Shown here in pieces: positions 1 to 64,000 of a stretch of DNA of 64,000 bases. A program made the translations under genes and the position numbers. This stretch comes from Hyunsoonleella flava (lineage in GTDB: Bacteria; Bacteroidota; Bacteroidia; Flavobacteriales; Flavobacteriaceae): assembly GCF_004310325.1 (NCBI RefSeq), contig NZ_SIRT01000007.1:62001-126000 (forward strand). The letters run 5' to 3'. Numbering within the stretch: position 1 is the stretch's first letter; every line of letters begins with the position of its first letter. The notes beneath the pieces were generated by a model, which was not told the origin of the DNA, did not search any database, and saw only the letters and a list, made by a program, of their open reading frames with translations.

Positions 1-1
1 A

Positions 2-2095
2 TATCAAGAAATAGAACAAAGTGGAGGAGTTGTGAGAGGTAAAATGGTTATTAAGCCAATACACGACACCAGTACAAGTAATACCATACCATGGAGCAAT
101 TTGATTGCCTATTACCCGATGACTAATATTGTCACTGGAAGAACAGAGGATTATTCAAGCTATGGAAATCTACTCTATATCAATTATATTGAAACAGCTC
201 AGGAGCAAACAGCACCTATGCCTTATTTGGCTTCAAATTCAGGGTCATGGTCTTCTCAGTCTACATGGGCACATGGCGATGTTTGGGATATTGAAGACCA
301 GACAGCCATTAATGAACATGGTATTGTACAAATAGCAAATGACGTTACAGTTGATGAAGACATAACATTTTCAAGTTTACTTGTAGATTCTGGAGCAACT
401 TTAACAATTGCAAGTGACCATTCTATTGAAAATACATGGTATTTAAGTTTAAGCGGCACTATAGATTTATTGGGAGACAGTCAGTTGGTACAGACGGAGA
501 CAAGTGATTTGGTGACCTCATCCCAGGGCAAGATATTACGAAGGCAAGAAGGTACGCCTAGTGCCTATTGGTACAACTATTGGTCCTCGCCGATAGGCAC
601 CTTGCGTGCCACGAGCTACAGGGACAACAATACCTCTGCCAACAACACAAACAACTCACCGTTCAATATACGCATGCTGAAGGACGAGTCCGGTTTCAAC
701 TTTAGCTTTACGCCGTCCTACGGTGCAAGTGGCCGCATCAGCACGTATTGGCTTTACACCTATATAAACGGTATAACTTATTACGACTGGGCGCAGATTA
801 CCCAGAACAGTAACATAAGCCCTGGAGTGGGCTACACGCAGAAGGGTACGGACGTACCATTGTCTGAGCAGCAGTACATTTTTGAGGGCAAGCCCAACAA
901 CGGGACCATCCTTGTGACCGTTGAGGACCGTGGTGGAGCGGGATCGGTAGCGGGCACGAGCAAGACGGAGTTCCTTTTAGGCAACCCATACCCATCGGCA
1001 CTGGACGTACATGAGTTTATAGACGATAATGTAGGGGTGATAGACGGCACGTTGCAGCTATGGCAGCAATGGAGCGGTAATTCTCATAATTTGGATGCCT
1101 ACAATGGCGGTTACGCACAGATAAACAAAACTGGGGCCGTAAGGGCATCACAGTTCATTGGGCTTGAGGGCGCATCTACAGGTGGACTTGAGGGCACCAA
1201 GGTGCCAACGCGATATTTACCGGTTGGCCAGGGCTTCATCACGGAGATCATAGCCGATGGCGATGTGGAGTTCAACAACGGACAGCGCATCTTCATCAAG
1301 GAATCCGATGCCGATGGCAGTTACAGCAATGGTTCGGTGTTCATGAAGGGCGGCAACAAGAAAGGGAAATCAAATCAATCCAAATCAGAAACTTTAAAAG
1401 ACAGCATCCAGAAGATACGCTTGGAGTTCAGATCGGTAACTGGCCCGGATACGAAACGGGAGCTACTGCTGGGCTTCAGTAAAGAGACCACGGACGGTTA
1501 TGACTACGGCTACGATGCGGAGACCCACGATGCGAGCAACAACGACCTTAACCTTTCCATGGAAGGCAAGAACATGAACATACAGGCCTATGGCGAAATA
1601 ACGGCGGACAAGGTTGTGCCGCTGAACTTCAGGTCATCGGGGGACCACGGGTTTGAGATAGAGATATCGGATATGGAGAACATGCCTGAGGATCAGGAAA
1701 TTTACCTAAGGGACAACCTCACGGGCGATTACTTCGACCTAAGGAACGGCCAGCCCTATAGTTTTATCTCTGCACAGGGCATGTTCAACGATAGGCTAGA
1801 GATCGTGTTCCAGTCGGAATCTACGACACTGGGTACCGATGAGGCAACAGCAAAGGAGAACTATGTGTACTATGACAGGGATGAGAACAGGCTATATGCA
1901 AAACAGCTCAATGGGGATGTGACGCGGTTCACCCTGTACAACATCAGGGGGCAGTCCATCATGGAGCTTCAGGATGTGGACGGTACAGCCCTGGGCAACG
2001 GACTGGAACTGCCCAACACCACAAGCGGTACATATATTGCAGTGATGAGGATGGACAGTAATGAGGTGATTACTAAAAAATTAGTGAAGAATTAA
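2..2095 (+). CDS. T9SS-exported LamG-type modular surface protein, 5' end outside window
   Basis: The reading frame is open to the window edge, so the GTG at 32 is not a real start and the N-terminus is missing. The visible part begins with the end of a LamG/concanavalin-like module (LIAYYPM), followed by a long beta-rich region with YNYWSSPIG, a motif I associate with large flavobacterial cell-surface proteins. It ends in a T9SS type A sorting domain (LYAKQLNGDVTRFTLYNIRG, then a C-terminal KKLVKN), so the product should be secreted across the outer membrane and anchored or released. Base composition changes inside the gene: about 33% GC near base 400 but above 50% from about 500 to the end. 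This suggests a mosaic gene whose C-terminal module was acquired or is exchanged among paralogues. The substrate is unknown. Confidence 0.8.
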   Translation, partial: YQEIEQSGGVVRGKMVIKPIHDTSTSNTIPWSNLIAYYPMTNIVTGRTEDYSSYGNLLYINYIETAQEQTAPMPYLASNSGSWSSQSTWAHGDVWDIEDQTAINEHGIVQIANDVTVDEDITFSSLLVDSGATLTIASDHSIENTWYLSLSGTIDLLGDSQLVQTETSDLVTSSQGKILRRQEGTPSAYWYNYWSSPIGTLRATSYRDNNTSANNTNNSPFNIRMLKDESGFNFSFTPSYGASGRISTYWLYTYINGITYYDWAQITQNSNISPGVGYTQKGTDVPLSEQQYIFEGKPNNGTILVTVEDRGGAGSVAGTSKTEFLLGNPYPSALDVHEFIDDNVGVIDGTLQLWQQWSGNSHNLDAYNGGYAQINKTGAVRASQFIGLEGASTGGLEGTKVPTRYLPVGQGFITEIIADGDVEFNNGQRIFIKESDADGSYSNGSVFMKGGNKKGKSNQSKSETLKDSIQKIRLEFRSVTGPDTKRELLLGFSKETTDGYDYGYDAETHDASNNDLNLSMEGKNMNIQAYGEITADKVVPLNFRSSGDHGFEIEISDMENMPEDQEIYLRDNLTGDYFDLRNGQPYSFISAQGMFNDRLEIVFQSESTTLGTDEATAKENYVYYDRDENRLYAKQLNGDVTRFTLYNIRGQSIMELQDVDGTALGNGLELPNTTSGTYIAVMRMDSNEVITKKLVKN

Positions 2096-2123
2096 TTAAC
2101 CCTATATAACCAACTACTGATGA

Positions 2124-2158
2124 AAAAAGCTAAACAATTTGTTTAGCTTTTTTTTCTT
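2124..2158 (+). terminator. Rho-independent terminator of the T9SS gene
   Basis: A perfect 12-bp stem (AAAAAGCTAAAC at 2124-2135 with GTTTAGCTTTTT at 2141-2152), a 5-nt loop and a T-run. It lies between the T9SS gene and ileS. Confidence 0.85.
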
Positions 2159-2219
2159 TTAAATAAATCAATTTCGTGATAATTCATTAAATTCGCGAAC
2201 TTATAAGAATTGCACATAA

Positions 2220-5200
2220 ATGAGCACGAAATTTGCTGAATATAAAGGACTTGACTTACCAAAATTGGCTAGCGACATTCTAACCTATTGGAAAGAAAAC
2301 AATGTTTTTGAAAAAAGTGTAACCACAAGAGAAGGCAACGAACCTTATGTGTTTTACGAAGGGCCGCCATCCGCAAACGGACTTCCAGGAGTGCACCACG
2401 TTTTAGCCCGAGCTATTAAAGATATTTTTCCACGTTATAAAACTATGAAAGGGTACCAAGTAAAGCGAAAAGCTGGTTGGGATACGCACGGTTTGCCTAT
2501 TGAATTGGGCGTGGAAAAAGAATTAGGCATCAGTAAAGAGGATATCGGCAAAACAATTTCGGTTGAAGATTATAACGCTGCTTGTAGAAAGGCGGTAATG
2601 AAATATACCGATGTGTGGAATGATCTTACGGAGAAAATGGGGTATTGGGTAGATATGGACGACCCTTATATCACCTATGAGCCTAAATATATGGAATCGG
2701 TTTGGTGGTTGTTAAAACAAATATACGATAAGAAATTGTTGTATAAAGGCTATACCATTCAACCGTATTCACCAAAAGCAGGAACAGGTTTAAGTTCCCA
2801 CGAGTTGAATCAACCTGGAACATATCAAGATGTAACTGACACCACGGTAGTAGCTCAATTTAAAGCAAAACCAGATTCGCTTCCAGAATTTTTACAAAAT
2901 GAAGGTGATATTCACTTTTTAGCTTGGACCACTACACCCTGGACTTTACCTAGTAACACTGCCTTAACTGTCGGTCCTAAAATTGATTATGTTTTAGTTG
3001 AAACTTACAACCAATACACTTTTGAGCCGATTAATGTGATTTTGGCGAAAAAATTAGTGAACTATCAATTTTCAGGAAAATTCAATAAGGTTGAAGAAAA
3101 ATCAGAATTATTAAACTATACATCTGGAGATAAAAAAATTCCGTTTTTCGTAGTTAAAGAATTTCTGGGTAAAGATTTAGTCGGTATAACTTATGAACAA
3201 TTGTTGCCCTATGCACTTCCAAATGATAATCCTGAAAATGCATTTAGAGTCATTTCTGGGGATTTCGTAACTACTGAAGATGGGACAGGAATTGTGCATA
3301 CAGCGCCTACTTTTGGTGCAGATGATGCCTTGGTGGCAAAACAAGCTACTCCTGAGGTGCCACCAATGTTAGTGAAGGATGATAATGGAAATTTAGTGCC
3401 ACTTGTAGATTTACAAGGGCGTTTTAGGCCAGAATTAAAAGAACTTGCAGGCAAGTATGTAAAGAATGAATATTACACTGATGGTGAAGCACCTGAAAAA
3501 TCAGTTGATGTTGAGCTTGCAATCAAATTAAAAACAGAAAACAAAGCCTTCAAGGTTGAAAAATATAAGCACAGTTACCCTAACTGTTGGCGTACTGATA
3601 AACCTATTTTGTATTATCCATTAGATTCTTGGTTTATCAAAGTAACCGATGTTAAAGATCGTATGCACGAATTAAACCAGACCATCAACTGGAAACCAAA
3701 AAGTACAGGAGAAGGACGTTTTGGTAATTGGCTAGCCAACGCAAACGATTGGAATTTATCACGTTCGCGTTACTGGGGAATTCCACTACCAATTTGGAGA
3801 ACCGAAGATGGTAAAGAAGAATTATGCGTAGGTTCTGTAGAAGAATTAAAATCAGAAATGGCTAAAGCAGTGGAAGCTGGAGTCCTAGAAAAAGATATTT
3901 TTGATGATTTTGAAGTAGGAAACAATGCTGAAGACAACTATGCGAAGTTAGATTTACATAAGAATATTGTTGATGAGATTACATTAGTTTCTCCGTCAGG
4001 ACAACCTATGAAACGCGAAAGCGATTTAATTGATGTTTGGTTCGATTCTGGTTCTATGCCTTACGCACAATGGCATTATCCTTTTGAAAATAAAGAATTT
4101 ATAGATGATGGTGTTACATTCCCAGCAAATTTTATTGCGGAAGGTGTTGATCAAACACGCGGATGGTTCTACACGTTACATGCTATAGGAACTATGGTAT
4201 TCGATTCTATTGCATATAGAAATGTAGTATCTAACGGATTGGTATTGGATAAGAACGGACAAAAAATGTCCAAACGTTTAGGAAATGCTGTAGACCCATT
4301 TGAAACATTAAGTACTTACGGTGCGGATGCTACACGTTGGTACATGATTAGTAATGCTAATCCTTGGGATAATTTAAAGTTTGATTTGGATGGTGTAGAA
4401 GAAGTAAAACGTAAATTTTTCGGTACACTTTATAATACGTATTCGTTCTTCAGTTTATATACCAATTTAGATAAATTTAGTTATGCTGAAGCTGATATTC
4501 CTTTAGAAGAACGTCCAGAATTAGACCGTTGGATTCTATCTGAATTACATACCTTAATTCAGAAAGTAGATGCCTATTATGCAGATTATGAGCCTACAAA
4601 AGCTGCAAGGGCAATTTCAGACTTTACACAAGATTATTTAAGTAATTGGTATGTGCGATTAAGTAGAAGGCGTTTTTGGAAAGGCGATTACCAAACAGAT
4701 AAAATTTCAGCGTATCAAACCTTGTATACTTGTATGATCACGATTGCGAAATTAGGCGCGCCAATTGCACCGTTCTTTATGGATAGGTTGTATTTGGATT
4801 TAAATACGGTTACCAAAAAAGAGGATTTTGAGAGTGTACATTTGGCAAACTTCCCTGTATATGACGCATCTTATGTTGATAAAAGTTTAGAGCGCAAAAT
4901 GGAAGCGGCGCAAACAATATCTTCCTTAGTATTATCGTTGAGAGCTAAAGAGAAGATTAAAGTGCGCCAACCGCTGCAAAAAATAATGATTCCAATTGAT
5001 AGTAATCAGCAAAGGGAAGAGATTTTGGCGGTATCAAATCTAATAAAGCACGAAGTTAATGTGAAGGAAATTGAGCTGTTGGAAGATGCTTCTGATATTT
5101 TGGTCAAAAAAATAAAACCAAATTTTAAAGTGCTTGGGCCTCGTTTTGGAAAGGATATGAAAGCTATTGCAGGTGTAGTAATGAACTTTTCATCTGAAGA

Positions 5201-5624
5201 TATTAACAAAATCGAGCAAAATGGAAATTTTGACGTTGAAATAAACGGAAAAAACATTACTTTAGAACGCAATGATGTTGAGATTACCTCTCAGGATATT
5301 GAAGGATGGCTGGTAGCAAATGAAGGTAGCCTTACCGTAGCTTTGGATGTAACTATTACAGATGAGTTAAGGAAAGAAGGAATTGCAAGAGAGCTGGTAA
5401 ACCGTATTCAAAATTTAAGAAAAGATTCTGGGTTTGAAGTAACCGACAGAATTGATGTAAAATTACAAAAGGACGAGCAGATTAAACAAGCTGTAGACTC
5501 CAATATAGAATATATAAAAACCGAAACATTAACCGAAGAACTTGAAATTATTGACCAAATAAATAATGGTATCGAAATTGCTTTTGATGATGTAAATACC
5601 AAACTATTTATTACAAAACATTAA
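2220..5624 (+). CDS. ileS: Isoleucyl-tRNA synthetase
   Basis: Charges tRNA-Ile in the cytoplasm. The class I signature regions are visible: the HIGH-equivalent PPSANGLPGVHH at residues 49-60, GWDTHGLP soon after, the tryptophan-rich WTTTPWTLPSN of the CP1 editing domain, and KMSKR at 682-686. The C-terminal third is an anticodon-binding domain. At 1134 residues it is longer than E. coli IleS (about 940) and fits the larger, eukaryote-like IleS class found in many Bacteroidota, a class often associated with low mupirocin sensitivity (family knowledge, not tested here). The ATG at 2220 is a sensible start, 60 nt after the preceding terminator. The next gene follows after 4 nt, so the two are probably co-transcribed. 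Confidence 0.97.
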   Translation: MSTKFAEYKGLDLPKLASDILTYWKENNVFEKSVTTREGNEPYVFYEGPPSANGLPGVHHVLARAIKDIFPRYKTMKGYQVKRKAGWDTHGLPIELGVEKELGISKEDIGKTISVEDYNAACRKAVMKYTDVWNDLTEKMGYWVDMDDPYITYEPKYMESVWWLLKQIYDKKLLYKGYTIQPYSPKAGTGLSSHELNQPGTYQDVTDTTVVAQFKAKPDSLPEFLQNEGDIHFLAWTTTPWTLPSNTALTVGPKIDYVLVETYNQYTFEPINVILAKKLVNYQFSGKFNKVEEKSELLNYTSGDKKIPFFVVKEFLGKDLVGITYEQLLPYALPNDNPENAFRVISGDFVTTEDGTGIVHTAPTFGADDALVAKQATPEVPPMLVKDDNGNLVPLVDLQGRFRPELKELAGKYVKNEYYTDGEAPEKSVDVELAIKLKTENKAFKVEKYKHSYPNCWRTDKPILYYPLDSWFIKVTDVKDRMHELNQTINWKPKSTGEGRFGNWLANANDWNLSRSRYWGIPLPIWRTEDGKEELCVGSVEELKSEMAKAVEAGVLEKDIFDDFEVGNNAEDNYAKLDLHKNIVDEITLVSPSGQPMKRESDLIDVWFDSGSMPYAQWHYPFENKEFIDDGVTFPANFIAEGVDQTRGWFYTLHAIGTMVFDSIAYRNVVSNGLVLDKNGQKMSKRLGNAVDPFETLSTYGADATRWYMISNANPWDNLKFDLDGVEEVKRKFFGTLYNTYSFFSLYTNLDKFSYAEADIPLEERPELDRWILSELHTLIQKVDAYYADYEPTKAARAISDFTQDYLSNWYVRLSRRRFWKGDYQTDKISAYQTLYTCMITIAKLGAPIAPFFMDRLYLDLNTVTKKEDFESVHLANFPVYDASYVDKSLERKMEAAQTISSLVLSLRAKEKIKVRQPLQKIMIPIDSNQQREEILAVSNLIKHEVNVKEIELLEDASDILVKKIKPNFKVLGPRFGKDMKAIAGVVMNFSSEDINKIEQNGNFDVEINGKNITLERNDVEITSQDIEGWLVANEGSLTVALDVTITDELRKEGIARELVNRIQNLRKDSGFEVTDRIDVKLQKDEQIKQAVDSNIEYIKTETLTEELEIIDQINNGIEIAFDDVNTKLFITKH

Positions 5625-5628
5625 CATT

Positions 5629-6012
5629 ATGGCTTCAAATACAAACGTTAGATATTCTGATAGTGAATTGGCAGAATTCAAAAAATTGATTCAAGAAAAA
5701 ATTGAAAAAGCACAACATGATTTAGAATTGATTAAAAGTGCTTACATGAACGACCACAACAACGGTACCGATGACACATCACCCACGTTCAAGGCATTTG
5801 ATGAAGGCAGTGCTGTGATGAGTAAAGAATCTAACTCGCAATTGGCTATTCGTCAAGAAAAATTTATTCGCGATCTAAAAAATGCTTTAATAAGAATAGA
5901 GAATAAAACCTATGGAGTGTGTCGCGTTACAGGCAAACTAATCAATAAAAAAAGATTAGAATTAGTACCGCATGCTACCTTAAGTATTGAGGCTAAGAAT
6001 ATGCAGAAGTAG
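5629..6012 (+). CDS. DksA/TraR-family RNA polymerase-associated protein, zinc cysteines lost
   Basis: A small 127-residue protein with an N-terminal helical hairpin (about residues 10-95) and a C-terminal segment YGVCRVTGKLI that matches the zinc-finger region of DksA/TraR proteins. Canonical members have four cysteines; here C98 is the only cysteine in the protein, so a C4 zinc site cannot form. By family it should act in the secondary channel of RNA polymerase to tune transcription, but this is inference. It sits between ileS and lspA, 4 nt behind ileS, and is followed by a clear terminator. The family call is firm; the activity is not. Confidence 0.85.
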   Translation: MASNTNVRYSDSELAEFKKLIQEKIEKAQHDLELIKSAYMNDHNNGTDDTSPTFKAFDEGSAVMSKESNSQLAIRQEKFIRDLKNALIRIENKTYGVCRVTGKLINKKRLELVPHATLSIEAKNMQK

Positions 6013-6036
6013 TCTGATTCAACGATAAAATCAAAG

Positions 6037-6071
6037 ACGTCTCGCTTTTTAAAACGAGACGTTTCTTTTTT
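6037..6071 (+). terminator. Rho-independent terminator after the DksA-like gene
   Basis: Stem ACGTCTCG (6037-6044) pairs with CGAGACGT (6055-6062) around a 10-nt loop and is followed by a T-rich tract. lspA starts only a few bases later, so lspA is either read through or has its promoter within this hairpin region. Confidence 0.8.
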
Positions 6072-6077
6072 AATAAA

Positions 6078-6701
6078 ATGTCTCTTAAAAAATCCATTAT
6101 TTTAATCATCATCATTTTACTTATCGACCAGATAAGTAAAGTGTATGTAAAAACGCATTTCGCACTTCATGATAGTGTTGAAGTATTAAGTTGGTTTAAA
6201 ATCTATTTCATTGAAAACGAAGGGATGGCTTGGGGAACTCGTATTAGTGATATTTTACCTTTTATGTCTGATAGAACTGCAAAAACGTTTTTAACCTTAT
6301 TTCGTGTGTTTGCTATCGTTGGGATAGGGTATTGGTTATATAGTGCTACCAAAAAGAGAAGTTCTAGAGTTTTGATAATTGCAGTAGCCCTAATTTTTGC
6401 AGGCGCCATGGGTAACATTATAGATTCAGTATTTTATGGTATTTTTTTTAATGATAGTATCGGACAAATTGCAACCTTTTTACCTGAAGAAGGCGGTTAT
6501 GATACCTTGCTACACGGTAAAGTAGTTGATATGCTTTACTTCCCTATGTATAAAGGCTACTTGCCTGAGTGGATACCAAAATACGGAGGTAAATTCTTTA
6601 CTTTTTTTGAACCTGTTTTTAATATTGCAGATATGGCAATAAGTACAGGGTTTATTATGTTGATTGTGTTTAATAAGCGGGCTTTTTCTAATAAGGATTA
6701 G
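6078..6701 (+). CDS. lspA: Lipoprotein signal peptidase (signal peptidase II)
   Basis: An inner-membrane aspartyl protease that removes signal peptides from diacylated prolipoproteins. It has four hydrophobic segments (about residues 5-22, 68-90, 97-118 and 178-198) and the two catalytic aspartates in their usual contexts, D151 in KVVDMLYFP and D185 in FNIADMAIS. At 207 residues it is longer than E. coli LspA (164), with an inserted periplasmic stretch at about 120-148 as seen in Bacteroidota. It would process the many lipoproteins encoded in this window. The 3' end overlaps the convergent cyclo-ligase gene by 4 bases. Confidence 0.95.
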   Translation: MSLKKSIILIIIILLIDQISKVYVKTHFALHDSVEVLSWFKIYFIENEGMAWGTRISDILPFMSDRTAKTFLTLFRVFAIVGIGYWLYSATKKRSSRVLIIAVALIFAGAMGNIIDSVFYGIFFNDSIGQIATFLPEEGGYDTLLHGKVVDMLYFPMYKGYLPEWIPKYGGKFFTFFEPVFNIADMAISTGFIMLIVFNKRAFSNKD

Positions 6702-7261
6702 AATTGATAGAATTTATTTGGTGATACACAATAATCCAACCCAACATCATCCACAAAAACATCACTAATCTCATCTTCAGCTTCAAAAAAGGACAAACCA
6801 ATTTTGATTGTTTCAGGTTTACATTGGCTTAAAAATTTGTCATAAAACCCTTTGCCGTAACCAACACGGTTACCATGTTTATCAAACGCTAAAAGAGGAA
6901 TAAAAACTACTTCAATTTTATCATTGGAGATTTCAATACCCTCAACGGGCTCAGGAATATTGTAGTTATTCTTTTTGATAACCGTATTATCAGTCAAGAG
7001 AAAATGAGTCATTTCTCGGGTTTTAAAATCACTTTTCGAAACAAGAATATTTTTGTCTTTTCCTGATAGAATATTCAAAATAAAGTCGGTGTTGATTTCC
7101 TTTTGTTCTTCAATGGATAAGAAAATATGATAGAATGAATAGTCCCAAATGGGTAACTTTAAAAACTGATTCGCAATAGCAATACTGTAATCTTCAATCT
7201 GTTCATCCGTAAGCTTGTTCCGTAGTGCTTTATATCTTTTACGAAGTTCTTTTTTTAGCAT
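6698..7261 (-). CDS. 5-formyltetrahydrofolate cyclo-ligase
   Basis: Converts 5-formyl-THF to 5,10-methenyl-THF with ATP, returning folate to one-carbon metabolism. The 187-residue length fits the family. The N-terminal basic helix RKRYKALRNKL and the conserved phosphate/folate loop GYGKGFYD (about residues 133-140) are present, as is the upstream LLAFDKHGNRVGYG block. It is the last gene of a leftward run with the AstE/AspA-like hydrolase (6-nt gap) and the RimK-like ligase. It meets lspA tail to tail. Confidence 0.93.
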   Translation of the reverse strand: MLKKELRKRYKALRNKLTDEQIEDYSIAIANQFLKLPIWDYSFYHIFLSIEEQKEINTDFILNILSGKDKNILVSKSDFKTREMTHFLLTDNTVIKKNNYNIPEPVEGIEISNDKIEVVFIPLLAFDKHGNRVGYGKGFYDKFLSQCKPETIKIGLSFFEAEDEISDVFVDDVGLDYCVSPNKFYQF

Positions 7262-7267
7262 CTTTGA

Positions 7268-8239
7268 TTATGATTTAACTTCAGTAGAAATATGAAATAG
7301 GGCATCGCCTTGATATACTATAGGTAGCTCATTCACATTAATTACATAACCAGAATTTTGGGCTCTTACAAAAAAGTTGAACTTACCATAAGGGTCGGTA
7401 ATATTACCTATAATTTCTTCTTTTTCAACTTTTGAACCCACGGGTACTGAAGCTTTGAACATGCCAGAATATTTAGCGCGTTGCCATTTACTTTTAGTAA
7501 TAAACACACATTTCTTTTTAGGTTTGGAGGATTTAAAAACCGTTTTTAGCATGCCCAGATGTTTCAAAATACGTTTTGAGCCGTTAACACCTGAATTGGT
7601 TACGACATCATCAATATGAAATGATTTTCCACCTTCAAAAAGCAATAAATCCTTACCGAGTTTTGTACATGATGTTCTAAAGGATTTTGTTAAATTTTTG
7701 GAATATAGTACGAAAGGGGCTCCAAAAACTTCGGCTAGTTTGTCAAGGTTTTTTTGGTCTCTTGTATAACGTAATTGTGGCGCATTAAACCGCCCTGAGC
7801 CTCCCGTGTGAAAATCAATAATTAAATCGGCATGAGGCACGACCTCTTTTATAAGTTTATTTGCAACACGACTAGCCAGAGAGCCTCCAGTGCTTCCAGG
7901 AAATACTCGATTTAAGTCGCGGCCATCAGGAAACTCGCGCTTCAAATTGATAAAGCCAAAAATATTAATCACTGGCATACAAATTATTGTACCACACTTC
8001 GGTTGGTTGATGCCTTTAGCAATCAGTTGCCTTATAATTTCAACACCGTTTACTTCATCACCATGGATACCTGCGGTAAACAAAACGGTAGGGCCTTCTT
8101 TTTTTGATCGACTAATAATTACGGGAACATCTATGGGGGATGCCGTATGCAGGTTAGCAACATCAAAATTTACTTCTTTAGTCTCTCCAGGGTGTACTTC
8201 AGTACCTAGAATGATAAGGGGTTTCTTTTCAGCAGTCAT
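7268..8239 (-). CDS. Succinylglutamate desuccinylase/aspartoacylase (M14-like) family zinc hydrolase
   Basis: A 323-residue zinc-dependent amide hydrolase of the AstE/AspA family. The zinc-binding HGDE (H59, E62) and the third ligand H144 in DFHTGGSGR are visible, with the FPDGRDLNRVFPG loop typical of the family. The C-terminal half is beta-rich and carries a lipoyl-like FVRAQNSGYVINV segment. No signal peptide, so it is cytoplasmic. It is 12 nt downstream of the RimK-like ATP-grasp gene. This pairing suggests the two act on the same substrate, one adding and the other removing an acidic amino acid, but the substrate is unknown. It is unlikely to be true AstE because no other arginine-succinyltransferase pathway gene is present. 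Confidence 0.88.
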   Translation of the reverse strand: MTAEKKPLIILGTEVHPGETKEVNFDVANLHTASPIDVPVIISRSKKEGPTVLFTAGIHGDEVNGVEIIRQLIAKGINQPKCGTIICMPVINIFGFINLKREFPDGRDLNRVFPGSTGGSLASRVANKLIKEVVPHADLIIDFHTGGSGRFNAPQLRYTRDQKNLDKLAEVFGAPFVLYSKNLTKSFRTSCTKLGKDLLLFEGGKSFHIDDVVTNSGVNGSKRILKHLGMLKTVFKSSKPKKKCVFITKSKWQRAKYSGMFKASVPVGSKVEKEEIIGNITDPYGKFNFFVRAQNSGYVINVNELPIVYQGDALFHISTEVKS

Positions 8240-8251
8240 TCAAATTAAACT

Positions 8252-9127
8252 TTAATGTCTATTTCTTTCAATATAGGTTATGATACTTCTTGCAATGTTT
8301 TTTCCTGTGGCGCCTTCAATACCTTCTAATCCAGGTGTGGAATTGACTTCTAAAAGTAGCGGCCCTCGATTAGATTGTAGCATGTCAACCCCGCAAACAG
8401 GCAGTTTTAATGCACGTGAAGCTTTCATTGCTACCTTTATTTCAGCTTCTGTAAGTCGGACAATTTCTGCAGAACCGCCACGATGTAAGTTAGACCGAAA
8501 TTCGCCTTCCTTTCCTTGGCGTTTCATGGCACCAACAACATGTCCATCTACAACTAAAGCCCTTAAATCTGCGCCTTTGGCTTCTCCAATATATTCTTGA
8601 ACCAAGGCTCGAGCCTGCAAACCATTAAACGCTTCCAAAACAGATTCTGCAGCATTTCTAGTTTCAGCTAAAACTACGCCTAAGCCCTGTGTGCCTTCCA
8701 AAAGCTTTATAATTACTGGTGTGCCACCAACATGCGATAGTACTTTTTCAACATCACGGGAATAGTTCGTAAAAACGGTTTTTGGCATACCGATACCTGC
8801 CTTAGACAGTCTTTGGAAACTACGCAGTTTATCACGCGAACGAATAATGGCATCAGATGTTACCGAAGTAAACACATTCATCATTTCAAACTGGCGTACC
8901 ACAGCGCATCCAAAAAAAGTAACCGACGCCCCAATTCTTGGGATAATGGCATCAACATAATCTAAATACCGATCCTTGTAAAATATAGTGGGCTTTTCTT
9001 TTTCGATAATAATATCGCACTTCAATGGGTCAATCACTTCCATTTGATGTCCACGATGTTCGCCCTCTTCCACGAGTCGGTTGGTAGAGTACAAATTTGA
9101 GTTTCTTGAGAGGATAACTATGTTCAT
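8252..9127 (-). CDS. rimK: RimK-family ATP-grasp ligase (ribosomal protein S6 glutamate ligase-like)
   Basis: A 291-residue ATP-grasp enzyme. The order is an N-terminal preATP-grasp domain (about 1-95), the ATP-binding lid [18 protein letters not shown] (about 135-153) and the metal-binding [16 protein letters not shown] near the C-terminus. This matches RimK, which adds glutamates to the C-terminus of ribosomal protein S6 in E. coli; whether S6 is the target here cannot be told from sequence. It is first in a leftward three-gene run, so its promoter should lie in 9128-9290, shared divergently with uvrC. Confidence 0.9.
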
Positions 9128-9280
9128 AAAAGCACTTAAAGTGTCTTAAGTTAAAAGTTTTTTCAAGTTAATTGGGGATAACTTTAAGCGTTTTAGCACA
9201 CTTAAAACTCTAGGCACTTGCATTCTATGTGCAATATAACAAAAACAGTAAGGAATTTTTTAGGTTTTCTCTATTTAATA

Positions 9281-9288
9281 TACCTTTA
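9281..9288 (+). promoter_or_regulatory. Possible -7 box for uvrC (TACCTTTA)
   Basis: One base away from the Bacteroidota -7 consensus TAnnTTTG and ending 5 nt before the uvrC ATG, which would give an almost leaderless transcript. No well-spaced -33 TTTG was found. Confidence 0.4.
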
Positions 9289-9293
9289 CGGTA

Positions 9294-11087
9294 ATGGATA
9301 CCCCGGACTTAGAGATACAGCTAAAAACCCTACCAAATCAACCTGGAGTTTATCAGTATTATGATAAAGATGATACACTCATTTACGTTGGTAAAGCCAA
9401 AAATTTAAAAAAACGGGTAAGTTCTTACTTTACTAAGAATCATGAATATGGCAAGACTAGGGTTCTGGTTAAAAAGATTGTTAGAATTAAGCATATAGTT
9501 GTAGAGACTGAAACAGATGCATTACTTCTTGAAAATAACCTGATAAAAAAGTACCAACCGCGTTATAATGTGATGTTGAAAGACGACAAATCCTACCCAT
9601 GGATTTGTATTAAAAATGAACGTTTTCCAAGAGTGTTTTCCACGCGACGCGTATTTAAAGATGGTAGCGAATATTTTGGACCCTACACTAGTATGAAAAC
9701 GGTTAGAACCCTGCTAGATTTGATAAAGGGCTTGTATTCATTACGAACTTGCAATTACAATTTAAGCAAGGAAAAAGTAGAGGCAGGGAAATACAAAGTG
9801 TGTTTAGAATATCATTTGGGAAATTGCAAAGGGCCTTGTGAAGGCTTGGAAACCGAGGAAGAATATCATAATAATATCAAGACCATAAAGGAAATTATTA
9901 AAGGGAACTTCAAGGATTCTTTATCGCAGTTTCGGGTTCAGATGAAAGCACTTGCTGAAAATATGCAGTTTGAGGAAGCACAAAAAATAAAGGAGAAAAT
10001 TGAGGTTTTAGAGAATTATCAAGCCAAATCCACCATTGTAAACCCAAAAATCAGCAATGTGGATGTGTTCTCAATTATGAGTGATGAAAGTTATGGTTAT
10101 GTTAACTTTTTACAACTGTCCTATGGTTCTATCATTCGTTCGCATACCTTAGAAGTGAAGAAAAAGCTGGATGAAACCGATAAAGCACTTTTAGAATTGG
10201 CAATAACGGAAATTCGTCAACGCTTCAACTCCAATTCAAAAGAAATTTACGTGCCTTTTAAAGTGGATTTGGGTGAGGATGTGAAGGTAACCGTACCTAA
10301 ATTGGGTGATAAAAAACATATTGTGGATTTGTCCTTAAGAAACGCTAAGTATTACAGGATGGAGCGTTTTAAACAGATGAAAATTGTAGATCCAGATCGA
10401 CATGCCAATCGTATTATGGCACAAATGAAAGCGGATTTACGTTTAAGTGAAGAGCCACGGCATATTGAGTGTTTTGATAACTCCAACATACAAGGAACAC
10501 ACCCAGTTGCGGCATGCGTAGTATTTAAAAACGGAAAACCAAGTAAAAAGGATTACCGTCATTTTAACATAAAAACGGTGGAAGGACCGGACGATTTTGC
10601 TACTATGGAAGAAGTAGTGCATCGGCGTTATAAGCGTTTGCTGGAAGAAGACCAGCCTTTACCGCAGTTAATTATTATTGATGGAGGTAAAGGGCAGTTG
10701 TCATCAGCACTAAAAAGTTTAGATGTTTTAGGATTGAGAGGTAAAATTGCCATTATCGGCATTGCAAAACGTTTGGAAGAATTATTTTATCCAAATGACC
10801 CAATTCCACTATATTTAGATAAGAAAAGCGAGACGCTAAAGATCATTCAGCAATTAAGAAATGAAGCACATCGTTTTGGAATTGAGCACCACCGCAACAA
10901 GCGCAGTAAAAGTGCGTTAAATACAGAGTTGGAAACCATTCCAGGAATTGGCGAAAAAACAGTTGTGGAGTTGTTAAAGTATTTTAAATCGGCAAAACGA
11001 GTGGCGCATGCAAAGTTAGATGAATTGGAGGGTGTTGTTGGGGTGTCTAGGGCTGAAAAGGTTTATAATTATTATCATGGGAAGTGA
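9294..11087 (+). CDS. uvrC: UvrABC excinuclease subunit C
   Basis: Makes the two incisions in nucleotide excision repair with UvrA and UvrB. All domains are present in order: the GIY-YIG nuclease (GVYQYYDKDDTLIYVGKAK, residues about 18-37), a cysteine cluster (about 160-180), the UVR UvrB-binding helix pair (about 220-245), the RNase H-like second nuclease (IECFDNSNIQGTHPVA, about 391-406), and tandem helix-hairpin-helix motifs at the end (IPGIGEKTVVELL). The 597-residue length is normal. It is transcribed divergently from the rimK run. Confidence 0.97.
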   Translation: MDTPDLEIQLKTLPNQPGVYQYYDKDDTLIYVGKAKNLKKRVSSYFTKNHEYGKTRVLVKKIVRIKHIVVETETDALLLENNLIKKYQPRYNVMLKDDKSYPWICIKNERFPRVFSTRRVFKDGSEYFGPYTSMKTVRTLLDLIKGLYSLRTCNYNLSKEKVEAGKYKVCLEYHLGNCKGPCEGLETEEEYHNNIKTIKEIIKGNFKDSLSQFRVQMKALAENMQFEEAQKIKEKIEVLENYQAKSTIVNPKISNVDVFSIMSDESYGYVNFLQLSYGSIIRSHTLEVKKKLDETDKALLELAITEIRQRFNSNSKEIYVPFKVDLGEDVKVTVPKLGDKKHIVDLSLRNAKYYRMERFKQMKIVDPDRHANRIMAQMKADLRLSEEPRHIECFDNSNIQGTHPVAACVVFKNGKPSKKDYRHFNIKTVEGPDDFATMEEVVHRRYKRLLEEDQPLPQLIIIDGGKGQLSSALKSLDVLGLRGKIAIIGIAKRLEELFYPNDPIPLYLDKKSETLKIIQQLRNEAHRFGIEHHRNKRSKSALNTELETIPGIGEKTVVELLKYFKSAKRVAHAKLDELEGVVGVSRAEKVYNYYHGK

Positions 11088-11111
11088 GTTTGGTTTTGGT
11101 TATACTTCAAA

Positions 11112-11693
11112 ATGACAAAACTCTTGAATTTGAAACGATTAATGGAATTGAAAGAAGATAAAATAGGGAAAGACATAGAAATTCTTAAAGACGGACCAAT
11201 ATGTAAGTATTTCAAAAATGGAATTCTTGATAAAGATTTGAATTGGTTTAACAATAAAAATTTCGAGGTTATAGAAATGAATTGCCGAAATTGGAATCGA
11301 AAAAACGCTCATCGTAAATTGAAAGACGCGCTTAATTTTCCTGATTATTATGGAGAGAATATGAATGCGTTTGCTGATTGTTTGACTGATATGTACAACA
11401 AAAAACACAGAGGATTAGTTTTAGTTTTTAGAAGTTATGATAGTTTTGTAGAAGAGGATGTGAAGTTTGCTGAAGCTATTCTTGATATCATAGCAAGAGA
11501 ATCTAGAATTTGGCTTTTGACAGGACAAAAATTAATCGGGCTTATACAATCAGACAATCCTGATTTAGACTTTCCTGAACTCGGGGGGACAAGTCCAATT
11601 TGGAATCCATCTGAATGGTTTAACGCTGATAGAAAAAATAATGAAACCTCTCTCCTAATCGCAGTTTTTATCGAGCGTATGAAAGCCATCTAA
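11112..11693 (+). CDS. Barstar-family protein (orphan RNase inhibitor-like)
   Basis: A 193-residue protein with a central barstar fold: a first strand FEVIEMNCRNW (about residues 50-60), the helix-loop FPDYYGENMNAFADCL (about 76-91) that in barstar contacts the RNase active site, and a LVLVFRSYD strand. It has about 45 extra N-terminal residues and about 60 extra C-terminal residues relative to barstar. No barnase-like or other RNase gene lies nearby, so it may be an orphan immunity protein or have another role. It is 24 nt behind uvrC and very AT-rich. The family call is good; partner and function are unknown. Confidence 0.75.
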   Translation: MTKLLNLKRLMELKEDKIGKDIEILKDGPICKYFKNGILDKDLNWFNNKNFEVIEMNCRNWNRKNAHRKLKDALNFPDYYGENMNAFADCLTDMYNKKHRGLVLVFRSYDSFVEEDVKFAEAILDIIARESRIWLLTGQKLIGLIQSDNPDLDFPELGGTSPIWNPSEWFNADRKNNETSLLIAVFIERMKAI

Positions 11694-11738
11694 AAACATC
11701 AATTCTAGAATTCAAAATATAGAAATGAAAATCAAAAT

Positions 11739-13979
11739 TTGAAAATTAAAACCACAATATTAACCCTATTGCTACTCATAACGTTTTCCGCGAATGCGCA
11801 AAATCAAGTAGAAGACAACTCCAGACCCAAAGTCGGTTTAGTGCTAAGTGGTGGTGGTGCAAAAGGGTTAGCGCATATTGGGGCTTTAAAGGTGCTAGAT
11901 ACATTAGGGGTAAAAGTAGATTATGTGGCAGGAACGAGCATGGGTGCTATTATAGGGTCACTTTACGCTTCGGGGTATACGGGTAAAGAGCTAGATTCTA
12001 TTTTTAATAGTATCGATTTTGATAAAATCATAAGCGACGATTTACCGAGAGCTTCCAAAGCATTTTATGAACGTAATAATGCTGAGCGGTATGCCATCAC
12101 ACTTCCGTTTGATAATTTCAATTTAAAATTGCCATCGGCATTATCCCGAGGCCAAAACACCTATAATCTCTTATCTAAATTAATGTTACATGTAAGTGAT
12201 ATTAATGATTTTGAAAATCTACCAATTCCTTTTTTCTGCATTGCAACCAATATAGAAACAGGTAAACAAGTGCTACTCAACAAAGGGAACTTAACGCATG
12301 CTGTTATGGCAAGTGGCGCATTGCCTTCGCTTTTTCAACCTGTAAAAATTGATAATCAAATACTAATTGATGGCGGTGTGGTAAATAATTATCCCATTGA
12401 TGAATTGAGAGCAAAAGGAATGGATATCATTATTGGGGTGGATGTTCAGGATGGGTTGTTAAATATTGAGGAATTAACGTCTGCTCCTGATGTACTCATT
12501 CAAATTAATAACTTCAGAACTATAAATGATATGAAGTTAAAGGCACCGAAAACAGACATTTACATCAAACCCGATATTAAGGATTTTAATGTGGTATCTT
12601 TTAATCAAGGGAATAACATTATTGCCAATGGTGCGAAGGCAGCAATTGAAAATATAGAAGCTTTAAAACAACTGCCTAAAGCTAAAAACTCAAATATAAA
12701 TAGCGTTGTTAAAAAAGTAGTAAGAGATAGTATCAAAATAAGAAACATCAAAGTAAAAGGAAACAGCAAATATACACGCTCTTATATTTTGGGAAAATTA
12801 AAACTGAAAGGTGGTGAAAAAGTATCTTACAAAAACGTTGTAAAAGGCTTAAACAGTTTGATAGCCACCAATAATTTTGATTCCTTTTACTACGATTTAG
12901 AACCAACAGATGAAAAGGACACTTATGATTTATTGGCCGAGGTTAATGAAACTGAGACGACTACCTTTTTAAAGTTAGGCGTTCATTATGACGATTTGTA
13001 CAAAAGCGGTGCTTTGATAAATCTTACAAAAAAGAGCCTATTGTTTGGTAATGATGTTATCTCGCTAGATATGGTTTTTGGGGACAATGTGCGTTACGAT
13101 TTTAATTATTTAATCGATAAAGGGTTTTATTGGAGTGTGGGTTTACGTTCAAGGTATAACGCCTTTAAAAAAGATGTAAATGCAGAGTTGTTGTTGGACG
13201 ATACTCAAATTACAAGTACGGGCTTAAATAAAGTGAATGCATCACTTCATGACCAAACCAATCAGTTTTATCTTCAAACGCTTTTTAGAAAGGATTTTGC
13301 ATTAAGTCTTGGGGCAGAACACAAGCGTTTGGAAGTAACTTCTGAAACGATTGCCAACACCAATCAGGACGAATTTGTTTTTGAAAGTACCGATTATTTC
13401 AGTGCATTTGGAAAATTAAAATTAGACACTTACGATAATAAATATTTTCCAAAAAGAGGTGTGTTTTTTAATGGCGATTTCCATACCTATTTATTTGCAT
13501 CACGTTTTAACGAAGATTTCGAAAGCTTTTCCATTGCCAGTGCTACAATGGGATATGCGTTTAGCGTATCTCCAAAAGTGTCTTTCAATTTGCAAACAGG
13601 AGGCGGGTTTAAGTTGGGTGATAAATCTACTACAACTTTGGATTTTGCACTTGGTGGTTATGGAAATAATCTCATAAATAACTTCATTCCGTTTTATGGC
13701 TACGATTTCATTTCGCTTACGGGGAACAGTTATGTAAAAGCTTATTTTAGTATGGATTATGAGGTGTTTAATAAGCATCACATTACTTTAGAAGGCAATT
13801 GGGCCAATGTTGACGACGATATTTTTGAAACAGGCGAGTGGTTTACATTGCCAGATTATAGGGGCTACGCTTTGGGCTATGCTTTAGAAAGCTTTATCGG
13901 ACCAATTCAAATAAAATATAGTTATTCACCAGAGCAGCGCGATAGCGTTTGGTATTTTAATGTAGGGTTTTGGTTTTAA
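11739..13979 (+). CDS. Patatin-like phospholipase with POTRA and outer-membrane barrel (PlpD-like)
   Basis: A 746-residue surface lipase, probably type Vd-like. It has a signal peptide ending near residue 20, then a patatin domain with oxyanion loop LVLSGGGAKGLAHIG (about 35-49), nucleophile S67 in GTSMG and catalytic D211 in DGGVVNNYP. A POTRA-like segment follows (about 335-400), then a 16-strand Omp85-type barrel to the terminal FWF. The start is TTG at 11739: it gives a perfect signal peptide, while the ATG at 11725 meets a stop after five codons. That decoy encodes nearly the same first residues, which suggests a short tandem duplication. The phospholipid or lipoprotein substrate is unknown. 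Confidence 0.9.
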   Translation: MKIKTTILTLLLLITFSANAQNQVEDNSRPKVGLVLSGGGAKGLAHIGALKVLDTLGVKVDYVAGTSMGAIIGSLYASGYTGKELDSIFNSIDFDKIISDDLPRASKAFYERNNAERYAITLPFDNFNLKLPSALSRGQNTYNLLSKLMLHVSDINDFENLPIPFFCIATNIETGKQVLLNKGNLTHAVMASGALPSLFQPVKIDNQILIDGGVVNNYPIDELRAKGMDIIIGVDVQDGLLNIEELTSAPDVLIQINNFRTINDMKLKAPKTDIYIKPDIKDFNVVSFNQGNNIIANGAKAAIENIEALKQLPKAKNSNINSVVKKVVRDSIKIRNIKVKGNSKYTRSYILGKLKLKGGEKVSYKNVVKGLNSLIATNNFDSFYYDLEPTDEKDTYDLLAEVNETETTTFLKLGVHYDDLYKSGALINLTKKSLLFGNDVISLDMVFGDNVRYDFNYLIDKGFYWSVGLRSRYNAFKKDVNAELLLDDTQITSTGLNKVNASLHDQTNQFYLQTLFRKDFALSLGAEHKRLEVTSETIANTNQDEFVFESTDYFSAFGKLKLDTYDNKYFPKRGVFFNGDFHTYLFASRFNEDFESFSIASATMGYAFSVSPKVSFNLQTGGGFKLGDKSTTTLDFALGGYGNNLINNFIPFYGYDFISLTGNSYVKAYFSMDYEVFNKHHITLEGNWANVDDDIFETGEWFTLPDYRGYALGYALESFIGPIQIKYSYSPEQRDSVWYFNVGFWF

Positions 13980-14360
13980 TGTTATTTGGGCGTTACCCGC
14001 AAGGGGTCGGGCTTTCGGGAGTCGCTCCCTCCTGTGTCGGGGAGCTTCAACAAATCCCTCAATCCCTAACGCGGGCAAATCTGCTAATTTAGTATTATGC
14101 AAAAAGCACAGTAGCATCTTTGCTGTTTTTAGTAATTCAAGTATTCCTATTTTTTTACGATATTTGTATACGTATGATGCTTTTATTCAAAGATTTATTA
14201 CAGTTTCTTCACTATCTTATCAAGAGAAATCCTGAATAAGCAGGCGTTTTTGTCATTCCCAAGAATCACGATTCCTACCGGAAAGGAATGCTTTTAATTT
14301 ATTATCTTTAGTAACATTCAGTTAGCCTTTAATCGAGGACAACAGTTAAAAATTAAAACA
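13980..14360. other. Intergenic region with repeat copy A; no gene seen
   Basis: 381 bases hold the dispersed repeat at 13988-14072 and a weak hairpin (ATTCCT 14271-14276 with AGGAAT 14284-14289). A TAnnTTTG-like box TATCTTTA at 14303-14310 may serve hmgA. A short minus-strand open frame over the repeat has no coding character. Confidence 0.6.
13988..14072 (+). repeat. Dispersed intergenic repeat, copy A
   Basis: Begins GGGCGTTACCC, continues with GGGTCGGGCTTTC and ends AATCCCTAACGC. The same three blocks in the same order occur at 17493-17580 (opposite strand) and 36375-36498. It is markedly GC-richer than its surroundings and lies 8 nt after the patatin stop codon. Confidence 0.8.
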
Positions 14361-15515
14361 ATGCCATTTTATCATAAATTAGGGAGTATTCCTCCCAAGC
14401 GACACACACAATTTAGAAAACCAGACGGAAGTTTGTATTACGAGCAATTATTTGGCACCATAGGTTTTGATGGTATGTCTACCAACAGTTACCACGAACA
14501 ACGGCCAACACAGGTAAAGGAAATAAAAAACCAATTCAGTGTTGCGCCAAAAATTGCAAAAGCCAATAATATAAAATCCTACCGATTAAAAGGGTTTCAA
14601 ATAAAACCAGAGAACGATTTTCTAGAAAGTAGAAAAACGGTACTTATCAATAGCGATTGTGCCATTCAGCTGGCAGCGCCAAAACAGTCCACATCAGATT
14701 ATTTCTATAAAAATACCGATGCCGATGAGTTGATTTTTGTACACAAAGGCACAGGAAAATTACGAACCATGCTCGGAAATCTCGATTTTAAATATGGCGA
14801 TTATTTGTTAATCCCAAGAGGTATTATTTACAAGATTGATTTCGATACAGAGGACAATCGCCTTTTTATTGTAGAATCCAGACGACCCATTTATACGCCA
14901 AAACGCTACAGAAATTGGTTTGGGCAATTGTTGGAACATTCGCCATTTTGCGAACGCGATATTAGAAGGCCAGAAGAGCTGGAAACCAATAATGAGTCTG
15001 GGGACTTTTTAATTAAAGTAAAAAAGCAAGATGATATTATTGAAATGGTTTACGCATCGCATCCCTTTGATGTGATTGGGTATGATGGGTATAACTATCC
15101 GTATGCCTTTTCAATTCATGATTTTGAACCGATTACAGGGCGCATTCATCAACCACCGCCAGTACATCAAACATTTGAAACGGATGCTTTTGTGGTATGC
15201 AGCTTTGTACCCAGGTTATATGATTATCACCCACAATCTATTCCAGCGCCTTACAATCATAGTAATATTGATAGTGACGAGGTGCTATATTACGTGGATG
15301 GCGATTTCATGAGTAGAAATGATATAGAGGCAGGTCATATTTCATTGCATCCGGCAGGTATTCCACATGGCCCACACCCAGGAGCTACGGAGCGTAGCAT
15401 TGGAAAAACCGAAACAGAAGAGTTAGCAGTGATGGTAGATACATTCAAGCCATTGATGGTAACCGAAGATGCAATGAAAATTGCAGATGACACATACCAT
15501 ACGTCGTGGTTATAG
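14361..15515 (+). CDS. hmgA: Homogentisate 1,2-dioxygenase
   Basis: Opens the homogentisate ring to maleylacetoacetate using Fe(II) and O2, the step after HppD in tyrosine/phenylalanine breakdown. The 384-residue protein shows the cupin core: GDYLLIPRGIIYKI for the first cupin, and the metal/substrate region PPPVHQTFETDAFVVCSF, with DEVLYYVDGDF and HPAGIPHGPHPG (about 331-342) supplying the iron-ligand His/Glu set. It is shorter than the human enzyme (445) but fits the bacterial short form. hppD follows on the same strand after a 141-nt gap holding two small hairpins. Confidence 0.93.
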   Translation: MPFYHKLGSIPPKRHTQFRKPDGSLYYEQLFGTIGFDGMSTNSYHEQRPTQVKEIKNQFSVAPKIAKANNIKSYRLKGFQIKPENDFLESRKTVLINSDCAIQLAAPKQSTSDYFYKNTDADELIFVHKGTGKLRTMLGNLDFKYGDYLLIPRGIIYKIDFDTEDNRLFIVESRRPIYTPKRYRNWFGQLLEHSPFCERDIRRPEELETNNESGDFLIKVKKQDDIIEMVYASHPFDVIGYDGYNYPYAFSIHDFEPITGRIHQPPPVHQTFETDAFVVCSFVPRLYDYHPQSIPAPYNHSNIDSDEVLYYVDGDFMSRNDIEAGHISLHPAGIPHGPHPGATERSIGKTETEELAVMVDTFKPLMVTEDAMKIADDTYHTSWL

Positions 15516-15528
15516 AGGCCTCCCCTAA

Positions 15529-15546
15529 CCCCTCCAAAAGGAGGGG
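15529..15546. repeat. CCCCTCC hairpin repeat
   Basis: CCCCTCC-AAAA-GGAGGGG directly after hmgA. A near-identical hairpin (CCCCTCC-AGA-GGAGGGG) occurs at 32192-32208. Neither has a terminator-like T-run, so these look like small dispersed intergenic palindromes. Confidence 0.7.
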
Positions 15547-15620
15547 AACTGAGCTCTTAGAAGTGAAATGAAACATAAAAAATAATTTTAAAACAAACAC
15601 TCAAATTCCCGTTTTGAGTT

Positions 15621-15638
15621 TCTCCCCTTATGGGGAGA
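15621..15638. repeat. TCTCCCC hairpin repeat overlapping the false upstream start of hppD
   Basis: TCTCCCC-TTAT-GGGGAGA followed by GAGGGGCT, which is also found at 32213-32220. The in-frame ATG at 15630 lies inside this palindrome, which argues against its use as the hppD start. Confidence 0.65.
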
Positions 15639-15656
15639 TTAAGAGGGGCTTTTGAC

Positions 15657-16814
15657 ATGAAAGACATAAAATCAGTAAACTACGGTTTAGAAAAAATATT
15701 TGAAGGGGCACAGGATTTCTTGCCACTTCTTGGAACAGACTACGTGGAATTCTACGTTGGGAATGCAAAACAAGCAGCACACTTTTACAAAACAGCCTTT
15801 GGGTTTCAATCCTATGCGTATAAAGGTTTGGAAACAGGATCCAGAGATGAGGTGAGCTATGTGTTGAAGCAGGACAAAATTAGATTGGTGTTAACTACAC
15901 CGTTAAACAGTAAATCGCCCATAAACGACCATCTTGTAAAACATGGCGACGGTGTAAAAGTGATAGCGCTTTGGGTAGAGGATGCAAGAAAAGCCTATAA
16001 AGAAACCACCAGTAGAGGGGCAAAATCATACATGCAACCCACTGTGGAAACCGATAAAGATGGTGAAGTTGTGCGTGCTGGTATTTATACCTATGGGGAG
16101 ACGGTGCATATGTTTGTGGAGCGTAAAAACTATAATGGCGCCTTTATGCCTGGGTTTGTAAAATGGGAGTCAGATTACAACCCAGAGCCTGTTGGGTTAA
16201 AGTATATAGACCATATGGTTGGCAATGTAGGTTGGGGGCAAATGAATACATGGGTAAAATGGTATGAAGATGTGATGGGTTTTGAGAACTTTTTATCCTT
16301 TGATGATAAGCAAATCCATACCGAATATTCAGCATTGATGAGTAAGGTGATGAGCAATGGTAATGGACGCATAAAATTCCCAATAAACGAGCCTGCTGAG
16401 GGTAAAAAGAAGTCGCAAATTGAGGAGTATTTAGATTTTTATGAAGGCGCTGGCGTGCAGCACATCGCTGTAGCCACAGATGATATAATCAATACGGTTT
16501 CGCAATTAAGAAGTAGAGGTGTGGAGTTTTTATCCATTCCGCCAGATGAATACTATAGAGCAGTACCTGGACGTTTGGAAGAATTTAGTCATGAATTGCG
16601 AGAAGATATCGAAACCCTAAAAAGTTTAGGCATTATGATAGATGCTGATGAGGAAGGCTACTTGTTACAGATTTTCACAAAACCTGTTGAAGATAGACCA
16701 ACTTTGTTTTTTGAAATCATCCAGCGTATGGGCGCTAGAGGTTTTGGAGCTGGCAACTTTAAAGCACTTTTTGAATCGATTGAACGGGAGCAGGCCAAAA
16801 GAGGTACGTTATAG
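15657..16814 (+). CDS. hppD: 4-hydroxyphenylpyruvate dioxygenase
   Basis: Converts 4-hydroxyphenylpyruvate to homogentisate, the substrate of the neighbouring HmgA. It has two vicinal-oxygen-chelate halves: an N-terminal one (DYVEFYVGNAKQAAHFY) and a catalytic C-terminal one with the iron ligands in YIDHMVGNV (His), GVQHIAVATDDI (His) and LFFEIIQRMG (Glu), plus the C-terminal gating helix with GFGAGNFKALFE. I start at ATG 15657, which gives 386 residues beginning MKDIKSVNYG. The longer frame from 15630 starts inside a repeat hairpin. It ends in a strong bidirectional terminator. Confidence 0.95.
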   Translation: MKDIKSVNYGLEKIFEGAQDFLPLLGTDYVEFYVGNAKQAAHFYKTAFGFQSYAYKGLETGSRDEVSYVLKQDKIRLVLTTPLNSKSPINDHLVKHGDGVKVIALWVEDARKAYKETTSRGAKSYMQPTVETDKDGEVVRAGIYTYGETVHMFVERKNYNGAFMPGFVKWESDYNPEPVGLKYIDHMVGNVGWGQMNTWVKWYEDVMGFENFLSFDDKQIHTEYSALMSKVMSNGNGRIKFPINEPAEGKKKSQIEEYLDFYEGAGVQHIAVATDDIINTVSQLRSRGVEFLSIPPDEYYRAVPGRLEEFSHELREDIETLKSLGIMIDADEEGYLLQIFTKPVEDRPTLFFEIIQRMGARGFGAGNFKALFESIEREQAKRGTL

Positions 16815-16820
16815 GATAAC

Positions 16821-16861
16821 AAAACGGCACGATTTTATGACTAATTTCATCGTGCCGTTTT
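16821..16861. terminator. Bidirectional terminator between hppD and the barrel-protein gene
   Basis: A perfect 12-bp stem AAAACGGCACGA (16821-16832) with TCGTGCCGTTTT (16850-16861). It has A- and T-runs on both sides and serves both convergent genes. Confidence 0.85.
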
Positions 16862-16882
16862 CAACAAACTAACTCAAACTAA

Positions 16883-17401
16883 TTATAAAAATCTATACCC
16901 AATACCTATCATCAGGAAGTTTACTTTAGAGCTTACATCGGCACTTCCAGTATAATAATCATTTAGTTGTACATTGTATTTGGCTTGTGCATATATTTTT
17001 TCTGTAATATCGTAGCTACCTCCAAAGCCAAGAAAAATACCTAGTGTTTGGTAGCCGTTGGCTACATCTTCTAGAATAACGTTTAGGGTTGGGCCAAATA
17101 ATACACTAAATTCTTGGGTTGCTTGGTAGCTACCCAATGCGCCAATGTATATGGCATCTCCTTCAGCATTAAGAGCCAAAGCTATTTCGGGTTGTAAATC
17201 AATTTTATCGGCTAGGTTTATTTCGCTCTGTGCGCCAAAATAAAAGCCGTTGCTTTTAAAGTCTAAATCGCGTTTTTCGCTATCTACCTTAAAAATGGAA
17301 TTGATGTTTAAGTACCCTGCTGTTGCCGAAAGATTGAAATCTTGCGCAAACGTAAATGTTGTTAAAAGCACTAGACAAATTGTTAATGTGTGTCGTCTCA
17401 T
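16883..17401 (-). CDS. Small outer-membrane beta-barrel protein
   Basis: 172 residues with a signal peptide (cleavage after about FTFAQ, residue 20) and alternating amphipathic strands ending in the barrel signature IGIGYRFL with a terminal hydrophobic residue. It looks like an 8-strand OmpA/OmpW-type porin-family barrel with no periplasmic domain. It stands alone between a convergent terminator and the repeat-bearing gap at 17402-17735. No function can be assigned. Confidence 0.75.
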   Translation of the reverse strand: MRRHTLTICLVLLTTFTFAQDFNLSATAGYLNINSIFKVDSEKRDLDFKSNGFYFGAQSEINLADKIDLQPEIALALNAEGDAIYIGALGSYQATQEFSVLFGPTLNVILEDVANGYQTLGIFLGFGGSYDITEKIYAQAKYNVQLNDYYTGSADVSSKVNFLMIGIGYRFL

Positions 17402-17735
17402 AAGTTTTGGTTTTAATTAATTACACTAGTACATCGAACCAAAGCAAAAATGTGAGCATGTTGGTGTAAAAAAGAGACGTTTGCGGATATGTGCGTTAGG
17501 GATTGTAGAGTAAAGCCCACAGCCCGACGCAGGAGGTGCAAGGACTTGAAACGGAAAGCCCGACCCGCAGGGGAACGCCCAAAAAAATAATCGATGACGT
17601 GTTTTCTAACATAACTATAACAGTTGTGAACCGCGGGTTTTGGATAAAATTTCTATTTTTGGAATAGTAATTGTAATTTCTTACGTAAAAACAATAAAAT
17701 GTGCTTGAAGAAGTTACATTATAATTACCCAAATA
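17402..17735. other. Intergenic region with repeat copy B; divergent promoter region
   Basis: 334 bases between divergent genes. They contain repeat copy B (17493-17580) and AT-rich DNA that must carry the promoters of both neighbours; no convincing TAnnTTTG box stood out. No gene seen. Confidence 0.55.
17493..17580 (-). repeat. Dispersed intergenic repeat, copy B (inverted)
   Basis: Read on the minus strand it starts GGGCGTTCCCC, continues CGGGTCGGGCTTTCCG and ends AATCCCTAACGC, matching copies A and C. The middle part differs in sequence and length. Confidence 0.8.
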
Positions 17736-18521
17736 ATGATGAAAAAGGTACTACTTATAATAATTGCTTTTGGAACTATGCAAGTTTTGGTTGCACAGCA
17801 AGAATCCGCTTTTGGAGACGGCGAATGGTTTAAATTCAAGATGAGCTATAGTGGTTTTTTAAAGGCTGGAAATGCAACGCTTACGGTTAAGGATTCTAAA
17901 ATTGGAGAGAAAGACGTGTACCATGTTGTTGGTAAAGGCTGGACAACGGGTATGATAAAATGGTTTTTTAAGGTGAAGGATAGATATGAAAGTTATTTTG
18001 ACAAAGAAACTATTATGCCTTATAAATTTGTGCGCAACATTGACGAGGGTGGGCATACAAAAGATATTGAGATAGATTTTGACCATGAGAACCAAAAGGC
18101 CCATGTAAATAACAAGAAGCACAAAACAAAAAAAGTAATTGATACCAAACCGAATATTCAAGATATGGTATCGACATATTATTATTTAAGAAACAGCATT
18201 GATATTAGCACACTGAAAGTTGGTGATGAGTTTAAGGTAGATATGTTTTTTGATGAGGAAAATTATGGTTTTAAGTTGCAGTATTTAGGAGAAGAAGTTA
18301 TTGATACAGATTTTGGGGATGTAAGGTGTTTAAAATTTAGACCTTATGTAATGGCGGGCCGCGTTTTTAAGGAGGAAGAAAGTTTGACGCTATGGGTCTC
18401 AAAAGACAAAAATAAATTACCTTTGCGCATTAAGGCAGATTTGGCTGTGGGGTCGCTTAGAGCAGATCTGGAAGCCTTTAAAGGGCTTAAGCATCCGTTT
18501 CAAATAGTTGTTAATAATTAA
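17736..18521 (+). CDS. DUF3108 periplasmic protein
   Basis: 261 residues with a signal peptide (hydrophobic residues 4-20, cleavage near VLVAQ) and a beta-rich body typical of DUF3108: FGDGEWFKFKMSYSGFLKAG at the start and a conserved LTLWVSKDKNKLPLRI block near the end. The family has no established biochemical role. It is first of a compact run: its stop codon overlaps the kynA start by one base, followed by an M23 peptidase and pgi, so the four genes are probably one transcript. Confidence 0.85.
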   Translation: MMKKVLLIIIAFGTMQVLVAQQESAFGDGEWFKFKMSYSGFLKAGNATLTVKDSKIGEKDVYHVVGKGWTTGMIKWFFKVKDRYESYFDKETIMPYKFVRNIDEGGHTKDIEIDFDHENQKAHVNNKKHKTKKVIDTKPNIQDMVSTYYYLRNSIDISTLKVGDEFKVDMFFDEENYGFKLQYLGEEVIDTDFGDVRCLKFRPYVMAGRVFKEEESLTLWVSKDKNKLPLRIKADLAVGSLRADLEAFKGLKHPFQIVVNN

Positions 18522-19450
18522 TGAATCCAGACTCAGACATAACCAACCAGCTTAAAAAAAAATACGAGTCTATAGATCAAGATTTGGACGTTCATTTAGA
18601 AGGTTTGCTGCATAGTAAGCCCATTAGTTATTGGGACTATATCCAAACGGATGTATTATTAAATCTTCAAAACCCAAGAACTGATTTTCCGGACGAAATG
18701 GTGTTTATTATGTATCATCAAATTAGCGAATTGCTATTTAAGATGATACTTTCTGAGATTAAACAGGTTGCGGAAAATGATATTGATGATTTAGACACAA
18801 AAATCTTTACAGAAAAAATAATGCGAATTAGTCGTTATTTTGATGTGCTAACGTCCTCATTTAGTATTATGAAAGATGGAATGGATGTGGATCAGTACAA
18901 TCAGTTCAGAACTACATTAACGCCAGCTAGTGGTTTTCAAAGTGCGCAATATAGAAAAGTGGAGTTTGCCTCAACCGAGTTGATTAATTTGATAGATAAG
19001 CGATTTAGAGCTACTATAGATAGAAATTCGTCTTATGAAAACGCTTTTGAGCATTTGTACTGGCAAGCTGCAGGTAAAGATTTTAAAACCGGTAAAAAAA
19101 CGTACACTTTATCTGCTTTTGAGGAGCGCTACAAAGCCGAATTTATTACATTCACAAAATTTTATCACAAGAATAATTTGTGGAGTAAGTTTAAGGAGTT
19201 GCCAAAGGCATCTCAAGAGGATAAAAGTTTAATAGAGGCCATGAGGCATTACGATTATACCGTGAATGTAAAATGGGTAATGGCACATTATAATACAGCA
19301 AATCATTATTTAAATATAGGGGGCAAAACAGCCGAAGCTACTGGCGGTAGTGAATGGGTAAAGTATATGCACCCAAAATATCAAAAACGAATATTTTTTC
19401 CAGATTTATGGACTGCAAAAGAAATAGAAGATTGGGGAACAAATATTTAA
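18521..19450 (+). CDS. kynA: Tryptophan 2,3-dioxygenase
   Basis: A haem dioxygenase that converts L-tryptophan to N-formylkynurenine. The 309-residue protein shows the all-helical TDO core: EMVFIMYHQISELLFKMIL (about residues 55-75, substrate pocket), the FRTTLTPASGFQSAQYRKVE block, and VKWVMAHYNTANHYLN with the haem-proximal histidine region. The C-terminal TGGSEWVKYMHPKYQKR is also family-typical. It starts on the last base of the DUF3108 stop. The 3' end overlaps the lipoprotein peptidase start by 19 nt. No kynureninase or formamidase is in the window. Confidence 0.93.
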   Translation: MNPDSDITNQLKKKYESIDQDLDVHLEGLLHSKPISYWDYIQTDVLLNLQNPRTDFPDEMVFIMYHQISELLFKMILSEIKQVAENDIDDLDTKIFTEKIMRISRYFDVLTSSFSIMKDGMDVDQYNQFRTTLTPASGFQSAQYRKVEFASTELINLIDKRFRATIDRNSSYENAFEHLYWQAAGKDFKTGKKTYTLSAFEERYKAEFITFTKFYHKNNLWSKFKELPKASQEDKSLIEAMRHYDYTVNVKWVMAHYNTANHYLNIGGKTAEATGGSEWVKYMHPKYQKRIFFPDLWTAKEIEDWGTNI

Positions 19451-20724
19451 TACTTTTTTTATTAGCGATTCTAATTTTAGGATGTAAGGACGACCCTGCT
19501 CCAAAAATTACAGAAGAAGAGGTGGCCATTGTGGAGGAACCCGAACCTGTAATAGAATTTGGATTTAACATGGACGATTATATTGTGAAGCGCGATACCA
19601 TAAAAAATGGTGATACCTTCGGAATTATTCTGGAGCGCAACAATGTAGGCTATCCAAAAATCTTCAATATAGCTGAAAAAGCAAAGGATACCTTTGATAT
19701 TAGAAGGGGTTTACAAGTAGGTAAGCCATACACGCTATTGTGTGCTAAGGATTCTCTGGAAACAGCAACTTGTTTTATTTATCAGCCTAATTTGGAAGAT
19801 TATGTAGTGATAAATTTTAAAGATTCTATTCAAGCCTACAGAAGTAGAAAGCCTATTAAATATGTTGAAAAAGTAGCCACAGGGGTTATTGAGGACAATA
19901 TATCGCTAACTTTGGAAGAACAAGGTTTAAGTCCGCGTTTAGCCTATAAAATGGCCGATGAGATTTATGCATGGACTATTGATTTTAGAAGATTACAAAA
20001 AGGTGATAGGTTTAAAGTGATTTACACCGACAAATATATTGACGATACGATTTACACAGGTGTTGATCGAGTAAAAGCTGCATATTTTGAGCATAACCAT
20101 GAACCATTTTATGCCTTTGAATTTATGACGGATACCACAAAAGGTATCGTAGATTACTTTAATGAAGAAGCCAAAAATTTGAGAAGAGCCTTTTTAAAAG
20201 CTCCCGTAAAGTTTAGTAGAATTTCATCACGATATAATTTAAGGCGACGCATAGCGGTTTACGGCTATCGTGTTAGAGCACATAGAGGCACCGATTTTGC
20301 GGCGCCCATTGGCACGCCTATTATGGCAACGGCTAATGGAACAGTTACAAAATCTGAACGTAGAGGAGGTAATGGGAATTATGTAAAGATTAGGCACAAT
20401 GCTACTTACGAAACGCAATATTTGCACATGAGCAAACGTCTTGTAAAGGTAGGACAATTTGTGAAACAGGGAGATATCATCGGAAAAGTTGGAATGACAG
20501 GAAATACTGGTGGTCCGCACGTTTGCTATCGGTTTTGGAAAAACGGGAAACAGGTTGATCCGTTTAAACAGAAGCTACCAGAAGCTAAACCTATTTCAGA
20601 TTCTTTAAAAATAAAGTATTTGGAGTTTATTCAACCAATAAAATACAAGCTAGATAATATAAATTTTAAACCTCAGATTACAGAAGAGGAACCTCAAACT
20701 GTAATTTACCAATCCAATTCATAA
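19432..20724 (+). CDS. M23 (LytM-like) peptidoglycan endopeptidase lipoprotein with His-to-Cys change at a zinc-ligand position
   Basis: A predicted lipoprotein (LILGC, C18) that would cut peptide cross-links in the cell wall. I choose TTG 19432, inside kynA, because it puts the hydrophobic stretch right at the N-terminus; ATG 19408 is possible. The N-terminal half resembles the Csd3/ShyA-type regulatory region. The C-terminal LytM domain has HRGTD (H284, D288), YLHMS (H332) and GPHVCYRF (H363, C365). In LytM the last motif is HxH and its second His binds zinc; here that position is Cys. It may still bind zinc, or be a non-catalytic regulator. pgi starts one base after its stop. Confidence 0.88.
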
Positions 20725-20725
20725 C

Positions 20726-22345
20726 ATGGCATTACCAAGTGTAAACCCAACTAAAACCCCTTCGTGGAAGAAATTAGAACATCATTTTGCTGAGGCTCAA
20801 TATATAAAAATGAAAGATTTGTTTGCTAAGGATGAAGACAGGGCAAATAAATTTACTATCAAATGGGACGATTTTTATGTTGACGTTTCAAAAAACAGAA
20901 TTACCGAAGAAACGTTTAAATATCTATTGGAATTGGCAGATGATGTAAAGCTAAAAGAAGCAATTGAACGTCAATTTTCAGGAGAAATTATAAACCAAAC
21001 TGAAGGGAGAGCGGTATTACACACCGCCTTAAGAGCTCCAGAATCTTCAGTTGTAAGTGTTGACGGTAAAAATGTAATGCCTGAAGTTCATAAGGTAAAG
21101 CAAAAAATAGAGGGCTTTACGAATGAAGTGGTAAATGGAGAACGAAAAGGCTACACAGGTAAACCATTTACCCATATAGTGAATATCGGTATTGGTGGTT
21201 CAGATTTAGGACCAGCCATGGTAGTAGATGCATTGCAATTTTACAAAAATCATTTAACCACCTATTTTGTAAGTAATGTAGATGGCGATCATGTAAATGA
21301 AGTGATTAAGAAGCTAGACCCTGAAACGACACTGTTTGTTATCGTTTCAAAAACATTTACTACACAAGAAACGATTTCAAATGCCAATACTATAAAATCG
21401 TGGTTTTTAGAATCTGCTAGTGAAGCAGATATAGCAAAACATTTTGTAGCGGTGTCAACAAATCTAGATGCCGTATCTAGCTTTGGAATAGATAGTAGCA
21501 ATATTTTCCCAATGTGGGACTGGGTTGGTGGGCGTTTCTCTTTGTGGAGTGCCGTTGGGTTGTCCATAAGTCTGGCCGTTGGTTACGATAATTACGCAAG
21601 CCTTTTGAACGGAGCTAACAAAATGGATGAGCATTTTAAAAATGAAGATTTTGATAAGAATATCCCTGTTGTTTTGGGGTTGATAAGTGTTTGGTACAAT
21701 AACTTTTTTAAAGCCGAAAGTGAGGCAGTTATTCCTTATTCTCAGTATTTAAATCAGTTTGCCACCTATCTACAGCAAGGTATTATGGAAAGTAATGGGA
21801 AAAGCGTTGATAGAAATGGCAACCCAATTGATTATCAAACTGGAACATTGATATGGGGAGAGCCAGGAACCAACTCCCAACATGCCTTTTTTCAATTGAT
21901 ACATCAAGGTACCAAATTGATTCCGGCAGATTTTATTGGGTTTGTAAAATCACTTCATGGAAATCAAGACCACCATGACAAACTCACATCAAATTTTTTA
22001 GCACAAACGGAGGCTCTTCTTAACGGGAAAACTGAAGCTGAAGTTATAGCAGAAGGCACAAAAGAGGTGATCATACCCTTTAAAATTTTTGAAGGCAATA
22101 AACCAACAAATACCATATTCATCAATAAGTTAACACCTGAAAGTTTAGGTAAACTCATTGCCATGTACGAGCATAAAATATTTGTACAAGGCGTGATTTG
22201 GAATATTTTTAGTTACGATCAGTTTGGTGTAGAGTTAGGTAAGCAACTGGCAAGCAAAATACTAAAAGAATTTAGTGGAGAAGCACAAAATGAACATGAT
22301 AGCTCAACTTCTAATCTTTTGAACTATTATCGGCAAAATTCTTAA
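20726..22345 (+). CDS. pgi: Glucose-6-phosphate isomerase
   Basis: Interconverts glucose-6-phosphate and fructose-6-phosphate in glycolysis. The 539-residue length is normal. Signatures seen are the phosphate loop [12 protein letters not shown], the PGI motif [19 protein letters not shown] with the catalytic Glu and His, and the C-terminal [19 protein letters not shown] with the active-site Lys. It is the last gene of the DUF3108-kynA-M23-pgi run and is followed by a strong terminator. Confidence 0.97.
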
Positions 22346-22365
22346 ATCACTGTAAAATTGTTAAT

Positions 22366-22400
22366 AAAAGCACTGATATTGTGAATATCGGTGCTTTTTT
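22366..22400 (+). terminator. Rho-independent terminator of pgi
   Basis: Stem AAAAGCACTGATATT (22366-22380) with AATATCGGTGCTTTT (starting at 22384), loop GTG, then a T-run. It has one G-T wobble. Confidence 0.88.
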
Positions 22401-22459
22401 GTTAATAACAACTGTTAAATTTCTTAACATTTGATTAATGTTTATCTTCTAATTATCAG

Positions 22460-22467
22460 TATTTTTG
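22460..22467 (+). promoter_or_regulatory. -7 box TATTTTTG upstream of TonB-dependent receptor 1
   Basis: Matches the Bacteroidota TAnnTTTG box and lies 41 nt before the chosen ATG at 22509. This also argues against the longer frame that begins at 22431. The -33 element is unclear. Confidence 0.5.
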
Positions 22468-22508
22468 CCTCGACTAATTTCAAATTATTAAATAATTTTT
22501 CAAAAATT

Positions 22509-25058
22509 ATGAAAAAAACGACTAATTTACTGATTATGGTAATAGTTTCGTTATTTACGACTGTTGCTATAGCTCAAAGTACTATAACGGGTACTGTTGT
22601 GGAAGCTGGAACCAATTTACCGCTTCCTGGTGCTAATGTTATTGAAAAAGGTACTTCAAACGGAGTTACTACAGATTTTGATGGTAATTTTTCAATTACC
22701 ACACAATCAAACTCTGGTGAAATTGTAATATCATACATTGGTTACAATTCTAAAACAATTTCTTTTTCTGGTAATGCTGCCTTAGGAAAAGTTGAAATGG
22801 CATCAAGCCAAGTAGGGCTTGAAGAAATTCAAATTATTGCATCTGTTGCAGTAGATAGAAAGACACCTGTAGCGGTATCTACTGTAAAAGCAGCAGACAT
22901 TGAATTAAAACTAGGATCACAAGAATTTCCTGAAATTTTAAAATCTACTCCAGGTATTTATGTAACAAAAGCTGGTGGTGGTTTTGGAGACGGTCAAGTT
23001 AGAATGAGAGGCTTTGGCTCTGTAAACGTTGCGGTAATGATAAATGGTATTCCAGTAAACGACATGGAAAACGGTCGTGTTTTCTGGAGTAACTGGGCTG
23101 GTTTAGGTGATGTAACTAGTACAATGCAAACGCAAAGAGGTTTAGGTGCAGCTAAAATTGCAGTACCTTCTATTGGTGGTACGATTAACATCATTACTAA
23201 AACTACAGATGTTGAAGAAGGAGGTAATGTAATGACATCAGTAGGTAATGACGGTTACACCAAATATGGCGTAACGTACTCTACTGGTTTAATGGATAAT
23301 GGTTTTGCTGCTACGGTATCCGCTGCGAGCACCACTGGAGATGGTTATGTGGATGGAACTCAGTTTTCGGGTGTGTCTTATTTTGTAAACATTTCAAAAG
23401 AGTTTAATGACCAACACAAGTTAGCGTTTTCTGCTTTTGGTGCAAAACAGCAACATGGTCAAAGACAGAACAGACAGCTTATTGAAACCTATAGAAATAG
23501 TGAAAGAGGCAGAAAGTTTAATGCAGATTGGGGTTACTACAATGGTCAGGTAACATTCCAAGAAGATAACTTTTACCATAAGCCACAAATTTCGTTAAAC
23601 CACTATTGGAATTTGAATGACAATACGTCTATTAACTCATCGGCTTATGTATCCTTCGGAACCGGAGGTGGTGGTGGTATTAGAGGTGTAAACAAATTCA
23701 CATTTAATGCCGACGGAAGCAGCGAATATAGAGATGGACTTTATGGACCAATTAATTTTGATAAAATAGCGGACGAGAATGAGGCTCTTGGAGCTTTAGG
23801 TTCTGAAACTATTTTAAGAGCTTCACGTAACGACCACAATTGGTATGGATTGTTATCAAACTTAAAAACTAACCTAAATGATCAAATGGTATTACAGGTT
23901 GGTTTAGACTTTAGGTCTTATAAAGGGATTCACTTCCAAGAGGTAACTAATTTATTAGGCGGTCAATACTTTTTAGATAACAATGATGCAAATAACCCAA
24001 ATAATGCTGCAAGAGTTGGTGATAAAATAAATTATGACAACGATGGTCATGTAGGATGGGTTGGAGCTTTTGGACAGTTGGAATATGATATAACTGAAAA
24101 CTTCAATGCGTTTGTTGCTGCCGCAGTTTCAAATACCTCTTACAAAAGAGTAGATAGATTTAATTACTTGGATTCAGATCCTCTACAAGAAACAGATCGT
24201 TATAACTTCCTTGGGGGAAGTATTAAAGGTGGTGCGAACTACAGAATAGATGGTAATCATAATGTATTTGCTAACATAGGCTATTTCGAAAGAGCTCCAG
24301 AGTTTGATAATGTATTCCTGAATTTCAGTAATGACAATATCAATGAGGATGCACCAAACCAAAAAATCACAAGTTATGAATTGGGTTATGGTTATAGAAG
24401 TGAAAAATTAGCTGCCAATGTGAATTTGTATAGAACGCTTTGGAATGATAGAACAGAGATATTTTCTTTCCAGCAGCCAGATGGTACTAGAGCTTCGGCA
24501 AATATTTTAGGTGTTAACGCAATCCATCAAGGGATAGAGGTTGATTTTGTTTACAAAGCAACAGATAGGCTAGAAATAAACGGTATGGCATCTTTAGGAG
24601 ACTGGAGATGGGCTAAAAATGTTACTGATGTACAAGTGTTTAATGAAGAGCAAGAGCTTATTGAAACAGTTAATCTTTTTATTAAAGACGTACATGTTTC
24701 TGATGCCGCACAAACAACATTTGGTTTGGGTACTAATTACAAGTTTAATTTAGATACAAGACTTATTGTAGATTATGTATACAATGCTGATATTTATGCA
24801 CGTTTCGATCCAAGCGATAGAAATGAACCGGGTCCTGATGCTTGGAAAATGCCTTCTTTTGGATTGTTTGATGTTGCAATGCAACATGGTTTCAAATTTG
24901 GACCTTTTGATGCTACTTTAACAGCCAGAATGAATAACGTATTTGATACAGAATACATTCCAGATGCCCAAGATGGATCAGGATCTACTGCTGATACGGC
25001 GTTGGTTTGGATTGGATTTGGTAGAACCTTCAATTTAGGTGCAAAACTTAATTTCTAA
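22509..25058 (+). CDS. TonB-dependent receptor 1 (SusC/CirA-like, carboxypeptidase-like N-domain)
   Basis: An 849-residue outer-membrane transporter driven by TonB. Order: signal peptide (cleavage near AIAQ, residue 22), CarboxypepD_reg-like domain (about 24-100, TGTVVEAGTNLPLPGANV), plug (about 110-230, with MRGFGSVNVAVMING and NGRVFWSNWAGLGDV), then a 22-strand barrel ending LGAKLNF. The start is ATG 22509; the frame extends upstream but would bury the signal peptide. The plug block is closely similar to the receptor at 29378, so the two are paralogues. A lipoprotein with internal repeats follows after 12 nt and is the likely surface partner. The substrate is unknown. Confidence 0.93.
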   Translation: MKKTTNLLIMVIVSLFTTVAIAQSTITGTVVEAGTNLPLPGANVIEKGTSNGVTTDFDGNFSITTQSNSGEIVISYIGYNSKTISFSGNAALGKVEMASSQVGLEEIQIIASVAVDRKTPVAVSTVKAADIELKLGSQEFPEILKSTPGIYVTKAGGGFGDGQVRMRGFGSVNVAVMINGIPVNDMENGRVFWSNWAGLGDVTSTMQTQRGLGAAKIAVPSIGGTINIITKTTDVEEGGNVMTSVGNDGYTKYGVTYSTGLMDNGFAATVSAASTTGDGYVDGTQFSGVSYFVNISKEFNDQHKLAFSAFGAKQQHGQRQNRQLIETYRNSERGRKFNADWGYYNGQVTFQEDNFYHKPQISLNHYWNLNDNTSINSSAYVSFGTGGGGGIRGVNKFTFNADGSSEYRDGLYGPINFDKIADENEALGALGSETILRASRNDHNWYGLLSNLKTNLNDQMVLQVGLDFRSYKGIHFQEVTNLLGGQYFLDNNDANNPNNAARVGDKINYDNDGHVGWVGAFGQLEYDITENFNAFVAAAVSNTSYKRVDRFNYLDSDPLQETDRYNFLGGSIKGGANYRIDGNHNVFANIGYFERAPEFDNVFLNFSNDNINEDAPNQKITSYELGYGYRSEKLAANVNLYRTLWNDRTEIFSFQQPDGTRASANILGVNAIHQGIEVDFVYKATDRLEINGMASLGDWRWAKNVTDVQVFNEEQELIETVNLFIKDVHVSDAAQTTFGLGTNYKFNLDTRLIVDYVYNADIYARFDPSDRNEPGPDAWKMPSFGLFDVAMQHGFKFGPFDATLTARMNNVFDTEYIPDAQDGSGSTADTALVWIGFGRTFNLGAKLNF

Positions 25059-25070
25059 AAAACTTTGAAA

Positions 25071-26240
25071 ATGAAAAAAATAATTTATTCAATGACATTA
25101 ATTCTAGCGGTTACCTTTGTAGGGTGTGAGCCGTTAGATGAGCTTTATGAAGACATAGATGCTAATGCAGTACCTATTTCTGGTGATATAGAATATACCC
25201 TTACAGAGGATGATTATACTGATGATGAAGATGATGGTGGTTTAGGGCTACGTTTTCCTAACTTTAGTTCAGAAGATCAAGCGAAGGAATTAATTCCAGG
25301 TTTGTTATCCGATAGGTTTCCAGCATTAAAAGATAATTCTAGTGCGTTGGTAACATATGATTTGTTCTTTCCTAAAAGAGATGAAAGAAGTTTAATAGTA
25401 TATGAAGTTACAGACCAAGATTATGATGATTTAGGTCACAGATTTTCAAATTTTGATAGTCAGTCAGAAATGATTGAACTTTTGGAACTTAGGTTTCCAA
25501 ATCCAGAAGATAGAACTCTTGTGTCCTTAACCTACGATTATTTTGCAGTAGGCCAAACAGATACATTTAATGATGGATATTTATATATTGAGGGTGAGTG
25601 GCAAAAAATGATGGGCTTTACCGATGATGAATACAGAGCTTTAGGGTTTAGATTTCCAAACTTTTCAAGCGAAGATGAAGCAGTTGAAAAAATACCAGCT
25701 TTGTTGAAAGAGAAGTTAAAGTTTGTAGATAACGCTGCAGGCGATATCGTTGGTACTATGTACAAGCTATTTGTTACTGATGTTGATGATGTAGATGGAG
25801 ATGGACGTACAGATGATAGAACAACATATAGCTATGTAAAATACTTTATTTACGATGGAGCAGTTTGGTCTGAGTATAATAATGTTATTAGTCAGCAATT
25901 ACAATTTGGTCACGATGGGACTACATGGATACCAGATAACACTATTAAGTACACGCTAACAGGAGATGATATTGCATTAATTTCTAGTGAATTTGCGTCT
26001 ATCTATGAAGGTCCGGCCGATAACGTCGGTTTCTTTGGTAGTTTTGATAGAAGATCTAGTAGTTCAAATTACTGGACTGATGCAATGCTATTAGAAGCAT
26101 TCAATGTAGTTTTAGACACAAGAGATCCTAATGCAGAAGAAGGTCAAAAGTACATACTAACTTATGTGGTCTTTACAGGTTCTACAGGTAACGAATCAAA
26201 AGCCGTTATAAAAAAAGGCGGTGTTTGGGTATACCAATAG
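25071..26240 (+). CDS. Acidic lipoprotein with repeated RFPNF-type units
   Basis: A 390-residue lipoprotein (FVGC, C19) from ATG 25071; a TTG two codons upstream is less likely. I do not recognise a named family. It contains three related units centred on LGLRFPNFSSEDQA (residues 58-71), LGHRFSNFDSQSEM (121-134) and LGFRFPNFSSEDEA (191-204), each preceded by an acidic D-D-Y-type turn. A degenerate fourth begins near YTLTGDDIAL (294-303). It is strongly acidic, as in some cation-binding surface proteins. It sits 12 nt behind a TonB-dependent receptor and before a terminator, so it is probably the receptor's accessory or substrate-capture lipoprotein. Confidence 0.75.
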   Translation: MKKIIYSMTLILAVTFVGCEPLDELYEDIDANAVPISGDIEYTLTEDDYTDDEDDGGLGLRFPNFSSEDQAKELIPGLLSDRFPALKDNSSALVTYDLFFPKRDERSLIVYEVTDQDYDDLGHRFSNFDSQSEMIELLELRFPNPEDRTLVSLTYDYFAVGQTDTFNDGYLYIEGEWQKMMGFTDDEYRALGFRFPNFSSEDEAVEKIPALLKEKLKFVDNAAGDIVGTMYKLFVTDVDDVDGDGRTDDRTTYSYVKYFIYDGAVWSEYNNVISQQLQFGHDGTTWIPDNTIKYTLTGDDIALISSEFASIYEGPADNVGFFGSFDRRSSSSNYWTDAMLLEAFNVVLDTRDPNAEEGQKYILTYVVFTGSTGNESKAVIKKGGVWVYQ

Positions 26241-26265
26241 ACTGATATTTCAAAAACATATAAAG

Positions 26266-26292
26266 CCACCTCATTCCGAGGTGGTTTTTTTT
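26266..26292 (+). terminator. Rho-independent terminator after the repeat lipoprotein
   Basis: Stem CCACCTC (26266-26272) with GAGGTGG (26278-26284), followed by eight T residues. Confidence 0.85.
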
Positions 26293-26321
26293 CCTCAAAA
26301 TTCAATATCTTTATTGTTGTT

Positions 26322-27671
26322 ATGAAAAAGTATATTTTATTGTTTGCAAGTGCTCTTTTTTTTGCTTGCAGTAGTGGTGGAGATGATACTACGCCTCCAA
26401 AAGAAGAACCTAAAGATGATGGTGTGCCCGTTGCAGTAAATGACACTGCAACAACACAAGAAGATACAGAGTTATTTCTGACTACTTTATTGAATAATGA
26501 TACAGTAGTAGATAACGCTCGGGTAACTGTTTTTGATGCCACAACAACTGCTGGAGGAACTGTGGTAGATGAAAGAACAAGATATGTTTACACGCCAAAA
26601 ACAGGTTTTGTAGGTGAAGATACATTTACCTATACATTGTGTGATGATGATAGTCCTGCAAACTGTTCAACTGCTACAGTAACGATTACAGTTACAGACG
26701 AAGGAAACCCCATCGCTAATAATGACGCATTCAGTGTGGTTGAAAGCTCTACAACCATATTTGATGAACTTCTAATAAATGACGATACTACTGATAATGC
26801 CGTTTTAATATCTATAGATAATACTAGCACGCAAGGAAGTGTTATTCTAAATGCAGACAAAACAGTAACATATACACCTGGAAGTGGGTTCCTAGGGGAA
26901 GATTCATTTACTTATACCATTTGTGATGATGATACTCCAGACAATTCATGCTCAACGGCAACCGTTACCATCACTGTTGTACAAGCTTTAAGTTTTAATA
27001 TTCCTTCCAATCTGCAATCCTATTATTCTGGCCTCACGTTTACAGACGTGTCAGATATTATGTTTGACAATTTGGAATCTCATACAGTTTCAAATCATAC
27101 TACAATACTATCTTATGGTCAAAGACATCAATATTTATATAACGCCGATGAAGATTTGGCGAACGCTAATAACGTTATTCTAATGTACTCGGGAGAAAGT
27201 AGATACTGGGAAGAGTATACATCTGGCTCAAATTCATATTCACCTCAAACGTTTAATACAGAGCATGTATATCCACAATCTCGATTAGTTGCAGCTGATG
27301 CTGTAACCGATTTACACCACTTAAGATCTTGTGATGCTACCGTAAACAGCGATAGATTAAATTATCCTTTCGCAGACTCTAGTGGTAATTATAAGCTAAT
27401 TGGAGAAACTTGGTATCCTGGAGATGAGTGGAAAGGAGATGTAGCTCGAATGATATTATATTTGAATGTGAGGTATGGCGAAACGTTTGAAAAAGTAGGT
27501 TCTGTTGAACTATTTCTAAAATGGAATAGAGAAGATCCTGTTTCTGATTTTGAGATGCAACGAAATAACGTTATTTATGCCGCTCAAGGTAACAGAAACG
27601 CATTTATCGATAACCCATATTTAGCAACGCTTATATGGGGCGGTGCAGCTGCAGAAAACAAATGGCAATAA
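26322..27671 (+). CDS. Endonuclease I family lipoprotein with two cadherin/Ig-like domains
   Basis: A 449-residue lipoprotein (FFAC, C16) that should degrade DNA outside the cell. Two Ig/cadherin-like repeats occupy about residues 35-125 and 130-222 (AVNDTATTQEDTELFLTTLL, then the TFTYTLCDDDSP and SFTYTICDDDTP ends). The C-terminal nuclease domain shows the endonuclease I beta-beta-metal site NTEHVYPQSR and DLHHLRSCDATVNSDR, as in E. coli EndA and Vibrio Dns. There is no T9SS sorting domain, so it is probably membrane-anchored. A TATCTTTA box at 26306-26313 may be its promoter. It lies between two TonB-dependent receptors and near two phosphodiesterase-type enzymes. Confidence 0.88.
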   Translation: MKKYILLFASALFFACSSGGDDTTPPKEEPKDDGVPVAVNDTATTQEDTELFLTTLLNNDTVVDNARVTVFDATTTAGGTVVDERTRYVYTPKTGFVGEDTFTYTLCDDDSPANCSTATVTITVTDEGNPIANNDAFSVVESSTTIFDELLINDDTTDNAVLISIDNTSTQGSVILNADKTVTYTPGSGFLGEDSFTYTICDDDTPDNSCSTATVTITVVQALSFNIPSNLQSYYSGLTFTDVSDIMFDNLESHTVSNHTTILSYGQRHQYLYNADEDLANANNVILMYSGESRYWEEYTSGSNSYSPQTFNTEHVYPQSRLVAADAVTDLHHLRSCDATVNSDRLNYPFADSSGNYKLIGETWYPGDEWKGDVARMILYLNVRYGETFEKVGSVELFLKWNREDPVSDFEMQRNNVIYAAQGNRNAFIDNPYLATLIWGGAAAENKWQ

Positions 27672-27695
27672 GTGATATGCCATAGAAATAATCGG

Positions 27696-27723
27696 ACCGC
27701 TTCTTATAAGGAAGCGGTTTTTT
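27696..27723 (+). terminator. Rho-independent terminator of the endonuclease I gene
   Basis: Stem ACCGCTTC (27696-27703) with GAAGCGGT (27711-27718) followed by a T-run. Confidence 0.83.
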
Positions 27724-27738
27724 ATGGATTAAAATCAT

Positions 27739-27746
27739 TATTTTTG
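27739..27746 (+). promoter_or_regulatory. -7 box TATTTTTG upstream of the four-helix membrane protein
   Basis: An exact TAnnTTTG match, 21 nt before the ATG at 27768 and just after a terminator. Confidence 0.5.
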
Positions 27747-27767
27747 AACTTCTAAAATTTAAGAATC

Positions 27768-28208
27768 ATGTACGAAACTATTCAAGTATTACATTCCTAT
27801 TGGGCATATTTAGTGCTTTTAATTTTAATTCTTGCAACAGGTAACGCGTTGTTTAAATCAATTACAGGTAAAGAGTACAGTGCTACAGATTTTAGGATTT
27901 CATTGTTTGCACTCATTGTTTCACACATTCAACTACTCATAGGTTTAATTTTATATTTTGTATCGCCAAAACTAGCTCTTTTTAGTGAATTGGGAATGGG
28001 AGGTGTTATGAAAGATGCAATAAATCGTTTGTATTTAGTAGAGCATCCATTAATTAATATTATTGGCGTAGCACTGATAACTATAGGTTATTCTAAGCAC
28101 AAGAAGAAGCTAACATCTGCTCCTAAATTAAAAACAATTGCGATTTTCTATACCATTGCTTTAGTATTGTTCTTATCAAGAATTCCTTGGAGCACATGGT
28201 TGGGTTAA
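27768..28208 (+). CDS. Conserved four-helix membrane protein
   Basis: 146 residues with four hydrophobic helices (about 10-30, 42-65, 90-108 and 122-140). The arrangement HSYWAYLVLL, SHIQLLIGLILYF and VEHPLINIIG, with conserved His residues inside helices, resembles small cytochrome b-like membrane proteins, but haem binding is not shown. I recognise it only as a conserved Bacteroidota membrane protein without an established role. It has its own terminator upstream and promoter box. It ends 4 bases before the convergent phosphatase-family gene. Confidence 0.7.
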   Translation: MYETIQVLHSYWAYLVLLILILATGNALFKSITGKEYSATDFRISLFALIVSHIQLLIGLILYFVSPKLALFSELGMGGVMKDAINRLYLVEHPLINIIGVALITIGYSKHKKKLTSAPKLKTIAIFYTIALVLFLSRIPWSTWLG

Positions 28209-28212
28209 GATG

Positions 28213-29262
28213 TTAGTCTAACTCTTTAATCACGTACATATACACAGGAAAATGATCGCTAAAGCCATTGCTGAATCCAGCATCATTCCAACTTCTAAAG
28301 GGATAGCCTTTATATTTTCCGTTGGTTGTAATTAAATAGTTTTTGTTGAAGATACCTGCTTTGTAATATCTAAATGATGAATAGTCTTTTTCAATTAGAG
28401 GTTTTGATATGATAATTTGGTCAAATAAGCTCCAATTGTCACGATAAGCTGTTGTGCCTAAACCATCTCGAAAAAAGTTTTCATAAGGATTATACAGCCC
28501 TTTGAAGCCTACTTTTTTACGTTTTCTTTGGGTTTTTAATGCATCTTTTAAACTCGGGTTATTCGGATTATCATTCATGTCGCCCATGATAAATATTTTA
28601 GCATACGGATCTTGAGTTTGAAGTGAATCCACAATACGTCTGTTCAGTTTTGCGGCAGCTACACGTTTAGGCCTACTTCTTGCTTCACCTCCGCGTCGTG
28701 AAGGCCAATGATTCACAATAATATGAACAACGTCATCTTCCAATTGACCGCTTACTACCAGTTGGTCTCTTGTAGTGATGCGTTTTCCGTCTTGATCATC
28801 ATAAATTTTCAATTCATAGGTAGAGGTGTGAATTGGAGTAAACAGGCTTTTTTGATATAGTAACGCTACATCAATTCCTCTTGCATCGGGCGAATCATGA
28901 TGCACAATACCATAATCTTTTTCAACTAAAAGTGCGTCATTTACAATGTCTTCCAAAACGTCTCTGTTTTCAACCTCGCAAACACCAAGGATAGCAGGAG
29001 TATTTTGTGTAACATCTTTTCCAATTTCAGAAATCACACGGGCCATATTTCTTGTTTTTTGTAGGTAGGCTTCCTCACGTTTCGTTTTTAATCCCATTAT
29101 TGGGCTATACTCATCAAACTTTAGGGGATCATTTATAGTGTCGAATAAGTTTTCTAAATTGTAAAACGCAATGGTGTGTATTTTGAATTTTTTATCTTGA
29201 GCATTCAAATTAATGACGACACTCAAAAAAATAACAGATAAGGTAAGTTTAAAAAAATTCAT
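28213..29262 (-). CDS. Exported endonuclease/exonuclease/phosphatase (DNase I-like) family protein
   Basis: A 349-residue hydrolase of phosphodiesters or phosphomonoesters. I start at ATG 29262, which gives a signal peptide (MNFFKLTLSVIFLSVVINLN) ending near NAQ. The DNase I-fold signatures are intact: FYNLENLFDT, CEVENRD (metal Glu), NHWPSRRGGEA (catalytic His), GDMNDNPN (Asp/Asn), and the C-terminal SDHFPVYMYV. Exported and fully equipped, it could act on nucleic acids, lipids or inositol phosphates; the substrate cannot be told. A cytosolic-looking paralogue lies at 34091-35059. It is divergent from TonB-dependent receptor 2. Confidence 0.88.
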   Translation of the reverse strand: MNFFKLTLSVIFLSVVINLNAQDKKFKIHTIAFYNLENLFDTINDPLKFDEYSPIMGLKTKREEAYLQKTRNMARVISEIGKDVTQNTPAILGVCEVENRDVLEDIVNDALLVEKDYGIVHHDSPDARGIDVALLYQKSLFTPIHTSTYELKIYDDQDGKRITTRDQLVVSGQLEDDVVHIIVNHWPSRRGGEARSRPKRVAAAKLNRRIVDSLQTQDPYAKIFIMGDMNDNPNNPSLKDALKTQRKRKKVGFKGLYNPYENFFRDGLGTTAYRDNWSLFDQIIISKPLIEKDYSSFRYYKAGIFNKNYLITTNGKYKGYPFRSWNDAGFSNGFSDHFPVYMYVIKELD

Positions 29263-29377
29263 TCTTAAAAATTGCAGTTTGTTTAGTGCAAAACCCAAGC
29301 CAAAGTTAGCTTAATGATTTAAATTTTTTAGAATCAATCAGTTACTTTTTCATATTATTGGTGTCTTAAAGGTAATT

Positions 29378-32179
29378 ATGAATAAAATAACCCTCATTTT
29401 TTTATTCGGATTTTTTTCAATTTCCCTTTTTTCTCAGGAGACTGCTGTTAAAGGTAGTGTAAAGGATGCAGTGTCATTTCAACCTATTTTGAATGTTACT
29501 GTAGAATTAGAAGGTACTGAATTAGCAGTACTCACGGATGTTCAAGGTGAATTTCTTTTTAATGTGAATGTACCTTTTGGGGAGCAAATTCTTAAAATTT
29601 CTAAGACAGGATATACTACCAAACGTTTTCCGATTATTGTAAATGAAGGACGAACGGTGGATATTAGTGATATGACTTTGGAACGCGACTTATCGCAAAG
29701 TCAAGATTTATTTACCATCACGCTTTCTGATGATGAGTTGGATAATGATGCCGTAGGAGCGGACAATATTACTGGGCTTTTATCATCCTCTCTCGATGTG
29801 TTTCAAAGAACAGCAGCTTTTGAGTTTAGTCAGTCGTTTTTCAGGTTAAGAGGATTGGATTCTGAAAATGGAAGTGTACTTATTAACGGTATTCCCATGA
29901 ACAAGTTATTCAATGGCAGACCCCAATGGAGTAATTGGGGCGGATTGAACGATGTTATGCGAAATCAGGAATTAACTACAGGTTTAGCACCATCCGATTA
30001 TAACTTTGGTGGGATTTTAGGAACTACAAACATCAACGTAAGAGCATCCCAGGCAAGACAAGGTGGCCGCTTAACCTACTCGTCTTCAAATAGGAGTTAT
30101 ACCAACCGCTTAATGGCGACCTATGCTTCTGGATTATTAAAAAACAATTGGGCATATACCGTTTCCATTGGAAGGCGCTGGGGAAATGAAGGCTATCAGG
30201 ATGCCACGATATATGATGCAAATTCCTTTTTCCTCTCTGTTGAAAAGAAGTTGAATGATAACCATAGTTTGAGTTTTACAGGTATTTATGCGCCAAATCG
30301 AAGAGGGAAATCGTCACCAAATACACAGGAAGTTTTCGATTTAAAAGGTATCAAGTATAATGAATATTGGGGCTGGCAAGATGGTGAAAAACGAAATTCG
30401 CGCATAAAAGAGGTGGAGGAACCCATTTTTATGCTAAACCACTATTGGGATTTATCTTCAAAAACTAGATTAAATACTAACGTTGCATACCAATTTGGAA
30501 AACTAGGAAATAGCCGCTTGGATAATAATGGAACCGACTTGGTAAATGGCGTTCCAGAAGGTGGTGGTGCCAATCCTAGTCCTACTTATTATCAAAAGCT
30601 CCCAAGTTATTTTGAGCGTAATTTTCCTGACGATTTACAGTTTGCCTATTTGGCATTACAGGAATTTCAGGATAATGGTCAAATAGACTGGAATACTTTA
30701 TACGAAGCTAATATTTCGAATGCGCAAACTGGCGGAAATGCTAGATATGCACTTTACGAAGATCGCGTTGATGATACCCAGTTTACATTCAATTCTATTT
30801 TAAATTCTGAATTGAATGACAATATAATTTTGAACGCAGGTTTGAGTCTTCAAACCCTTAAATCAGAAAATTTTGCTGAGGTTTTGGATTTGCTAGGGGC
30901 AGACACCTATTTGGATATCGATCAGTTTGCTGATGATGTTGATGAAGCACAAAACGATTTGCAAAACCGAAACCGACTTGTAGGAGTGGGTGATAAGTTT
31001 AAATATAACTATAACTTATTTGCCAATGTCGTCAGTGGGTTTGCCCAAGCGCAGTTTAGATATAATAAATTAGATTTTTTTCTGTCAGGAAGCGTAGCAA
31101 ATACCCAATATCAAAGAGAAGGTCTATACCAAAATGGCGCTTTTCCAGATAACTCTTTAGGTAAAGGCGATAAGTTAACCTTCACCGGTTTTGGTGCTAA
31201 AGGCGGATTAACTTATAAAATTTCAGGAAAACATTTAGTGAATGTAAACAGTGGATACATTACTAGAGCACCATCATTAAGAAACACGTTTTCCAATTCA
31301 AGAGAAAACCATAATGTAGTGCCAGATATTACGGAGGAAAAAATAGTGTCTGCGGATGCGAGTTATATTTTCCGTTCACCAATTATAAAAGCTAAAATAA
31401 CTGGCTACTATACTAAGATTCGAGATGCAAATGAGATTTCATTCTTCTTTGCAGATGGTATTGGCGGCGATAATGTAGCTTTTATCCAGGAAATATTACA
31501 GGGTATTGATAAACAACATATTGGTGGGGAGTTAGGTGTTGAGGCACAAGTAACACCTACCATCAAGTTGAAAGGTGTAGCTTCTGTAGGACAATTTACT
31601 TATGCCAACAACCCCAATTTATTTTTAACCACCGAGGCGGATGACGAATCTGTTGCTGCTGGTTTTGTAGATGGGTTTAAAGATTTTGGAACATCAAATT
31701 TAAAAGATTATAAAATTGCAGCGGGACCGCATCGTGCGTATTCTGTTGGGTTTGAATATCGCGATCCAGATTTTTGGTGGTTTGGAGCTACGGCAAACTT
31801 TTTTACAAATACATATATCGATATAAGTCCGTTAACGCGTTCTTCAAACTTTACCACAGATTTTGATGGCAATGTATTTAATGATTATGATGAAGATTTG
31901 GCTAGGGAATTATTGCAACAAGAACGTTTTGATGACTATATGGTGGTGAATCTTATAGGTGGTAAATCTTGGAAAATTGGTAGTAAATACATTAGTGTTT
32001 TTGCAAGTGTGAATAACCTTTTGGATGAGGTGTTTAAAACAGGTGGTTTTGAGCAAGGGAGAAATGCAAATTTTAGACAATTACGAGATGACCAAGCTCT
32101 GGACACGCCAGTTTTTGGTTCAAAATATTGGTATGGTCGGGGCGCTACGTATTTTTTAAATGTGAATTATAGATTCTAG
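29378..32179 (+). CDS. TonB-dependent receptor 2 (carboxypeptidase-like N-domain)
   Basis: A 933-residue outer-membrane transporter with a signal peptide (cleavage near SLFSQ, residue 20), a CarboxypepD_reg-like domain (about 22-100), a plug with FRLRGLDSENGSVLINGIPM and GRPQWSNWGGLND, and a barrel ending FLNVNYRF. The plug is closely related to the receptor at 22509 (shared NGIP, GR and W-SNW-GL-DV positions), so this is a second copy of the same subtype. A DUF5689 lipoprotein follows after a 61-nt gap that holds a palindromic repeat. I infer import of oligonucleotides or phosphoesters from the nuclease-rich neighbourhood, but nothing in the receptor itself shows the substrate. Confidence 0.92.
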   Translation: MNKITLIFLFGFFSISLFSQETAVKGSVKDAVSFQPILNVTVELEGTELAVLTDVQGEFLFNVNVPFGEQILKISKTGYTTKRFPIIVNEGRTVDISDMTLERDLSQSQDLFTITLSDDELDNDAVGADNITGLLSSSLDVFQRTAAFEFSQSFFRLRGLDSENGSVLINGIPMNKLFNGRPQWSNWGGLNDVMRNQELTTGLAPSDYNFGGILGTTNINVRASQARQGGRLTYSSSNRSYTNRLMATYASGLLKNNWAYTVSIGRRWGNEGYQDATIYDANSFFLSVEKKLNDNHSLSFTGIYAPNRRGKSSPNTQEVFDLKGIKYNEYWGWQDGEKRNSRIKEVEEPIFMLNHYWDLSSKTRLNTNVAYQFGKLGNSRLDNNGTDLVNGVPEGGGANPSPTYYQKLPSYFERNFPDDLQFAYLALQEFQDNGQIDWNTLYEANISNAQTGGNARYALYEDRVDDTQFTFNSILNSELNDNIILNAGLSLQTLKSENFAEVLDLLGADTYLDIDQFADDVDEAQNDLQNRNRLVGVGDKFKYNYNLFANVVSGFAQAQFRYNKLDFFLSGSVANTQYQREGLYQNGAFPDNSLGKGDKLTFTGFGAKGGLTYKISGKHLVNVNSGYITRAPSLRNTFSNSRENHNVVPDITEEKIVSADASYIFRSPIIKAKITGYYTKIRDANEISFFFADGIGGDNVAFIQEILQGIDKQHIGGELGVEAQVTPTIKLKGVASVGQFTYANNPNLFLTTEADDESVAAGFVDGFKDFGTSNLKDYKIAAGPHRAYSVGFEYRDPDFWWFGATANFFTNTYIDISPLTRSSNFTTDFDGNVFNDYDEDLARELLQQERFDDYMVVNLIGGKSWKIGSKYISVFASVNNLLDEVFKTGGFEQGRNANFRQLRDDQALDTPVFGSKYWYGRGATYFLNVNYRF

Positions 32180-32191
32180 GCATCCTTTAAC

Positions 32192-32220
32192 CCCCTCCAG
32201 AGGAGGGGTTAGGAGGGGCT
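32192..32220. repeat. CCCCTCC hairpin repeat between receptor 2 and the DUF5689 gene
   Basis: CCCCTCC-AGA-GGAGGGG (32192-32208) followed by TTAGGAGGGGCT. The same palindrome core is at 15529-15546 and the GAGGGGCT tail is at 15643-15650. Confidence 0.7.
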
Positions 32221-32240
32221 TGAGGTTTAATTATAATATT

Positions 32241-33668
32241 ATGAAAAAATTTAATAACCTTTTAGTTGGAGTGCTAGTTTTGTTAGCATGGTCTTGCGTT
32301 CAAGATGATGATTTTGGAGTGCCAAATATCACAAGTGAGGACCCAATGGTTCCAGTAGAAAAGCTGACAACTTTTAAAGCTATCACATCGCTTTATGAAC
32401 AAGCTGTTAATGGTGGTAATGCACTGGCAGTTATTGAAGATGATATTTATATTGAAGGCTACGTAGTATCCTCAGATAAAGGTGGAAACTTTTTTGAAGA
32501 ACTCATTATCCAAAATAAAACAGATGATAGTAACCCTGATAATGACCCCAGATTAGGGTTCAAAATTGATATTAACCAAAGCAGTTTGTCGGATACCTAC
32601 CAGTTTGGGCAAAAAGTTATAGTGAAATTACAAGGTTTAGCGGTTGGCGCATCGAATGGTGTGGTAACTATTGGGCGAGAAGACGGGGTAAATGTAGGGC
32701 AAATTCAACCTGCAGAGTATCGTGATATTGTACTAAGAACCAATGAGATTAATGAAATTCAGCCTAAGGTAGTGAGTATCCCAGAATTAACCGAAGCTGA
32801 TGAAAGCACGCTAATTCAGCTAAATAATATGCAACTCAATAGATTTGAACTAGGCGCCACTTTTGCTAGTGAATCGTTTGATGAGTTTGATGGTTTACGT
32901 TTGATGGAAAGCTGTAATTCTGGTGCTCAAATTATTATGCAAACCAGTACGTTTTCAGATTTTAAATCTCTTTTAGTGCCTCAGGGTAATGGGAGTATGA
33001 TAGGTGTTTACAGTCGCGATTTTAGGGATGATTTTAGTGTGATACTTCCTAAAAGTTCGGCTGATATTAATTTTGAAAGCACTGAACGTTGTGACCCAGA
33101 GGAGTTTTCGTGTGGTATAGCGTCAAGCTTCGGTACAGGAAATCTATTTTTTGAAGATTTTGAATCCCAACGTAACAACCGCCCGATTGAAGGCAATGGT
33201 TGGACGAATTATATTGAAGCGGGTTCAGAGGCGTGGGAAGGCTGGTCGTCGACTTCTACAAATGCCTCTTTGGGTCGTTCATGTCGATTTCAATCTGGTG
33301 GTTCTGGAGACACCAGTAATATTGGTTGGCTCATTACACCAGAATTTGATTTGGATGCCCAAGACGGAGAAACATTACGTTTTAAAACGTCAAACAGTCG
33401 TGCAGATAGCAGCTACATGGAAGTGTTTTATGCTGATGATTGGGATGGTACCGAAGATGGTGTTGCAGATGCCACATGGAAGATTTTGAGTGATGCTTAT
33501 GTTGTAAAAGATTCCGATTCTTTTGTAGAATGGTTACTTTCTAGAACGGTAGATTTATCCTGCCTTTCAGGGACGATTCATATCGCCTTTAAGTATACTG
33601 GTGGTGGACAGGACAGTTTTGATGGTATTTATGAACTAGATGATGTTAGTGTGGATTTTGTGGAATAA
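32241..33668 (+). CDS. DUF5689 and choice-of-anchor J lipoprotein
   Basis: A 475-residue lipoprotein (AWSC, C19) from ATG 32241. The N-terminal part (about residues 35-260) is DUF5689: IYIEGYVVSSDKGGNFFEEL and LIIQNKTDD read like an OB-fold of the type found in extracellular nucleases such as YhcR. The C-terminal part (about 280-475) is a choice-of-anchor J beta-sandwich, starting FFEDFESQRNNRP and ending ELDDVSVDFVE. It is downstream of TonB-dependent receptor 2 and so is probably its surface partner, perhaps binding nucleic acid. The domain calls are good; the ligand is inference. Confidence 0.83.
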   Translation: MKKFNNLLVGVLVLLAWSCVQDDDFGVPNITSEDPMVPVEKLTTFKAITSLYEQAVNGGNALAVIEDDIYIEGYVVSSDKGGNFFEELIIQNKTDDSNPDNDPRLGFKIDINQSSLSDTYQFGQKVIVKLQGLAVGASNGVVTIGREDGVNVGQIQPAEYRDIVLRTNEINEIQPKVVSIPELTEADESTLIQLNNMQLNRFELGATFASESFDEFDGLRLMESCNSGAQIIMQTSTFSDFKSLLVPQGNGSMIGVYSRDFRDDFSVILPKSSADINFESTERCDPEEFSCGIASSFGTGNLFFEDFESQRNNRPIEGNGWTNYIEAGSEAWEGWSSTSTNASLGRSCRFQSGGSGDTSNIGWLITPEFDLDAQDGETLRFKTSNSRADSSYMEVFYADDWDGTEDGVADATWKILSDAYVVKDSDSFVEWLLSRTVDLSCLSGTIHIAFKYTGGGQDSFDGIYELDDVSVDFVE

Positions 33669-33687
33669 GGTAGTTCACCTTTAGTCT

Positions 33688-33695
33688 TACCTTTG
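33688..33695 (+). promoter_or_regulatory. -7 box TACCTTTG upstream of the small membrane protein
   Basis: A TAnnTTTG match 17 nt before the ATG at 33713 and just after the DUF5689 stop. Confidence 0.45.
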
Positions 33696-33712
33696 ACACT
33701 GTAAAATTTTTT

Positions 33713-34090
33713 ATGACGATATTCGATATCCTATTTATAAACATATTCCAATATTATAAGGCTAAAAAGTATAAAAAGGCCATTAAAGTTGCTACGTTTT
33801 ATGTGTCATTCTTACAATGTAGTTTATTACTGCTTTTAGGTATTTTCTTTGCTGGTTTTTTTAGGCAGATGCATGTAAATACTATGTCCTCTTCCAAAGC
33901 TTGGATTTTATTTGTTTTGATTGTAATAGTTGTGTTTTTCAAAAATTGGATGCAATACAGCGGAAAAAAAAGAAATTTACTTAACGCAAAAATGTTAAAA
34001 CGAAAAAAACAGACATACAATATCTGGGTACTATGGCTACTACCTGTTTTTATTTTAGGTTTAGGCTACGTACTTTCTCAAGCAGCCTAA
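33713..34090 (+). CDS. Small three-helix membrane protein of unknown function
   Basis: 125 residues with hydrophobic helices at about 29-47, 62-77 and 104-121, separated by strongly basic loops (KAKKYKKAIK, KKRNLLNAKMLKRKKQ). I do not recognise it. It follows the DUF5689 gene by 44 nt with its own promoter-like box and ends exactly next to the convergent phosphatase-family gene (stops adjacent at 34090/34091), leaving no room for a terminator. Confidence 0.65.
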   Translation: MTIFDILFINIFQYYKAKKYKKAIKVATFYVSFLQCSLLLLLGIFFAGFFRQMHVNTMSSSKAWILFVLIVIVVFFKNWMQYSGKKRNLLNAKMLKRKKQTYNIWVLWLLPVFILGLGYVLSQAA

Positions 34091-35059
34091 TCACTTCTTC
34101 AAAATGGCATAAACAGGAAAATGGTCGCTATAACCACCTTTATACTTTTTACCAACATAGGTTCTAAAGGGAGATCCTTTAAAAGGACCTCTAAACAACT
34201 TTAAAAATTCCTCATCAAAAATATTAGCTTTAAAGAATTCAAATTCGTCCTTTGAACTCTTAAAAAAGTTGGTGGAAATCAAAATTTGATCAAACAAAAA
34301 CCATTGCCGTTTATGCTTTACAGTACCACGAGAAAAGGAACGCAAAGTTTCAAAAGGATTAAATATACTATGGTCTTCCACTAATCGCTTTAAACTTTCA
34401 TTCTGCGGATTATCATTAAAATCTCCTAAAATCATAATTTTAGAATCTTTATCCTCTTGTGTTATAGTAGAAATAATTTCGCTAACCTTTTCAGAGGCCG
34501 CCAAACGTTTATATTCGGTTTCTTTCTGTCCTTCACGTCTGGATGACCAGTGGTTTACAATGAAATACACGTTTTCTCCATCCAAAATTCCTCCAACAAG
34601 CAGGATATCACGCGTGTAATCGGGCATATTATCTTCATCGATTAAACTCACTGAAAAAGTTTCGGTGTGTAATGGCTTAAAAACATTAGTGTCATAGAGC
34701 ATAGCAACGTCAATACCGCGTTCGTCTAAAGAATCAAAATGCACATAGTCATAATCTAAATCATCTAAATGCTTAGACTCCAATAAGTCTTTAAGGACTT
34801 TAGAGTTTTCAACTTCTGCTAACCCAACAATGGCAGGAGGTTTTCCTGTTTCCTTTCGTCCAATATTCGAAATGGCAAAGCCAATTTTACGCAGTTTGTT
34901 CTTGTAGCGTTTAGGTGTCCATCGTTTTACGGCGTCTGGTAAAAAGTCGCCATCATTGGTATATCTGCTATCTCTTAAGTCGAATAAATTTTCAATGTTG
35001 TAAAATGCTACGGTCTGCATGTCGTGGCGAACGGGAATATCATCAAAGTCGTCTGTCAT
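34091..35059 (-). CDS. Endonuclease/exonuclease/phosphatase family protein, no signal peptide
   Basis: A 322-residue paralogue of the protein at 28213-29262, with all the same active-site blocks: FYNIENLFDLRD, AEVENSKVL, ERGIDVAMLYD, NHWSSRREGQ, GDFNDNPQ and YSDHFPVYAIL. From ATG 35059 (MTDDFDDIP) there is no signal peptide. A longer frame from 35092 adds a short hydrophobic stretch (MYSLLFLYFW) that lacks a proper signal structure. If cytoplasmic, it would complement the exported copy by acting on imported products. It is divergent from hflX with only 50 nt between starts. Confidence 0.85.
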   Translation of the reverse strand: MTDDFDDIPVRHDMQTVAFYNIENLFDLRDSRYTNDGDFLPDAVKRWTPKRYKNKLRKIGFAISNIGRKETGKPPAIVGLAEVENSKVLKDLLESKHLDDLDYDYVHFDSLDERGIDVAMLYDTNVFKPLHTETFSVSLIDEDNMPDYTRDILLVGGILDGENVYFIVNHWSSRREGQKETEYKRLAASEKVSEIISTITQEDKDSKIMILGDFNDNPQNESLKRLVEDHSIFNPFETLRSFSRGTVKHKRQWFLFDQILISTNFFKSSKDEFEFFKANIFDEEFLKLFRGPFKGSPFRTYVGKKYKGGYSDHFPVYAILKK

Positions 35060-35097
35060 GTGCCAAAAATATAAAAATAATAATGAGTACAATTATG

Positions 35098-35105
35098 TAA
35101 CTTTG
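35098..35105 (+). promoter_or_regulatory. -7 box TAACTTTG abutting the hflX start
   Basis: An exact TAnnTTTG match ending 4 nt before the hflX ATG. If it is used, the transcript would start at or very near the start codon (leaderless). Confidence 0.45.
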
Positions 35106-35109
35106 TAGC

Positions 35110-36327
35110 ATGATTGAAAAGAAAGAGGTTAGTTTAGAAAAGGCGGTTTTAATAGGTATTATTACAAAAGACCAAGATGAAGAAAAACTAAAGGAATATT
35201 TAGACGAACTGGAGTTTTTAACATTTACAGCTGGTGGACATGCCATAAAGCGCTTTACCCAAAAAATGGATATGCCCAATCCTAAAACTTTTATTGGCTC
35301 CGGGAAAATGGATCAGGTGAAGCATTTTGTGGAGGAAAACAAAATTAGCACTGCCATTTTTGATGACGAATTATCGGCAACTCAGGAACGTAACATCAGT
35401 AAAATTTTAGGCTGTAAAGTATTAGATAGAACCAATTTAATCCTTGATATTTTTGCCCAACGTGCCCAAACCAGTTATGCCAGAACCCAAGTAGAATTGG
35501 CACAATACGAGTATTTGTTGCCACGACTGAGAGGGATGTGGACGCACTTGGAACGTCAACGAGGTGGTATAGGTATGCGTGGTCCAGGGGAAACAGAAAT
35601 TGAAACAGATAGACGTATTGTTCGTGATAAAATAGCTTTGTTAAAGGAACGGATTAAAACCATTGACAAGCAAATGTCGGTACAGCGTGGTAACCGAGGA
35701 AAAATGGTACGTGTGGCTCTAGTTGGATACACCAATGTTGGGAAATCCACCCTTATGAATACCATTAGTAAAAGCCAGGTATTTGCAGAAAACAAGTTGT
35801 TTGCAACACTTGATACTACGGTGAGGAAAGTGGTTATTCAAAATTTACCATTTTTATTGAGTGATACGGTAGGTTTTATTAGAAAGCTGCCTACACAATT
35901 GGTGGAAAGTTTTAAAAGCACACTTGATGAGGTTCGCGAAGCCGATTTGTTATTGCATGTGGTGGATATTTCACACCCTAATTTTGAGGAACATATCGAC
36001 TCAGTCAATAAGATTTTAGGTGAAATTAAAAGTAGTGATAAGCCAACCATTATGGTGTTTAACAAGATTGATGCTTACGAGCCAGAGCCTATTGATGAAG
36101 ATGAATTAGAAGCCGAAAAAACCAAGAAACACTATACTTTAGAAGAGTGGAAAAGTACTTGGATGGGTAAAGTAGGCAACAATGCACTATTTATTTCTGC
36201 CATCAATAAAAGTAATTTAGAAGATTTCAAAAAGCGTGTTTATGATGAAGTTAGAGAAATTCACATTACACGTTTTCCATACAATCACTTTTTGTACCCT
36301 GATTATAACTATGAGGATATGAAGTAA
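35110..36327 (+). CDS. hflX: GTPase HflX
   Basis: A 405-residue ribosome-associated GTPase that splits or rescues stalled 70S ribosomes under stress. The N-terminal HflX domain contains the glycine-rich GIGMRGPGETEIETDRR (about residues 155-171). The G domain has the P-loop GYTNVGKST (about 205-213), G3 DTVGFIRKLP and G4 NKID, followed by a short C-terminal segment. It has a promoter-like box at the start codon. It is followed by intergenic repeat copy C and a bidirectional terminator. Confidence 0.96.
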   Translation: MIEKKEVSLEKAVLIGIITKDQDEEKLKEYLDELEFLTFTAGGHAIKRFTQKMDMPNPKTFIGSGKMDQVKHFVEENKISTAIFDDELSATQERNISKILGCKVLDRTNLILDIFAQRAQTSYARTQVELAQYEYLLPRLRGMWTHLERQRGGIGMRGPGETEIETDRRIVRDKIALLKERIKTIDKQMSVQRGNRGKMVRVALVGYTNVGKSTLMNTISKSQVFAENKLFATLDTTVRKVVIQNLPFLLSDTVGFIRKLPTQLVESFKSTLDEVREADLLLHVVDISHPNFEEHIDSVNKILGEIKSSDKPTIMVFNKIDAYEPEPIDEDELEAEKTKKHYTLEEWKSTWMGKVGNNALFISAINKSNLEDFKKRVYDEVREIHITRFPYNHFLYPDYNYEDMK

Positions 36328-36374
36328 TGGTACTTCGAGTATTTCAAATTTGTTTCGAAATATAAAGAGAAGTT

Positions 36375-36498
36375 GGGCGTTCCCCGAGATGTTAATGTCT
36401 TACAATTACTGATATATACGTCGTCGGGTCGGGCTTTCCGTTAATAGTTTTGGCTCGATGCGCGCCTCGCCAAAAGCTGTCACTGCAATCCCTAACGC
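36375..36498 (+). repeat. Dispersed intergenic repeat, copy C
   Basis: Starts GGGCGTTCCCC, has the shared GGGTCGGGCTTTCCG block and ends AATCCCTAACGC. It is longer than copies A and B: an AT-rich insert separates the first two blocks, and an internal hairpin TTTTGGC (36448-36454) / GCCAAAA (36469-36475) sits before the end block. Confidence 0.78.
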
Positions 36499-36499
36499 A

Positions 36500-36535
36500 A
36501 AAAATGCGCTTCCCGGAAAAGAGAAGCGCATTTTT
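36500..36535. terminator. Bidirectional terminator between hflX and the DUF3078 gene
   Basis: A 13-bp stem AAAAATGCGCTTC (36500-36512) with GAAGCGCATTTTT (36523-36535), usable on both strands. Confidence 0.85.
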
Positions 36536-36586
36536 TATAAAGTATAACTTATAGTTTTTTTTAAAATCTTTAAGTGTAAATTAGTG

Positions 36587-37516
36587 TTAGAATTTGTAGC
36601 TCAAACCAAAGGTGTAGTAAGTCTGTAAATCGTTATCAACAGTATCAAAAGTTTCACCAGTATTACCCAAAGTATTAATCGCGTAGTTTAAAGCTTCTTG
36701 TTTGTTGTTTCTTAATCCAAAATCAAAACCAACACCAATCATTTTCCAAAGTGTATAGCTAAAAGAGTTGGTCCATGTCCAGTTAGACAAATCGCCAGAT
36801 TCATAACTTTGGAATGCAGATAAGTTAGTCTTAAACCCAATAGCACCAATTTGGCGTGTATAGTCTGCTACAATCTTAGCACCTAAAGATGAATTAAAAA
36901 TAGTATCGTCATCAGCAAAAACAAAGTTGTAGTTTAATGGGTGTACAACAACTATTAAATTCTCTATTGGAGTCCATGTAGCACCAATACCAACATCTAA
37001 ATAACCAGGATCGTTAAAGTTATTTAGAATGGTAGTTCTGTATTCCATTAAACCAGAAGCAGCTAAAGTTTTACTTAAGTTTCTACCATATAATGAAGAT
37101 ATGTTAAATACATCGGTAGTTGGCTCAAAACTGTCACTGTCAGTACTAATATCTTTATTATCTAGTTTGGTCCAGTTTAAATTGGTAGTTAATGCATTTC
37201 TCCAAAAGAATTTCTCTTGAATTAAGTTAGCAAAACCATTTACTGTAAAACCAATATTACCAGAACTGTTGTTTGGAGCACCTTGTGCATACCAATTATT
37301 AAAGTTAGATAAGCTACCACCAATAGTACCAAAAGCACCTTTTCTCCATCCTGGAAGTGCGTCAATTTTTGCTTGTAGAGCATTAGCTTCCGCTTGAGCT
37401 GCATCAGCTTCCGCTTGTTTTTCAGCTTTTTGGGTTTCTAGTTCTTCTTTTGTTTGTGCGCTTATAACAGAAACGCTAAGACATAATACTGCGAAAAAGA
37501 TTAATTTTTTCATCAT
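36587..37516 (-). CDS. DUF3078 outer-membrane beta-barrel protein
   Basis: 309 residues. The signal peptide (cleavage near VISAQ, residue 20) is followed by a short coiled-coil of Ala/Glu/Lys (about 24-52, ETQKAEKQAEADAAQAEAN), then a barrel of about 12 strands with the DUF3078 signature GGSLSNFNNWYAQGAPNN (about 67-84) and ending YYTFGLSYKF. DUF3078 is a Bacteroidota family without a defined role. The coiled-coil may cross the periplasm or oligomerise the protein. It is a single gene between a terminator and its own promoter box. Confidence 0.85.
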   Translation of the reverse strand: MMKKLIFFAVLCLSVSVISAQTKEELETQKAEKQAEADAAQAEANALQAKIDALPGWRKGAFGTIGGSLSNFNNWYAQGAPNNSSGNIGFTVNGFANLIQEKFFWRNALTTNLNWTKLDNKDISTDSDSFEPTTDVFNISSLYGRNLSKTLAASGLMEYRTTILNNFNDPGYLDVGIGATWTPIENLIVVVHPLNYNFVFADDDTIFNSSLGAKIVADYTRQIGAIGFKTNLSAFQSYESGDLSNWTWTNSFSYTLWKMIGVGFDFGLRNNKQEALNYAINTLGNTGETFDTVDNDLQTYYTFGLSYKF

Positions 37517-37537
37517 TGTTAGTTTTTAAAATGTGGG

Positions 37538-37545
37538 CAAATATA
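37538..37545 (-). promoter_or_regulatory. -7 box TATATTTG upstream of the DUF3078 gene
   Basis: A minus-strand TAnnTTTG match, 21 nt before the start codon, in an AT-rich region. A TTTG further upstream is too close for the usual spacing. Confidence 0.5.
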
Positions 37546-37649
37546 AATTAATTTTAACAAATGTTAAGTTGATTTTTTATGATTTGAAATACATAAAAAT
37601 CATTGTTTTCTATAACATTAGACGCTTTTAAAGTAAAGAAGTCACTTTA

Positions 37650-38156
37650 TTATTTCTTTTTGTAAAGAGGTACAGAAGAACAAGCTTCTCCATACATGAT
37701 TGATTTTACAACAGTTTTTAATTTATTACTCAGCATGATATATGCATTTTGTGGTACAGGTTTGTTAGAGCAGCCTTTTACAATTATTGGTTTGCCTTCA
37801 TATGCAGAAATATCAAGGTTATTGATGATATCTTGGTAGATAGAAGTTTCTAATTGTTCTAAATCCCCAACAATCACTTTGTTTGTGTAAGGTTCTAAAT
37901 TAATGCTTAAAAGCATGTAAGCCCAACCTGGAATAATGGCATCTGTACTGCAAGTTAATGCAATATAAGTATCTTGATATTGACTCCAATCAAATTCAGA
38001 AACTTGCTGTCTAAAATCTTTTTCTCTGAGCACGAAACCTTCAAATAGCCAGTCTTTAATATCAAATAGTATGCGTTTCCCTTCAGGATAAAAATCCTCA
38101 AGGTCTATAGTAACTAATTTACTGTTTGCTACGCGATTTATAATATCATCTGCCAT
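37650..38156 (-). CDS. DUF2480 family protein
   Basis: 168 residues from ATG 38156 (MADDIINRVANSK), one base after the methyltransferase stop, which favours this start over the six-codon longer frame. The sequence VTIDLEDFYPEGKRILFDI and the C-terminal KGCSNKPVPQNAYIMLSNKL are characteristic of DUF2480, a Bacteroidota family of unknown function often found near suf genes. It has no signal peptide and no membrane segment. It is the last gene of the extended suf region. Confidence 0.85.
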   Translation of the reverse strand: MADDIINRVANSKLVTIDLEDFYPEGKRILFDIKDWLFEGFVLREKDFRQQVSEFDWSQYQDTYIALTCSTDAIIPGWAYMLLSINLEPYTNKVIVGDLEQLETSIYQDIINNLDISAYEGKPIIVKGCSNKPVPQNAYIMLSNKLKTVVKSIMYGEACSSVPLYKKK

Positions 38157-38157
38157 T

Positions 38158-38724
38158 TTACTTTTTCTTTGCAATTAGTAATAGTGAATCATTTTCTTCA
38201 AATTCTGCATATGATTCAAGATATATGATGTCAAAATGATTAGTAAAAGCTGTATTCAAACTACTTTCATCATGATAATTTACGAACCCTTTAAATATTT
38301 CAGACCCTTCGCCTTTCCAAAAGGAATGACAAATAATCCCATTTGGATTTAAAATATCCAATTGTCGTTTAATTGATCGTTCTAATTCATCGTCTTTTAA
38401 ATGATGCATTACTTTATTAGAGTAAATACCGTCGAAAGTTTTATCTATTATCAGTTTACTAGCATCTACATTTATAAACTCACCAGCTGGATGTTGTTGT
38501 TTCAGATAGTTTAGAAACGCATCAGAATTATCAGAACCAGTTACTGTGAATGTATTACTAAGTATTTCCCAATCTTTTCCAGGACCGGAGCCTATTTCAA
38601 GTACTGTAGCCTTTTCTGGCAAGACTTTTTTTAACTTTTCAATTAAGGCTTTACCATCAAATCCTTTGGCTGCTTGGATGTATTCAGCAACAGATTCTGT
38701 CGTATGGTAGTACTCGGTCTTCAT
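38158..38724 (-). CDS. Class I SAM-dependent methyltransferase
   Basis: 188 residues with the Rossmann-fold SAM site: motif I VLEIGSGPGKDWEIL (about residues 40-54), motif II TGSDNSDAFL, and the motif IV region FDGIYSNKVMHHL. The compact length and MHHL motif match the ubiquinone/menaquinone-type methyltransferase superfamily, but no substrate domain is recognisable. It lies between the DUF59 SUF protein and DUF2480 and may simply be co-transcribed with them. Confidence 0.82.
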   Translation of the reverse strand: MKTEYYHTTESVAEYIQAAKGFDGKALIEKLKKVLPEKATVLEIGSGPGKDWEILSNTFTVTGSDNSDAFLNYLKQQHPAGEFINVDASKLIIDKTFDGIYSNKVMHHLKDDELERSIKRQLDILNPNGIICHSFWKGEGSEIFKGFVNYHDESSLNTAFTNHFDIIYLESYAEFEENDSLLLIAKKK

Positions 38725-38759
38725 AGTTCATATATACTGAGATTGAAAACAACTCTGAT

Positions 38760-39086
38760 TTAAAGCATCCCCAACTCTAATTTCGCCTCTTCACTCATTA
38801 AATCCTGAGTCCATGGTGGATCAAAAGTGATTTCAACTTCGGCATCATTTACATCATTTAATGACTTTACTTTTTCTTCAACCTCTAAGGGTAAAGTTTC
38901 TGCTACGGGGCAATTAGGAGTTGTCAAAGTCATTAAGATTTTTACATCATAGTCTTCGTTAACAAAAACGTCATAAATTAATCCTAATTCGTAAATGTCT
39001 ACTGGGATTTCTGGGTCGTAAATTGTTTTTAAAACATTTACTATTTTTTCACCTAATTCGGCTGTATCTATTGTTGTTTCACTCAT
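38760..39086 (-). CDS. SUF system DUF59/MIP18-family protein (SufT-like)
   Basis: 108 residues. The MIP18/DUF59 fold is marked by LKTIYDPEIPVDIYELGLIY (about 19-38) and the conserved LTTPNCPVAETLP, whose Cys is the family's reactive or cluster-carrying residue, then DPPWTQDLM near the end. In Bacteroidota this protein accompanies SufE and acts in Fe-S cluster maturation or transfer. It is 66 nt downstream of sufE on the same strand. Confidence in the family is high; the exact client is unknown. Confidence 0.92.
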   Translation of the reverse strand: MSETTIDTAELGEKIVNVLKTIYDPEIPVDIYELGLIYDVFVNEDYDVKILMTLTTPNCPVAETLPLEVEEKVKSLNDVNDAEVEITFDPPWTQDLMSEEAKLELGML

Positions 39087-39152
39087 TTTTTTAAATGTTT
39101 AAACGTTTATTTGTTGAATCGTTTAAACGGTTAAACGCATCAACGATTAAAC

Positions 39153-39575
39153 TTAGTTTAATTGTGTTTGGTATGCTATGGCATACATTTTTAATTGCTT
39201 CACCATACTTACTAAACCATTAGCTCGTGTTGGTGATAAATGTTCTTTTAAACCAATTTTATCAATAAAACTAGTGTCGGCATCAATAATATCCTTTGGA
39301 TGCTGATTGGAAAACACTCTGATTAAAATGGCAATAATACCTTTAGTGATAATAGCATCACTATCTGCTGTAAACGCTACTTTATCGTCATTCATTTCGG
39401 CGTGAACCCAAACCTTACTTTGGCACCCTTTTATGATGTTGTTATCGGTTTTGTATTGGTCGTCAATTAAGGGTAAATCTTTCCCTAAATCAATCATGTA
39501 TTGATAGCGTTCTTCCCAATCTTCAAACATTGAGAATTCGTCTATAATTTCGTTTTGAATGTCTTCAATACTCAT
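39153..39575 (-). CDS. sufE: Cysteine desulfuration protein SufE
   Basis: Accepts sulfur from the cysteine desulfurase SufS and passes it to SufB. It has 140 residues from ATG 39575. The persulfide-carrying cysteine is C51 in IIKGCQSKVWV, and the SufE core FSMFEDWEERYQYMIDLGKD at residues 14-33 is clear, with HLSPTRANGL near the end. It is separated from sufS by a META-domain gene and a metalloprotease gene, an unusual break in the suf order. Confidence 0.95.
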   Translation of the reverse strand: MSIEDIQNEIIDEFSMFEDWEERYQYMIDLGKDLPLIDDQYKTDNNIIKGCQSKVWVHAEMNDDKVAFTADSDAIITKGIIAILIRVFSNQHPKDIIDADTSFIDKIGLKEHLSPTRANGLVSMVKQLKMYAIAYQTQLN

Positions 39576-39613
39576 ACGTTCAATTTTATGCAAAAATACA
39601 ACAAGAAATATTG

Positions 39614-40408
39614 CTATTCAATGTTTTCGGCTGATGATAAGATTTCTTTAACTAAGGCTACTATTTCTTTTGGGGGATTACCATGATCAAAAGGTGCAGA
39701 TTCATAACTTTCTCCATTGGAAATAATTTTAAGATGCGCAAGAGCAGCACCATCATATTGAAATGCTTTACTTGGCGCTTCTAGATTTGAAATGTTTTCA
39801 ATATCTAAATCATCACAGAGCTTTGTTAAGGTGTTCCAGTAAATTGCATCACAAGCAATCTTTAAAGATTTTGATTTTCTTTTTTTAGAAAAGCTAATAG
39901 TGTCTTTATCTATTTTGATATGCTTGTAAGAACCTCGTGAAACGGCAGAATATTCAAGACTTAGTGTGCTTTTTTCAGGAATTTTTGTTGCGGAAAGCAA
40001 TGGTTTCTTTTTATTAAAAAGTGAAAACCCATTTTCTAAAAAAAATACATTATCTGCTTTTTCAAAAGCCTTTAAAAGTTTGTTTTCAATGTCATTTTCA
40101 TCTTCAGAGCATAACATTCTAGTAGTTCCTAAAGGACTAAACTTTAGTGAATTTTCATTTAAGGTGTATGAGCCAAAAAAGCGATTGCAGCCTGAAAAGC
40201 CAGAGACTTTTTTAGTGCTATCGTCAAATGATATACTAAGCTTAAAAGAAGATACCTCTTCTTGGTTTAAGTTGGTAATGTTATATTTACCGTTAAGTTG
40301 TTTCAAAATTGTATCACTGTTTTGTAAATCTTGCATTAACTGATATTCTGTTGGTCCCCAACAACATCGTAAAACTACTATACTAATTAGTATTGTTATA
40401 TGTTTCAT
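39614..40408 (-). CDS. META (HslJ-like) domain envelope protein
   Basis: 264 residues with a short hydrophobic N-terminus containing CC (a weak lipobox; lipidation uncertain). The META domain spans about 35-125, with SGFSGCNRFFGSYTLNENSL and the following LGTTRMLC block that define HslJ/META proteins; E. coli HslJ is linked to heat shock and novobiocin resistance. The C-terminal half (about 140-264) has no family I recognise. It sits inside the suf region between sufE and an M43 protease and ends 38 nt before sufE. Confidence 0.75.
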   Translation of the reverse strand: MKHITILISIVVLRCCWGPTEYQLMQDLQNSDTILKQLNGKYNITNLNQEEVSSFKLSISFDDSTKKVSGFSGCNRFFGSYTLNENSLKFSPLGTTRMLCSEDENDIENKLLKAFEKADNVFFLENGFSLFNKKKPLLSATKIPEKSTLSLEYSAVSRGSYKHIKIDKDTISFSKKRKSKSLKIACDAIYWNTLTKLCDDLDIENISNLEAPSKAFQYDGAALAHLKIISNGESYESAPFDHGNPPKEIVALVKEILSSAENIE

Positions 40409-40438
40409 GTATTGATGTTTATTTAAACATTAACATAC

Positions 40439-40467
40439 AAAAAAGACGCCAAAAATTGACGTCTTTA
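40439..40467 (-). terminator. Terminator-like hairpin after the M43 protease gene
   Basis: Read on the minus strand, AAAGACG pairs with CGTCTTT around an 11-nt loop, followed by a short T-run. It would separate the protease from the META-domain gene. Confidence 0.6.
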
Positions 40468-40495
40468 ATTAAATATAAATATATATTATTTACAA

Positions 40496-41578
40496 TTAGT
40501 TACCAGCGAAAGATGCTCTAGGACCACCAGTCGCGAAAATTGCACGCATTCTAGCTTTTTGTCCTTCAGAGAACATGTACATACAATCATCATTAACATA
40601 GTCCATGTAATTCATTGTCATATCATTGCTTCTGCAGTGTGCTGTTGGATAAGATGGACAACCATAATTTGGTCTGTCAGATGAAGGAGTATCAGCAACA
40701 AAATCATCTTGTCTGCATCTTCCATCTCCCCAAATATGGCGAAGGTTTAAATAATGCCCAACTTCATGGGTCATGGTTCTACCGCCATCAAAAGGAGCAG
40801 AGACAAATCCTACGTTTCCAAAATATTGAGGTGAGCAAACTACACCGTCAGTGGCTAAGTTTCCTCCAGGAAATTGTGCATAGCCTAAAATACCACCGCC
40901 AATATTACACACCCAGATGTTAAGGTGTGTTTCTGGAGTTACTGGAGGATAAGCACTTTTCACAGCGTTATTCGTTCCCCAAGAAGTTCTAGAATCAGCA
41001 TATCTAAAGGTGTTTGCTAATGTAAATGTGAATTCAGCGTCAGCTGCGACACCAGCAAATTCATTTGGCACTTGGTTAGCATCATTATTTGTTTTCCTGA
41101 AATCATCATTTAAAATTGAAATCTGAGAAGCAATTTGTGCATTACCAATATTCTCATTAGAATTGCTGTAAACCACATGAACATAAACAGGGATGTTAAT
41201 AACTCCCAGTCCATCATCAATAGGCGGTTCTGGTTCTCCGCCACCGCCACCGTTGTTTCCACCACCGTTGCCGTTACCATTACCTCCTTTCTTTCCAGCA
41301 ATAAAAGCACGAGTATGATACTCTATATCGTACATTTTTTTTGCTAGACCAGGGTTAGCATCAAGTTGCCTGTTCAAAACATTCATGGTGTAACATTGTT
41401 TTACCTTGTCTTTGTTGTTGGAAGATTTTGAAAGTAAGTCGTCACCTGTATCTGTATATAGATAGAAGTCGCTCATGTCAACTTCTACAGATTGTTCCTC
41501 GTTAATTTCATTTTTGTCATTTTCACATGATGTGAATAGTAAGGCTATGGCAGCCATACTTAAAAGAATTTTTCTCAT
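40496..41578 (-). CDS. Secreted M43 (pappalysin-like) zinc metalloprotease lipoprotein
   Basis: A 360-residue lipoprotein (LFTSC, C18). A Gly/Asn-rich flexible linker covers about residues 97-116. The catalytic domain follows, with the metzincin zinc motif HEVGHYLNLRH (271-281), the M43 continuation IWGD, and the Met-turn MNYMDY (322-327). Cysteines near 289, 307 and 315 could form disulfides. It probably cleaves peptides or proteins at the cell surface. There is no T9SS sorting domain, so anchoring would be through lipid. It interrupts the suf gene order between sufS and sufE; a link to Fe-S assembly is not evident. Confidence 0.87.
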   Translation of the reverse strand: MRKILLSMAAIALLFTSCENDKNEINEEQSVEVDMSDFYLYTDTGDDLLSKSSNNKDKVKQCYTMNVLNRQLDANPGLAKKMYDIEYHTRAFIAGKKGGNGNGNGGGNNGGGGGEPEPPIDDGLGVINIPVYVHVVYSNSNENIGNAQIASQISILNDDFRKTNNDANQVPNEFAGVAADAEFTFTLANTFRYADSRTSWGTNNAVKSAYPPVTPETHLNIWVCNIGGGILGYAQFPGGNLATDGVVCSPQYFGNVGFVSAPFDGGRTMTHEVGHYLNLRHIWGDGRCRQDDFVADTPSSDRPNYGCPSYPTAHCRSNDMTMNYMDYVNDDCMYMFSEGQKARMRAIFATGGPRASFAGN

Positions 41579-41733
41579 TTAAAAATAATTATTTGAATTA
41601 GTCGATGGTGAATATAATTATTTTCTGTTATGTTATTAACGTTTTTTTTGAAAAATTATCATAGCTAATAGTTTTTTTTTAAAAGAATGTTATAATACAC
41701 CGATGAAATGCATAAAAAGTGTAATGCCTTAAG

Positions 41734-42948
41734 TTAAGAAAGCATCATTTTAGCTTTTTTTACACCTTCTACCAAGGCATCAATCTCAGTTTTGGTATTG
41801 TAGAACGCAAATGAAGCGCGAATAGTTCCTGGGATTTTGTAGAAGTCCATTATGGGTTGCGCACAATGGTGGCCTGTTCTAACGGCAATTCCCAATTTGT
41901 CTAAAATGGTACCAACATCGTATGGATGAATACCTTCCAAATTAAAGGAAATGACTGAGGTTTTATGTTTTGAAGTCCCATATATTTTTAAGCCATCAAT
42001 TGCAAGAAGTTTTTCTGTGGCGTATTCTAGTAACTCATTTTCGTAATTGGCAATATTTTCAAAACCAACACTATTCATATAATCTATGGCAGCGCCAAAA
42101 GCGATACCACCACAAATATTAGGTGTGCCAGCTTCAAATTTATGTGGCAAATCTGCGTAGGTTGTTTTTTCAAAAGTAACTTCTGCAATCATCTCGCCAC
42201 CACCTTGATAGGGTGGCAATTTTTTGAGCCATTCCTCTTTTCCATAAAGCATGCCCATGCCCGTTGGACCGCACATTTTATGAGCCGAAGTAACGTAAAA
42301 GTCAACATCCAAAGCTTGAACATCAGGTGCTAAGTGTGGTGCAGATTGCGCACCATCAATTAAAACAGCTGCGCCAACGTCGTGCGATTTTTCAATAATA
42401 TATTCAATAGGATTGATTGTACCTAAAGCGTTTGAAATATGATTAACGAATACCAGTTTAGTATGTTTTGATAGTAGCGCATCAAATTCTGAAAGGATTA
42501 ATTCCCCATCTTCATTCATGGGAATTACTTTCAAGTTAGCTCCTGTGCGCTCGCATAGCATTTGCCAAGGCACAATATTGCTGTGATGCTCTAAGGCTGA
42601 GACCATAATTTGGTCGCCTTTTTTTAGGAAGGACGAAAACCCATTGGCCACGAGATTGATGCCATGGGTAGTGCCTGATGTAAAAATAATTTCGTGTGAG
42701 AACTTTGCGTTAAAATGCGCTTGTATTTTTTGGCGCGAAGTTTCGTATAAGTCGGTTGCCTCTTGGCTCAACGTATGTACACCACGATGTATGTTTGCGT
42801 TGTAATTTGAATAATAATCTACAATAGCATCAATTACCTGCTGTGGTGTTTGCGAGGTTGCAGCATTATCAAAATACACCAAAGGTTTTCCGTTTACTTT
42901 TCGAGAAAGTATCGGGAAGTCTTGTCGTATGGTTTCTACATTGAACAT
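41734..42948 (-). CDS. sufS: Cysteine desulfurase SufS
   Basis: A PLP enzyme that removes sulfur from cysteine and passes it to SufE. The 404-residue length is normal for SufS. PLP-binding and active-site features seen: VYFDNAATSQTP (about 25-36), FTSGTTHGIN, the Schiff-base lysine in TSAHKMCGPTGMG, and the catalytic persulfide Cys C362 in RTGHHCAQP, where the short loop marks the group II (SufS) type rather than IscS. It is downstream of sufD with a 94-nt gap that contains a structured repeat-like element. Confidence 0.96.
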   Translation of the reverse strand: MFNVETIRQDFPILSRKVNGKPLVYFDNAATSQTPQQVIDAIVDYYSNYNANIHRGVHTLSQEATDLYETSRQKIQAHFNAKFSHEIIFTSGTTHGINLVANGFSSFLKKGDQIMVSALEHHSNIVPWQMLCERTGANLKVIPMNEDGELILSEFDALLSKHTKLVFVNHISNALGTINPIEYIIEKSHDVGAAVLIDGAQSAPHLAPDVQALDVDFYVTSAHKMCGPTGMGMLYGKEEWLKKLPPYQGGGEMIAEVTFEKTTYADLPHKFEAGTPNICGGIAFGAAIDYMNSVGFENIANYENELLEYATEKLLAIDGLKIYGTSKHKTSVISFNLEGIHPYDVGTILDKLGIAVRTGHHCAQPIMDFYKIPGTIRASFAFYNTKTEIDALVEGVKKAKMMLS

Positions 42949-42960
42949 GGCAGATAATTT

Positions 42961-43030
42961 AGCCCCGATAGCAGCGGCATCCTTTTTTGAGGTACGAGAA
43001 AAAGATATAGCGGATAGCGGGAAATAGCTT
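42961..43030. repeat. Structured GC-richer element between sufD and sufS
   Basis: Reads on the minus strand as CCCGCTATCCGCTATATC, then T-rich, a short middle, A-rich, GGATGCCGCTGCTATCGGGG. The two halves form an imperfect inverted repeat. I think it is a variant of the dispersed intergenic repeat family (the inner part), but it lacks the GGGCGTT and CCCTAACGC end blocks, so this is inference. Confidence 0.45.
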
Positions 43031-43042
43031 CAAATAAAAATT

Positions 43043-44356
43043 TTACAAATCGAACCCGATATTTACACCCAATTTATTGGCGATAATCTTTGTGATACGC
43101 TGTTTTAACTCGGGTATTTTAACAGATTCGAGTACATTATTGCTAAATGCGAACATTAAAAGCGCTCGGGCTTCTTTCTCAGGAATACCACGAGAGCGCA
43201 TGTAAAACATGGCGCTTTCGTCTAGCTGACCTATGGTACAACCATGTGAACATTTTACGTCGTCGGCAAAAATCTCTAGTTGTGGTTTGGTGTTTATAGC
43301 AGCTTTGTCGCTTACTAAAATATTGTTATTGGCCTGAAACGCATTGGTTTTTTGGGCTTCTTTTTCTACAACCACCTTTCCATTGAACACACCTGTAGAA
43401 CGGTCACCAAATATACCTTTGTAATCTTGGTGGCTCTCACAGTTTGGTTCAATGTGATGCACCAAAGTGTTATGATCTACATGTTGCTTGTTTCCAATAA
43501 TAGTGATGCCTTTTAGGGTAGAATCGATACGCTCTCCGTTTTGGTAAAAATTCAAATTATTACGGGTTAATTTTCCGCCAAAAGCAAAAGTGTGCACTGA
43601 TACCAAACTTTCGCGCTTTTGTTTGATGAACGTGTTATCTATCAGAGAAGCGGTTTCTTTATCGTTTTGAATTTTGTAATAATCTACAATGGCACGTTTA
43701 TTTGCAAATATTTCGGTAACGCTATTAGTTAAAACAGGATTGTCTGTTAAGCTTTGGTGACGCTCGATAATTTGCACATGAGAATTCTCGTCAACTACAA
43801 TTAAATTGCGAGGTTGTAACATGGTAGCCGACTCATTTCCAGTAGAAAAATGGATGATTTGAATTGGTTTTTCTACTACTTTGTTTTTTGGAATATGAAT
43901 GTATGCACCTTCTTGAGAGAACGCTGTGTTTAGTGCTGATAAGCTATCTTTTTCAGCAGCTTTATTGAAATAGTTTTCAATTATTAACTGATACTTTGGT
44001 TTGCTTAATGCAGCAGACATCAAGCATACATCTATGCCGTCATGCGTGGTTTGGGATAAATGTGATGAATACTTTCCGTCGATAAAGATAATTTTGTAGG
44101 TATCAATATCGTGGATGAAGTATTTTTTCACCTGTGGATATTCCAACGCATTTTCCTGTTTCGGGAATACGCTGTAATCCTCCTTTAAAATACTATTTAA
44201 AGACGTGTATTTCCAAGCTTCTTCCTTTTTGGAGGGAAACCCTTTTTCTTCAAAAATTTTTATAGCATTTGATCTAACGTCATGAGCGTATGTATCTACA
44301 TCAACGCTGTTTTCAAAGGCTAAAAATGATGAAACTAATTTTTCTTTTAAATCCAT
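43043..44356 (-). CDS. sufD: Fe-S cluster assembly protein SufD
   Basis: A scaffold subunit of the SufBCD complex. It has 437 residues. The N-terminal helical part is followed by the right-handed beta-helix core; the family-typical C-terminal block is visible as DVKCSHGCTIGQLDESAMFYM with the conserved His/Cys region, then ARALLMFAFSNNVLE. The ORF follows sufC after an 80-nt gap that contains a heptamer tandem repeat. Order in the operon: sufB, lipoprotein, sufC, sufD, sufS. Confidence 0.95.
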   Translation of the reverse strand: MDLKEKLVSSFLAFENSVDVDTYAHDVRSNAIKIFEEKGFPSKKEEAWKYTSLNSILKEDYSVFPKQENALEYPQVKKYFIHDIDTYKIIFIDGKYSSHLSQTTHDGIDVCLMSAALSKPKYQLIIENYFNKAAEKDSLSALNTAFSQEGAYIHIPKNKVVEKPIQIIHFSTGNESATMLQPRNLIVVDENSHVQIIERHQSLTDNPVLTNSVTEIFANKRAIVDYYKIQNDKETASLIDNTFIKQKRESLVSVHTFAFGGKLTRNNLNFYQNGERIDSTLKGITIIGNKQHVDHNTLVHHIEPNCESHQDYKGIFGDRSTGVFNGKVVVEKEAQKTNAFQANNNILVSDKAAINTKPQLEIFADDVKCSHGCTIGQLDESAMFYMRSRGIPEKEARALLMFAFSNNVLESVKIPELKQRITKIIANKLGVNIGFDL

Positions 44357-44360
44357 GTGT

Positions 44361-44395
44361 TTCAGTATTCAGTATTCAGTATTCAGTATTCAGTG
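44361..44395. repeat. Five-copy heptamer tandem repeat between sufC and sufD
   Basis: TTCAGTA repeated four times plus a fifth copy TTCAGTG, directly upstream of the sufD start codon. A variable copy number here could affect sufD expression. Confidence 0.85.
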
Positions 44396-44436
44396 TTCCA
44401 TGACTGTCAACCGCAACTGCTTACTGGTTACTGGCG

Positions 44437-45189
44437 CTATGCGCCAACTTCTTCTTTAATCCAGTCGTAACCTTTCTCTTCAAGTTCGTGAGCTAACTCT
44501 TTTGGACCAGATTTAACGATTTTACCGTTGTGTAAAACATGTACATAATCTGGAACAATATGGTCTAGCAAACGTTGGTAGTGTGTAATCACGACCACTG
44601 CATTATCCTTACTTTTTAATTTATTTACACCATTTGCTACTATGCGCAGTGCATCGATATCTAATCCTGAATCGGTTTCATCAAGAATAGCCAGTTTAGG
44701 CTCTAGCATTGCCATTTGAAAAATTTCATTGCGTTTCTTTTCTCCTCCTGAAAACCCTTCGTTTAGAGAACGTGACAAGAATTTTCTATCGATTTCTAGC
44801 ATTTCGGATTTTTCACGAATCAATTTCAACATGTCTTTTGCAGGCATTTCGTCCAAACCTCTGGCTTTACGGGACTCATTGATAGCGGTTTTCATGAAGT
44901 TGGTAACAGAAACCCCTGGGATTTCCACTGGATACTGGAATGATAAAAACATACCTTTATGAGCACGCTCTTCAGCAGCCAATTCTTCTATGTCCTCACC
45001 TTCAAAAACGATGTTTCCTTCAGTTACTTCGTAATCTTCTCTACCGGCAATTACCGAGGCCAAGGTGCTTTTTCCAGAACCATTTGGTCCCATAATAGCA
45101 TGTACTTCACCTGGTTTCACTTCAAGATTAATACCTCTTAAGATACCTTTGTCTTCAACACTTGCGTGTAAATTATTTATTTTTAACAT
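44437..45189 (-). CDS. sufC: Fe-S cluster assembly ATPase SufC
   Basis: A cytoplasmic ABC-type ATPase of the SufBCD scaffold. It has 250 residues. Walker A GPNGSGKST (about 35-43), the Q-loop region FLSFQYPVEIPGV, the signature LNEGFSGGEKKRNE and Walker B LAILDETDSGLD, with the switch His in VVITHYQRLL. All residues needed for ATP hydrolysis are present. It is separated from sufB by a lipoprotein gene, which is not the usual sufB-sufC adjacency. Confidence 0.97.
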   Translation of the reverse strand: MLKINNLHASVEDKGILRGINLEVKPGEVHAIMGPNGSGKSTLASVIAGREDYEVTEGNIVFEGEDIEELAAEERAHKGMFLSFQYPVEIPGVSVTNFMKTAINESRKARGLDEMPAKDMLKLIREKSEMLEIDRKFLSRSLNEGFSGGEKKRNEIFQMAMLEPKLAILDETDSGLDIDALRIVANGVNKLKSKDNAVVVITHYQRLLDHIVPDYVHVLHNGKIVKSGPKELAHELEEKGYDWIKEEVGA

Positions 45190-45220
45190 AGTTATTTAAA
45201 ATTCCAAAAATTAAAACTCT

Positions 45221-45265
45221 AAATTCCAAAAAACGAAACAATTTGTTTTTTGCGATTTGGAATTT
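45221..45265. repeat. AAATTCCAAA inverted repeat upstream of sufC
   Basis: AAATTCCAAA (45221-45230) and TTTGGAATTT (45256-45265) are perfect complements around an AT-rich loop. They lie in the 94-nt gap between the lipoprotein gene and sufC. This may be a weak terminator, attenuator or small dispersed repeat. Confidence 0.6.
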
Positions 45266-45283
45266 GTTGTTTGAATATTGTTG

Positions 45284-45703
45284 TTAGCTTCCTAATTTTA
45301 TAATATTATTTTTTTCTTCAGTATTTGGTTTTACGCTTAAAATTTCAACAACTTCCACCTTGTTTTCCCAAAGAATCGTTTCGTGTTTTTCGTTGCTAAT
45401 TTTACCACGTATTTCAACCTGAACCATATCGGTTGGCTCTGTTTTCAATTTCTCAGCTTTCTTATTAAGTTGGTCAAAGTTGTGCGTGGGTAGTACGCCA
45501 TAAATTTCAGCATGCGTTTGCAAAACTGCTGCACCACCATGATAAACATAATCTCCTTTTAAAAGTGTTAAGCCATCACTTTGTTTGGCCGTTCTTTCTT
45601 CGCTTTCAGTAGAAATTGTATCGTCTGCTTTCTCAGATTTCATATCCTTTTTACAACTTAAAAATGCAGAGAAACAAATCAATAAAATGAATGTCTTTTT
45701 CAT
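45284..45703 (-). CDS. Lipoprotein with NlpE C-terminal-like domain, inside the suf operon
   Basis: A 139-residue lipoprotein (FLSC, C17) followed by a charged linker (about 18-48). The remaining part, with GDYVYHGGAAVLQTHAEIYG, then LNKKAEKLKTEPTDMVQVEI and a following RGKIS, reads like the OB-fold C-terminal domain of NlpE, a copper/envelope-stress lipoprotein in E. coli. The match is by eye and not strong. The gene lies 10 nt downstream of sufB and upstream of sufC, so it is probably translated from the suf transcript although its product would be in the envelope. Confidence 0.6.
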   Translation of the reverse strand: MKKTFILLICFSAFLSCKKDMKSEKADDTISTESEERTAKQSDGLTLLKGDYVYHGGAAVLQTHAEIYGVLPTHNFDQLNKKAEKLKTEPTDMVQVEIRGKISNEKHETILWENKVEVVEILSVKPNTEEKNNIIKLGS

Positions 45704-45713
45704 AATTGATAAT

Positions 45714-47162
45714 TTAACCTACGCTTCCTTCTAAACTTATTTCTAATAATTTTTGAGCTTCAACAGCAAATTCCATTGGTAGCTTATTCAACACCTCTTT
45801 ACTGAAACCATTTACGATTAATGCAATTGCCTTTTCGGTATCTATTCCGCGTTGGTTGCAATAGAAAATTTGATCCTCACCGATTTTACTGGTTGTGGCT
45901 TCATGTTCTATTTTTGCTGATTTATTTTTGGCTTCTATATAAGGGAATGTGTGTGCACCACATTCATTACCCATCAATAAACTGTCGCATTGCGAAAAGT
46001 TACGTGCATTTTCAGCACGGGAGTTAACCTGAACCAATCCGCGGTAACTGTTCTGTGATTTTCCAGCTGAAATTCCTTTAGAAATAATGGTTGATTTGGT
46101 ATTATTTCCCAAGTGAATCATTTTAGTTCCTGTATCTGCCTGCTGGTAATTATTGGTAACGGCAATAGAATAAAACTCACCAACCGAATTATCACCTTTT
46201 AAAACACAAGAAGGGTATTTCCACGTTACGGCAGAACCTGTCTCTACCTGAGTCCATGAAATTTTAGCGTTATTTTCACACAACCCTCGTTTGGTCACAA
46301 AATTGTAAACACCACCTTTTCCTTCTGCATTTCCTGGAAACCAGTTTTGTACTGTAGAATATTTTATTTCGGCATCGTCCAATGCAATCAATTCAACAAC
46401 TGCGGCGTGTAACTGGTTTTCATCACGACTTGGAGCAGTACAACCTTCAAGATAACTTACATAACTGCCTTCATCGGCAATTACAAGCGTTCTTTCAAAC
46501 TGCCCAGTTCCCGCTTGGTTGATTCTAAAATATGTAGATAATTCCATTGGGCAACGCACACCTTTTGGAATGTAACAAAATGAACCATCGCTAAACACAG
46601 CAGAATTTAAAGCTGCATAGAAATTATCTTTCTGTGGTACAACAGTACCTATATATTTTTTTACAAGCTCCGGATGCTCTTTGATAGCTTCTGAAATACT
46701 CATAAATATGATGCCTTGTTCAGCTAAAGTTTTCTTAAACGTCGTTGCAACAGATACAGAATCAACAACCACATCCATTGCTACGCCAGCTAATTTTTTC
46801 TGTTCATCTAAAGAAATACCAAGCTTGTCAAATGTGGCCAAAAGTTCTGGATCTACTTCATCTATACTATCGTATTTTGGCTTACTGTTTGGCGCAGAAT
46901 AGTATGAAATTCCTTGAAAATCGGGCTTTTCATAATTAACATTTGCCCATTCTGGCTCTTCCATGGCTTGCCAAACACGAAACGCTTCCAAGCGCCACTC
47001 GGTCATCCATTCTGGCTCTTCCTTTTTTTGTGAAATGGCACGAACAATATCTTCGTTCAATCCATTAGGAAAGGTATCCGATTCAATATCCGTATAAAAA
47101 CCGTACTCGTATTCCTTGGTTTTTAATTCTTCTCTTAAGTCGTCTTCTGTATATTTTGACAT
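45714..47162 (-). CDS. sufB: Fe-S cluster assembly protein SufB
   Basis: The main scaffold subunit of SufBCD, on which the cluster is built. The 482-residue length is normal. Family blocks: [14 protein letters not shown] at the start, [38 protein letters not shown], and the C-terminal [19 protein letters not shown] with the conserved Cys/Glu/His set used for cluster assembly. It follows the SufA-like gene after 51 nt containing a small palindrome. Confidence 0.97.
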
Positions 47163-47183
47163 ATTTTTCTAGTTCTTTTAAAG

Positions 47184-47200
47184 CCTTCCCTTTGGGAAGG
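47184..47200. repeat. CCTTCCC hairpin between the sufA-like gene and sufB
   Basis: CCTTCCC-TTT-GGGAAGG, of the same general type as the CCCCTCC palindromes at 15529 and 32192. Confidence 0.6.
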
Positions 47201-47213
47201 TTTGGACGGGGTT

Positions 47214-47543
47214 TTATAGCGAAAACGATTCACCACAACCACAAGTTCTATTAGCATTTGGATTGTTGAAAACAAACCCAGTGCCATTCAAACCTCCTGA
47301 ATATTCTAGGGTTGTACCAATTAGGTATAAAAAACTTTTCTTATCAACGATTATTTTAACACCATTATCTTCAAAAACCTTATCGCCTTCTTGTTGCTCC
47401 TTATCAAATTTTAAATCATAAGATAAACCAGAACAACCACCACTTTTCACACCCACACGTATGTAGTCAGTAGTCGCATTATAACCATCATCTGTCATAA
47501 GTTCAACCACCTTTTTTTTAGCTGTATCTGAGACTTTTATCAT
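47214..47543 (-). CDS. SufA/IscA-type Fe-S assembly protein
   Basis: A 109-residue A-type carrier that accepts and delivers Fe-S clusters. The three conserved cysteines are C37 (GVKSGGCSGLSY), C101 and C103 (TCGCGESF), in the standard spacing. It is the first gene of the leftward suf transcript, with a promoter-like box 68 nt upstream. No SufR or IscR repressor gene or site is seen in this window. Confidence 0.93.
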   Translation of the reverse strand: MIKVSDTAKKKVVELMTDDGYNATTDYIRVGVKSGGCSGLSYDLKFDKEQQEGDKVFEDNGVKIIVDKKSFLYLIGTTLEYSGGLNGTGFVFNNPNANRTCGCGESFSL

Positions 47544-47610
47544 TTCGTTTTACTATTTAAATTTAGTACTGGTTTAACAATTTTTATTAAGACAGTTTCT
47601 AAATAGAGGA

Positions 47611-47618
47611 CAAATATA
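47611..47618 (-). promoter_or_regulatory. -7 box TATATTTG upstream of the suf operon
   Basis: An exact TAnnTTTG match on the minus strand, 68 nt before the SufA-like start. A TTTG at 47633-47636 lies closer than the usual -33 spacing. Confidence 0.5.
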
Positions 47619-47798
47619 CGATATAAGTCCCGCAAACTAATATATCCTAACATTATATTAGCATATAGTTTTATAGGTTTTTGTTATGATATGTAAAGGG
47701 GGAGTTTTTTTATTTCTAGTGCTTTTGAAATCAATGTAATAACAAGAAATGCATTCTTTACAAGGTAAATTACAAAAGCCAAAATTGAGAAATGAAGC

Positions 47799-48041
47799 TT
47801 ATTTTAATTTGAAACCTAAAAATTGATGTAATCTAGATGTTCTTTTGGTTTTGAAGTAATTAGCAAAAGATTGTGTGTCGCTAGCCACCGAAAGATTCAT
47901 GATGTTACCACCATCAGTAGAAATAAAATGATTATTGCAACATTTGCAGACTAATTCTGTTGTCTCATCATCAATATTTGATACATGCTTGAAATTATGC
48001 CCAAACATGGCACAAAACTTATTTATAGGTTCATCAAACAT
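47799..48041 (-). CDS. Small zinc-ribbon protein, divergent paralogue of the 54-kb pair
   Basis: 80 residues from ATG 48041 (MFDEPINKFC); an upstream frame extends further but has no matching paralogue sequence. It has FCAMFGHNFKH near the N-terminus and CKCCNNHF in the middle, the same C-x-x-FGH and C-x-x-C layout as the two genes at 53935 and 54263, followed by a basic C-terminus. This resembles DUF1660-type small zinc proteins. It probably binds one zinc; the function is unknown. It stands alone between the suf promoter and the MbnH operon. Confidence 0.65.
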   Translation of the reverse strand: MFDEPINKFCAMFGHNFKHVSNIDDETTELVCKCCNNHFISTDGGNIMNLSVASDTQSFANYFKTKRTSRLHQFLGFKLK

Positions 48042-48171
48042 TTTTAAAATAATAGATTTGGGGACTTGCAATATCGTAAAACGAATGCATAAAACCGATA
48101 AAATGTATATTTTTTCGACGAAATACATTATAGTTTAAGAGAATCTTTCAAAGTAAGACTTTATTTCGATT

Positions 48172-49239
48172 TTAATTTTGATTGAAATCTGGGTTATTGA
48201 TGAAGTCGTAATCGGTAAGGGTAAGCAAAAATGCTTTTAAATCAGCTTTGTCTTTTTCGGTTAAACCAACACCGCCTTGAGCTACTTTTTTCATCAATGG
48301 ATCAATGGTTGGAGAGCTTTTTAATCCTTCGCTGTAATGATTGATAACGTCTTCTAAGGTTGAAAAACGACCATCATGCATATACGGTGCTGTAAATGCC
48401 AGATTTCTAAGTGACGGAGTGCGGAATTTACCATTGTCTGCCGGATCTCCGGTAACGGCTCCTAATCCTAAATCAGTAAAGGTTTCATCTAAACCATTGT
48501 TGTGAAATGCATTGTCTGTCCAAAGTGGGTTTTTATCGCTACCGTGACAATGAAAACAGTCGCCCCTGGCTTCATCCATAAACACATTAAATCCGTTAGT
48601 TTCTTCAGGAGTTAGTTCGGTTTCACCCAAAAGAAACTTATCAAATTTTGAGTTAGCTGAAATTAATGTGCGTTCAAATTGGGCAATCGCTTTGGTAACT
48701 AAAGTAGAATCAATTTCTGAAGTACCAAAAGCTTGTTCAAAAAGTGATGGGTATTCTTGATGATTTTGTAGTTTTTGGGTAACATCGCTCCAAGAGCTTT
48801 TCATTTCTAACGGATCGGTTACTGGCACAAAGGCTTGGTGTTCTAAACTAAAGGTGTTGCCATCCCAAAAGAATTTTTCATCATAATTCCACGCAAGATT
48901 AAACAAAGGCATTGAATTTCTTTTGCCTAAGCTACCGTCAATGCCATCACTAAATCTTGCGGCATCGCTGAAGGCATTTTGTGGTGCATGACAATCAGCA
49001 CAAGCCTGAGTATTATTTCCTGATAACATAGGATCGAAGAATAGCTTTTTGCCTAATGCTATACCTTCAAGGGTTTGCGCATTATCATTTGGAATAACCG
49101 GTGCAATAATATTGTCATCAAATAGCTTAGGAGTATCTAATGCACTTGGTGTAGGCGCATAACTTTCCACACTTTCATCTGTACAAGAAGCACATATGAA
49201 GCTAACAATAACGATAATATTTAAAACCTTTTTTTTCAA
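48172..49239 (-). CDS. MauG/MbnH-like di-haem c-type peroxidase lipoprotein
   Basis: A 355-residue protein with a lipoprotein signal (ICASC, C19), so periplasmic or surface-anchored. Two haem c sites: CADCH (C80-C83-H84) and CFHCH (C228-C231-H232). The C-terminal block APYMHDGRFSTLEDVINHY places Tyr302 where bacterial cytochrome c peroxidases have the axial Met. A Tyr ligand is the mark of MauG and MbnH, which modify tryptophan rather than reduce peroxide. MbnH oxidises a Trp of MbnP to kynurenine. Its neighbour, ending 7 nt upstream, is MbnP-like, which supports this over a generic peroxidase. It is the last gene of a four-gene operon. Confidence 0.85.
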   Translation of the reverse strand: MKKKVLNIIVIVSFICASCTDESVESYAPTPSALDTPKLFDDNIIAPVIPNDNAQTLEGIALGKKLFFDPMLSGNNTQACADCHAPQNAFSDAARFSDGIDGSLGKRNSMPLFNLAWNYDEKFFWDGNTFSLEHQAFVPVTDPLEMKSSWSDVTQKLQNHQEYPSLFEQAFGTSEIDSTLVTKAIAQFERTLISANSKFDKFLLGETELTPEETNGFNVFMDEARGDCFHCHGSDKNPLWTDNAFHNNGLDETFTDLGLGAVTGDPADNGKFRTPSLRNLAFTAPYMHDGRFSTLEDVINHYSEGLKSSPTIDPLMKKVAQGGVGLTEKDKADLKAFLLTLTDYDFINNPDFNQN

Positions 49240-49245
49240 AAAATG

Positions 49246-50010
49246 TTAATCTATAGATTTTAGGCTAAATACATTTTGTCCGTTTTCAAACATTAAAACT
49301 TGCGCATCAAAATTTGGCATCAATGCACTATTGAGTTGACTTAAATCCCAAGTATATGGATTTTTAAACCATTCGGCAATATTCATTTCAATGGTAATAG
49401 TTGAGTTGTTTGTAAGATCTACAGCTCCTAAGTTTACCTCAAAAAAAGTATCCTGAAACACCGGAGAGCTTCCAGAATTATCAACGGCTCTAATCGCATG
49501 ATAAGCATAGCCTTGTTCTGCATTTGTGTTATTCTCAAATTTTCCTTCTAACTGCATGTAATGATAGCCTCCACCAAGCATTTCAGGTACATTCCAAGAG
49601 GCAGAGTTTAAGTCTTGATAATTGTTATTGTAATTATCACTGTTATTAAAGCCAAAGGTAAATTTTACATTTTTATAACTTCCTGAAGGCACTGCATTTT
49701 GCAAATCGTAGGTTAATCCAGAGTTGTTTGTTACGTCTACTAAATTGTATCCAGATAGCTTTAGTTCTTCTCCAGCAGCCCCAATAAATGTTATTCTTGA
49801 TATTAAATAACGTAATTTGGTGATGCTTAAATTATCCCCTTTTTCATTAGTAAATTTGATGGTATTGAAATCTGCATTTGTTACTTCGGTGCCATCCCAA
49901 CTATGCGTAAAATTGAAAACAATGTTTGTGCTTGGGATTATTTCATTGCCGGTGTCATCGCACGACAAAAATGCAATTGTGATTAAAATTATTAAAACAA
50001 ATCTTTTCAT
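49246..50010 (-). CDS. MbnP-family copper-binding lipoprotein
   Basis: A 254-residue lipoprotein (FLSC, C17). The beta-rich body has the MbnP layout: FNFTHSWDG near the start, LRYLISRITF, and the central ASWNVPEMLGGGYHYMQLEG, which matches the family's most conserved block. Tryptophans are W38, W139, W214 and W221; one may be the kynurenine-forming residue, with W139 the best candidate by context. In the known pair, MbnP binds copper after MbnH modification. No methanobactin precursor or biosynthesis gene is visible, so this is the operon-independent type. It lies 6 nt from both neighbours. Confidence 0.83.
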   Translation of the reverse strand: MKRFVLIILITIAFLSCDDTGNEIIPSTNIVFNFTHSWDGTEVTNADFNTIKFTNEKGDNLSITKLRYLISRITFIGAAGEELKLSGYNLVDVTNNSGLTYDLQNAVPSGSYKNVKFTFGFNNSDNYNNNYQDLNSASWNVPEMLGGGYHYMQLEGKFENNTNAEQGYAYHAIRAVDNSGSSPVFQDTFFEVNLGAVDLTNNSTITIEMNIAEWFKNPYTWDLSQLNSALMPNFDAQVLMFENGQNVFSLKSID

Positions 50011-50016
50011 AGAAGC

Positions 50017-51360
50017 TTATTTTATTTTGAAAATTAAAAGATCTGAAAACCCTTTGTTTTCTGAAATATCTATATCTGAACTGCTGGATTCTCCAACAGC
50101 AATAACAGAACCGTCGTTTAATTCTGTAACGTCAAAGGCCAAATCGATATTTGAGCCACCGATACTTTTTTGCCATTTCAGATTGCCATTACCGTCCAGT
50201 TTTAAGACCAAGGCATCATTTTGACCGTTGTTATTGGAGATGTCTTCATCTGAACTGCGCGAACTTCCGGAGATAAGATAGCCTCCGTCTGAAGTTTTTG
50301 AAATGGCTCTTGCCGTGTCAAAGCTTGTGCCTCCAAAGGATTTTTCCCAAACTAGGTCTCCGTTGGGGGTTATTTTAATCATAAAAATGTCGGCTGCACC
50401 ATTGTTGTTGGATACATCTTTATCCTTACTTCTTGTATCACCAGCAACAATGAAATTCCCATCATTAGAAGCAACAATGCCCCATGCTTCATCAATTTCG
50501 GAGCCTCCAAAGGATTTTTCCCAAAGTAAATCTCCAGTTTCGGAAATACTTACTACCCAAAAGTCATACGTACCTTTATTGTTTTTTATGTCCACATCAT
50601 CACTATCAGAAGACCCAACAATGATGTAGTTGTTATTTGTGGTCTGTACTACACCGTAAGGGGTGTCGGTAAAAGTGCCTCCAAAAAATTTACTCCATTG
50701 TTTATTGCCGTTTGCATCAAGCTTTATGGCCCAATAATCACCTCCGGCATGTAAGATTCCTGAGGTTTTACTATTGCCCTGGCCGCCTGAAGCAGATACA
50801 TCCAAAACTCCCGTTATTAAATAACCATTATCGTTGGTTTCGATTAAGGCATATCCGATATCCGCACCTAAAAAACCAAAGGATTTTTGCCAAGATATAT
50901 TGCCAGAGGCATCCAGTTTGCATAACCAAAAATCGTTGGCTCCAGCATTGTCAGAAAGATTTCCATCTGTGCTTTTGCTGTAACCTAAAATGGCGTATCC
51001 TCCGTCTGTTGTTTGAATAATATCATGGCCCCTGTCGTCATCTGTTCCTCCATAGGTTTTTTGCCATTGCAAAGCATCATGCGGGCCAAATTTCAAAACC
51101 CAAAAATCAAAGGATGAATTTGTTTTGTTTACAACATCGCCGTCCATACTTTGTACATAACCTAAAATGGCGTATCCACCATCTGAAGTTTTAACGACAG
51201 ATTGCGCACTTTCATTTAAACTCCCACCGAGGGTTTTGACAAATTCTGTGGTTTTTAAAATAGGAGATTCCGAGGCATTGTCATCATTATTTGAGCAATT
51301 GAGCAGCAAAGCAAAAAATGCTAGAACTGAATAAAATTGATATGGGTTATTGATTTTCAT
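50017..51360 (-). CDS. Seven-repeat beta-propeller lipoprotein
   Basis: 447 residues from ATG 51360; the longer frame from 51387 would overlap the upstream gene. A hydrophobic N-terminus ends in LLLNC (C21; Asn at -1 is unusual for a lipobox). Seven repeats of about 57-65 residues follow, each with W-x-K-x-x-GG, a DGG-Y-I-x-G strand, an acidic loop (such as DEDISNNNG) and a D-x-W/L-x-x-K strand. Seven units suggest a complete propeller. It is encoded in the MbnP/MbnH operon, where it may hold a substrate or partner; no catalytic motif is seen. Confidence 0.78.
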   Translation of the reverse strand: MKINNPYQFYSVLAFFALLLNCSNNDDNASESPILKTTEFVKTLGGSLNESAQSVVKTSDGGYAILGYVQSMDGDVVNKTNSSFDFWVLKFGPHDALQWQKTYGGTDDDRGHDIIQTTDGGYAILGYSKSTDGNLSDNAGANDFWLCKLDASGNISWQKSFGFLGADIGYALIETNDNGYLITGVLDVSASGGQGNSKTSGILHAGGDYWAIKLDANGNKQWSKFFGGTFTDTPYGVVQTTNNNYIIVGSSDSDDVDIKNNKGTYDFWVVSISETGDLLWEKSFGGSEIDEAWGIVASNDGNFIVAGDTRSKDKDVSNNNGAADIFMIKITPNGDLVWEKSFGGTSFDTARAISKTSDGGYLISGSSRSSDEDISNNNGQNDALVLKLDGNGNLKWQKSIGGSNIDLAFDVTELNDGSVIAVGESSSSDIDISENKGFSDLLIFKIK

Positions 51361-51379
51361 TTGAAGCTGAATCAAGTGG

Positions 51380-52738
51380 TTATTCACTTTTTCTAACTAC
51401 AAAGAGCCCTCGGTTAATATCGCTAATAACAATATTTCCGCTTTCAAAATAAGGATATACATTCCAAGCGCCATCAAAGGCAGTAGCATCATCTTCGGGG
51501 TAGGTGTCAAAGTAACCGGTCTCGACGTATGATTTGTTGTCTATGTTACTGATGTCTAATACCCGCAAACCAGCTCTGTAACTTGCTTGAAAATAAGAGT
51601 TGCCTTTAATGTAGCCATTATGGTCTATTGAGGGGTTGGATGCCAGATAATCAAAATGGTATAATGGGTTATCTAAATCGGTAAAATCAAAAGTGATAAT
51701 TCTGGTATTGTTTCCAACTCTAATTTCATCTAGCTCATCACCCAAAATAAAATACCTCATATCTTCGGTGAACCACCCTTGGTGTGCGTACCTTACATTT
51801 GCATACGATATGGTTGAAATTTTCACTGGATTATTTTTATCGGTAACATCAGCTATAACTACTTCGTTTTCATTGCTTCCAATTAATATTTCTCTTCCGG
51901 TGTAGTCGCTGTCCGGTCCATTATAAGTTACAACTTGAGCATCATGAGAATAACCACCTTCAGCGAATCCACCTTCAATAACAGGAGATTTAGGGTTTTG
52001 GATATTGATAAAAATAGGCCCACCAGCATAAGTAGAGTTTCTGTTTCCGCCAACGGTATAAGCATAACCGCTTTCCTCATTGATAACAACGTTGTGTGCT
52101 CGTCCTATTTCTTCAAGGCGTGCATCTGCAGCAAAAGTTTCGGGAGGATTACTTACGTTTCTCAATCGGGTTAAATCAAATACTTGCAAACCATGGCTGT
52201 CTTCCCCTTGATTGTTATCGGCAACAATAAATGCGTGATTATTATAAACCTTTACATCACGCCATGGACTAGCCGTAGTAGCTGTTGGAACATTACCTAA
52301 ATAGACAGGATTTTCTACATCCGAAATATCCACAAAAGCAGTGTTTCGGTCTGTGGCAATAAGGGCATATTCCTTACCGGTATCAGAGTCTGTCCAACCC
52401 CAAGAATCGTTGGCCGCAGCGGCACCAAATGTTTCAAGAGGGATATTAAGTACTAAATCATATCCATTACAGGGGTAAATACCAGCAAAACCTCCTTCAC
52501 ATTTTACAACAGCGGTTGTTTCTGTAGTGTCACAAACGTCTCCAATACCATTGTTGTTAACGTCTTCTTGATTTGGATTAGGTGTGCTAACACAATTGTC
52601 AATATTATCGGCAATCCCGTCGTTGTCTGTGTCAATGATAATCACGGGTTCTACAGTTTCAGTGTTACAAGAGTAGAACACTAAAGAAACAACAAAGGCA
52701 AAAGCATAGACTTTTTTTATCTTTTTTAAAATAGGCAT
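51380..52738 (-). CDS. Choice-of-anchor B family lipoprotein (LVIVD-like propeller) with thrombospondin type 3 repeat
   Basis: 452 residues from ATG 52738, giving a signal with FYSC (C24). Then a calcium-binding thrombospondin type 3 repeat (DTDNDGIADNIDNC to NNNGIGDVCD), followed by the choice-of-anchor B region with LVIVD-like blades such as TAFVDISDVENPVYLG, AHNVVINEESGYAYTVGG and FDGAWNVYPYFESGNIV. Family members often sit beside MbnP/MauG-type genes. It is first in the four-gene operon, so the promoter should be in 52739-52890, shared with the divergent thiL. Role unknown; extracellular display is likely. Confidence 0.85.
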   Translation of the reverse strand: MPILKKIKKVYAFAFVVSLVFYSCNTETVEPVIIIDTDNDGIADNIDNCVSTPNPNQEDVNNNGIGDVCDTTETTAVVKCEGGFAGIYPCNGYDLVLNIPLETFGAAAANDSWGWTDSDTGKEYALIATDRNTAFVDISDVENPVYLGNVPTATTASPWRDVKVYNNHAFIVADNNQGEDSHGLQVFDLTRLRNVSNPPETFAADARLEEIGRAHNVVINEESGYAYTVGGNRNSTYAGGPIFINIQNPKSPVIEGGFAEGGYSHDAQVVTYNGPDSDYTGREILIGSNENEVVIADVTDKNNPVKISTISYANVRYAHQGWFTEDMRYFILGDELDEIRVGNNTRIITFDFTDLDNPLYHFDYLASNPSIDHNGYIKGNSYFQASYRAGLRVLDISNIDNKSYVETGYFDTYPEDDATAFDGAWNVYPYFESGNIVISDINRGLFVVRKSE

Positions 52739-52879
52739 AAGGAGCAATTTTTTCTTTTTCAAAACCTAAATAAAACGTTGAATACACATTAAATATTGCA
52801 ATGTTCAATTTCGGTCTAAACAAATTTAACGTATTAAAATTAAATGGTTTAAATCTGAAGTAAAATTAAAAAGCCTTCT

Positions 52880-52887
52880 TATTTTTG
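52880..52887 (+). promoter_or_regulatory. -7 box TATTTTTG abutting the thiL start
   Basis: An exact TAnnTTTG match that ends 4 nt before the thiL ATG, as at hflX. A nearly leaderless transcript would follow. Confidence 0.5.
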
Positions 52888-52891
52888 CAAC

Positions 52892-53938
52892 ATGATAGAA
52901 GATAAAAATCAGCAACGAACAGAATTAAGTAATCTTGGGGAATTCGGACTTATAGAACACCTCACTAAAAACTTCAAAATAAACCAGAAATCAACTGTTA
53001 AAGGTATAGGGGATGATGCGGCAGTATTGAATTTTGAGGATAAACGGGTAATAGTTACAACTGATTTGTTGGTGGAAGGTGTGCATTTTGATTTAAGTTA
53101 TATGCCATTAAAACACCTTGGGTACAAGGCGGTAATGGTAAACTTATCTGATGTTTATGCTATGAATGGGCAGGCAACACAAATTACCGTATCAATTGCC
53201 GTATCCAATCGGTTTCCTTTAGAAGCGTTGGAAGAGCTATATGCAGGTATAGAAACAGCAGCTAAGATTTATGATATTGATGTAGTTGGCGGAGACACAA
53301 CCTCCTCGACAACTGGATTGCTAATTTCAGTTACGGCATTGGGCACGGTATCTGAAAATGATGTGGTTTACCGAGAAGGAGCAAAACCCAATGATTTATT
53401 AGTGGTTTCCGGAGATTTGGGTGGCGCCTACATGGGGCTTCAGGTTTTAGAAAGAGAAAAAGAAGTATATAAAGTAAACCCCAAAAATCAGCCTGATTTA
53501 AGCATGTATACTTATATCATAGAGCGCCAATTAAAACCAGAAGCACGAAAGGATATTGTGAAGTTGCTACAAGATTTAGGTGTTAAGCCAACATCCATGA
53601 TAGATATAAGCGATGGCTTGTCCTCTGAGATATTGCATCTGTGTAAGCATAGCGATGTAGGATGTGATTTGTATGAAAACAAAATTCCTTTAGACCCCCA
53701 GGTGATTTCTGCATGTGAGGAGTTTAACATCGATAGTACTACAGTAGCACTTAATGGTGGAGAGGATTATGAGTTATTGATGACCATAAGTCAAGAGGAT
53801 TATCCCAAGATTAAAGGCAATCCAAACTTATCTGTTATAGGGTATGTTACCGAGAAATCTGCAGGTAAGCATTTGGTAACAAGGGCCGATACCAAAATTG
53901 AATTAAAAGCTCAGGGCTGGAAAAATTTTGAAGACTAA
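52892..53938 (+). CDS. thiL: Thiamine-monophosphate kinase
   Basis: Phosphorylates thiamine phosphate to thiamine diphosphate. It has 348 residues of the PurM-like fold: FGLIEHLTKNF at the start, IGDDAAVLN with the metal Asp pair (about 41-48), the substrate loop VGGDTTSSTTG (about 131-141), and SMIDISDGLSSEILHL. The complete set of nucleotide and metal-binding residues supports function. No thiamine riboswitch or other thi genes are nearby. The last bases overlap the convergent zinc-ribbon gene so that both stop codons share CTAA. Confidence 0.95.
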   Translation: MIEDKNQQRTELSNLGEFGLIEHLTKNFKINQKSTVKGIGDDAAVLNFEDKRVIVTTDLLVEGVHFDLSYMPLKHLGYKAVMVNLSDVYAMNGQATQITVSIAVSNRFPLEALEELYAGIETAAKIYDIDVVGGDTTSSTTGLLISVTALGTVSENDVVYREGAKPNDLLVVSGDLGGAYMGLQVLEREKEVYKVNPKNQPDLSMYTYIIERQLKPEARKDIVKLLQDLGVKPTSMIDISDGLSSEILHLCKHSDVGCDLYENKIPLDPQVISACEEFNIDSTTVALNGGEDYELLMTISQEDYPKIKGNPNLSVIGYVTEKSAGKHLVTRADTKIELKAQGWKNFED

Positions 53939-54186
53939 GCCGTAGCCAGAAGATTTTCACTCTGCTTTTTGTTGAAATTCTTAAGGCGCATTCTCCTTTT
54001 CGCATGGATGCGTTCCAACACGTCGTTAATCTCTTTGAATTTTGGGGTGAGTTCTGTTAAATTTCCCTTGCTGTTTGTGGTGAGTTCCTTTTTGCAATTG
54101 CTGCAAGTGTATTCTTTTACGTGATACGTTACATGTCGAGACACTTTATAATCATGTCCAAACACCTTACATTGAATGTTTTTCAT
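53935..54186 (-). CDS. Small zinc-ribbon protein, tandem paralogue 1
   Basis: 83 residues: CKVFGHDYKVS (C6), a HVTYHVKEYTCSNCKKEL segment with a CxxC pair, then a conserved tail TELTPKFKEINDVLERIHAK ending in basic residues. It is very similar to the gene at 54263-54529 and more distantly to 47799-48041, so it is one of three paralogues. The layout CxxFGH plus CxxC suggests one bound zinc, as in DUF1660-type proteins, and the basic helical tail could contact nucleic acid; both points are inference. It ends on the thiL stop codon. Confidence 0.7.
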   Translation of the reverse strand: MKNIQCKVFGHDYKVSRHVTYHVKEYTCSNCKKELTTNSKGNLTELTPKFKEINDVLERIHAKRRMRLKNFNKKQSENLLATA

Positions 54187-54262
54187 TTTGTTCGCATATT
54201 AATAATTTTAGTGAGAGAATCGTGAAAGTATTAAAAACGAACCATAAAATGTTAATAACTGG

Positions 54263-54529
54263 TTAACAAATCGACGAAGCGAATGTTTTTTTCTTTAAAC
54301 GATTCATTCTTGATTGATGAATACGTTCTAGTATAGCATTTATCTCTTTAAACTTAGGGGTAAGTTCAACCAAATTGCCATTACTGCTTGTGGTTAATTG
54401 TTTCTTACAATGTGTGCAAGTGTACTCTTTAACGTGTCGGGTTACCTTTTTAGAGACTTGATAGTCATGACCAAAAAGGCTGCAATACATCTTAGGAATG
54501 AAAGCATGGTTAGTACTTTTGTTTTGCAT
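54263..54529 (-). CDS. Small zinc-ribbon protein, tandem paralogue 2
   Basis: 88 residues from ATG 54529; ATG 54490 (MYCSLFGHDY) is a shorter alternative matching the paralogue better at the N-terminus. It shares with its neighbour CSLFGHDYQVS, HVKEYTCTHCKKQLTTS and ELTPKFKEINAILERIHQ. The gap between the two genes is 76 nt, consistent with tandem duplication. It has the same zinc-site layout and basic tail, and no recognised function. Confidence 0.7.
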   Translation of the reverse strand: MQNKSTNHAFIPKMYCSLFGHDYQVSKKVTRHVKEYTCTHCKKQLTTSSNGNLVELTPKFKEINAILERIHQSRMNRLKKKTFASSIC

Positions 54530-54602
54530 AGGTTAAGTTTTATGTTGATTAAGAGGACTTAAAATTATGAAAAAAATACATAATTTTCGACATAAAGCTT
54601 AA

Positions 54603-55376
54603 TTATTCGATGAAATGCATTATTTCTTGTAGTAATTCTTCTTTATTTTCAATAAAACTCATGTGTCCGTCTGGAAATTCCACAACATCAATATTTGTAT
54701 TTTTTGTTAGATTGATGATACCTTTATAATCTAAAACAGGATCTTGTTTACTAATAATCATAAGCTTCTTGTAAGCATCGAGTTTTAACAATGCCGTTCT
54801 GTCTTTTCTGATTTTCATACCTTCCAAAGCTGCTACAATACCTTGTAAAGGCGTTTTTAGAGCCTCCTCTTTCAACTGCTTAATTTCATCCAAAAAAATT
54901 AACCTGTTCTTAGCTGTAAATAAATTTGGAATTGCAATTTGTATAAATGTCTTATAATTTTCTTTTACAGTAAGAATTGCTCTGTCTCTATTTTGCTTTT
55001 TCTCTGTAGAGTCGCACTGAGCTGTTGAATTAATTAATGCTAAAGCTACTATTCTTTCTGGATGCTTTTCAGTTAAAGCTAATGCAACGTAGCCACCCAT
55101 GGAGTGCCCGAAAATAGAATATCGTGATACGTCTAGATACTTTAAAACAGCCTCAACGGCTTCTGCCATAAGTTCCATGGAATGGATGTATCCTAAGCAG
55201 CCTGTTTTACCGTGACCCAATAAATCGATGCAAATAACTCTATTGTTTTGCGATAAAGCTGGAACAAATGGTTTCCAAATAGTAGAGTTTTCTAAAAAGC
55301 CATGTAGTAAAACGATAGCATCTCCACAACCTTTATCGGTGTAAAAAATAGTGATGCCTTTATGTTCTAAAATCAT
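54603..55376 (-). CDS. Alpha/beta-fold hydrolase
   Basis: A 257-residue cytoplasmic hydrolase of the MenH/BioH-like type. Features: oxyanion HGFLENSTIW (about 24-33), nucleophile elbow GHSMGGYVAL (Ser about residue 94), catalytic Asp region IISKQDPVLD, and the catalytic His in FPDGHMSFIE near the end. No domain indicates the substrate, and no menaquinone or biotin genes are adjacent. It is divergent from brnQ with 35 nt between start codons. Confidence 0.87.
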   Translation of the reverse strand: MILEHKGITIFYTDKGCGDAIVLLHGFLENSTIWKPFVPALSQNNRVICIDLLGHGKTGCLGYIHSMELMAEAVEAVLKYLDVSRYSIFGHSMGGYVALALTEKHPERIVALALINSTAQCDSTEKKQNRDRAILTVKENYKTFIQIAIPNLFTAKNRLIFLDEIKQLKEEALKTPLQGIVAALEGMKIRKDRTALLKLDAYKKLMIISKQDPVLDYKGIINLTKNTNIDVVEFPDGHMSFIENKEELLQEIMHFIE

Positions 55377-55411
55377 TTTTAATTTATCTTGGTCAAAGAT
55401 AAAATCATACT

Positions 55412-56686
55412 ATGAATAAAACTAAAGAAACCTTTGTGTTTGGTTTTGCATTATTTGCTGGCTTTTTTGGGGCTGGGAATTTAATTTTACCACCACTATT
55501 AGGTTTTAAATCGGGATCAGACTGGTGGCTGGTAACTCTTGGGTTTATTATATCAACAACAATAATTCCTTTACTAGCTATTTTTGCGCATGCCAGATTA
55601 CAGGGTACTTTTTTTGATTTTGGAAAAAAAGTATCACCAATTTTTAGTCTTATCTTTAGTTTTAGCATGTTTGCTATTACTGTAACTTTACCTTGTCCTC
55701 GAACTGCGGCAGTTACCCATGAAATGGCAATTGCCCCTTTTTTTGGAACAAGCTCTTTACTTACCAGTGTTGTATATTTTGTGTTAGTTTTTGTTTTTGT
55801 GATGAACAGAAATAAAGTGTTAAGTATCATTGGTAAATATCTAACCCCAATAATTGTTTTAATCATATTAACTATAATCGTTATTGGTGTTTTTTCTCCT
55901 GTAAGCGAAATGAATCCATCAAGCTTTGAGTTGCCAGTTATAGGTGGTATGCTAGAAGGCTATCAGACTTATGATGCAATGGCGGGCATTATTATGGGTG
56001 GTGTGGTTTTGGTATCTATAAACAGATCTAAAGACAACATGTCCTTTGCTGATAAAAAAGTAATGATTGCGAAATCTGGTTTAATAGCTATGATAGGTCT
56101 ATTTATAATTTATACAGGTTTAATTGCTATTGGAGCTTTTTACAATTCACATTTTGATGAAAATATAACTAGAACAGATTTACTTTCTGGACTAGCAACA
56201 AAAACTTTAGGAAATACGGGGTCAGCTTTTTTAAGTGTCTTGATTGCTCTAGCATGTTTTACAACAGCAGTCGCTATAGTTGTTAGTTTTGCAGATTTTT
56301 TCAAAACTTATTTCAAAACCTTTAAGCACACGTATTTACTTGCTGCCATTTTTTTCTGTGTTGTTGGTATTGTGGTAGGGCAAATGGACGTAAAGTATAT
56401 AATAGATGTTGCTTTACCAGTATTAATGTTTATTTATCCACTTTGTATAGTGCTAATAATTTTAAACGTTCTTCCTGAAAAATTAGCTACAAAACTTGTG
56501 TTTAGATGGGTGGTTTTAGTAACGTTTATTTTTAGTATTCCAGATTTTTTAGGATTTATAATACCTGCAGAAAATCTTGAAGGAATAAAAACAGCAATTC
56601 CTTTCGCACATCAAAATTTAGGATGGGTTTTGCCAGCTATCGCCACTTTTATATTGGTAAACATATTCGTAAAGCTGAAAAGGTAG
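55412..56686 (+). CDS. brnQ: Branched-chain amino acid Na+-symporter (LIVCS family)
   Basis: Imports leucine, isoleucine and valine with sodium. It has 424 residues and about 12 transmembrane segments spread over the whole length. The family block FFGAGNLILPPLLGFKSG is at residues about 19-36 and TLPCPRTAAVTHEMA at about 92-106. A short cytoplasmic C-terminus ends KLKR. It stops 3 bases before the convergent ACT-domain gene. The neighbouring aspartate kinase is also in amino-acid metabolism, but there is no sign of a shared operon. Confidence 0.9.
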   Translation: MNKTKETFVFGFALFAGFFGAGNLILPPLLGFKSGSDWWLVTLGFIISTTIIPLLAIFAHARLQGTFFDFGKKVSPIFSLIFSFSMFAITVTLPCPRTAAVTHEMAIAPFFGTSSLLTSVVYFVLVFVFVMNRNKVLSIIGKYLTPIIVLIILTIIVIGVFSPVSEMNPSSFELPVIGGMLEGYQTYDAMAGIIMGGVVLVSINRSKDNMSFADKKVMIAKSGLIAMIGLFIIYTGLIAIGAFYNSHFDENITRTDLLSGLATKTLGNTGSAFLSVLIALACFTTAVAIVVSFADFFKTYFKTFKHTYLLAAIFFCVVGIVVGQMDVKYIIDVALPVLMFIYPLCIVLIILNVLPEKLATKLVFRWVVLVTFIFSIPDFLGFIIPAENLEGIKTAIPFAHQNLGWVLPAIATFILVNIFVKLKR

Positions 56687-56689
56687 TTA

Positions 56690-57346
56690 TTAGGCTTTTA
56701 CCCTTTTAATTGCGGTAAAAGCTTTGTCAACGTACTCATCTTCAACTAAAATGGTGAATTCGTTGGTGGTTGAAATTACTTCGTATAATACCACCCCTTC
56801 CCAAGCCAATCGTTTAAAGAAATGGTAGTACAGTCCCGCAATTTTAGAATTATCCTGAGGTAAATTAATGCTAATAGCCGATAGGTTTTCTTGAATGGCA
56901 ATAAAGTATTCGTTTTGCAAGTGCTCTTTAACAAAATCGTTTAAGCTACTGGAAACTATAAGGTTGCTTTCATGGATGCCTCTTGTAAAGGTGTAAAATA
57001 ATTTATCTTCCTGATTGATACGCTCCAATATTTTCGCGTGATTATCAATAAGAGTAGACGAATTTTTTACTGTAAAATCAGTAAGATTGGAACGTACCGT
57101 AATATCTCCAAGATTCTGGATAACACGTTTCATTTTGATAGTATTACCCAAAGTAGGCGGCGGATTGTAACGCCGAAGCGCCATCATAATAGCTCCTGGC
57201 TTCACGTCTTTTTTTAGCATTTTACTGATGGGTTCGGTAAGCTCTACAGCCAAAGCGCTAAAATTAATGATGTTTCTAGCCAATGCTTCTTCTAAATAAG
57301 GTTGGGTGATTAAAATATCTTCAACACAGTTCGAAACAGTCTTCAT
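56690..57346 (-). CDS. ACT-domain protein divergent from aspartate kinase, probable regulator
   Basis: 218 residues without a kinase domain. The N-terminal 60 residues (SNCVEDILITQPYLEEALAR and MALRRYNPP) read like a winged-helix-type module. The C-terminal part (about 85-218) holds two ACT-like units, with ENLSAISINLPQDNSKIAGL and VVLYEVISTTNEFTILVEDE resembling the aspartate-kinase ACT region. ACT modules bind amino acids. It is divergent from lysC across 99 nt, with each gene having its own TAnnTTTG box. I infer an amino-acid-responsive regulator of lysC. Databases may label it aspartate kinase, but it lacks the kinase core. Confidence 0.7.
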   Translation of the reverse strand: MKTVSNCVEDILITQPYLEEALARNIINFSALAVELTEPISKMLKKDVKPGAIMMALRRYNPPPTLGNTIKMKRVIQNLGDITVRSNLTDFTVKNSSTLIDNHAKILERINQEDKLFYTFTRGIHESNLIVSSSLNDFVKEHLQNEYFIAIQENLSAISINLPQDNSKIAGLYYHFFKRLAWEGVVLYEVISTTNEFTILVEDEYVDKAFTAIKRVKA

Positions 57347-57368
57347 GTTAATTATTTAACAATTTGTG

Positions 57369-57376
57369 CAAAAATA
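57369..57376 (-). promoter_or_regulatory. -7 box TATTTTTG upstream of the ACT-domain gene
   Basis: A minus-strand TAnnTTTG match, 22 nt before the start of the ACT-domain gene, in the shared region with lysC. Confidence 0.5.
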
Positions 57377-57418
57377 AACGTTTTTTTGTAAAAACACCTT
57401 ATGTTTACATTTGAATTC

Positions 57419-57426
57419 TACTTTTG
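57419..57426 (+). promoter_or_regulatory. -7 box TACTTTTG upstream of lysC
   Basis: A TAnnTTTG match 19 nt before ATG 57446. It supports that start over the upstream frame beginning at 57401, which would be cut by this box. Confidence 0.5.
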
Positions 57427-57445
57427 TACTTCTAATTATGTGAAC

Positions 57446-58768
57446 ATGAAAGTTTTAAAGTTTGGAGGTACATCGGTAGGTTCAGTAAAGAACATGGCTA
57501 ATGTAAAAAACATTATTAATGACGGAGAGCGTAAAATAGTTGTGCTTTCTGCAATGTCAGGGACCACAAATAGTTTGGTTGATATTGCAAGGAATATAGA
57601 GTGCAAAAATGTTGATGAGGCTCTTTCAAGTATTAACGCCTTGCATGGTAAGTATATCAAAGTCATTGATGAACTTTTATCAGATACTTCATTAAATAAT
57701 GATACAAATAGGTACATTTCAGAACGCTTTAATTTTTTAATTGAGTCTACGTACAAATCATATTCTCAAGTTTTAGATAATGAAATTTTGGCTCAGGGCG
57801 AATTGATGTCAACATACATGTTTAGCAATTATCTAAAGCAAGAAGGGATGAGCTCAACATTACTTCCTGCTCTAGATTTTATGAGAATTGATGCAAATAA
57901 AGAACCTGCTTTTGACAGTATTGAAAGTAAGTTGACCGAGGTTCTGGATAGTGCCAAAACTGCTGAAATCTATATCACGCAAGGTTTTATTTGTTTAGAT
58001 GAAACCAATGCGGTTTCGAACTTACAACGTGGCGGGAGCGATTATACGGCAACCATTATTGGGGCAGCCATAAAAGCCGAAGAGGTACAGATTTGGACAG
58101 ATATTGATGGAATGCACAATAACGACCCTCGTTTTGTTGAAGGTACAAAACCAATTTCAGATTTATCATTTGATGAGGCAGCGGAGTTAGCCTATTTTGG
58201 AGCCAAAATTTTACACCCACAAACCGTATTGCCGGTAAGGGAAGATGGTATTCCTGTACGCTTGAAAAATACCATGGATCCTGCAGCAAAAGGGACATCA
58301 ATAACGAGTAGTCACTTTGAAACTGGTATAAAAGCTATAGCAGCAAAGGATAATATTACGGCGATAAAGATTAAGTCGGGTAGAATGCTACAGGCACATG
58401 GCTTCTTAAAAAAAGTATTCGAGATTTTTGAAATCTATGAGACCTCTATCGACATGATTACCACTTCAGAAGTAGCGGTATCATTAACTATTGATGATGA
58501 TAAAAATTTACAGCAAATTGTTTCAGAACTAGAAACCTTCGCCACCATAGAAGTGGATAACAATCAAAGTATTATTTGTTTGGTAGGACACGCTATTGTA
58601 GATCATGAGGGTACACACAAACTCTTTAAAATTCTAAAAGATGTAAACATCAGAATGATTTCATACGGCGGAAGTCGAAACAACATTTCTTTACTTGTTG
58701 ACACCAAAAACAAGGTAAAAACACTTCAAAAACTAAATAGTTATTTATTTGAATTAGTCACTCTATAA
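57446..58768 (+). CDS. lysC: Aspartate kinase
   Basis: Phosphorylates aspartate, the first step to lysine, threonine and methionine. It has 440 residues from ATG 57446 (MKVLKFGGTSVGS). The kinase domain carries the KFGGTS phosphate loop, GSDYTATIIGAAIKAEEVQI and the WTDIDGM block. Two ACT domains follow from about residue 300, with FEIYETSIDMITTSEVAVSL and the final NIRMISYGGSRNNISLL. It is monofunctional: there is no homoserine dehydrogenase part. It ends with a terminator shared with the convergent aminopeptidase gene. Confidence 0.95.
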   Translation: MKVLKFGGTSVGSVKNMANVKNIINDGERKIVVLSAMSGTTNSLVDIARNIECKNVDEALSSINALHGKYIKVIDELLSDTSLNNDTNRYISERFNFLIESTYKSYSQVLDNEILAQGELMSTYMFSNYLKQEGMSSTLLPALDFMRIDANKEPAFDSIESKLTEVLDSAKTAEIYITQGFICLDETNAVSNLQRGGSDYTATIIGAAIKAEEVQIWTDIDGMHNNDPRFVEGTKPISDLSFDEAAELAYFGAKILHPQTVLPVREDGIPVRLKNTMDPAAKGTSITSSHFETGIKAIAAKDNITAIKIKSGRMLQAHGFLKKVFEIFEIYETSIDMITTSEVAVSLTIDDDKNLQQIVSELETFATIEVDNNQSIICLVGHAIVDHEGTHKLFKILKDVNIRMISYGGSRNNISLLVDTKNKVKTLQKLNSYLFELVTL

Positions 58769-58793
58769 TAAAAGTCAGTGTTTTTGATGGTAA

Positions 58794-58820
58794 GGGAGGT
58801 TGCGTAGCCTCCCTTTTTTT
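58794..58820 (+). terminator. Rho-independent terminator of lysC
   Basis: Stem GGGAGG (58794-58799) with CCTCCC (58808-58813) and a run of T residues reaching the convergent gene's stop codon. Confidence 0.82.
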
Positions 58821-60111
58821 ATGCGTTCATGAGTTCTTCAATCTCTTCAATTTCAATAGGAATATTTTTCATAAGATTGAATGGTGCACCTTTTTCTAGG
58901 ATTACAACGTCATCTTCCAGTCTTACGCCAAAACCTTCATCAGGGATATAGATGCCTGGTTCCACAGTAAATACCATATTGGCTTGCATAGGCTCAGTTA
59001 AGATGCCATAATCGTGAGTGTCTAATCCCATATGGTGACTTGTGCCATGCATGAAATATTTTTTGTAGGCTGGCCATTCAGGATCTTCATTTTTAACATC
59101 CGCTTTGTCGAGTAAGCCTAGGCCTAATAATTCCGAAGACATCAGTTTACCGACTTCAACATGATATTCAGCCCAATCCGTTCCCGGAACTAGCATTTTT
59201 GTTGCTTCATTTTTCACCCTTAAAGCGGCATTATATACTGCTTTTTGTCTTTCAGAAAAACGACCTGAAACAGGAATGGTTCTGGTCATATCGCTGGCGT
59301 AATTTGAATATTCAGCCCCTACATCCATCAAAATTAATTCCCCCGCCTTGCATTCCTGATTGTTCTCAATATAATGAAGGACGTTAGCGTTGTTTCCTGA
59401 TGCGATAATGGGTGTGTAAGCAAATCCCTTGGAGCGATTTTTAATAAATTCATGAATGTATTCTGCTTCAATTTCATATTCCTTTACACCTGGTTTCACG
59501 AAATTTAAAATACGTTTGAATCCTTTTTCTGTAATGTTACAAGCTTTCTGAATTAAATCGATTTCAATATCCTCTTTCACAGACCGTAGTTGTTGTAAAA
59601 TAGGATTGCTTTTGGCTACAGAATGTGCCGGATATTTGTCCTTTAACCATTTAGTAAAACGATCTTCACGTGTTTGTACTTCAACGGTAGCGCGGTAATG
59701 TTCGTTGGTGTTTATGTAAACCGTATCGCATTGCGTCATTATTTCAAACAGTACTTTCTCCAAATCTTGTAACCAGTACACTGTTTTAATACCACTGGTT
59801 TCAAAGGCCATTTCTTTGGTTAGTTTTTCGCCTTCCCAAATAGCAATATGTTCGTTGGTTTCCCTTAAAAAGAGAATTTCTCGATGCTTCTCTTTAGGGC
59901 AATCAGGGAATATCACTAAAACACTCTCTTCCTGATCTACACCGCTCAAATAAAAAATATCTCTATGTTGTTGAAAGGGCATGGTACTGTCTGCACTGAT
60001 AGGATATATATCGTTGGAATTAAAAACAGCTAGACTATTTGGCTTCATTTTAGAAGCAAATTTTTTTCGGTTTTTTATAAAAAGTTGATTGTTTATAGGT
60101 AGATATTTCAT
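58819..60111 (-). CDS. Aminopeptidase P family protein (Xaa-Pro)
   Basis: A 430-residue metallopeptidase that removes an N-terminal residue preceding proline. The N-terminal creatinase-type domain (about 1-165) is followed by the pita-bread catalytic domain with metal ligands in ILMDVGAEYSNYASDMTRT (Asp pair), HGTSHHMGLDTHD (His), VFTVEPGIYIP (Glu) and GVRLEDDV (Glu). All are present, so it should be active. No signal peptide; cytoplasmic. The 3' end abuts the lysC terminator. Confidence 0.93.
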   Translation of the reverse strand: MKYLPINNQLFIKNRKKFASKMKPNSLAVFNSNDIYPISADSTMPFQQHRDIFYLSGVDQEESVLVIFPDCPKEKHREILFLRETNEHIAIWEGEKLTKEMAFETSGIKTVYWLQDLEKVLFEIMTQCDTVYINTNEHYRATVEVQTREDRFTKWLKDKYPAHSVAKSNPILQQLRSVKEDIEIDLIQKACNITEKGFKRILNFVKPGVKEYEIEAEYIHEFIKNRSKGFAYTPIIASGNNANVLHYIENNQECKAGELILMDVGAEYSNYASDMTRTIPVSGRFSERQKAVYNAALRVKNEATKMLVPGTDWAEYHVEVGKLMSSELLGLGLLDKADVKNEDPEWPAYKKYFMHGTSHHMGLDTHDYGILTEPMQANMVFTVEPGIYIPDEGFGVRLEDDVVILEKGAPFNLMKNIPIEIEEIEELMNA

Positions 60112-60176
60112 GTTATGAGTACATTAATTTTCCGACTGATGTAAATGTATAAATAAAAAAGTAGATTATTATTTGT

Positions 60177-60184
60177 TATATTTG
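60177..60184 (+). promoter_or_regulatory. -7 box TATATTTG upstream of the T9SS metzincin
   Basis: An exact TAnnTTTG match, 45 nt before ATG 60230. It supports the internal start rather than the frame opening at 60173. Confidence 0.5.
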
Positions 60185-60229
60185 ATTCTTCCCTCAACCC
60201 GATTAATAAATATTAAAAACCCAAAACGA

Positions 60230-62062
60230 ATGAGAAAAATTACATTTTTGAGCATATTGCTACTATGTTTAACTGGGCTTGCCAATTTGAATTCCCAGGC
60301 ACTCTTGGAAAGAGTACCCCTTCAAACACAAATCGAAAAATCAGATTTAGTTGTTGAGGGAAAAGTTATTGCAAAGAGATCTGTATGGGATGATGCCCAT
60401 AAATTAATTTATACTATTAATACTATTGAAGTGTACAAAGTTTTTAAAGGTAGTGCTGTTCGTACAGTAGAGGTGATTACTGTTGGCGGAACGGTTGGTT
60501 TAAAAGCATTAGTTGCCCATCCAAGTTTAAAACTTCGTAAAGGAGATATAGGTGTTTTTGTTTTAAACAATAACAATATTTCGTTTTCTAAGACTTCAAA
60601 TTCAAAAGTAAAAAAGTTTAAGCCTAGTGGGTTAACTCAGGGTTTTTACAAGTATAATCTTTCAGAGGATATTGCAGTTACGCCTTTTGTTAGGAAGCAA
60701 AATATTGTAGGAAGTTTTTATGACGAAATCCAACGTTATTCGAAATCTAATATTGTAGAATTAAAATCGTTTGACGCTAGCGCAAAGTCGGCGAAAAATA
60801 ACAATGGAAAGGTGTTTTTGCCTCCAAGTGCACTTACTTTGAATAAGACTTCAGTGTCAGCAGGGACAAAAGATGCGTTAACTATAACCGGTTCTGGCTT
60901 TGGTACTGTGCAAGGTAAAGTACAATTTAGAAATGCTGATGATGGAGGTGCATCCTTTATTGATGCTTTAGATACAGACGTTGTAAGTTGGGCGGATGAT
61001 CAAATAGTAGTTTATGTGCCTTCCGACGCAGGAACTGGTACTATTAGAGTTAGAGATGATAATGGTGTTCTATCTCCTGAGTCATCAACATTAACAGTGC
61101 TATATGCCGAAATAAATGTTATTTCAGATGCTGGAGGAAATCCTGATACTGCATATCAAGTGCAGCATGTAGGGCAAAATTTTAGTGGAGGCATGACATG
61201 GCGTATGCAAACAGAATTTTTTGATGACACAGAAGTGCCAGGTGCAAAGGCAGCTTTTATGCGAGCTTTCAATAATTGGATTTGTGAAACAGGCATTAAT
61301 TATGAAATTGGCCCTACGGGTACAGCAGTAGATGCTGCTGGGTCTGGAACAGATGGTACCAATGTTATACGATTTGATAATGGTAGTGAATTAGATTCTG
61401 GAACTTTAGGTGTTTGCTACTCGTATTTTTCAGGCTGTGGTGACGGTGCTGGCTCATTTAATTGGTATGTTTCAGAACTAGACTTAGTTTTTAATGACAC
61501 TACTAATTGGTATGTAGGTACTGGTACACCGGCTAGTGGACAAATTGATTTTGAAAGTATAGCTTTACATGAATTGGGGCATAGCCATCAATTAGCTCAT
61601 ATAATAGATCCTAACAATAATACAGTTGGTAACAATGCCGAGGATGTTATGCACTATGCGTTTAATAGTGGAGAGTTTCAAAGATTAATTACTGTTAATA
61701 ACAGTACAGCTGCAAATTTAATTCAAGATAGAAGTACGGGTTCCAATCCTTGTCCTACTTTGGTGCTTTCTGCAATGACAGATGCATCATGTCCTTTAAG
61801 TATAGAAGATTCTGTACTTGAACAAGGTGTGAGTATTTACCCTAACCCAGCTAAAACACAATTGTTTATTAAGAACGGATCATATTTGACACTAAAAAGC
61901 GCATCGTTATATGATTTGAGTGGACGTAATATTGTAGATTATGATATCTCTGAAGGTTCTAAACTTAAAACTATAAGTCTTTCCAATGTTTCTTCTGGAG
62001 TTTATTTTATAAAAATTGCTTCTGATGAAGCTTCAGTAACTAAGAAATTAGTGATTGATTAA
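60230..62062 (+). CDS. T9SS-exported metzincin-type zinc metalloprotease with IPT/TIG domain
   Basis: 610 residues from ATG 60230 (MRKITFLSILLLCL), signal peptide ending near NLNSQ. Order: an N-terminal beta-region, an IPT/TIG domain (about 205-305, LTLNKTSVSAGTKDALTITG), a protease domain with HELGHSHQLAH fitting the HExxHxxxxxH zinc motif (about 447-457), and a T9SS type A sorting domain at the end (VSIYPNPAKTQLFIKN to ASVTKKLVID). It should be secreted by T9SS and cleave extracellular protein. It is a single gene, with its own promoter box and terminator. Confidence 0.87.
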   Translation: MRKITFLSILLLCLTGLANLNSQALLERVPLQTQIEKSDLVVEGKVIAKRSVWDDAHKLIYTINTIEVYKVFKGSAVRTVEVITVGGTVGLKALVAHPSLKLRKGDIGVFVLNNNNISFSKTSNSKVKKFKPSGLTQGFYKYNLSEDIAVTPFVRKQNIVGSFYDEIQRYSKSNIVELKSFDASAKSAKNNNGKVFLPPSALTLNKTSVSAGTKDALTITGSGFGTVQGKVQFRNADDGGASFIDALDTDVVSWADDQIVVYVPSDAGTGTIRVRDDNGVLSPESSTLTVLYAEINVISDAGGNPDTAYQVQHVGQNFSGGMTWRMQTEFFDDTEVPGAKAAFMRAFNNWICETGINYEIGPTGTAVDAAGSGTDGTNVIRFDNGSELDSGTLGVCYSYFSGCGDGAGSFNWYVSELDLVFNDTTNWYVGTGTPASGQIDFESIALHELGHSHQLAHIIDPNNNTVGNNAEDVMHYAFNSGEFQRLITVNNSTAANLIQDRSTGSNPCPTLVLSAMTDASCPLSIEDSVLEQGVSIYPNPAKTQLFIKNGSYLTLKSASLYDLSGRNIVDYDISEGSKLKTISLSNVSSGVYFIKIASDEASVTKKLVID

Positions 62063-62084
62063 GAAAATAAAGATTACCATCTCA

Positions 62085-62120
62085 AAAAGGCATCCTAAAA
62101 CTAGGGTGCCTTTTGTTTTT
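62085..62120 (+). terminator. Rho-independent terminator of the metzincin gene
   Basis: A 13-bp stem AAAAGGCATCCTA (62085-62097) with TAGGGTGCCTTTT (62102-62114), loop AAAC, one wobble pair, then T-rich sequence. Confidence 0.85.
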
Positions 62121-62249
62121 AACCTTGTATTTATGAGTATTGGCAATATTCTAATTAAAATCATTCTAAATAATAAAAACATGACATTTGTTATTTGTCT
62201 AAGAAAGCTTCCATGGCTACCTTTGTGTATCTTATAAATAAACACAACA

Positions 62250-62927
62250 ATGGCCGGATTTTTTAAATCTTCAGTTGGAAGGAAAGTAGCCATGGCGCTA
62301 TCTGCATTCTTTCTTATGTTTTTCTTAATAATTCATTTAGCGGTTAATATTACATCACTTTTTAGTGCTGATTTATTTAATGAGCTATCGCACTTTATGG
62401 GAACCAATCCATTAGTACAATTTGCTTTGCAGCCCGTTTTAATTTTTGGGGTAGTATTCCATTTTGTTATGGGCTTTATCTTAGAATTGCAAAACAAAAA
62501 GGCAAATGGTGTAAGCTATGCTAGAAATAATGGTAGTGCTAACTCTTCTTGGATGAGTAGAAACATGATTTATAGCGGACTAGTAATTTTGGCTTTTATC
62601 GTATTGCACTTTATTGATTTCTGGTTTCCAGAATTAAATGTAAAATATATTCAAGGCGACATGTCTGGAATGCATAATGGCGAGTATCGTTATTTTCATG
62701 AATTAGTTGAAAAGTTTCATAATCCACTTCGGGTGGGTGCATACGTTATTTCCTTTGTGCTTTTAGGTTTACATTTAGCACATGGTTTTACATCGGCATT
62801 TCAATCCATGGGGTCAACAGCAGGACGTCAAAAAACAATGCAGCAAATTGGTAAGGCATATTCAATTTTGATCCCTTTAGGGTTTATTATTATTGCTGTC
62901 TATCATCACTTAAATCCACACCATTAA
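62250..62927 (+). CDS. sdhC: Succinate dehydrogenase cytochrome b subunit
   Basis: A 225-residue integral membrane subunit that anchors succinate dehydrogenase and passes electrons to quinone. About five hydrophobic helices are visible (near 15-35, 60-80, 105-122, 155-175 and 200-220), with His residues inside helices (LIIHLAVN, FGVVFHFVMGF, IVLHFIDFW, LLGLHLAHGF) suited for binding haem b. This is the single-anchor, di-haem type typical of Bacteroidota (class B). It is 12 nt upstream of sdhA in one operon; sdhB would lie beyond the window. Confidence 0.93.
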   Translation: MAGFFKSSVGRKVAMALSAFFLMFFLIIHLAVNITSLFSADLFNELSHFMGTNPLVQFALQPVLIFGVVFHFVMGFILELQNKKANGVSYARNNGSANSSWMSRNMIYSGLVILAFIVLHFIDFWFPELNVKYIQGDMSGMHNGEYRYFHELVEKFHNPLRVGAYVISFVLLGLHLAHGFTSAFQSMGSTAGRQKTMQQIGKAYSILIPLGFIIIAVYHHLNPHH

Positions 62928-62939
62928 TCTTAAATAATT

Positions 62940-64000
62940 ATGGCTTTAGATTCAAAAGTACCAGAAGGTCCAATTCAAGATAAGTGGACAGATTATAAAA
63001 ATAAAATCAACCTCGTTAATCCAGCGAATAAACGCCATATTGACGTAATTGTAGTCGGTACTGGTTTAGCAGGAGGTTCTGCAGCGGCAACGTTAGCGGA
63101 ATTAGGTTATAACGTAAAAGCTTTTGCATATCAAGATTCTCCACGTCGTGCACACTCCATTGCAGCACAAGGTGGAATTAATGCAGCAAAGAATTACCAA
63201 GGCGATGGGGATTCTACATATAGATTGTTTTATGATACTGTAAAAGGAGGTGATTATCGTTCTAGAGAAGCCAATGTGTATCGTTTAGCTGAGGTGTCTG
63301 CGAATATTATAGATCAATGTGTTGCGCAAGGTGTACCTTTTGCACGTGATTATGGTGGATTACTTGATAACCGTTCCTTTGGTGGTGTACTTGTTTCAAG
63401 AACGTTCTATGCTAAAGGACAAACAGGTCAGCAATTATTGTTAGGAGCTTATTCTGCAATGAACCGTCAGATTGCTCGTGGCAAGATTGAGATGTTCAAC
63501 CGTCACGAAATGTTAGATGTTGTTATTATTGATGGAAAAGCTAGAGGTATTATAGCAAGAAACTTAATAACTGGAGAAATTGAGCGTCATTCAGCCCATG
63601 CCGTGGTTGTTGGTACTGGGGGCTATGGTAATGTGTATTTCTTATCAACCAATGCTATGGGAAGTAATGTTACTGCAGCATGGAAAATTCATAAAAAAGG
63701 CGCGTATTTCGCTAACCCTTGTTACACACAAATACACCCAACATGCATTCCACGTTCAGGCGATTATCAATCGAAATTAACTTTGATGTCCGAATCGTTG
63801 CGTAATGACGGGCGTATCTGGGTACCGGCTAAATTAGAAGATGCTCAAGCGATTAGAGAAGGAAAGAAGAAACCAACGGATTTATCTGAAGAAGAAAGAG
63901 ATTACTACTTAGAACGTCGTTATCCAGCATTTGGAAACCTAGTACCTCGTGATGTAGCTTCTAGAGCAGCTAAAGAACGTTGCGATGCTGGTTTTGGAGT
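62940..64000 (+). CDS. sdhA: Succinate dehydrogenase flavoprotein subunit, 3' end outside window
   Basis: The catalytic FAD subunit of complex II. 353 codons are visible from ATG 62940 and the frame is open at the window end. The dinucleotide-binding [19 protein letters not shown] (about residues 38-56), the flavinylation histidine H72 in [12 protein letters not shown], the substrate region [13 protein letters not shown] and [18 protein letters not shown] are seen. The type is that of the B-class (Wolinella-like) succinate dehydrogenase/fumarate reductase. It follows sdhC by 12 nt. Confidence 0.95.

Follow-up and report, generated by a model that had tools for sequence, protein, structure and literature searches.

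A flavobacterial lipoprotein cassette combining two propellers with a divergent MbnP-fold protein and an MbnH-like di-haem enzyme

What would an MbnH-like di-haem enzyme oxidise when its MbnP partner has lost part of the canonical motif and both are encoded behind a pair of propeller lipoproteins? This question is raised by a locus of Hyunsoonleella flava within a 64,000-nucleotide stretch of DNA (the window), and it concerns an enzyme superfamily, that of MauG, of which few members with known protein substrates exist to our knowledge.

The four genes and their surroundings

All four genes lie on the minus strand, in the order choice-of-anchor B propeller (CAB, 52738-51380), seven-repeat beta-propeller (Prop, 51360-50017), MbnP (50010-49246) and type-A MbnH (49239-48172, with a TTG start), separated by 19, 6 and 6 nt, so that the coordinates confirm the order and the 6-19 nt gaps given in an earlier sequence-only reading of this DNA. 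In each protein the N-terminal signal sequence closes on a Cys in a lipobox-like setting, as judged by eye for all four, in agreement with the lipoprotein-like signals described before. The cassette adjoins its divergent neighbour thiL (52892-53938, plus strand) at one edge of the site, and sufA (47214-47543) and sufB (45714-47162), both on the minus strand, mark the other edge; these three genes, which we take to be thiL, sufA and sufB from sequence resemblance, lie outside the cassette, and the interval between them is its usual position. A candidate flavobacterial promoter 5' of CAB, a single TANNTTTG at 52828-52821, was rejected, given that the window holds 95 such motifs against 96 expected. 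A PHROGs search returned a single match, which is weak and concerns a family without an assigned function.

In a profile search of the own genome, PF20243, TIGR04039 and TIGR04312 gave a single match each and the MbnB-type PF05114 gave none, which fits the earlier remark that no methanobactin genes are visible. That MbnP and MbnH occur as a pair away from methanobactin loci has been published before and is not put forward here as new, since conservation of the pair has been reported to reach far past methanobactin producers (PMC3621798).

The divergent MbnP and its residue 139

The window MbnP passes the gathering score of PF20243 (97.6 bits, cut-off 27), and at E <= 0.001 its model matches nothing in the PDB except the six chains of MbnP 7l6g (E 8.8e-8 to 6.0e-7, at a moderate TM of 0.50-0.56 by query length). 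With the known MbnP/MbnH pair (TIGR04052/TIGR04039; MopE/SACCP, CorA/CorB) the locus shares the MbnP fold, the MbnP-then-MbnH adjacency and the MauG-like di-haem enzyme, and by alignment H171 is the invariant His of canonical MbnP and W139 the first W of the WxW motif, the kynurenine precursor. Unlike in that pair, there is no MxWxW: the stretch reads W139-N-V-P-E-M-L-GGGY-H150, with W139-N-V141 in place of WxW and a four-residue insertion with GGGYH150, followed by H171, W214 and W221. No match to TIGR04052 ('MbnP_like_WxW') was obtained at E 0.01, whereas three of three canonical Bacteroidota MbnP proteins match that model at 45-56 bits, all below its 140 cut-off. The second W position is Val in 106 of 114 type-A rows, eight of the 114 keep a W-x-W with other spacing, and the Met two residues ahead of W139 is absent in 35 of 35 rows of an alignment read by eye. 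H150, an additional invariant His relative to canonical MbnP, is kept in all 114 rows together with H171, W221 and M231. Judging from these alignments, we regard the protein as a divergent type of MbnP, new here. His and Met are reportedly the copper ligands of MbnP, according to the 2021 paper on that protein; by this comparison the His is kept (H171), the Met preceding the canonical WxW is missing, and H150 is added.

Residue 139 itself is Trp in 94 and Phe in 20 of the 114 rows (84 and 19 distinct sequences). Placed on the MbnH tree, this distribution takes six changes or more, of which two are forced by starred branches, and 15 of the 20 Phe rows form one clade. The haem and catalytic residues of MbnH (C80-x-x-C83-H84, C228-x-x-C231-H232, W125, Q135, P139, E145 and Y302) are the same in all 20 Phe and 94 Trp rows. 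Since the aligned Trp is replaced by Phe in 20 of 114 relatives with an unchanged enzyme, the chemistry formerly proposed for this locus, in which MbnH makes kynurenine at this Trp and the kynurenine binds copper, cannot on present sequence comparisons be a general rule for the type-A family, and in the window it meets an MbnP without WxW and its preceding Met. Where W139 stands, in the window and in the 94 Trp rows, the canonical reaction may take place.

The canonical chemistry is also the rival that survives best, and we consider it possible if somewhat doubtful that MbnH turns W139 into kynurenine, that the product binds Cu(I) at the surface with H171 and perhaps H150, and that the Phe rows are secondary losses. 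The fold, both alignments, the 94 rows with Trp and the eight with W-x-W are in keeping with it, and so is the enzyme of most Phe rows, which is changed beside W125 as a decaying function would be: residue 124, which adjoins this conserved Trp, is Phe in 87 of the 94 W139 rows versus 5 of the 20 F139 rows, and residues 96, 130 and 134 likewise differ. Because of these differences, MbnH function in the Phe lineages may have shifted or decayed. Furthermore, the Cu(I) ligands in CorA/MopE are two His and water, and Kyn lies nearby (PMC3912023); His150 and His171 could therefore bind Cu(I) alike. What weighs against it is the Val at the second W, the missing Met, the absent TIGR04052 match and the 20 Phe rows retaining every listed MbnH residue.

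Residues 155 and 169 covary in 114 of 114 rows (44 D-N, 70 E-other), and F139 is found only with D-N, in a comparison that contains two independent pairs on supported branches; Asp155/Asn169 was rejected as an F139-specific switch, since canonical proteins show the same D...N pairing (by eye), which makes it look structural. A further reading, which we rate as unlikely, is that of a new surface maturation system, in which the Trp target would have moved to MbnP W221, a type-A-specific and invariant residue, or to a CAB Trp, and the oxidation would build a new cofactor or metal site activating a surface metalloenzyme.

MbnH carries two CxxCH haem motifs and a CCP/MauG domain (PF03150, 196 bits), and this is a general peroxidase fold; a mere peroxidase clearing peroxide at the cell surface, with MbnP and the propellers as carriers or scaffolds, would need no Trp target and would be consistent with Phe139. 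We give this little credence, given that TIGR04039 (MbnH) scores above MauG and the remaining NCBIfam models, that the best PDB match is 6e1c (178 bits, the next 135), entitled just 'Di-heme enzyme' and presumably MbnH, that Y302 aligns with a Tyr of 6e1c and is invariant in type-A MbnH, and that the enzyme is strictly paired with an MbnP-fold protein. These profiles, PDB matches and motifs uphold the families first assigned to both proteins. The family-profile check proposed for them came out clearly for MbnP with PF20243, though not with TIGR04052, and in part for MbnH, which at 260.2 bits lies under the TIGR04039 equivalog cut-off of 362.85; six other Bacteroidota MbnH-like proteins score 200-292 bits, none over the cut-off, and the shortfall is thus weak evidence against MbnH. 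From its spacing, we take Y302 to be the likely equivalent of MauG Tyr294, and W125 is probably the inter-haem Trp. The six-coordinate haem has Tyr-His ligation in MauG, in contrast to Met-His in canonical peroxidases (PMC6405878).

Gene order, site states and the propeller pair

The linkage survey that had been suggested across Flavobacteriaceae gave the order CAB, Prop, MbnP, MbnH in 35 of 35 window-type loci from 120 family genomes (31 low-scoring loci, L032-L062, three more and the window), and in a wider scan, overlapping partly with the genomes behind these 35, the same order was seen for 79 of the 80 top-ranking loci, the 80th ending at a contig end. thiL stands upstream in 104/104 loci having an upstream gene in view. 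This family-wide conservation indicates that the arrangement is not chance; the site is, however, syntenically fixed, so the shared order is partly plain inheritance, and for this reason we did not accept it as sole proof of joint function. Among 105 informative genomes the site is full in 38, holds the two propellers only in 17 and CAB only in one, and is empty in 49. That the four genes are plain neighbours at a stable locus with no joint function is most improbable in our estimation: the fixed thiL-side position, the 17 genomes with propellers alone and the MbnP/MbnH genes found elsewhere without propellers would suit it, whereas MbnP/MbnH occupy the site in 38 of 55 genomes with Prop and in none of 50 without it (the 49 empty and the one with CAB only), two distantly related MbnP/MbnH types share the same slot and order, and the window's genes lie only 6-19 nt apart. 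The sequence-only reading had treated the propellers as extra parts; since 17 genomes keep both there without MbnP/MbnH, they look rather like the core of the site.

On the MbnH tree, type A is one clade (100*), and the MbnH of the four cassette loci whose MbnP is canonical (L175, L187, L189 and L193) falls in a distant Flavobacteriaceae clade, which means, as read from trees that were quick searches, one slot with two MbnP/MbnH lineages. The idea that CAB-Prop gained MbnP/MbnH twice was not upheld: the MbnH tree splits the types, but in the Prop tree a supported branch (100/98*) sets all MbnP/MbnH-bearing loci together to one side, and type A as one clade is compatible with that tree (p 0.455, no rejection), so that in-place replacement is equally possible as two gains.

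CAB, which has an N-terminal thrombospondin-3-like repeat, passes TIGR04312 (542 bits, cut-off 100) and has five near-invariant His (182, 215, 265, 319 and 373). The best Foldseek match of its AlphaFold2 model (pLDDT 88.9) is the Sphingobium TCM1 phosphotriesterase (5hrm/5ioj; 5hrm, E 6.8e-12), and its 861 PDB matches with E <= 0.001 tell us that the propeller fold itself is common. Going by a title cited in PMC11656708 (reference 11), that enzyme is a propeller of seven blades and has a binuclear metal centre; CAB differs from it as a lipoprotein with a TSP3-like repeat, and by sequence the match is not significant (E 0.24). CAB probably carries a His-rich metal centre. Each of the seven repeats of Prop opens with a near-invariant Gly (G45, G104, G162, G227, G285, G343 and G401), and the closest solved sequence relative of Prop is the CylK propeller (7fh6, E 2.7e-30), compared by sequence, with Prop being a stand-alone lipoprotein.

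A proposed mechanism and related systems

In the literature searched we found no experiment on any member of the cassette family, and the explanation that we prefer, to which we would give an even chance as a whole, is an envelope lipoprotein cassette with a propeller core, a remodelled MbnP and an MbnH oxidising a Trp in an operon partner. The cassette would be inherited vertically in Flavobacteriaceae at the thiL-suf site and encode cell-envelope lipoproteins, presumably exposed at the surface and joined in one complex, with Prop and CAB, the latter probably with its metal centre, as the core. One large branch would carry behind the propellers an MbnP/MbnH pair of either of the two types. 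MbnH with peroxide would probably reach a high-valent di-haem state, and then oxidise a Trp of a same-operon partner, most likely MbnP, whose site, remodelled on the MbnP fold by keeping H171, losing the canonical Met and second Trp and adding H150, would probably bind metal, perhaps copper. Kynurenine at W139 is probably not an obligatory product family-wide, since several Phe lineages keep the MbnH catalytic residues, and in these lineages at least, the target would be another Trp, either MbnP W221 or W214, or a propeller Trp.

Comparable arrangements are found in other bacteria. SBP56, for instance, is a propeller. As a Cu-dependent methanethiol oxidase it is encoded by the mtoX-SCO1-mauG operon, where, as in our cassette, a protein with conserved-His metal ligands is encoded beside a MauG-like di-haem enzyme (PMC5739008); the cassette differs in having MbnP and no SCO1 gene, and the best structural match of CAB is another propeller. 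BthA of Burkholderia is, like type-A MbnH, a MauG-like di-haem enzyme outside the mau operon; it is Tyr-His ligated, its gene always lies downstream of one for a putative phosphatase without known function, the portion of the report consulted mentions no MbnP partner, and it is without the inter-haem Trp (PMC6405878) that type-A MbnH appears to keep as W125. The cassette departs from the MbnP/MbnH pair, in turn, by its Phe in 20 of 114 relatives and its two upstream propeller genes.

The cassette ties MbnP/MbnH to a probable metallo-propeller core across a large flavobacterial group, and also provides a handle on the role of choice-of-anchor B proteins. The presumed modified residue varies between Trp and Phe by species while the catalytic residues of MbnH stay the same, a natural comparison by which the real target could be found in the native proteins of close relatives: within the genus Hyunsoonleella, H. 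pacifica has Trp at position 139 and H. ulvae has Phe.

The four genes and the altered MbnP site

The operon consists of four minus-strand genes with gaps of 19, 6 and 6 nt, in the order given by the sequence-only reading: a choice-of-anchor B propeller lipoprotein (CAB, 52738-51380), a seven-repeat β-propeller lipoprotein (Prop, 51360-50017), MbnP (50010-49246) and MbnH (49239-48172). CAB matches TIGR04312 (542 bits), Prop is a sequence relative of the CylK propeller, and the proposed MbnP was confirmed by PF20243 (97.6 bits, cut-off 27) and by its model (81 sequences, pLDDT 85.3), for which the six chains of 7l6g, the MbnP of Methylosinus trichosporium, are the only PDB matches with E ≤ 0.001 (E 8.8e-8 to 6.0e-7, TM 0.50-0.56 by query length). 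The haem protein matches PF03150 (196 bits), and its top NCBIfam model is TIGR04039, “MbnH family di-heme enzyme”, ahead of MauG in second place (260 vs. 198 bits), although this score is below the cut-off of 362.85, as are those of six other Bacteroidota MbnH-like proteins (200-292 bits). Its best solved relative (178 bits; the next, 135 bits) is 6e1c, listed as “Di-heme enzyme”, which we take to be the MbnH of M. trichosporium. Profile searches of the H. flava genome found a single MbnP, a single MbnH, a single CAB and no MbnB-type gene, in keeping with the absence of visible methanobactin genes.

The MbnP/MbnH pair is described as conserved far beyond methanobactin producers (PMC3621798), MbnPH-like genes are reported in operons with copper genes (PMC9426467), and in CorA two His and a water are described as the ligands of Cu(I), near a kynurenine formed from a Trp (PMC3912023). 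A literature search, which did not cover most subscription journals, returned nothing linking MbnP/MbnH to choice-of-anchor B or propeller proteins. In the MbnP paper of 2021, the first Trp of WxW is reported to become kynurenine, and His and Met to bind copper.

The 29 canonical MbnPs of the family read M-x-W-x-W then xxG[YF], with the first W and a downstream His in 29/29, while the window-type proteins, here called type A together with their MbnH, read W139-x-V/W-P-x-x-L-GGGY-H150 (window numbering), with a four-residue insertion and the added H150. By eye, Met is absent two residues ahead of W139 in all 35 type-A family rows, and the second W of the motif is Val in 106 of 114 type-A rows and Trp in 8. 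A joint profile of both types aligns the WxW-region motif and the His with 7l6g (E 3e-4). H150, H171, W221 and M231 are present in 114/114 type-A rows, and W214 and W38 in 111 each. The window MbnP (P0002) did not match TIGR04052, “MbnP_like_WxW”, at E 0.01; 3/3 canonical Bacteroidota proteins do match this model, below its cut-off. Residues 155 and 169 covary perfectly over the 114 rows (Asp155 with Asn169 in 44, Glu155 with other residues in 70), each with 15 changes on the MbnH tree. Outside the family and without CAB or Prop, L232 (8122-9982) encodes, next to an MbnH, a GGGYH-type MbnP keeping the Met (M-E-W-P), possibly an intermediate between canonical and type A.

Conserved linkage and the thiL-suf site

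PF20243 matches occur in 97 of 395 phylum genomes. Within the window's family, 57 of 120 genomes have one or more, 64 in total: 35 are type A, every one with GGGYH, and the other 29 are canonical. The neighbour survey across Flavobacteriaceae found the order CAB, Prop, MbnP, MbnH in 35/35 type-A family loci (31 low-scoring loci L032-L062, with CAB cut by a contig end in L047; L194-L196; and the window). Scanning 84,980 species with patterns from the type-A alignment, a design that favours type A, yielded 468 relatives, and 79 of the best 80, some being genomes of the 120-genome survey, have this order; in the 80th, L170, the contig ends inside Prop. Among the 25 of 29 canonical family loci fetched with wide flanks (L063, L064, L174-L193, L197-L199), CAB and Prop stand in the same order at four (L175, L187, L189, L193), and neither was found at the 54 loci fetched outside the family (L200-L253), some of which are truncated by contig ends. 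Tandem CAB copies occur in L037 (up to five CAB-like ORFs), L049, L167 and others. In other Bacteroidota, L205, L209, L220, L228, L221, L234 and L239 have two MbnH-like genes each, and the two copies of L205, L209, L234 and L239 do not group together in the MbnH tree.

One neighbour of the cassette is the divergently oriented thiL, and the other is usually sufA/sufB. All 104 loci that extend to an upstream gene have thiL there, and suf genes lie within the next four downstream genes in 102/110; of the remaining eight, three are truncated by contig ends and five (L104, L106, L113, L121, L154) show other genes. Divergent thiL and sufB share a contig in 106 of the 119 genomes matching either gene, the 13 set aside having them on different contigs (ten), no thiL match (one) or another arrangement (two). 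MbnP lies between them in 38 of the 106 (gap 5.0-12.4 kb) and is missing in 68, from which G050 was set aside (gap 95 kb). Of the remaining 67 sites, 28 were fetched and held CAB and Prop (17), CAB only (one) or neither (ten), and the other 39 were counted as empty because sufA together with CAB or Prop would not fit into their gaps of 0.45-1.1 kb. The 105 genomes therefore comprise 38 full, 17 CAB-Prop, 1 CAB and 49 empty sites; propellers alone do occur, and MbnP/MbnH without propellers was found at this site in none of the 105. Small paired-CxxC proteins lie near the cassette (window 47799-48128, 53935-54186, 54263-54529), and a cluster of them adjoins it in 95/111 loci. One relative's sufB (G114:C5:24143-25587) has in-frame stops, being a pseudogene or an assembly error.

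Because the position of the cassette is fixed, the common gene order is partly plain inheritance. In the MbnH tree (quick search), type A forms a clade (100, starred), and the MbnHs of the four canonical cassette loci are far from it, in a Flavobacteriaceae clade (98, starred), where their subclade (99, starred) also takes in the MbnH of L192, a locus without visible CAB or Prop. A branch of the Prop tree (100/98, starred) separates all loci with MbnP/MbnH from those with CAB and Prop only. Either one acquisition of the pair followed by in-place replacement, or two acquisitions on related backbones, would account for this; under either history the slot takes two distantly related MbnP/MbnH pairs, which favours joint action of the four genes. 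The operon exists as described, is conserved and is modular; as a variant of the known MbnP/MbnH pair it is new.

Residue 139 and the MbnH enzyme

The sequence-only reading had MbnH turning a Trp of MbnP into kynurenine, with copper bound by the product. The window MbnP retains W139, and this chemistry may hold there; it cannot be a family-wide rule, given that 20 of the 114 type-A rows have Phe at residue 139 and 94 have Trp (L162, with Phe139, was excluded because its MbnH is cut), with the MbnH catalytic residues kept. These rows hold 103 distinct MbnP sequences (84 Trp139, 19 Phe139), and the closest 81 sequences divide into 63 and 18. The Phe139 group includes Winogradskyella, Bizionia, Seonamhaeicola algicola, Hyunsoonleella ulvae and H. 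aquatilis; a single clade holds 15/20 Phe139 rows, and residue 139 made at least six changes on the MbnH tree, two of them forced by starred branches.

MbnH C80/C83/H84, W125, Q135, P139, E145, C228/C231/H232 and Y302 are kept in 20/20 Phe139 and 94/94 Trp139 rows. Y302, which aligns with a Tyr of 6e1c, and W125 are, by spacing, presumably the equivalents of the MauG ligand Tyr and Trp93. PMC6405878 describes MauG as having Tyr-His rather than Met-His ligation and a Trp (Trp93) that lies between its two haems. Residue 124, beside W125, is Phe in only 5/20 Phe139 rows vs. 87/94 Trp139 rows, and residues 96, 130 and 134 also differ. These differences, which count against our reading, may reflect relatedness alone or an enzyme whose role has shifted or weakened. 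The first Trp is present in 31/32 MbnP stretches of other families (by eye), the exception, L211b, being a second MbnP-like gene, so that among the proteins compared repeated Trp loss with the enzyme kept is seen only in type A. The most testable issue raised by the operon is the identity of the Trp that type-A MbnH would oxidise.

The propellers and the cell surface

CAB has five near-invariant His (182, 215, 265, 319, 373; 118 rows), and where MbnP/MbnH are missing from the locus, 16 of 18 CABs keep His182 and all 18 keep the other four. The Cu protein of mtoX operons is a propeller. Described as having His ligands and lying beside a MauG-like gene (PMC5739008), it offers a precedent for CAB and MbnH. 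The solved structure that best matches the CAB model (pLDDT 88.9) is 5hrm, that of the Sphingobium TCM1 phosphotriesterase (E 6.8e-12); the next protein is a WD40 protein (E 1.3e-8), and 861 matches reach E 0.001, as is usual for a propeller. A profile search again placed this phosphotriesterase first, not significantly (E 0.24 and 0.40). Going by the title cited as reference 11 in PMC11656708, the enzyme is a seven-bladed propeller with a binuclear metal centre.

All four proteins have a lipobox-like Cys (by eye), followed by partly acidic residues in MbnP (C-DDTGNE), Prop (C-SNNDDN) and MbnH (C-TDESVE), less so in CAB (C-NTETVE); the first three loosely resemble the F. johnsoniae export signal SDDFE, as given in PMC5080379, and the four proteins may be exposed at the cell surface. 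Among the sequences in which a crude search picked up a lipobox (80 MbnP, 80 Prop, 79 MbnH and 84 CAB examined), at least two D/E occur at +2 to +7 in 64/71 MbnP, 50/70 Prop, 28/38 MbnH and 25/49 CAB.
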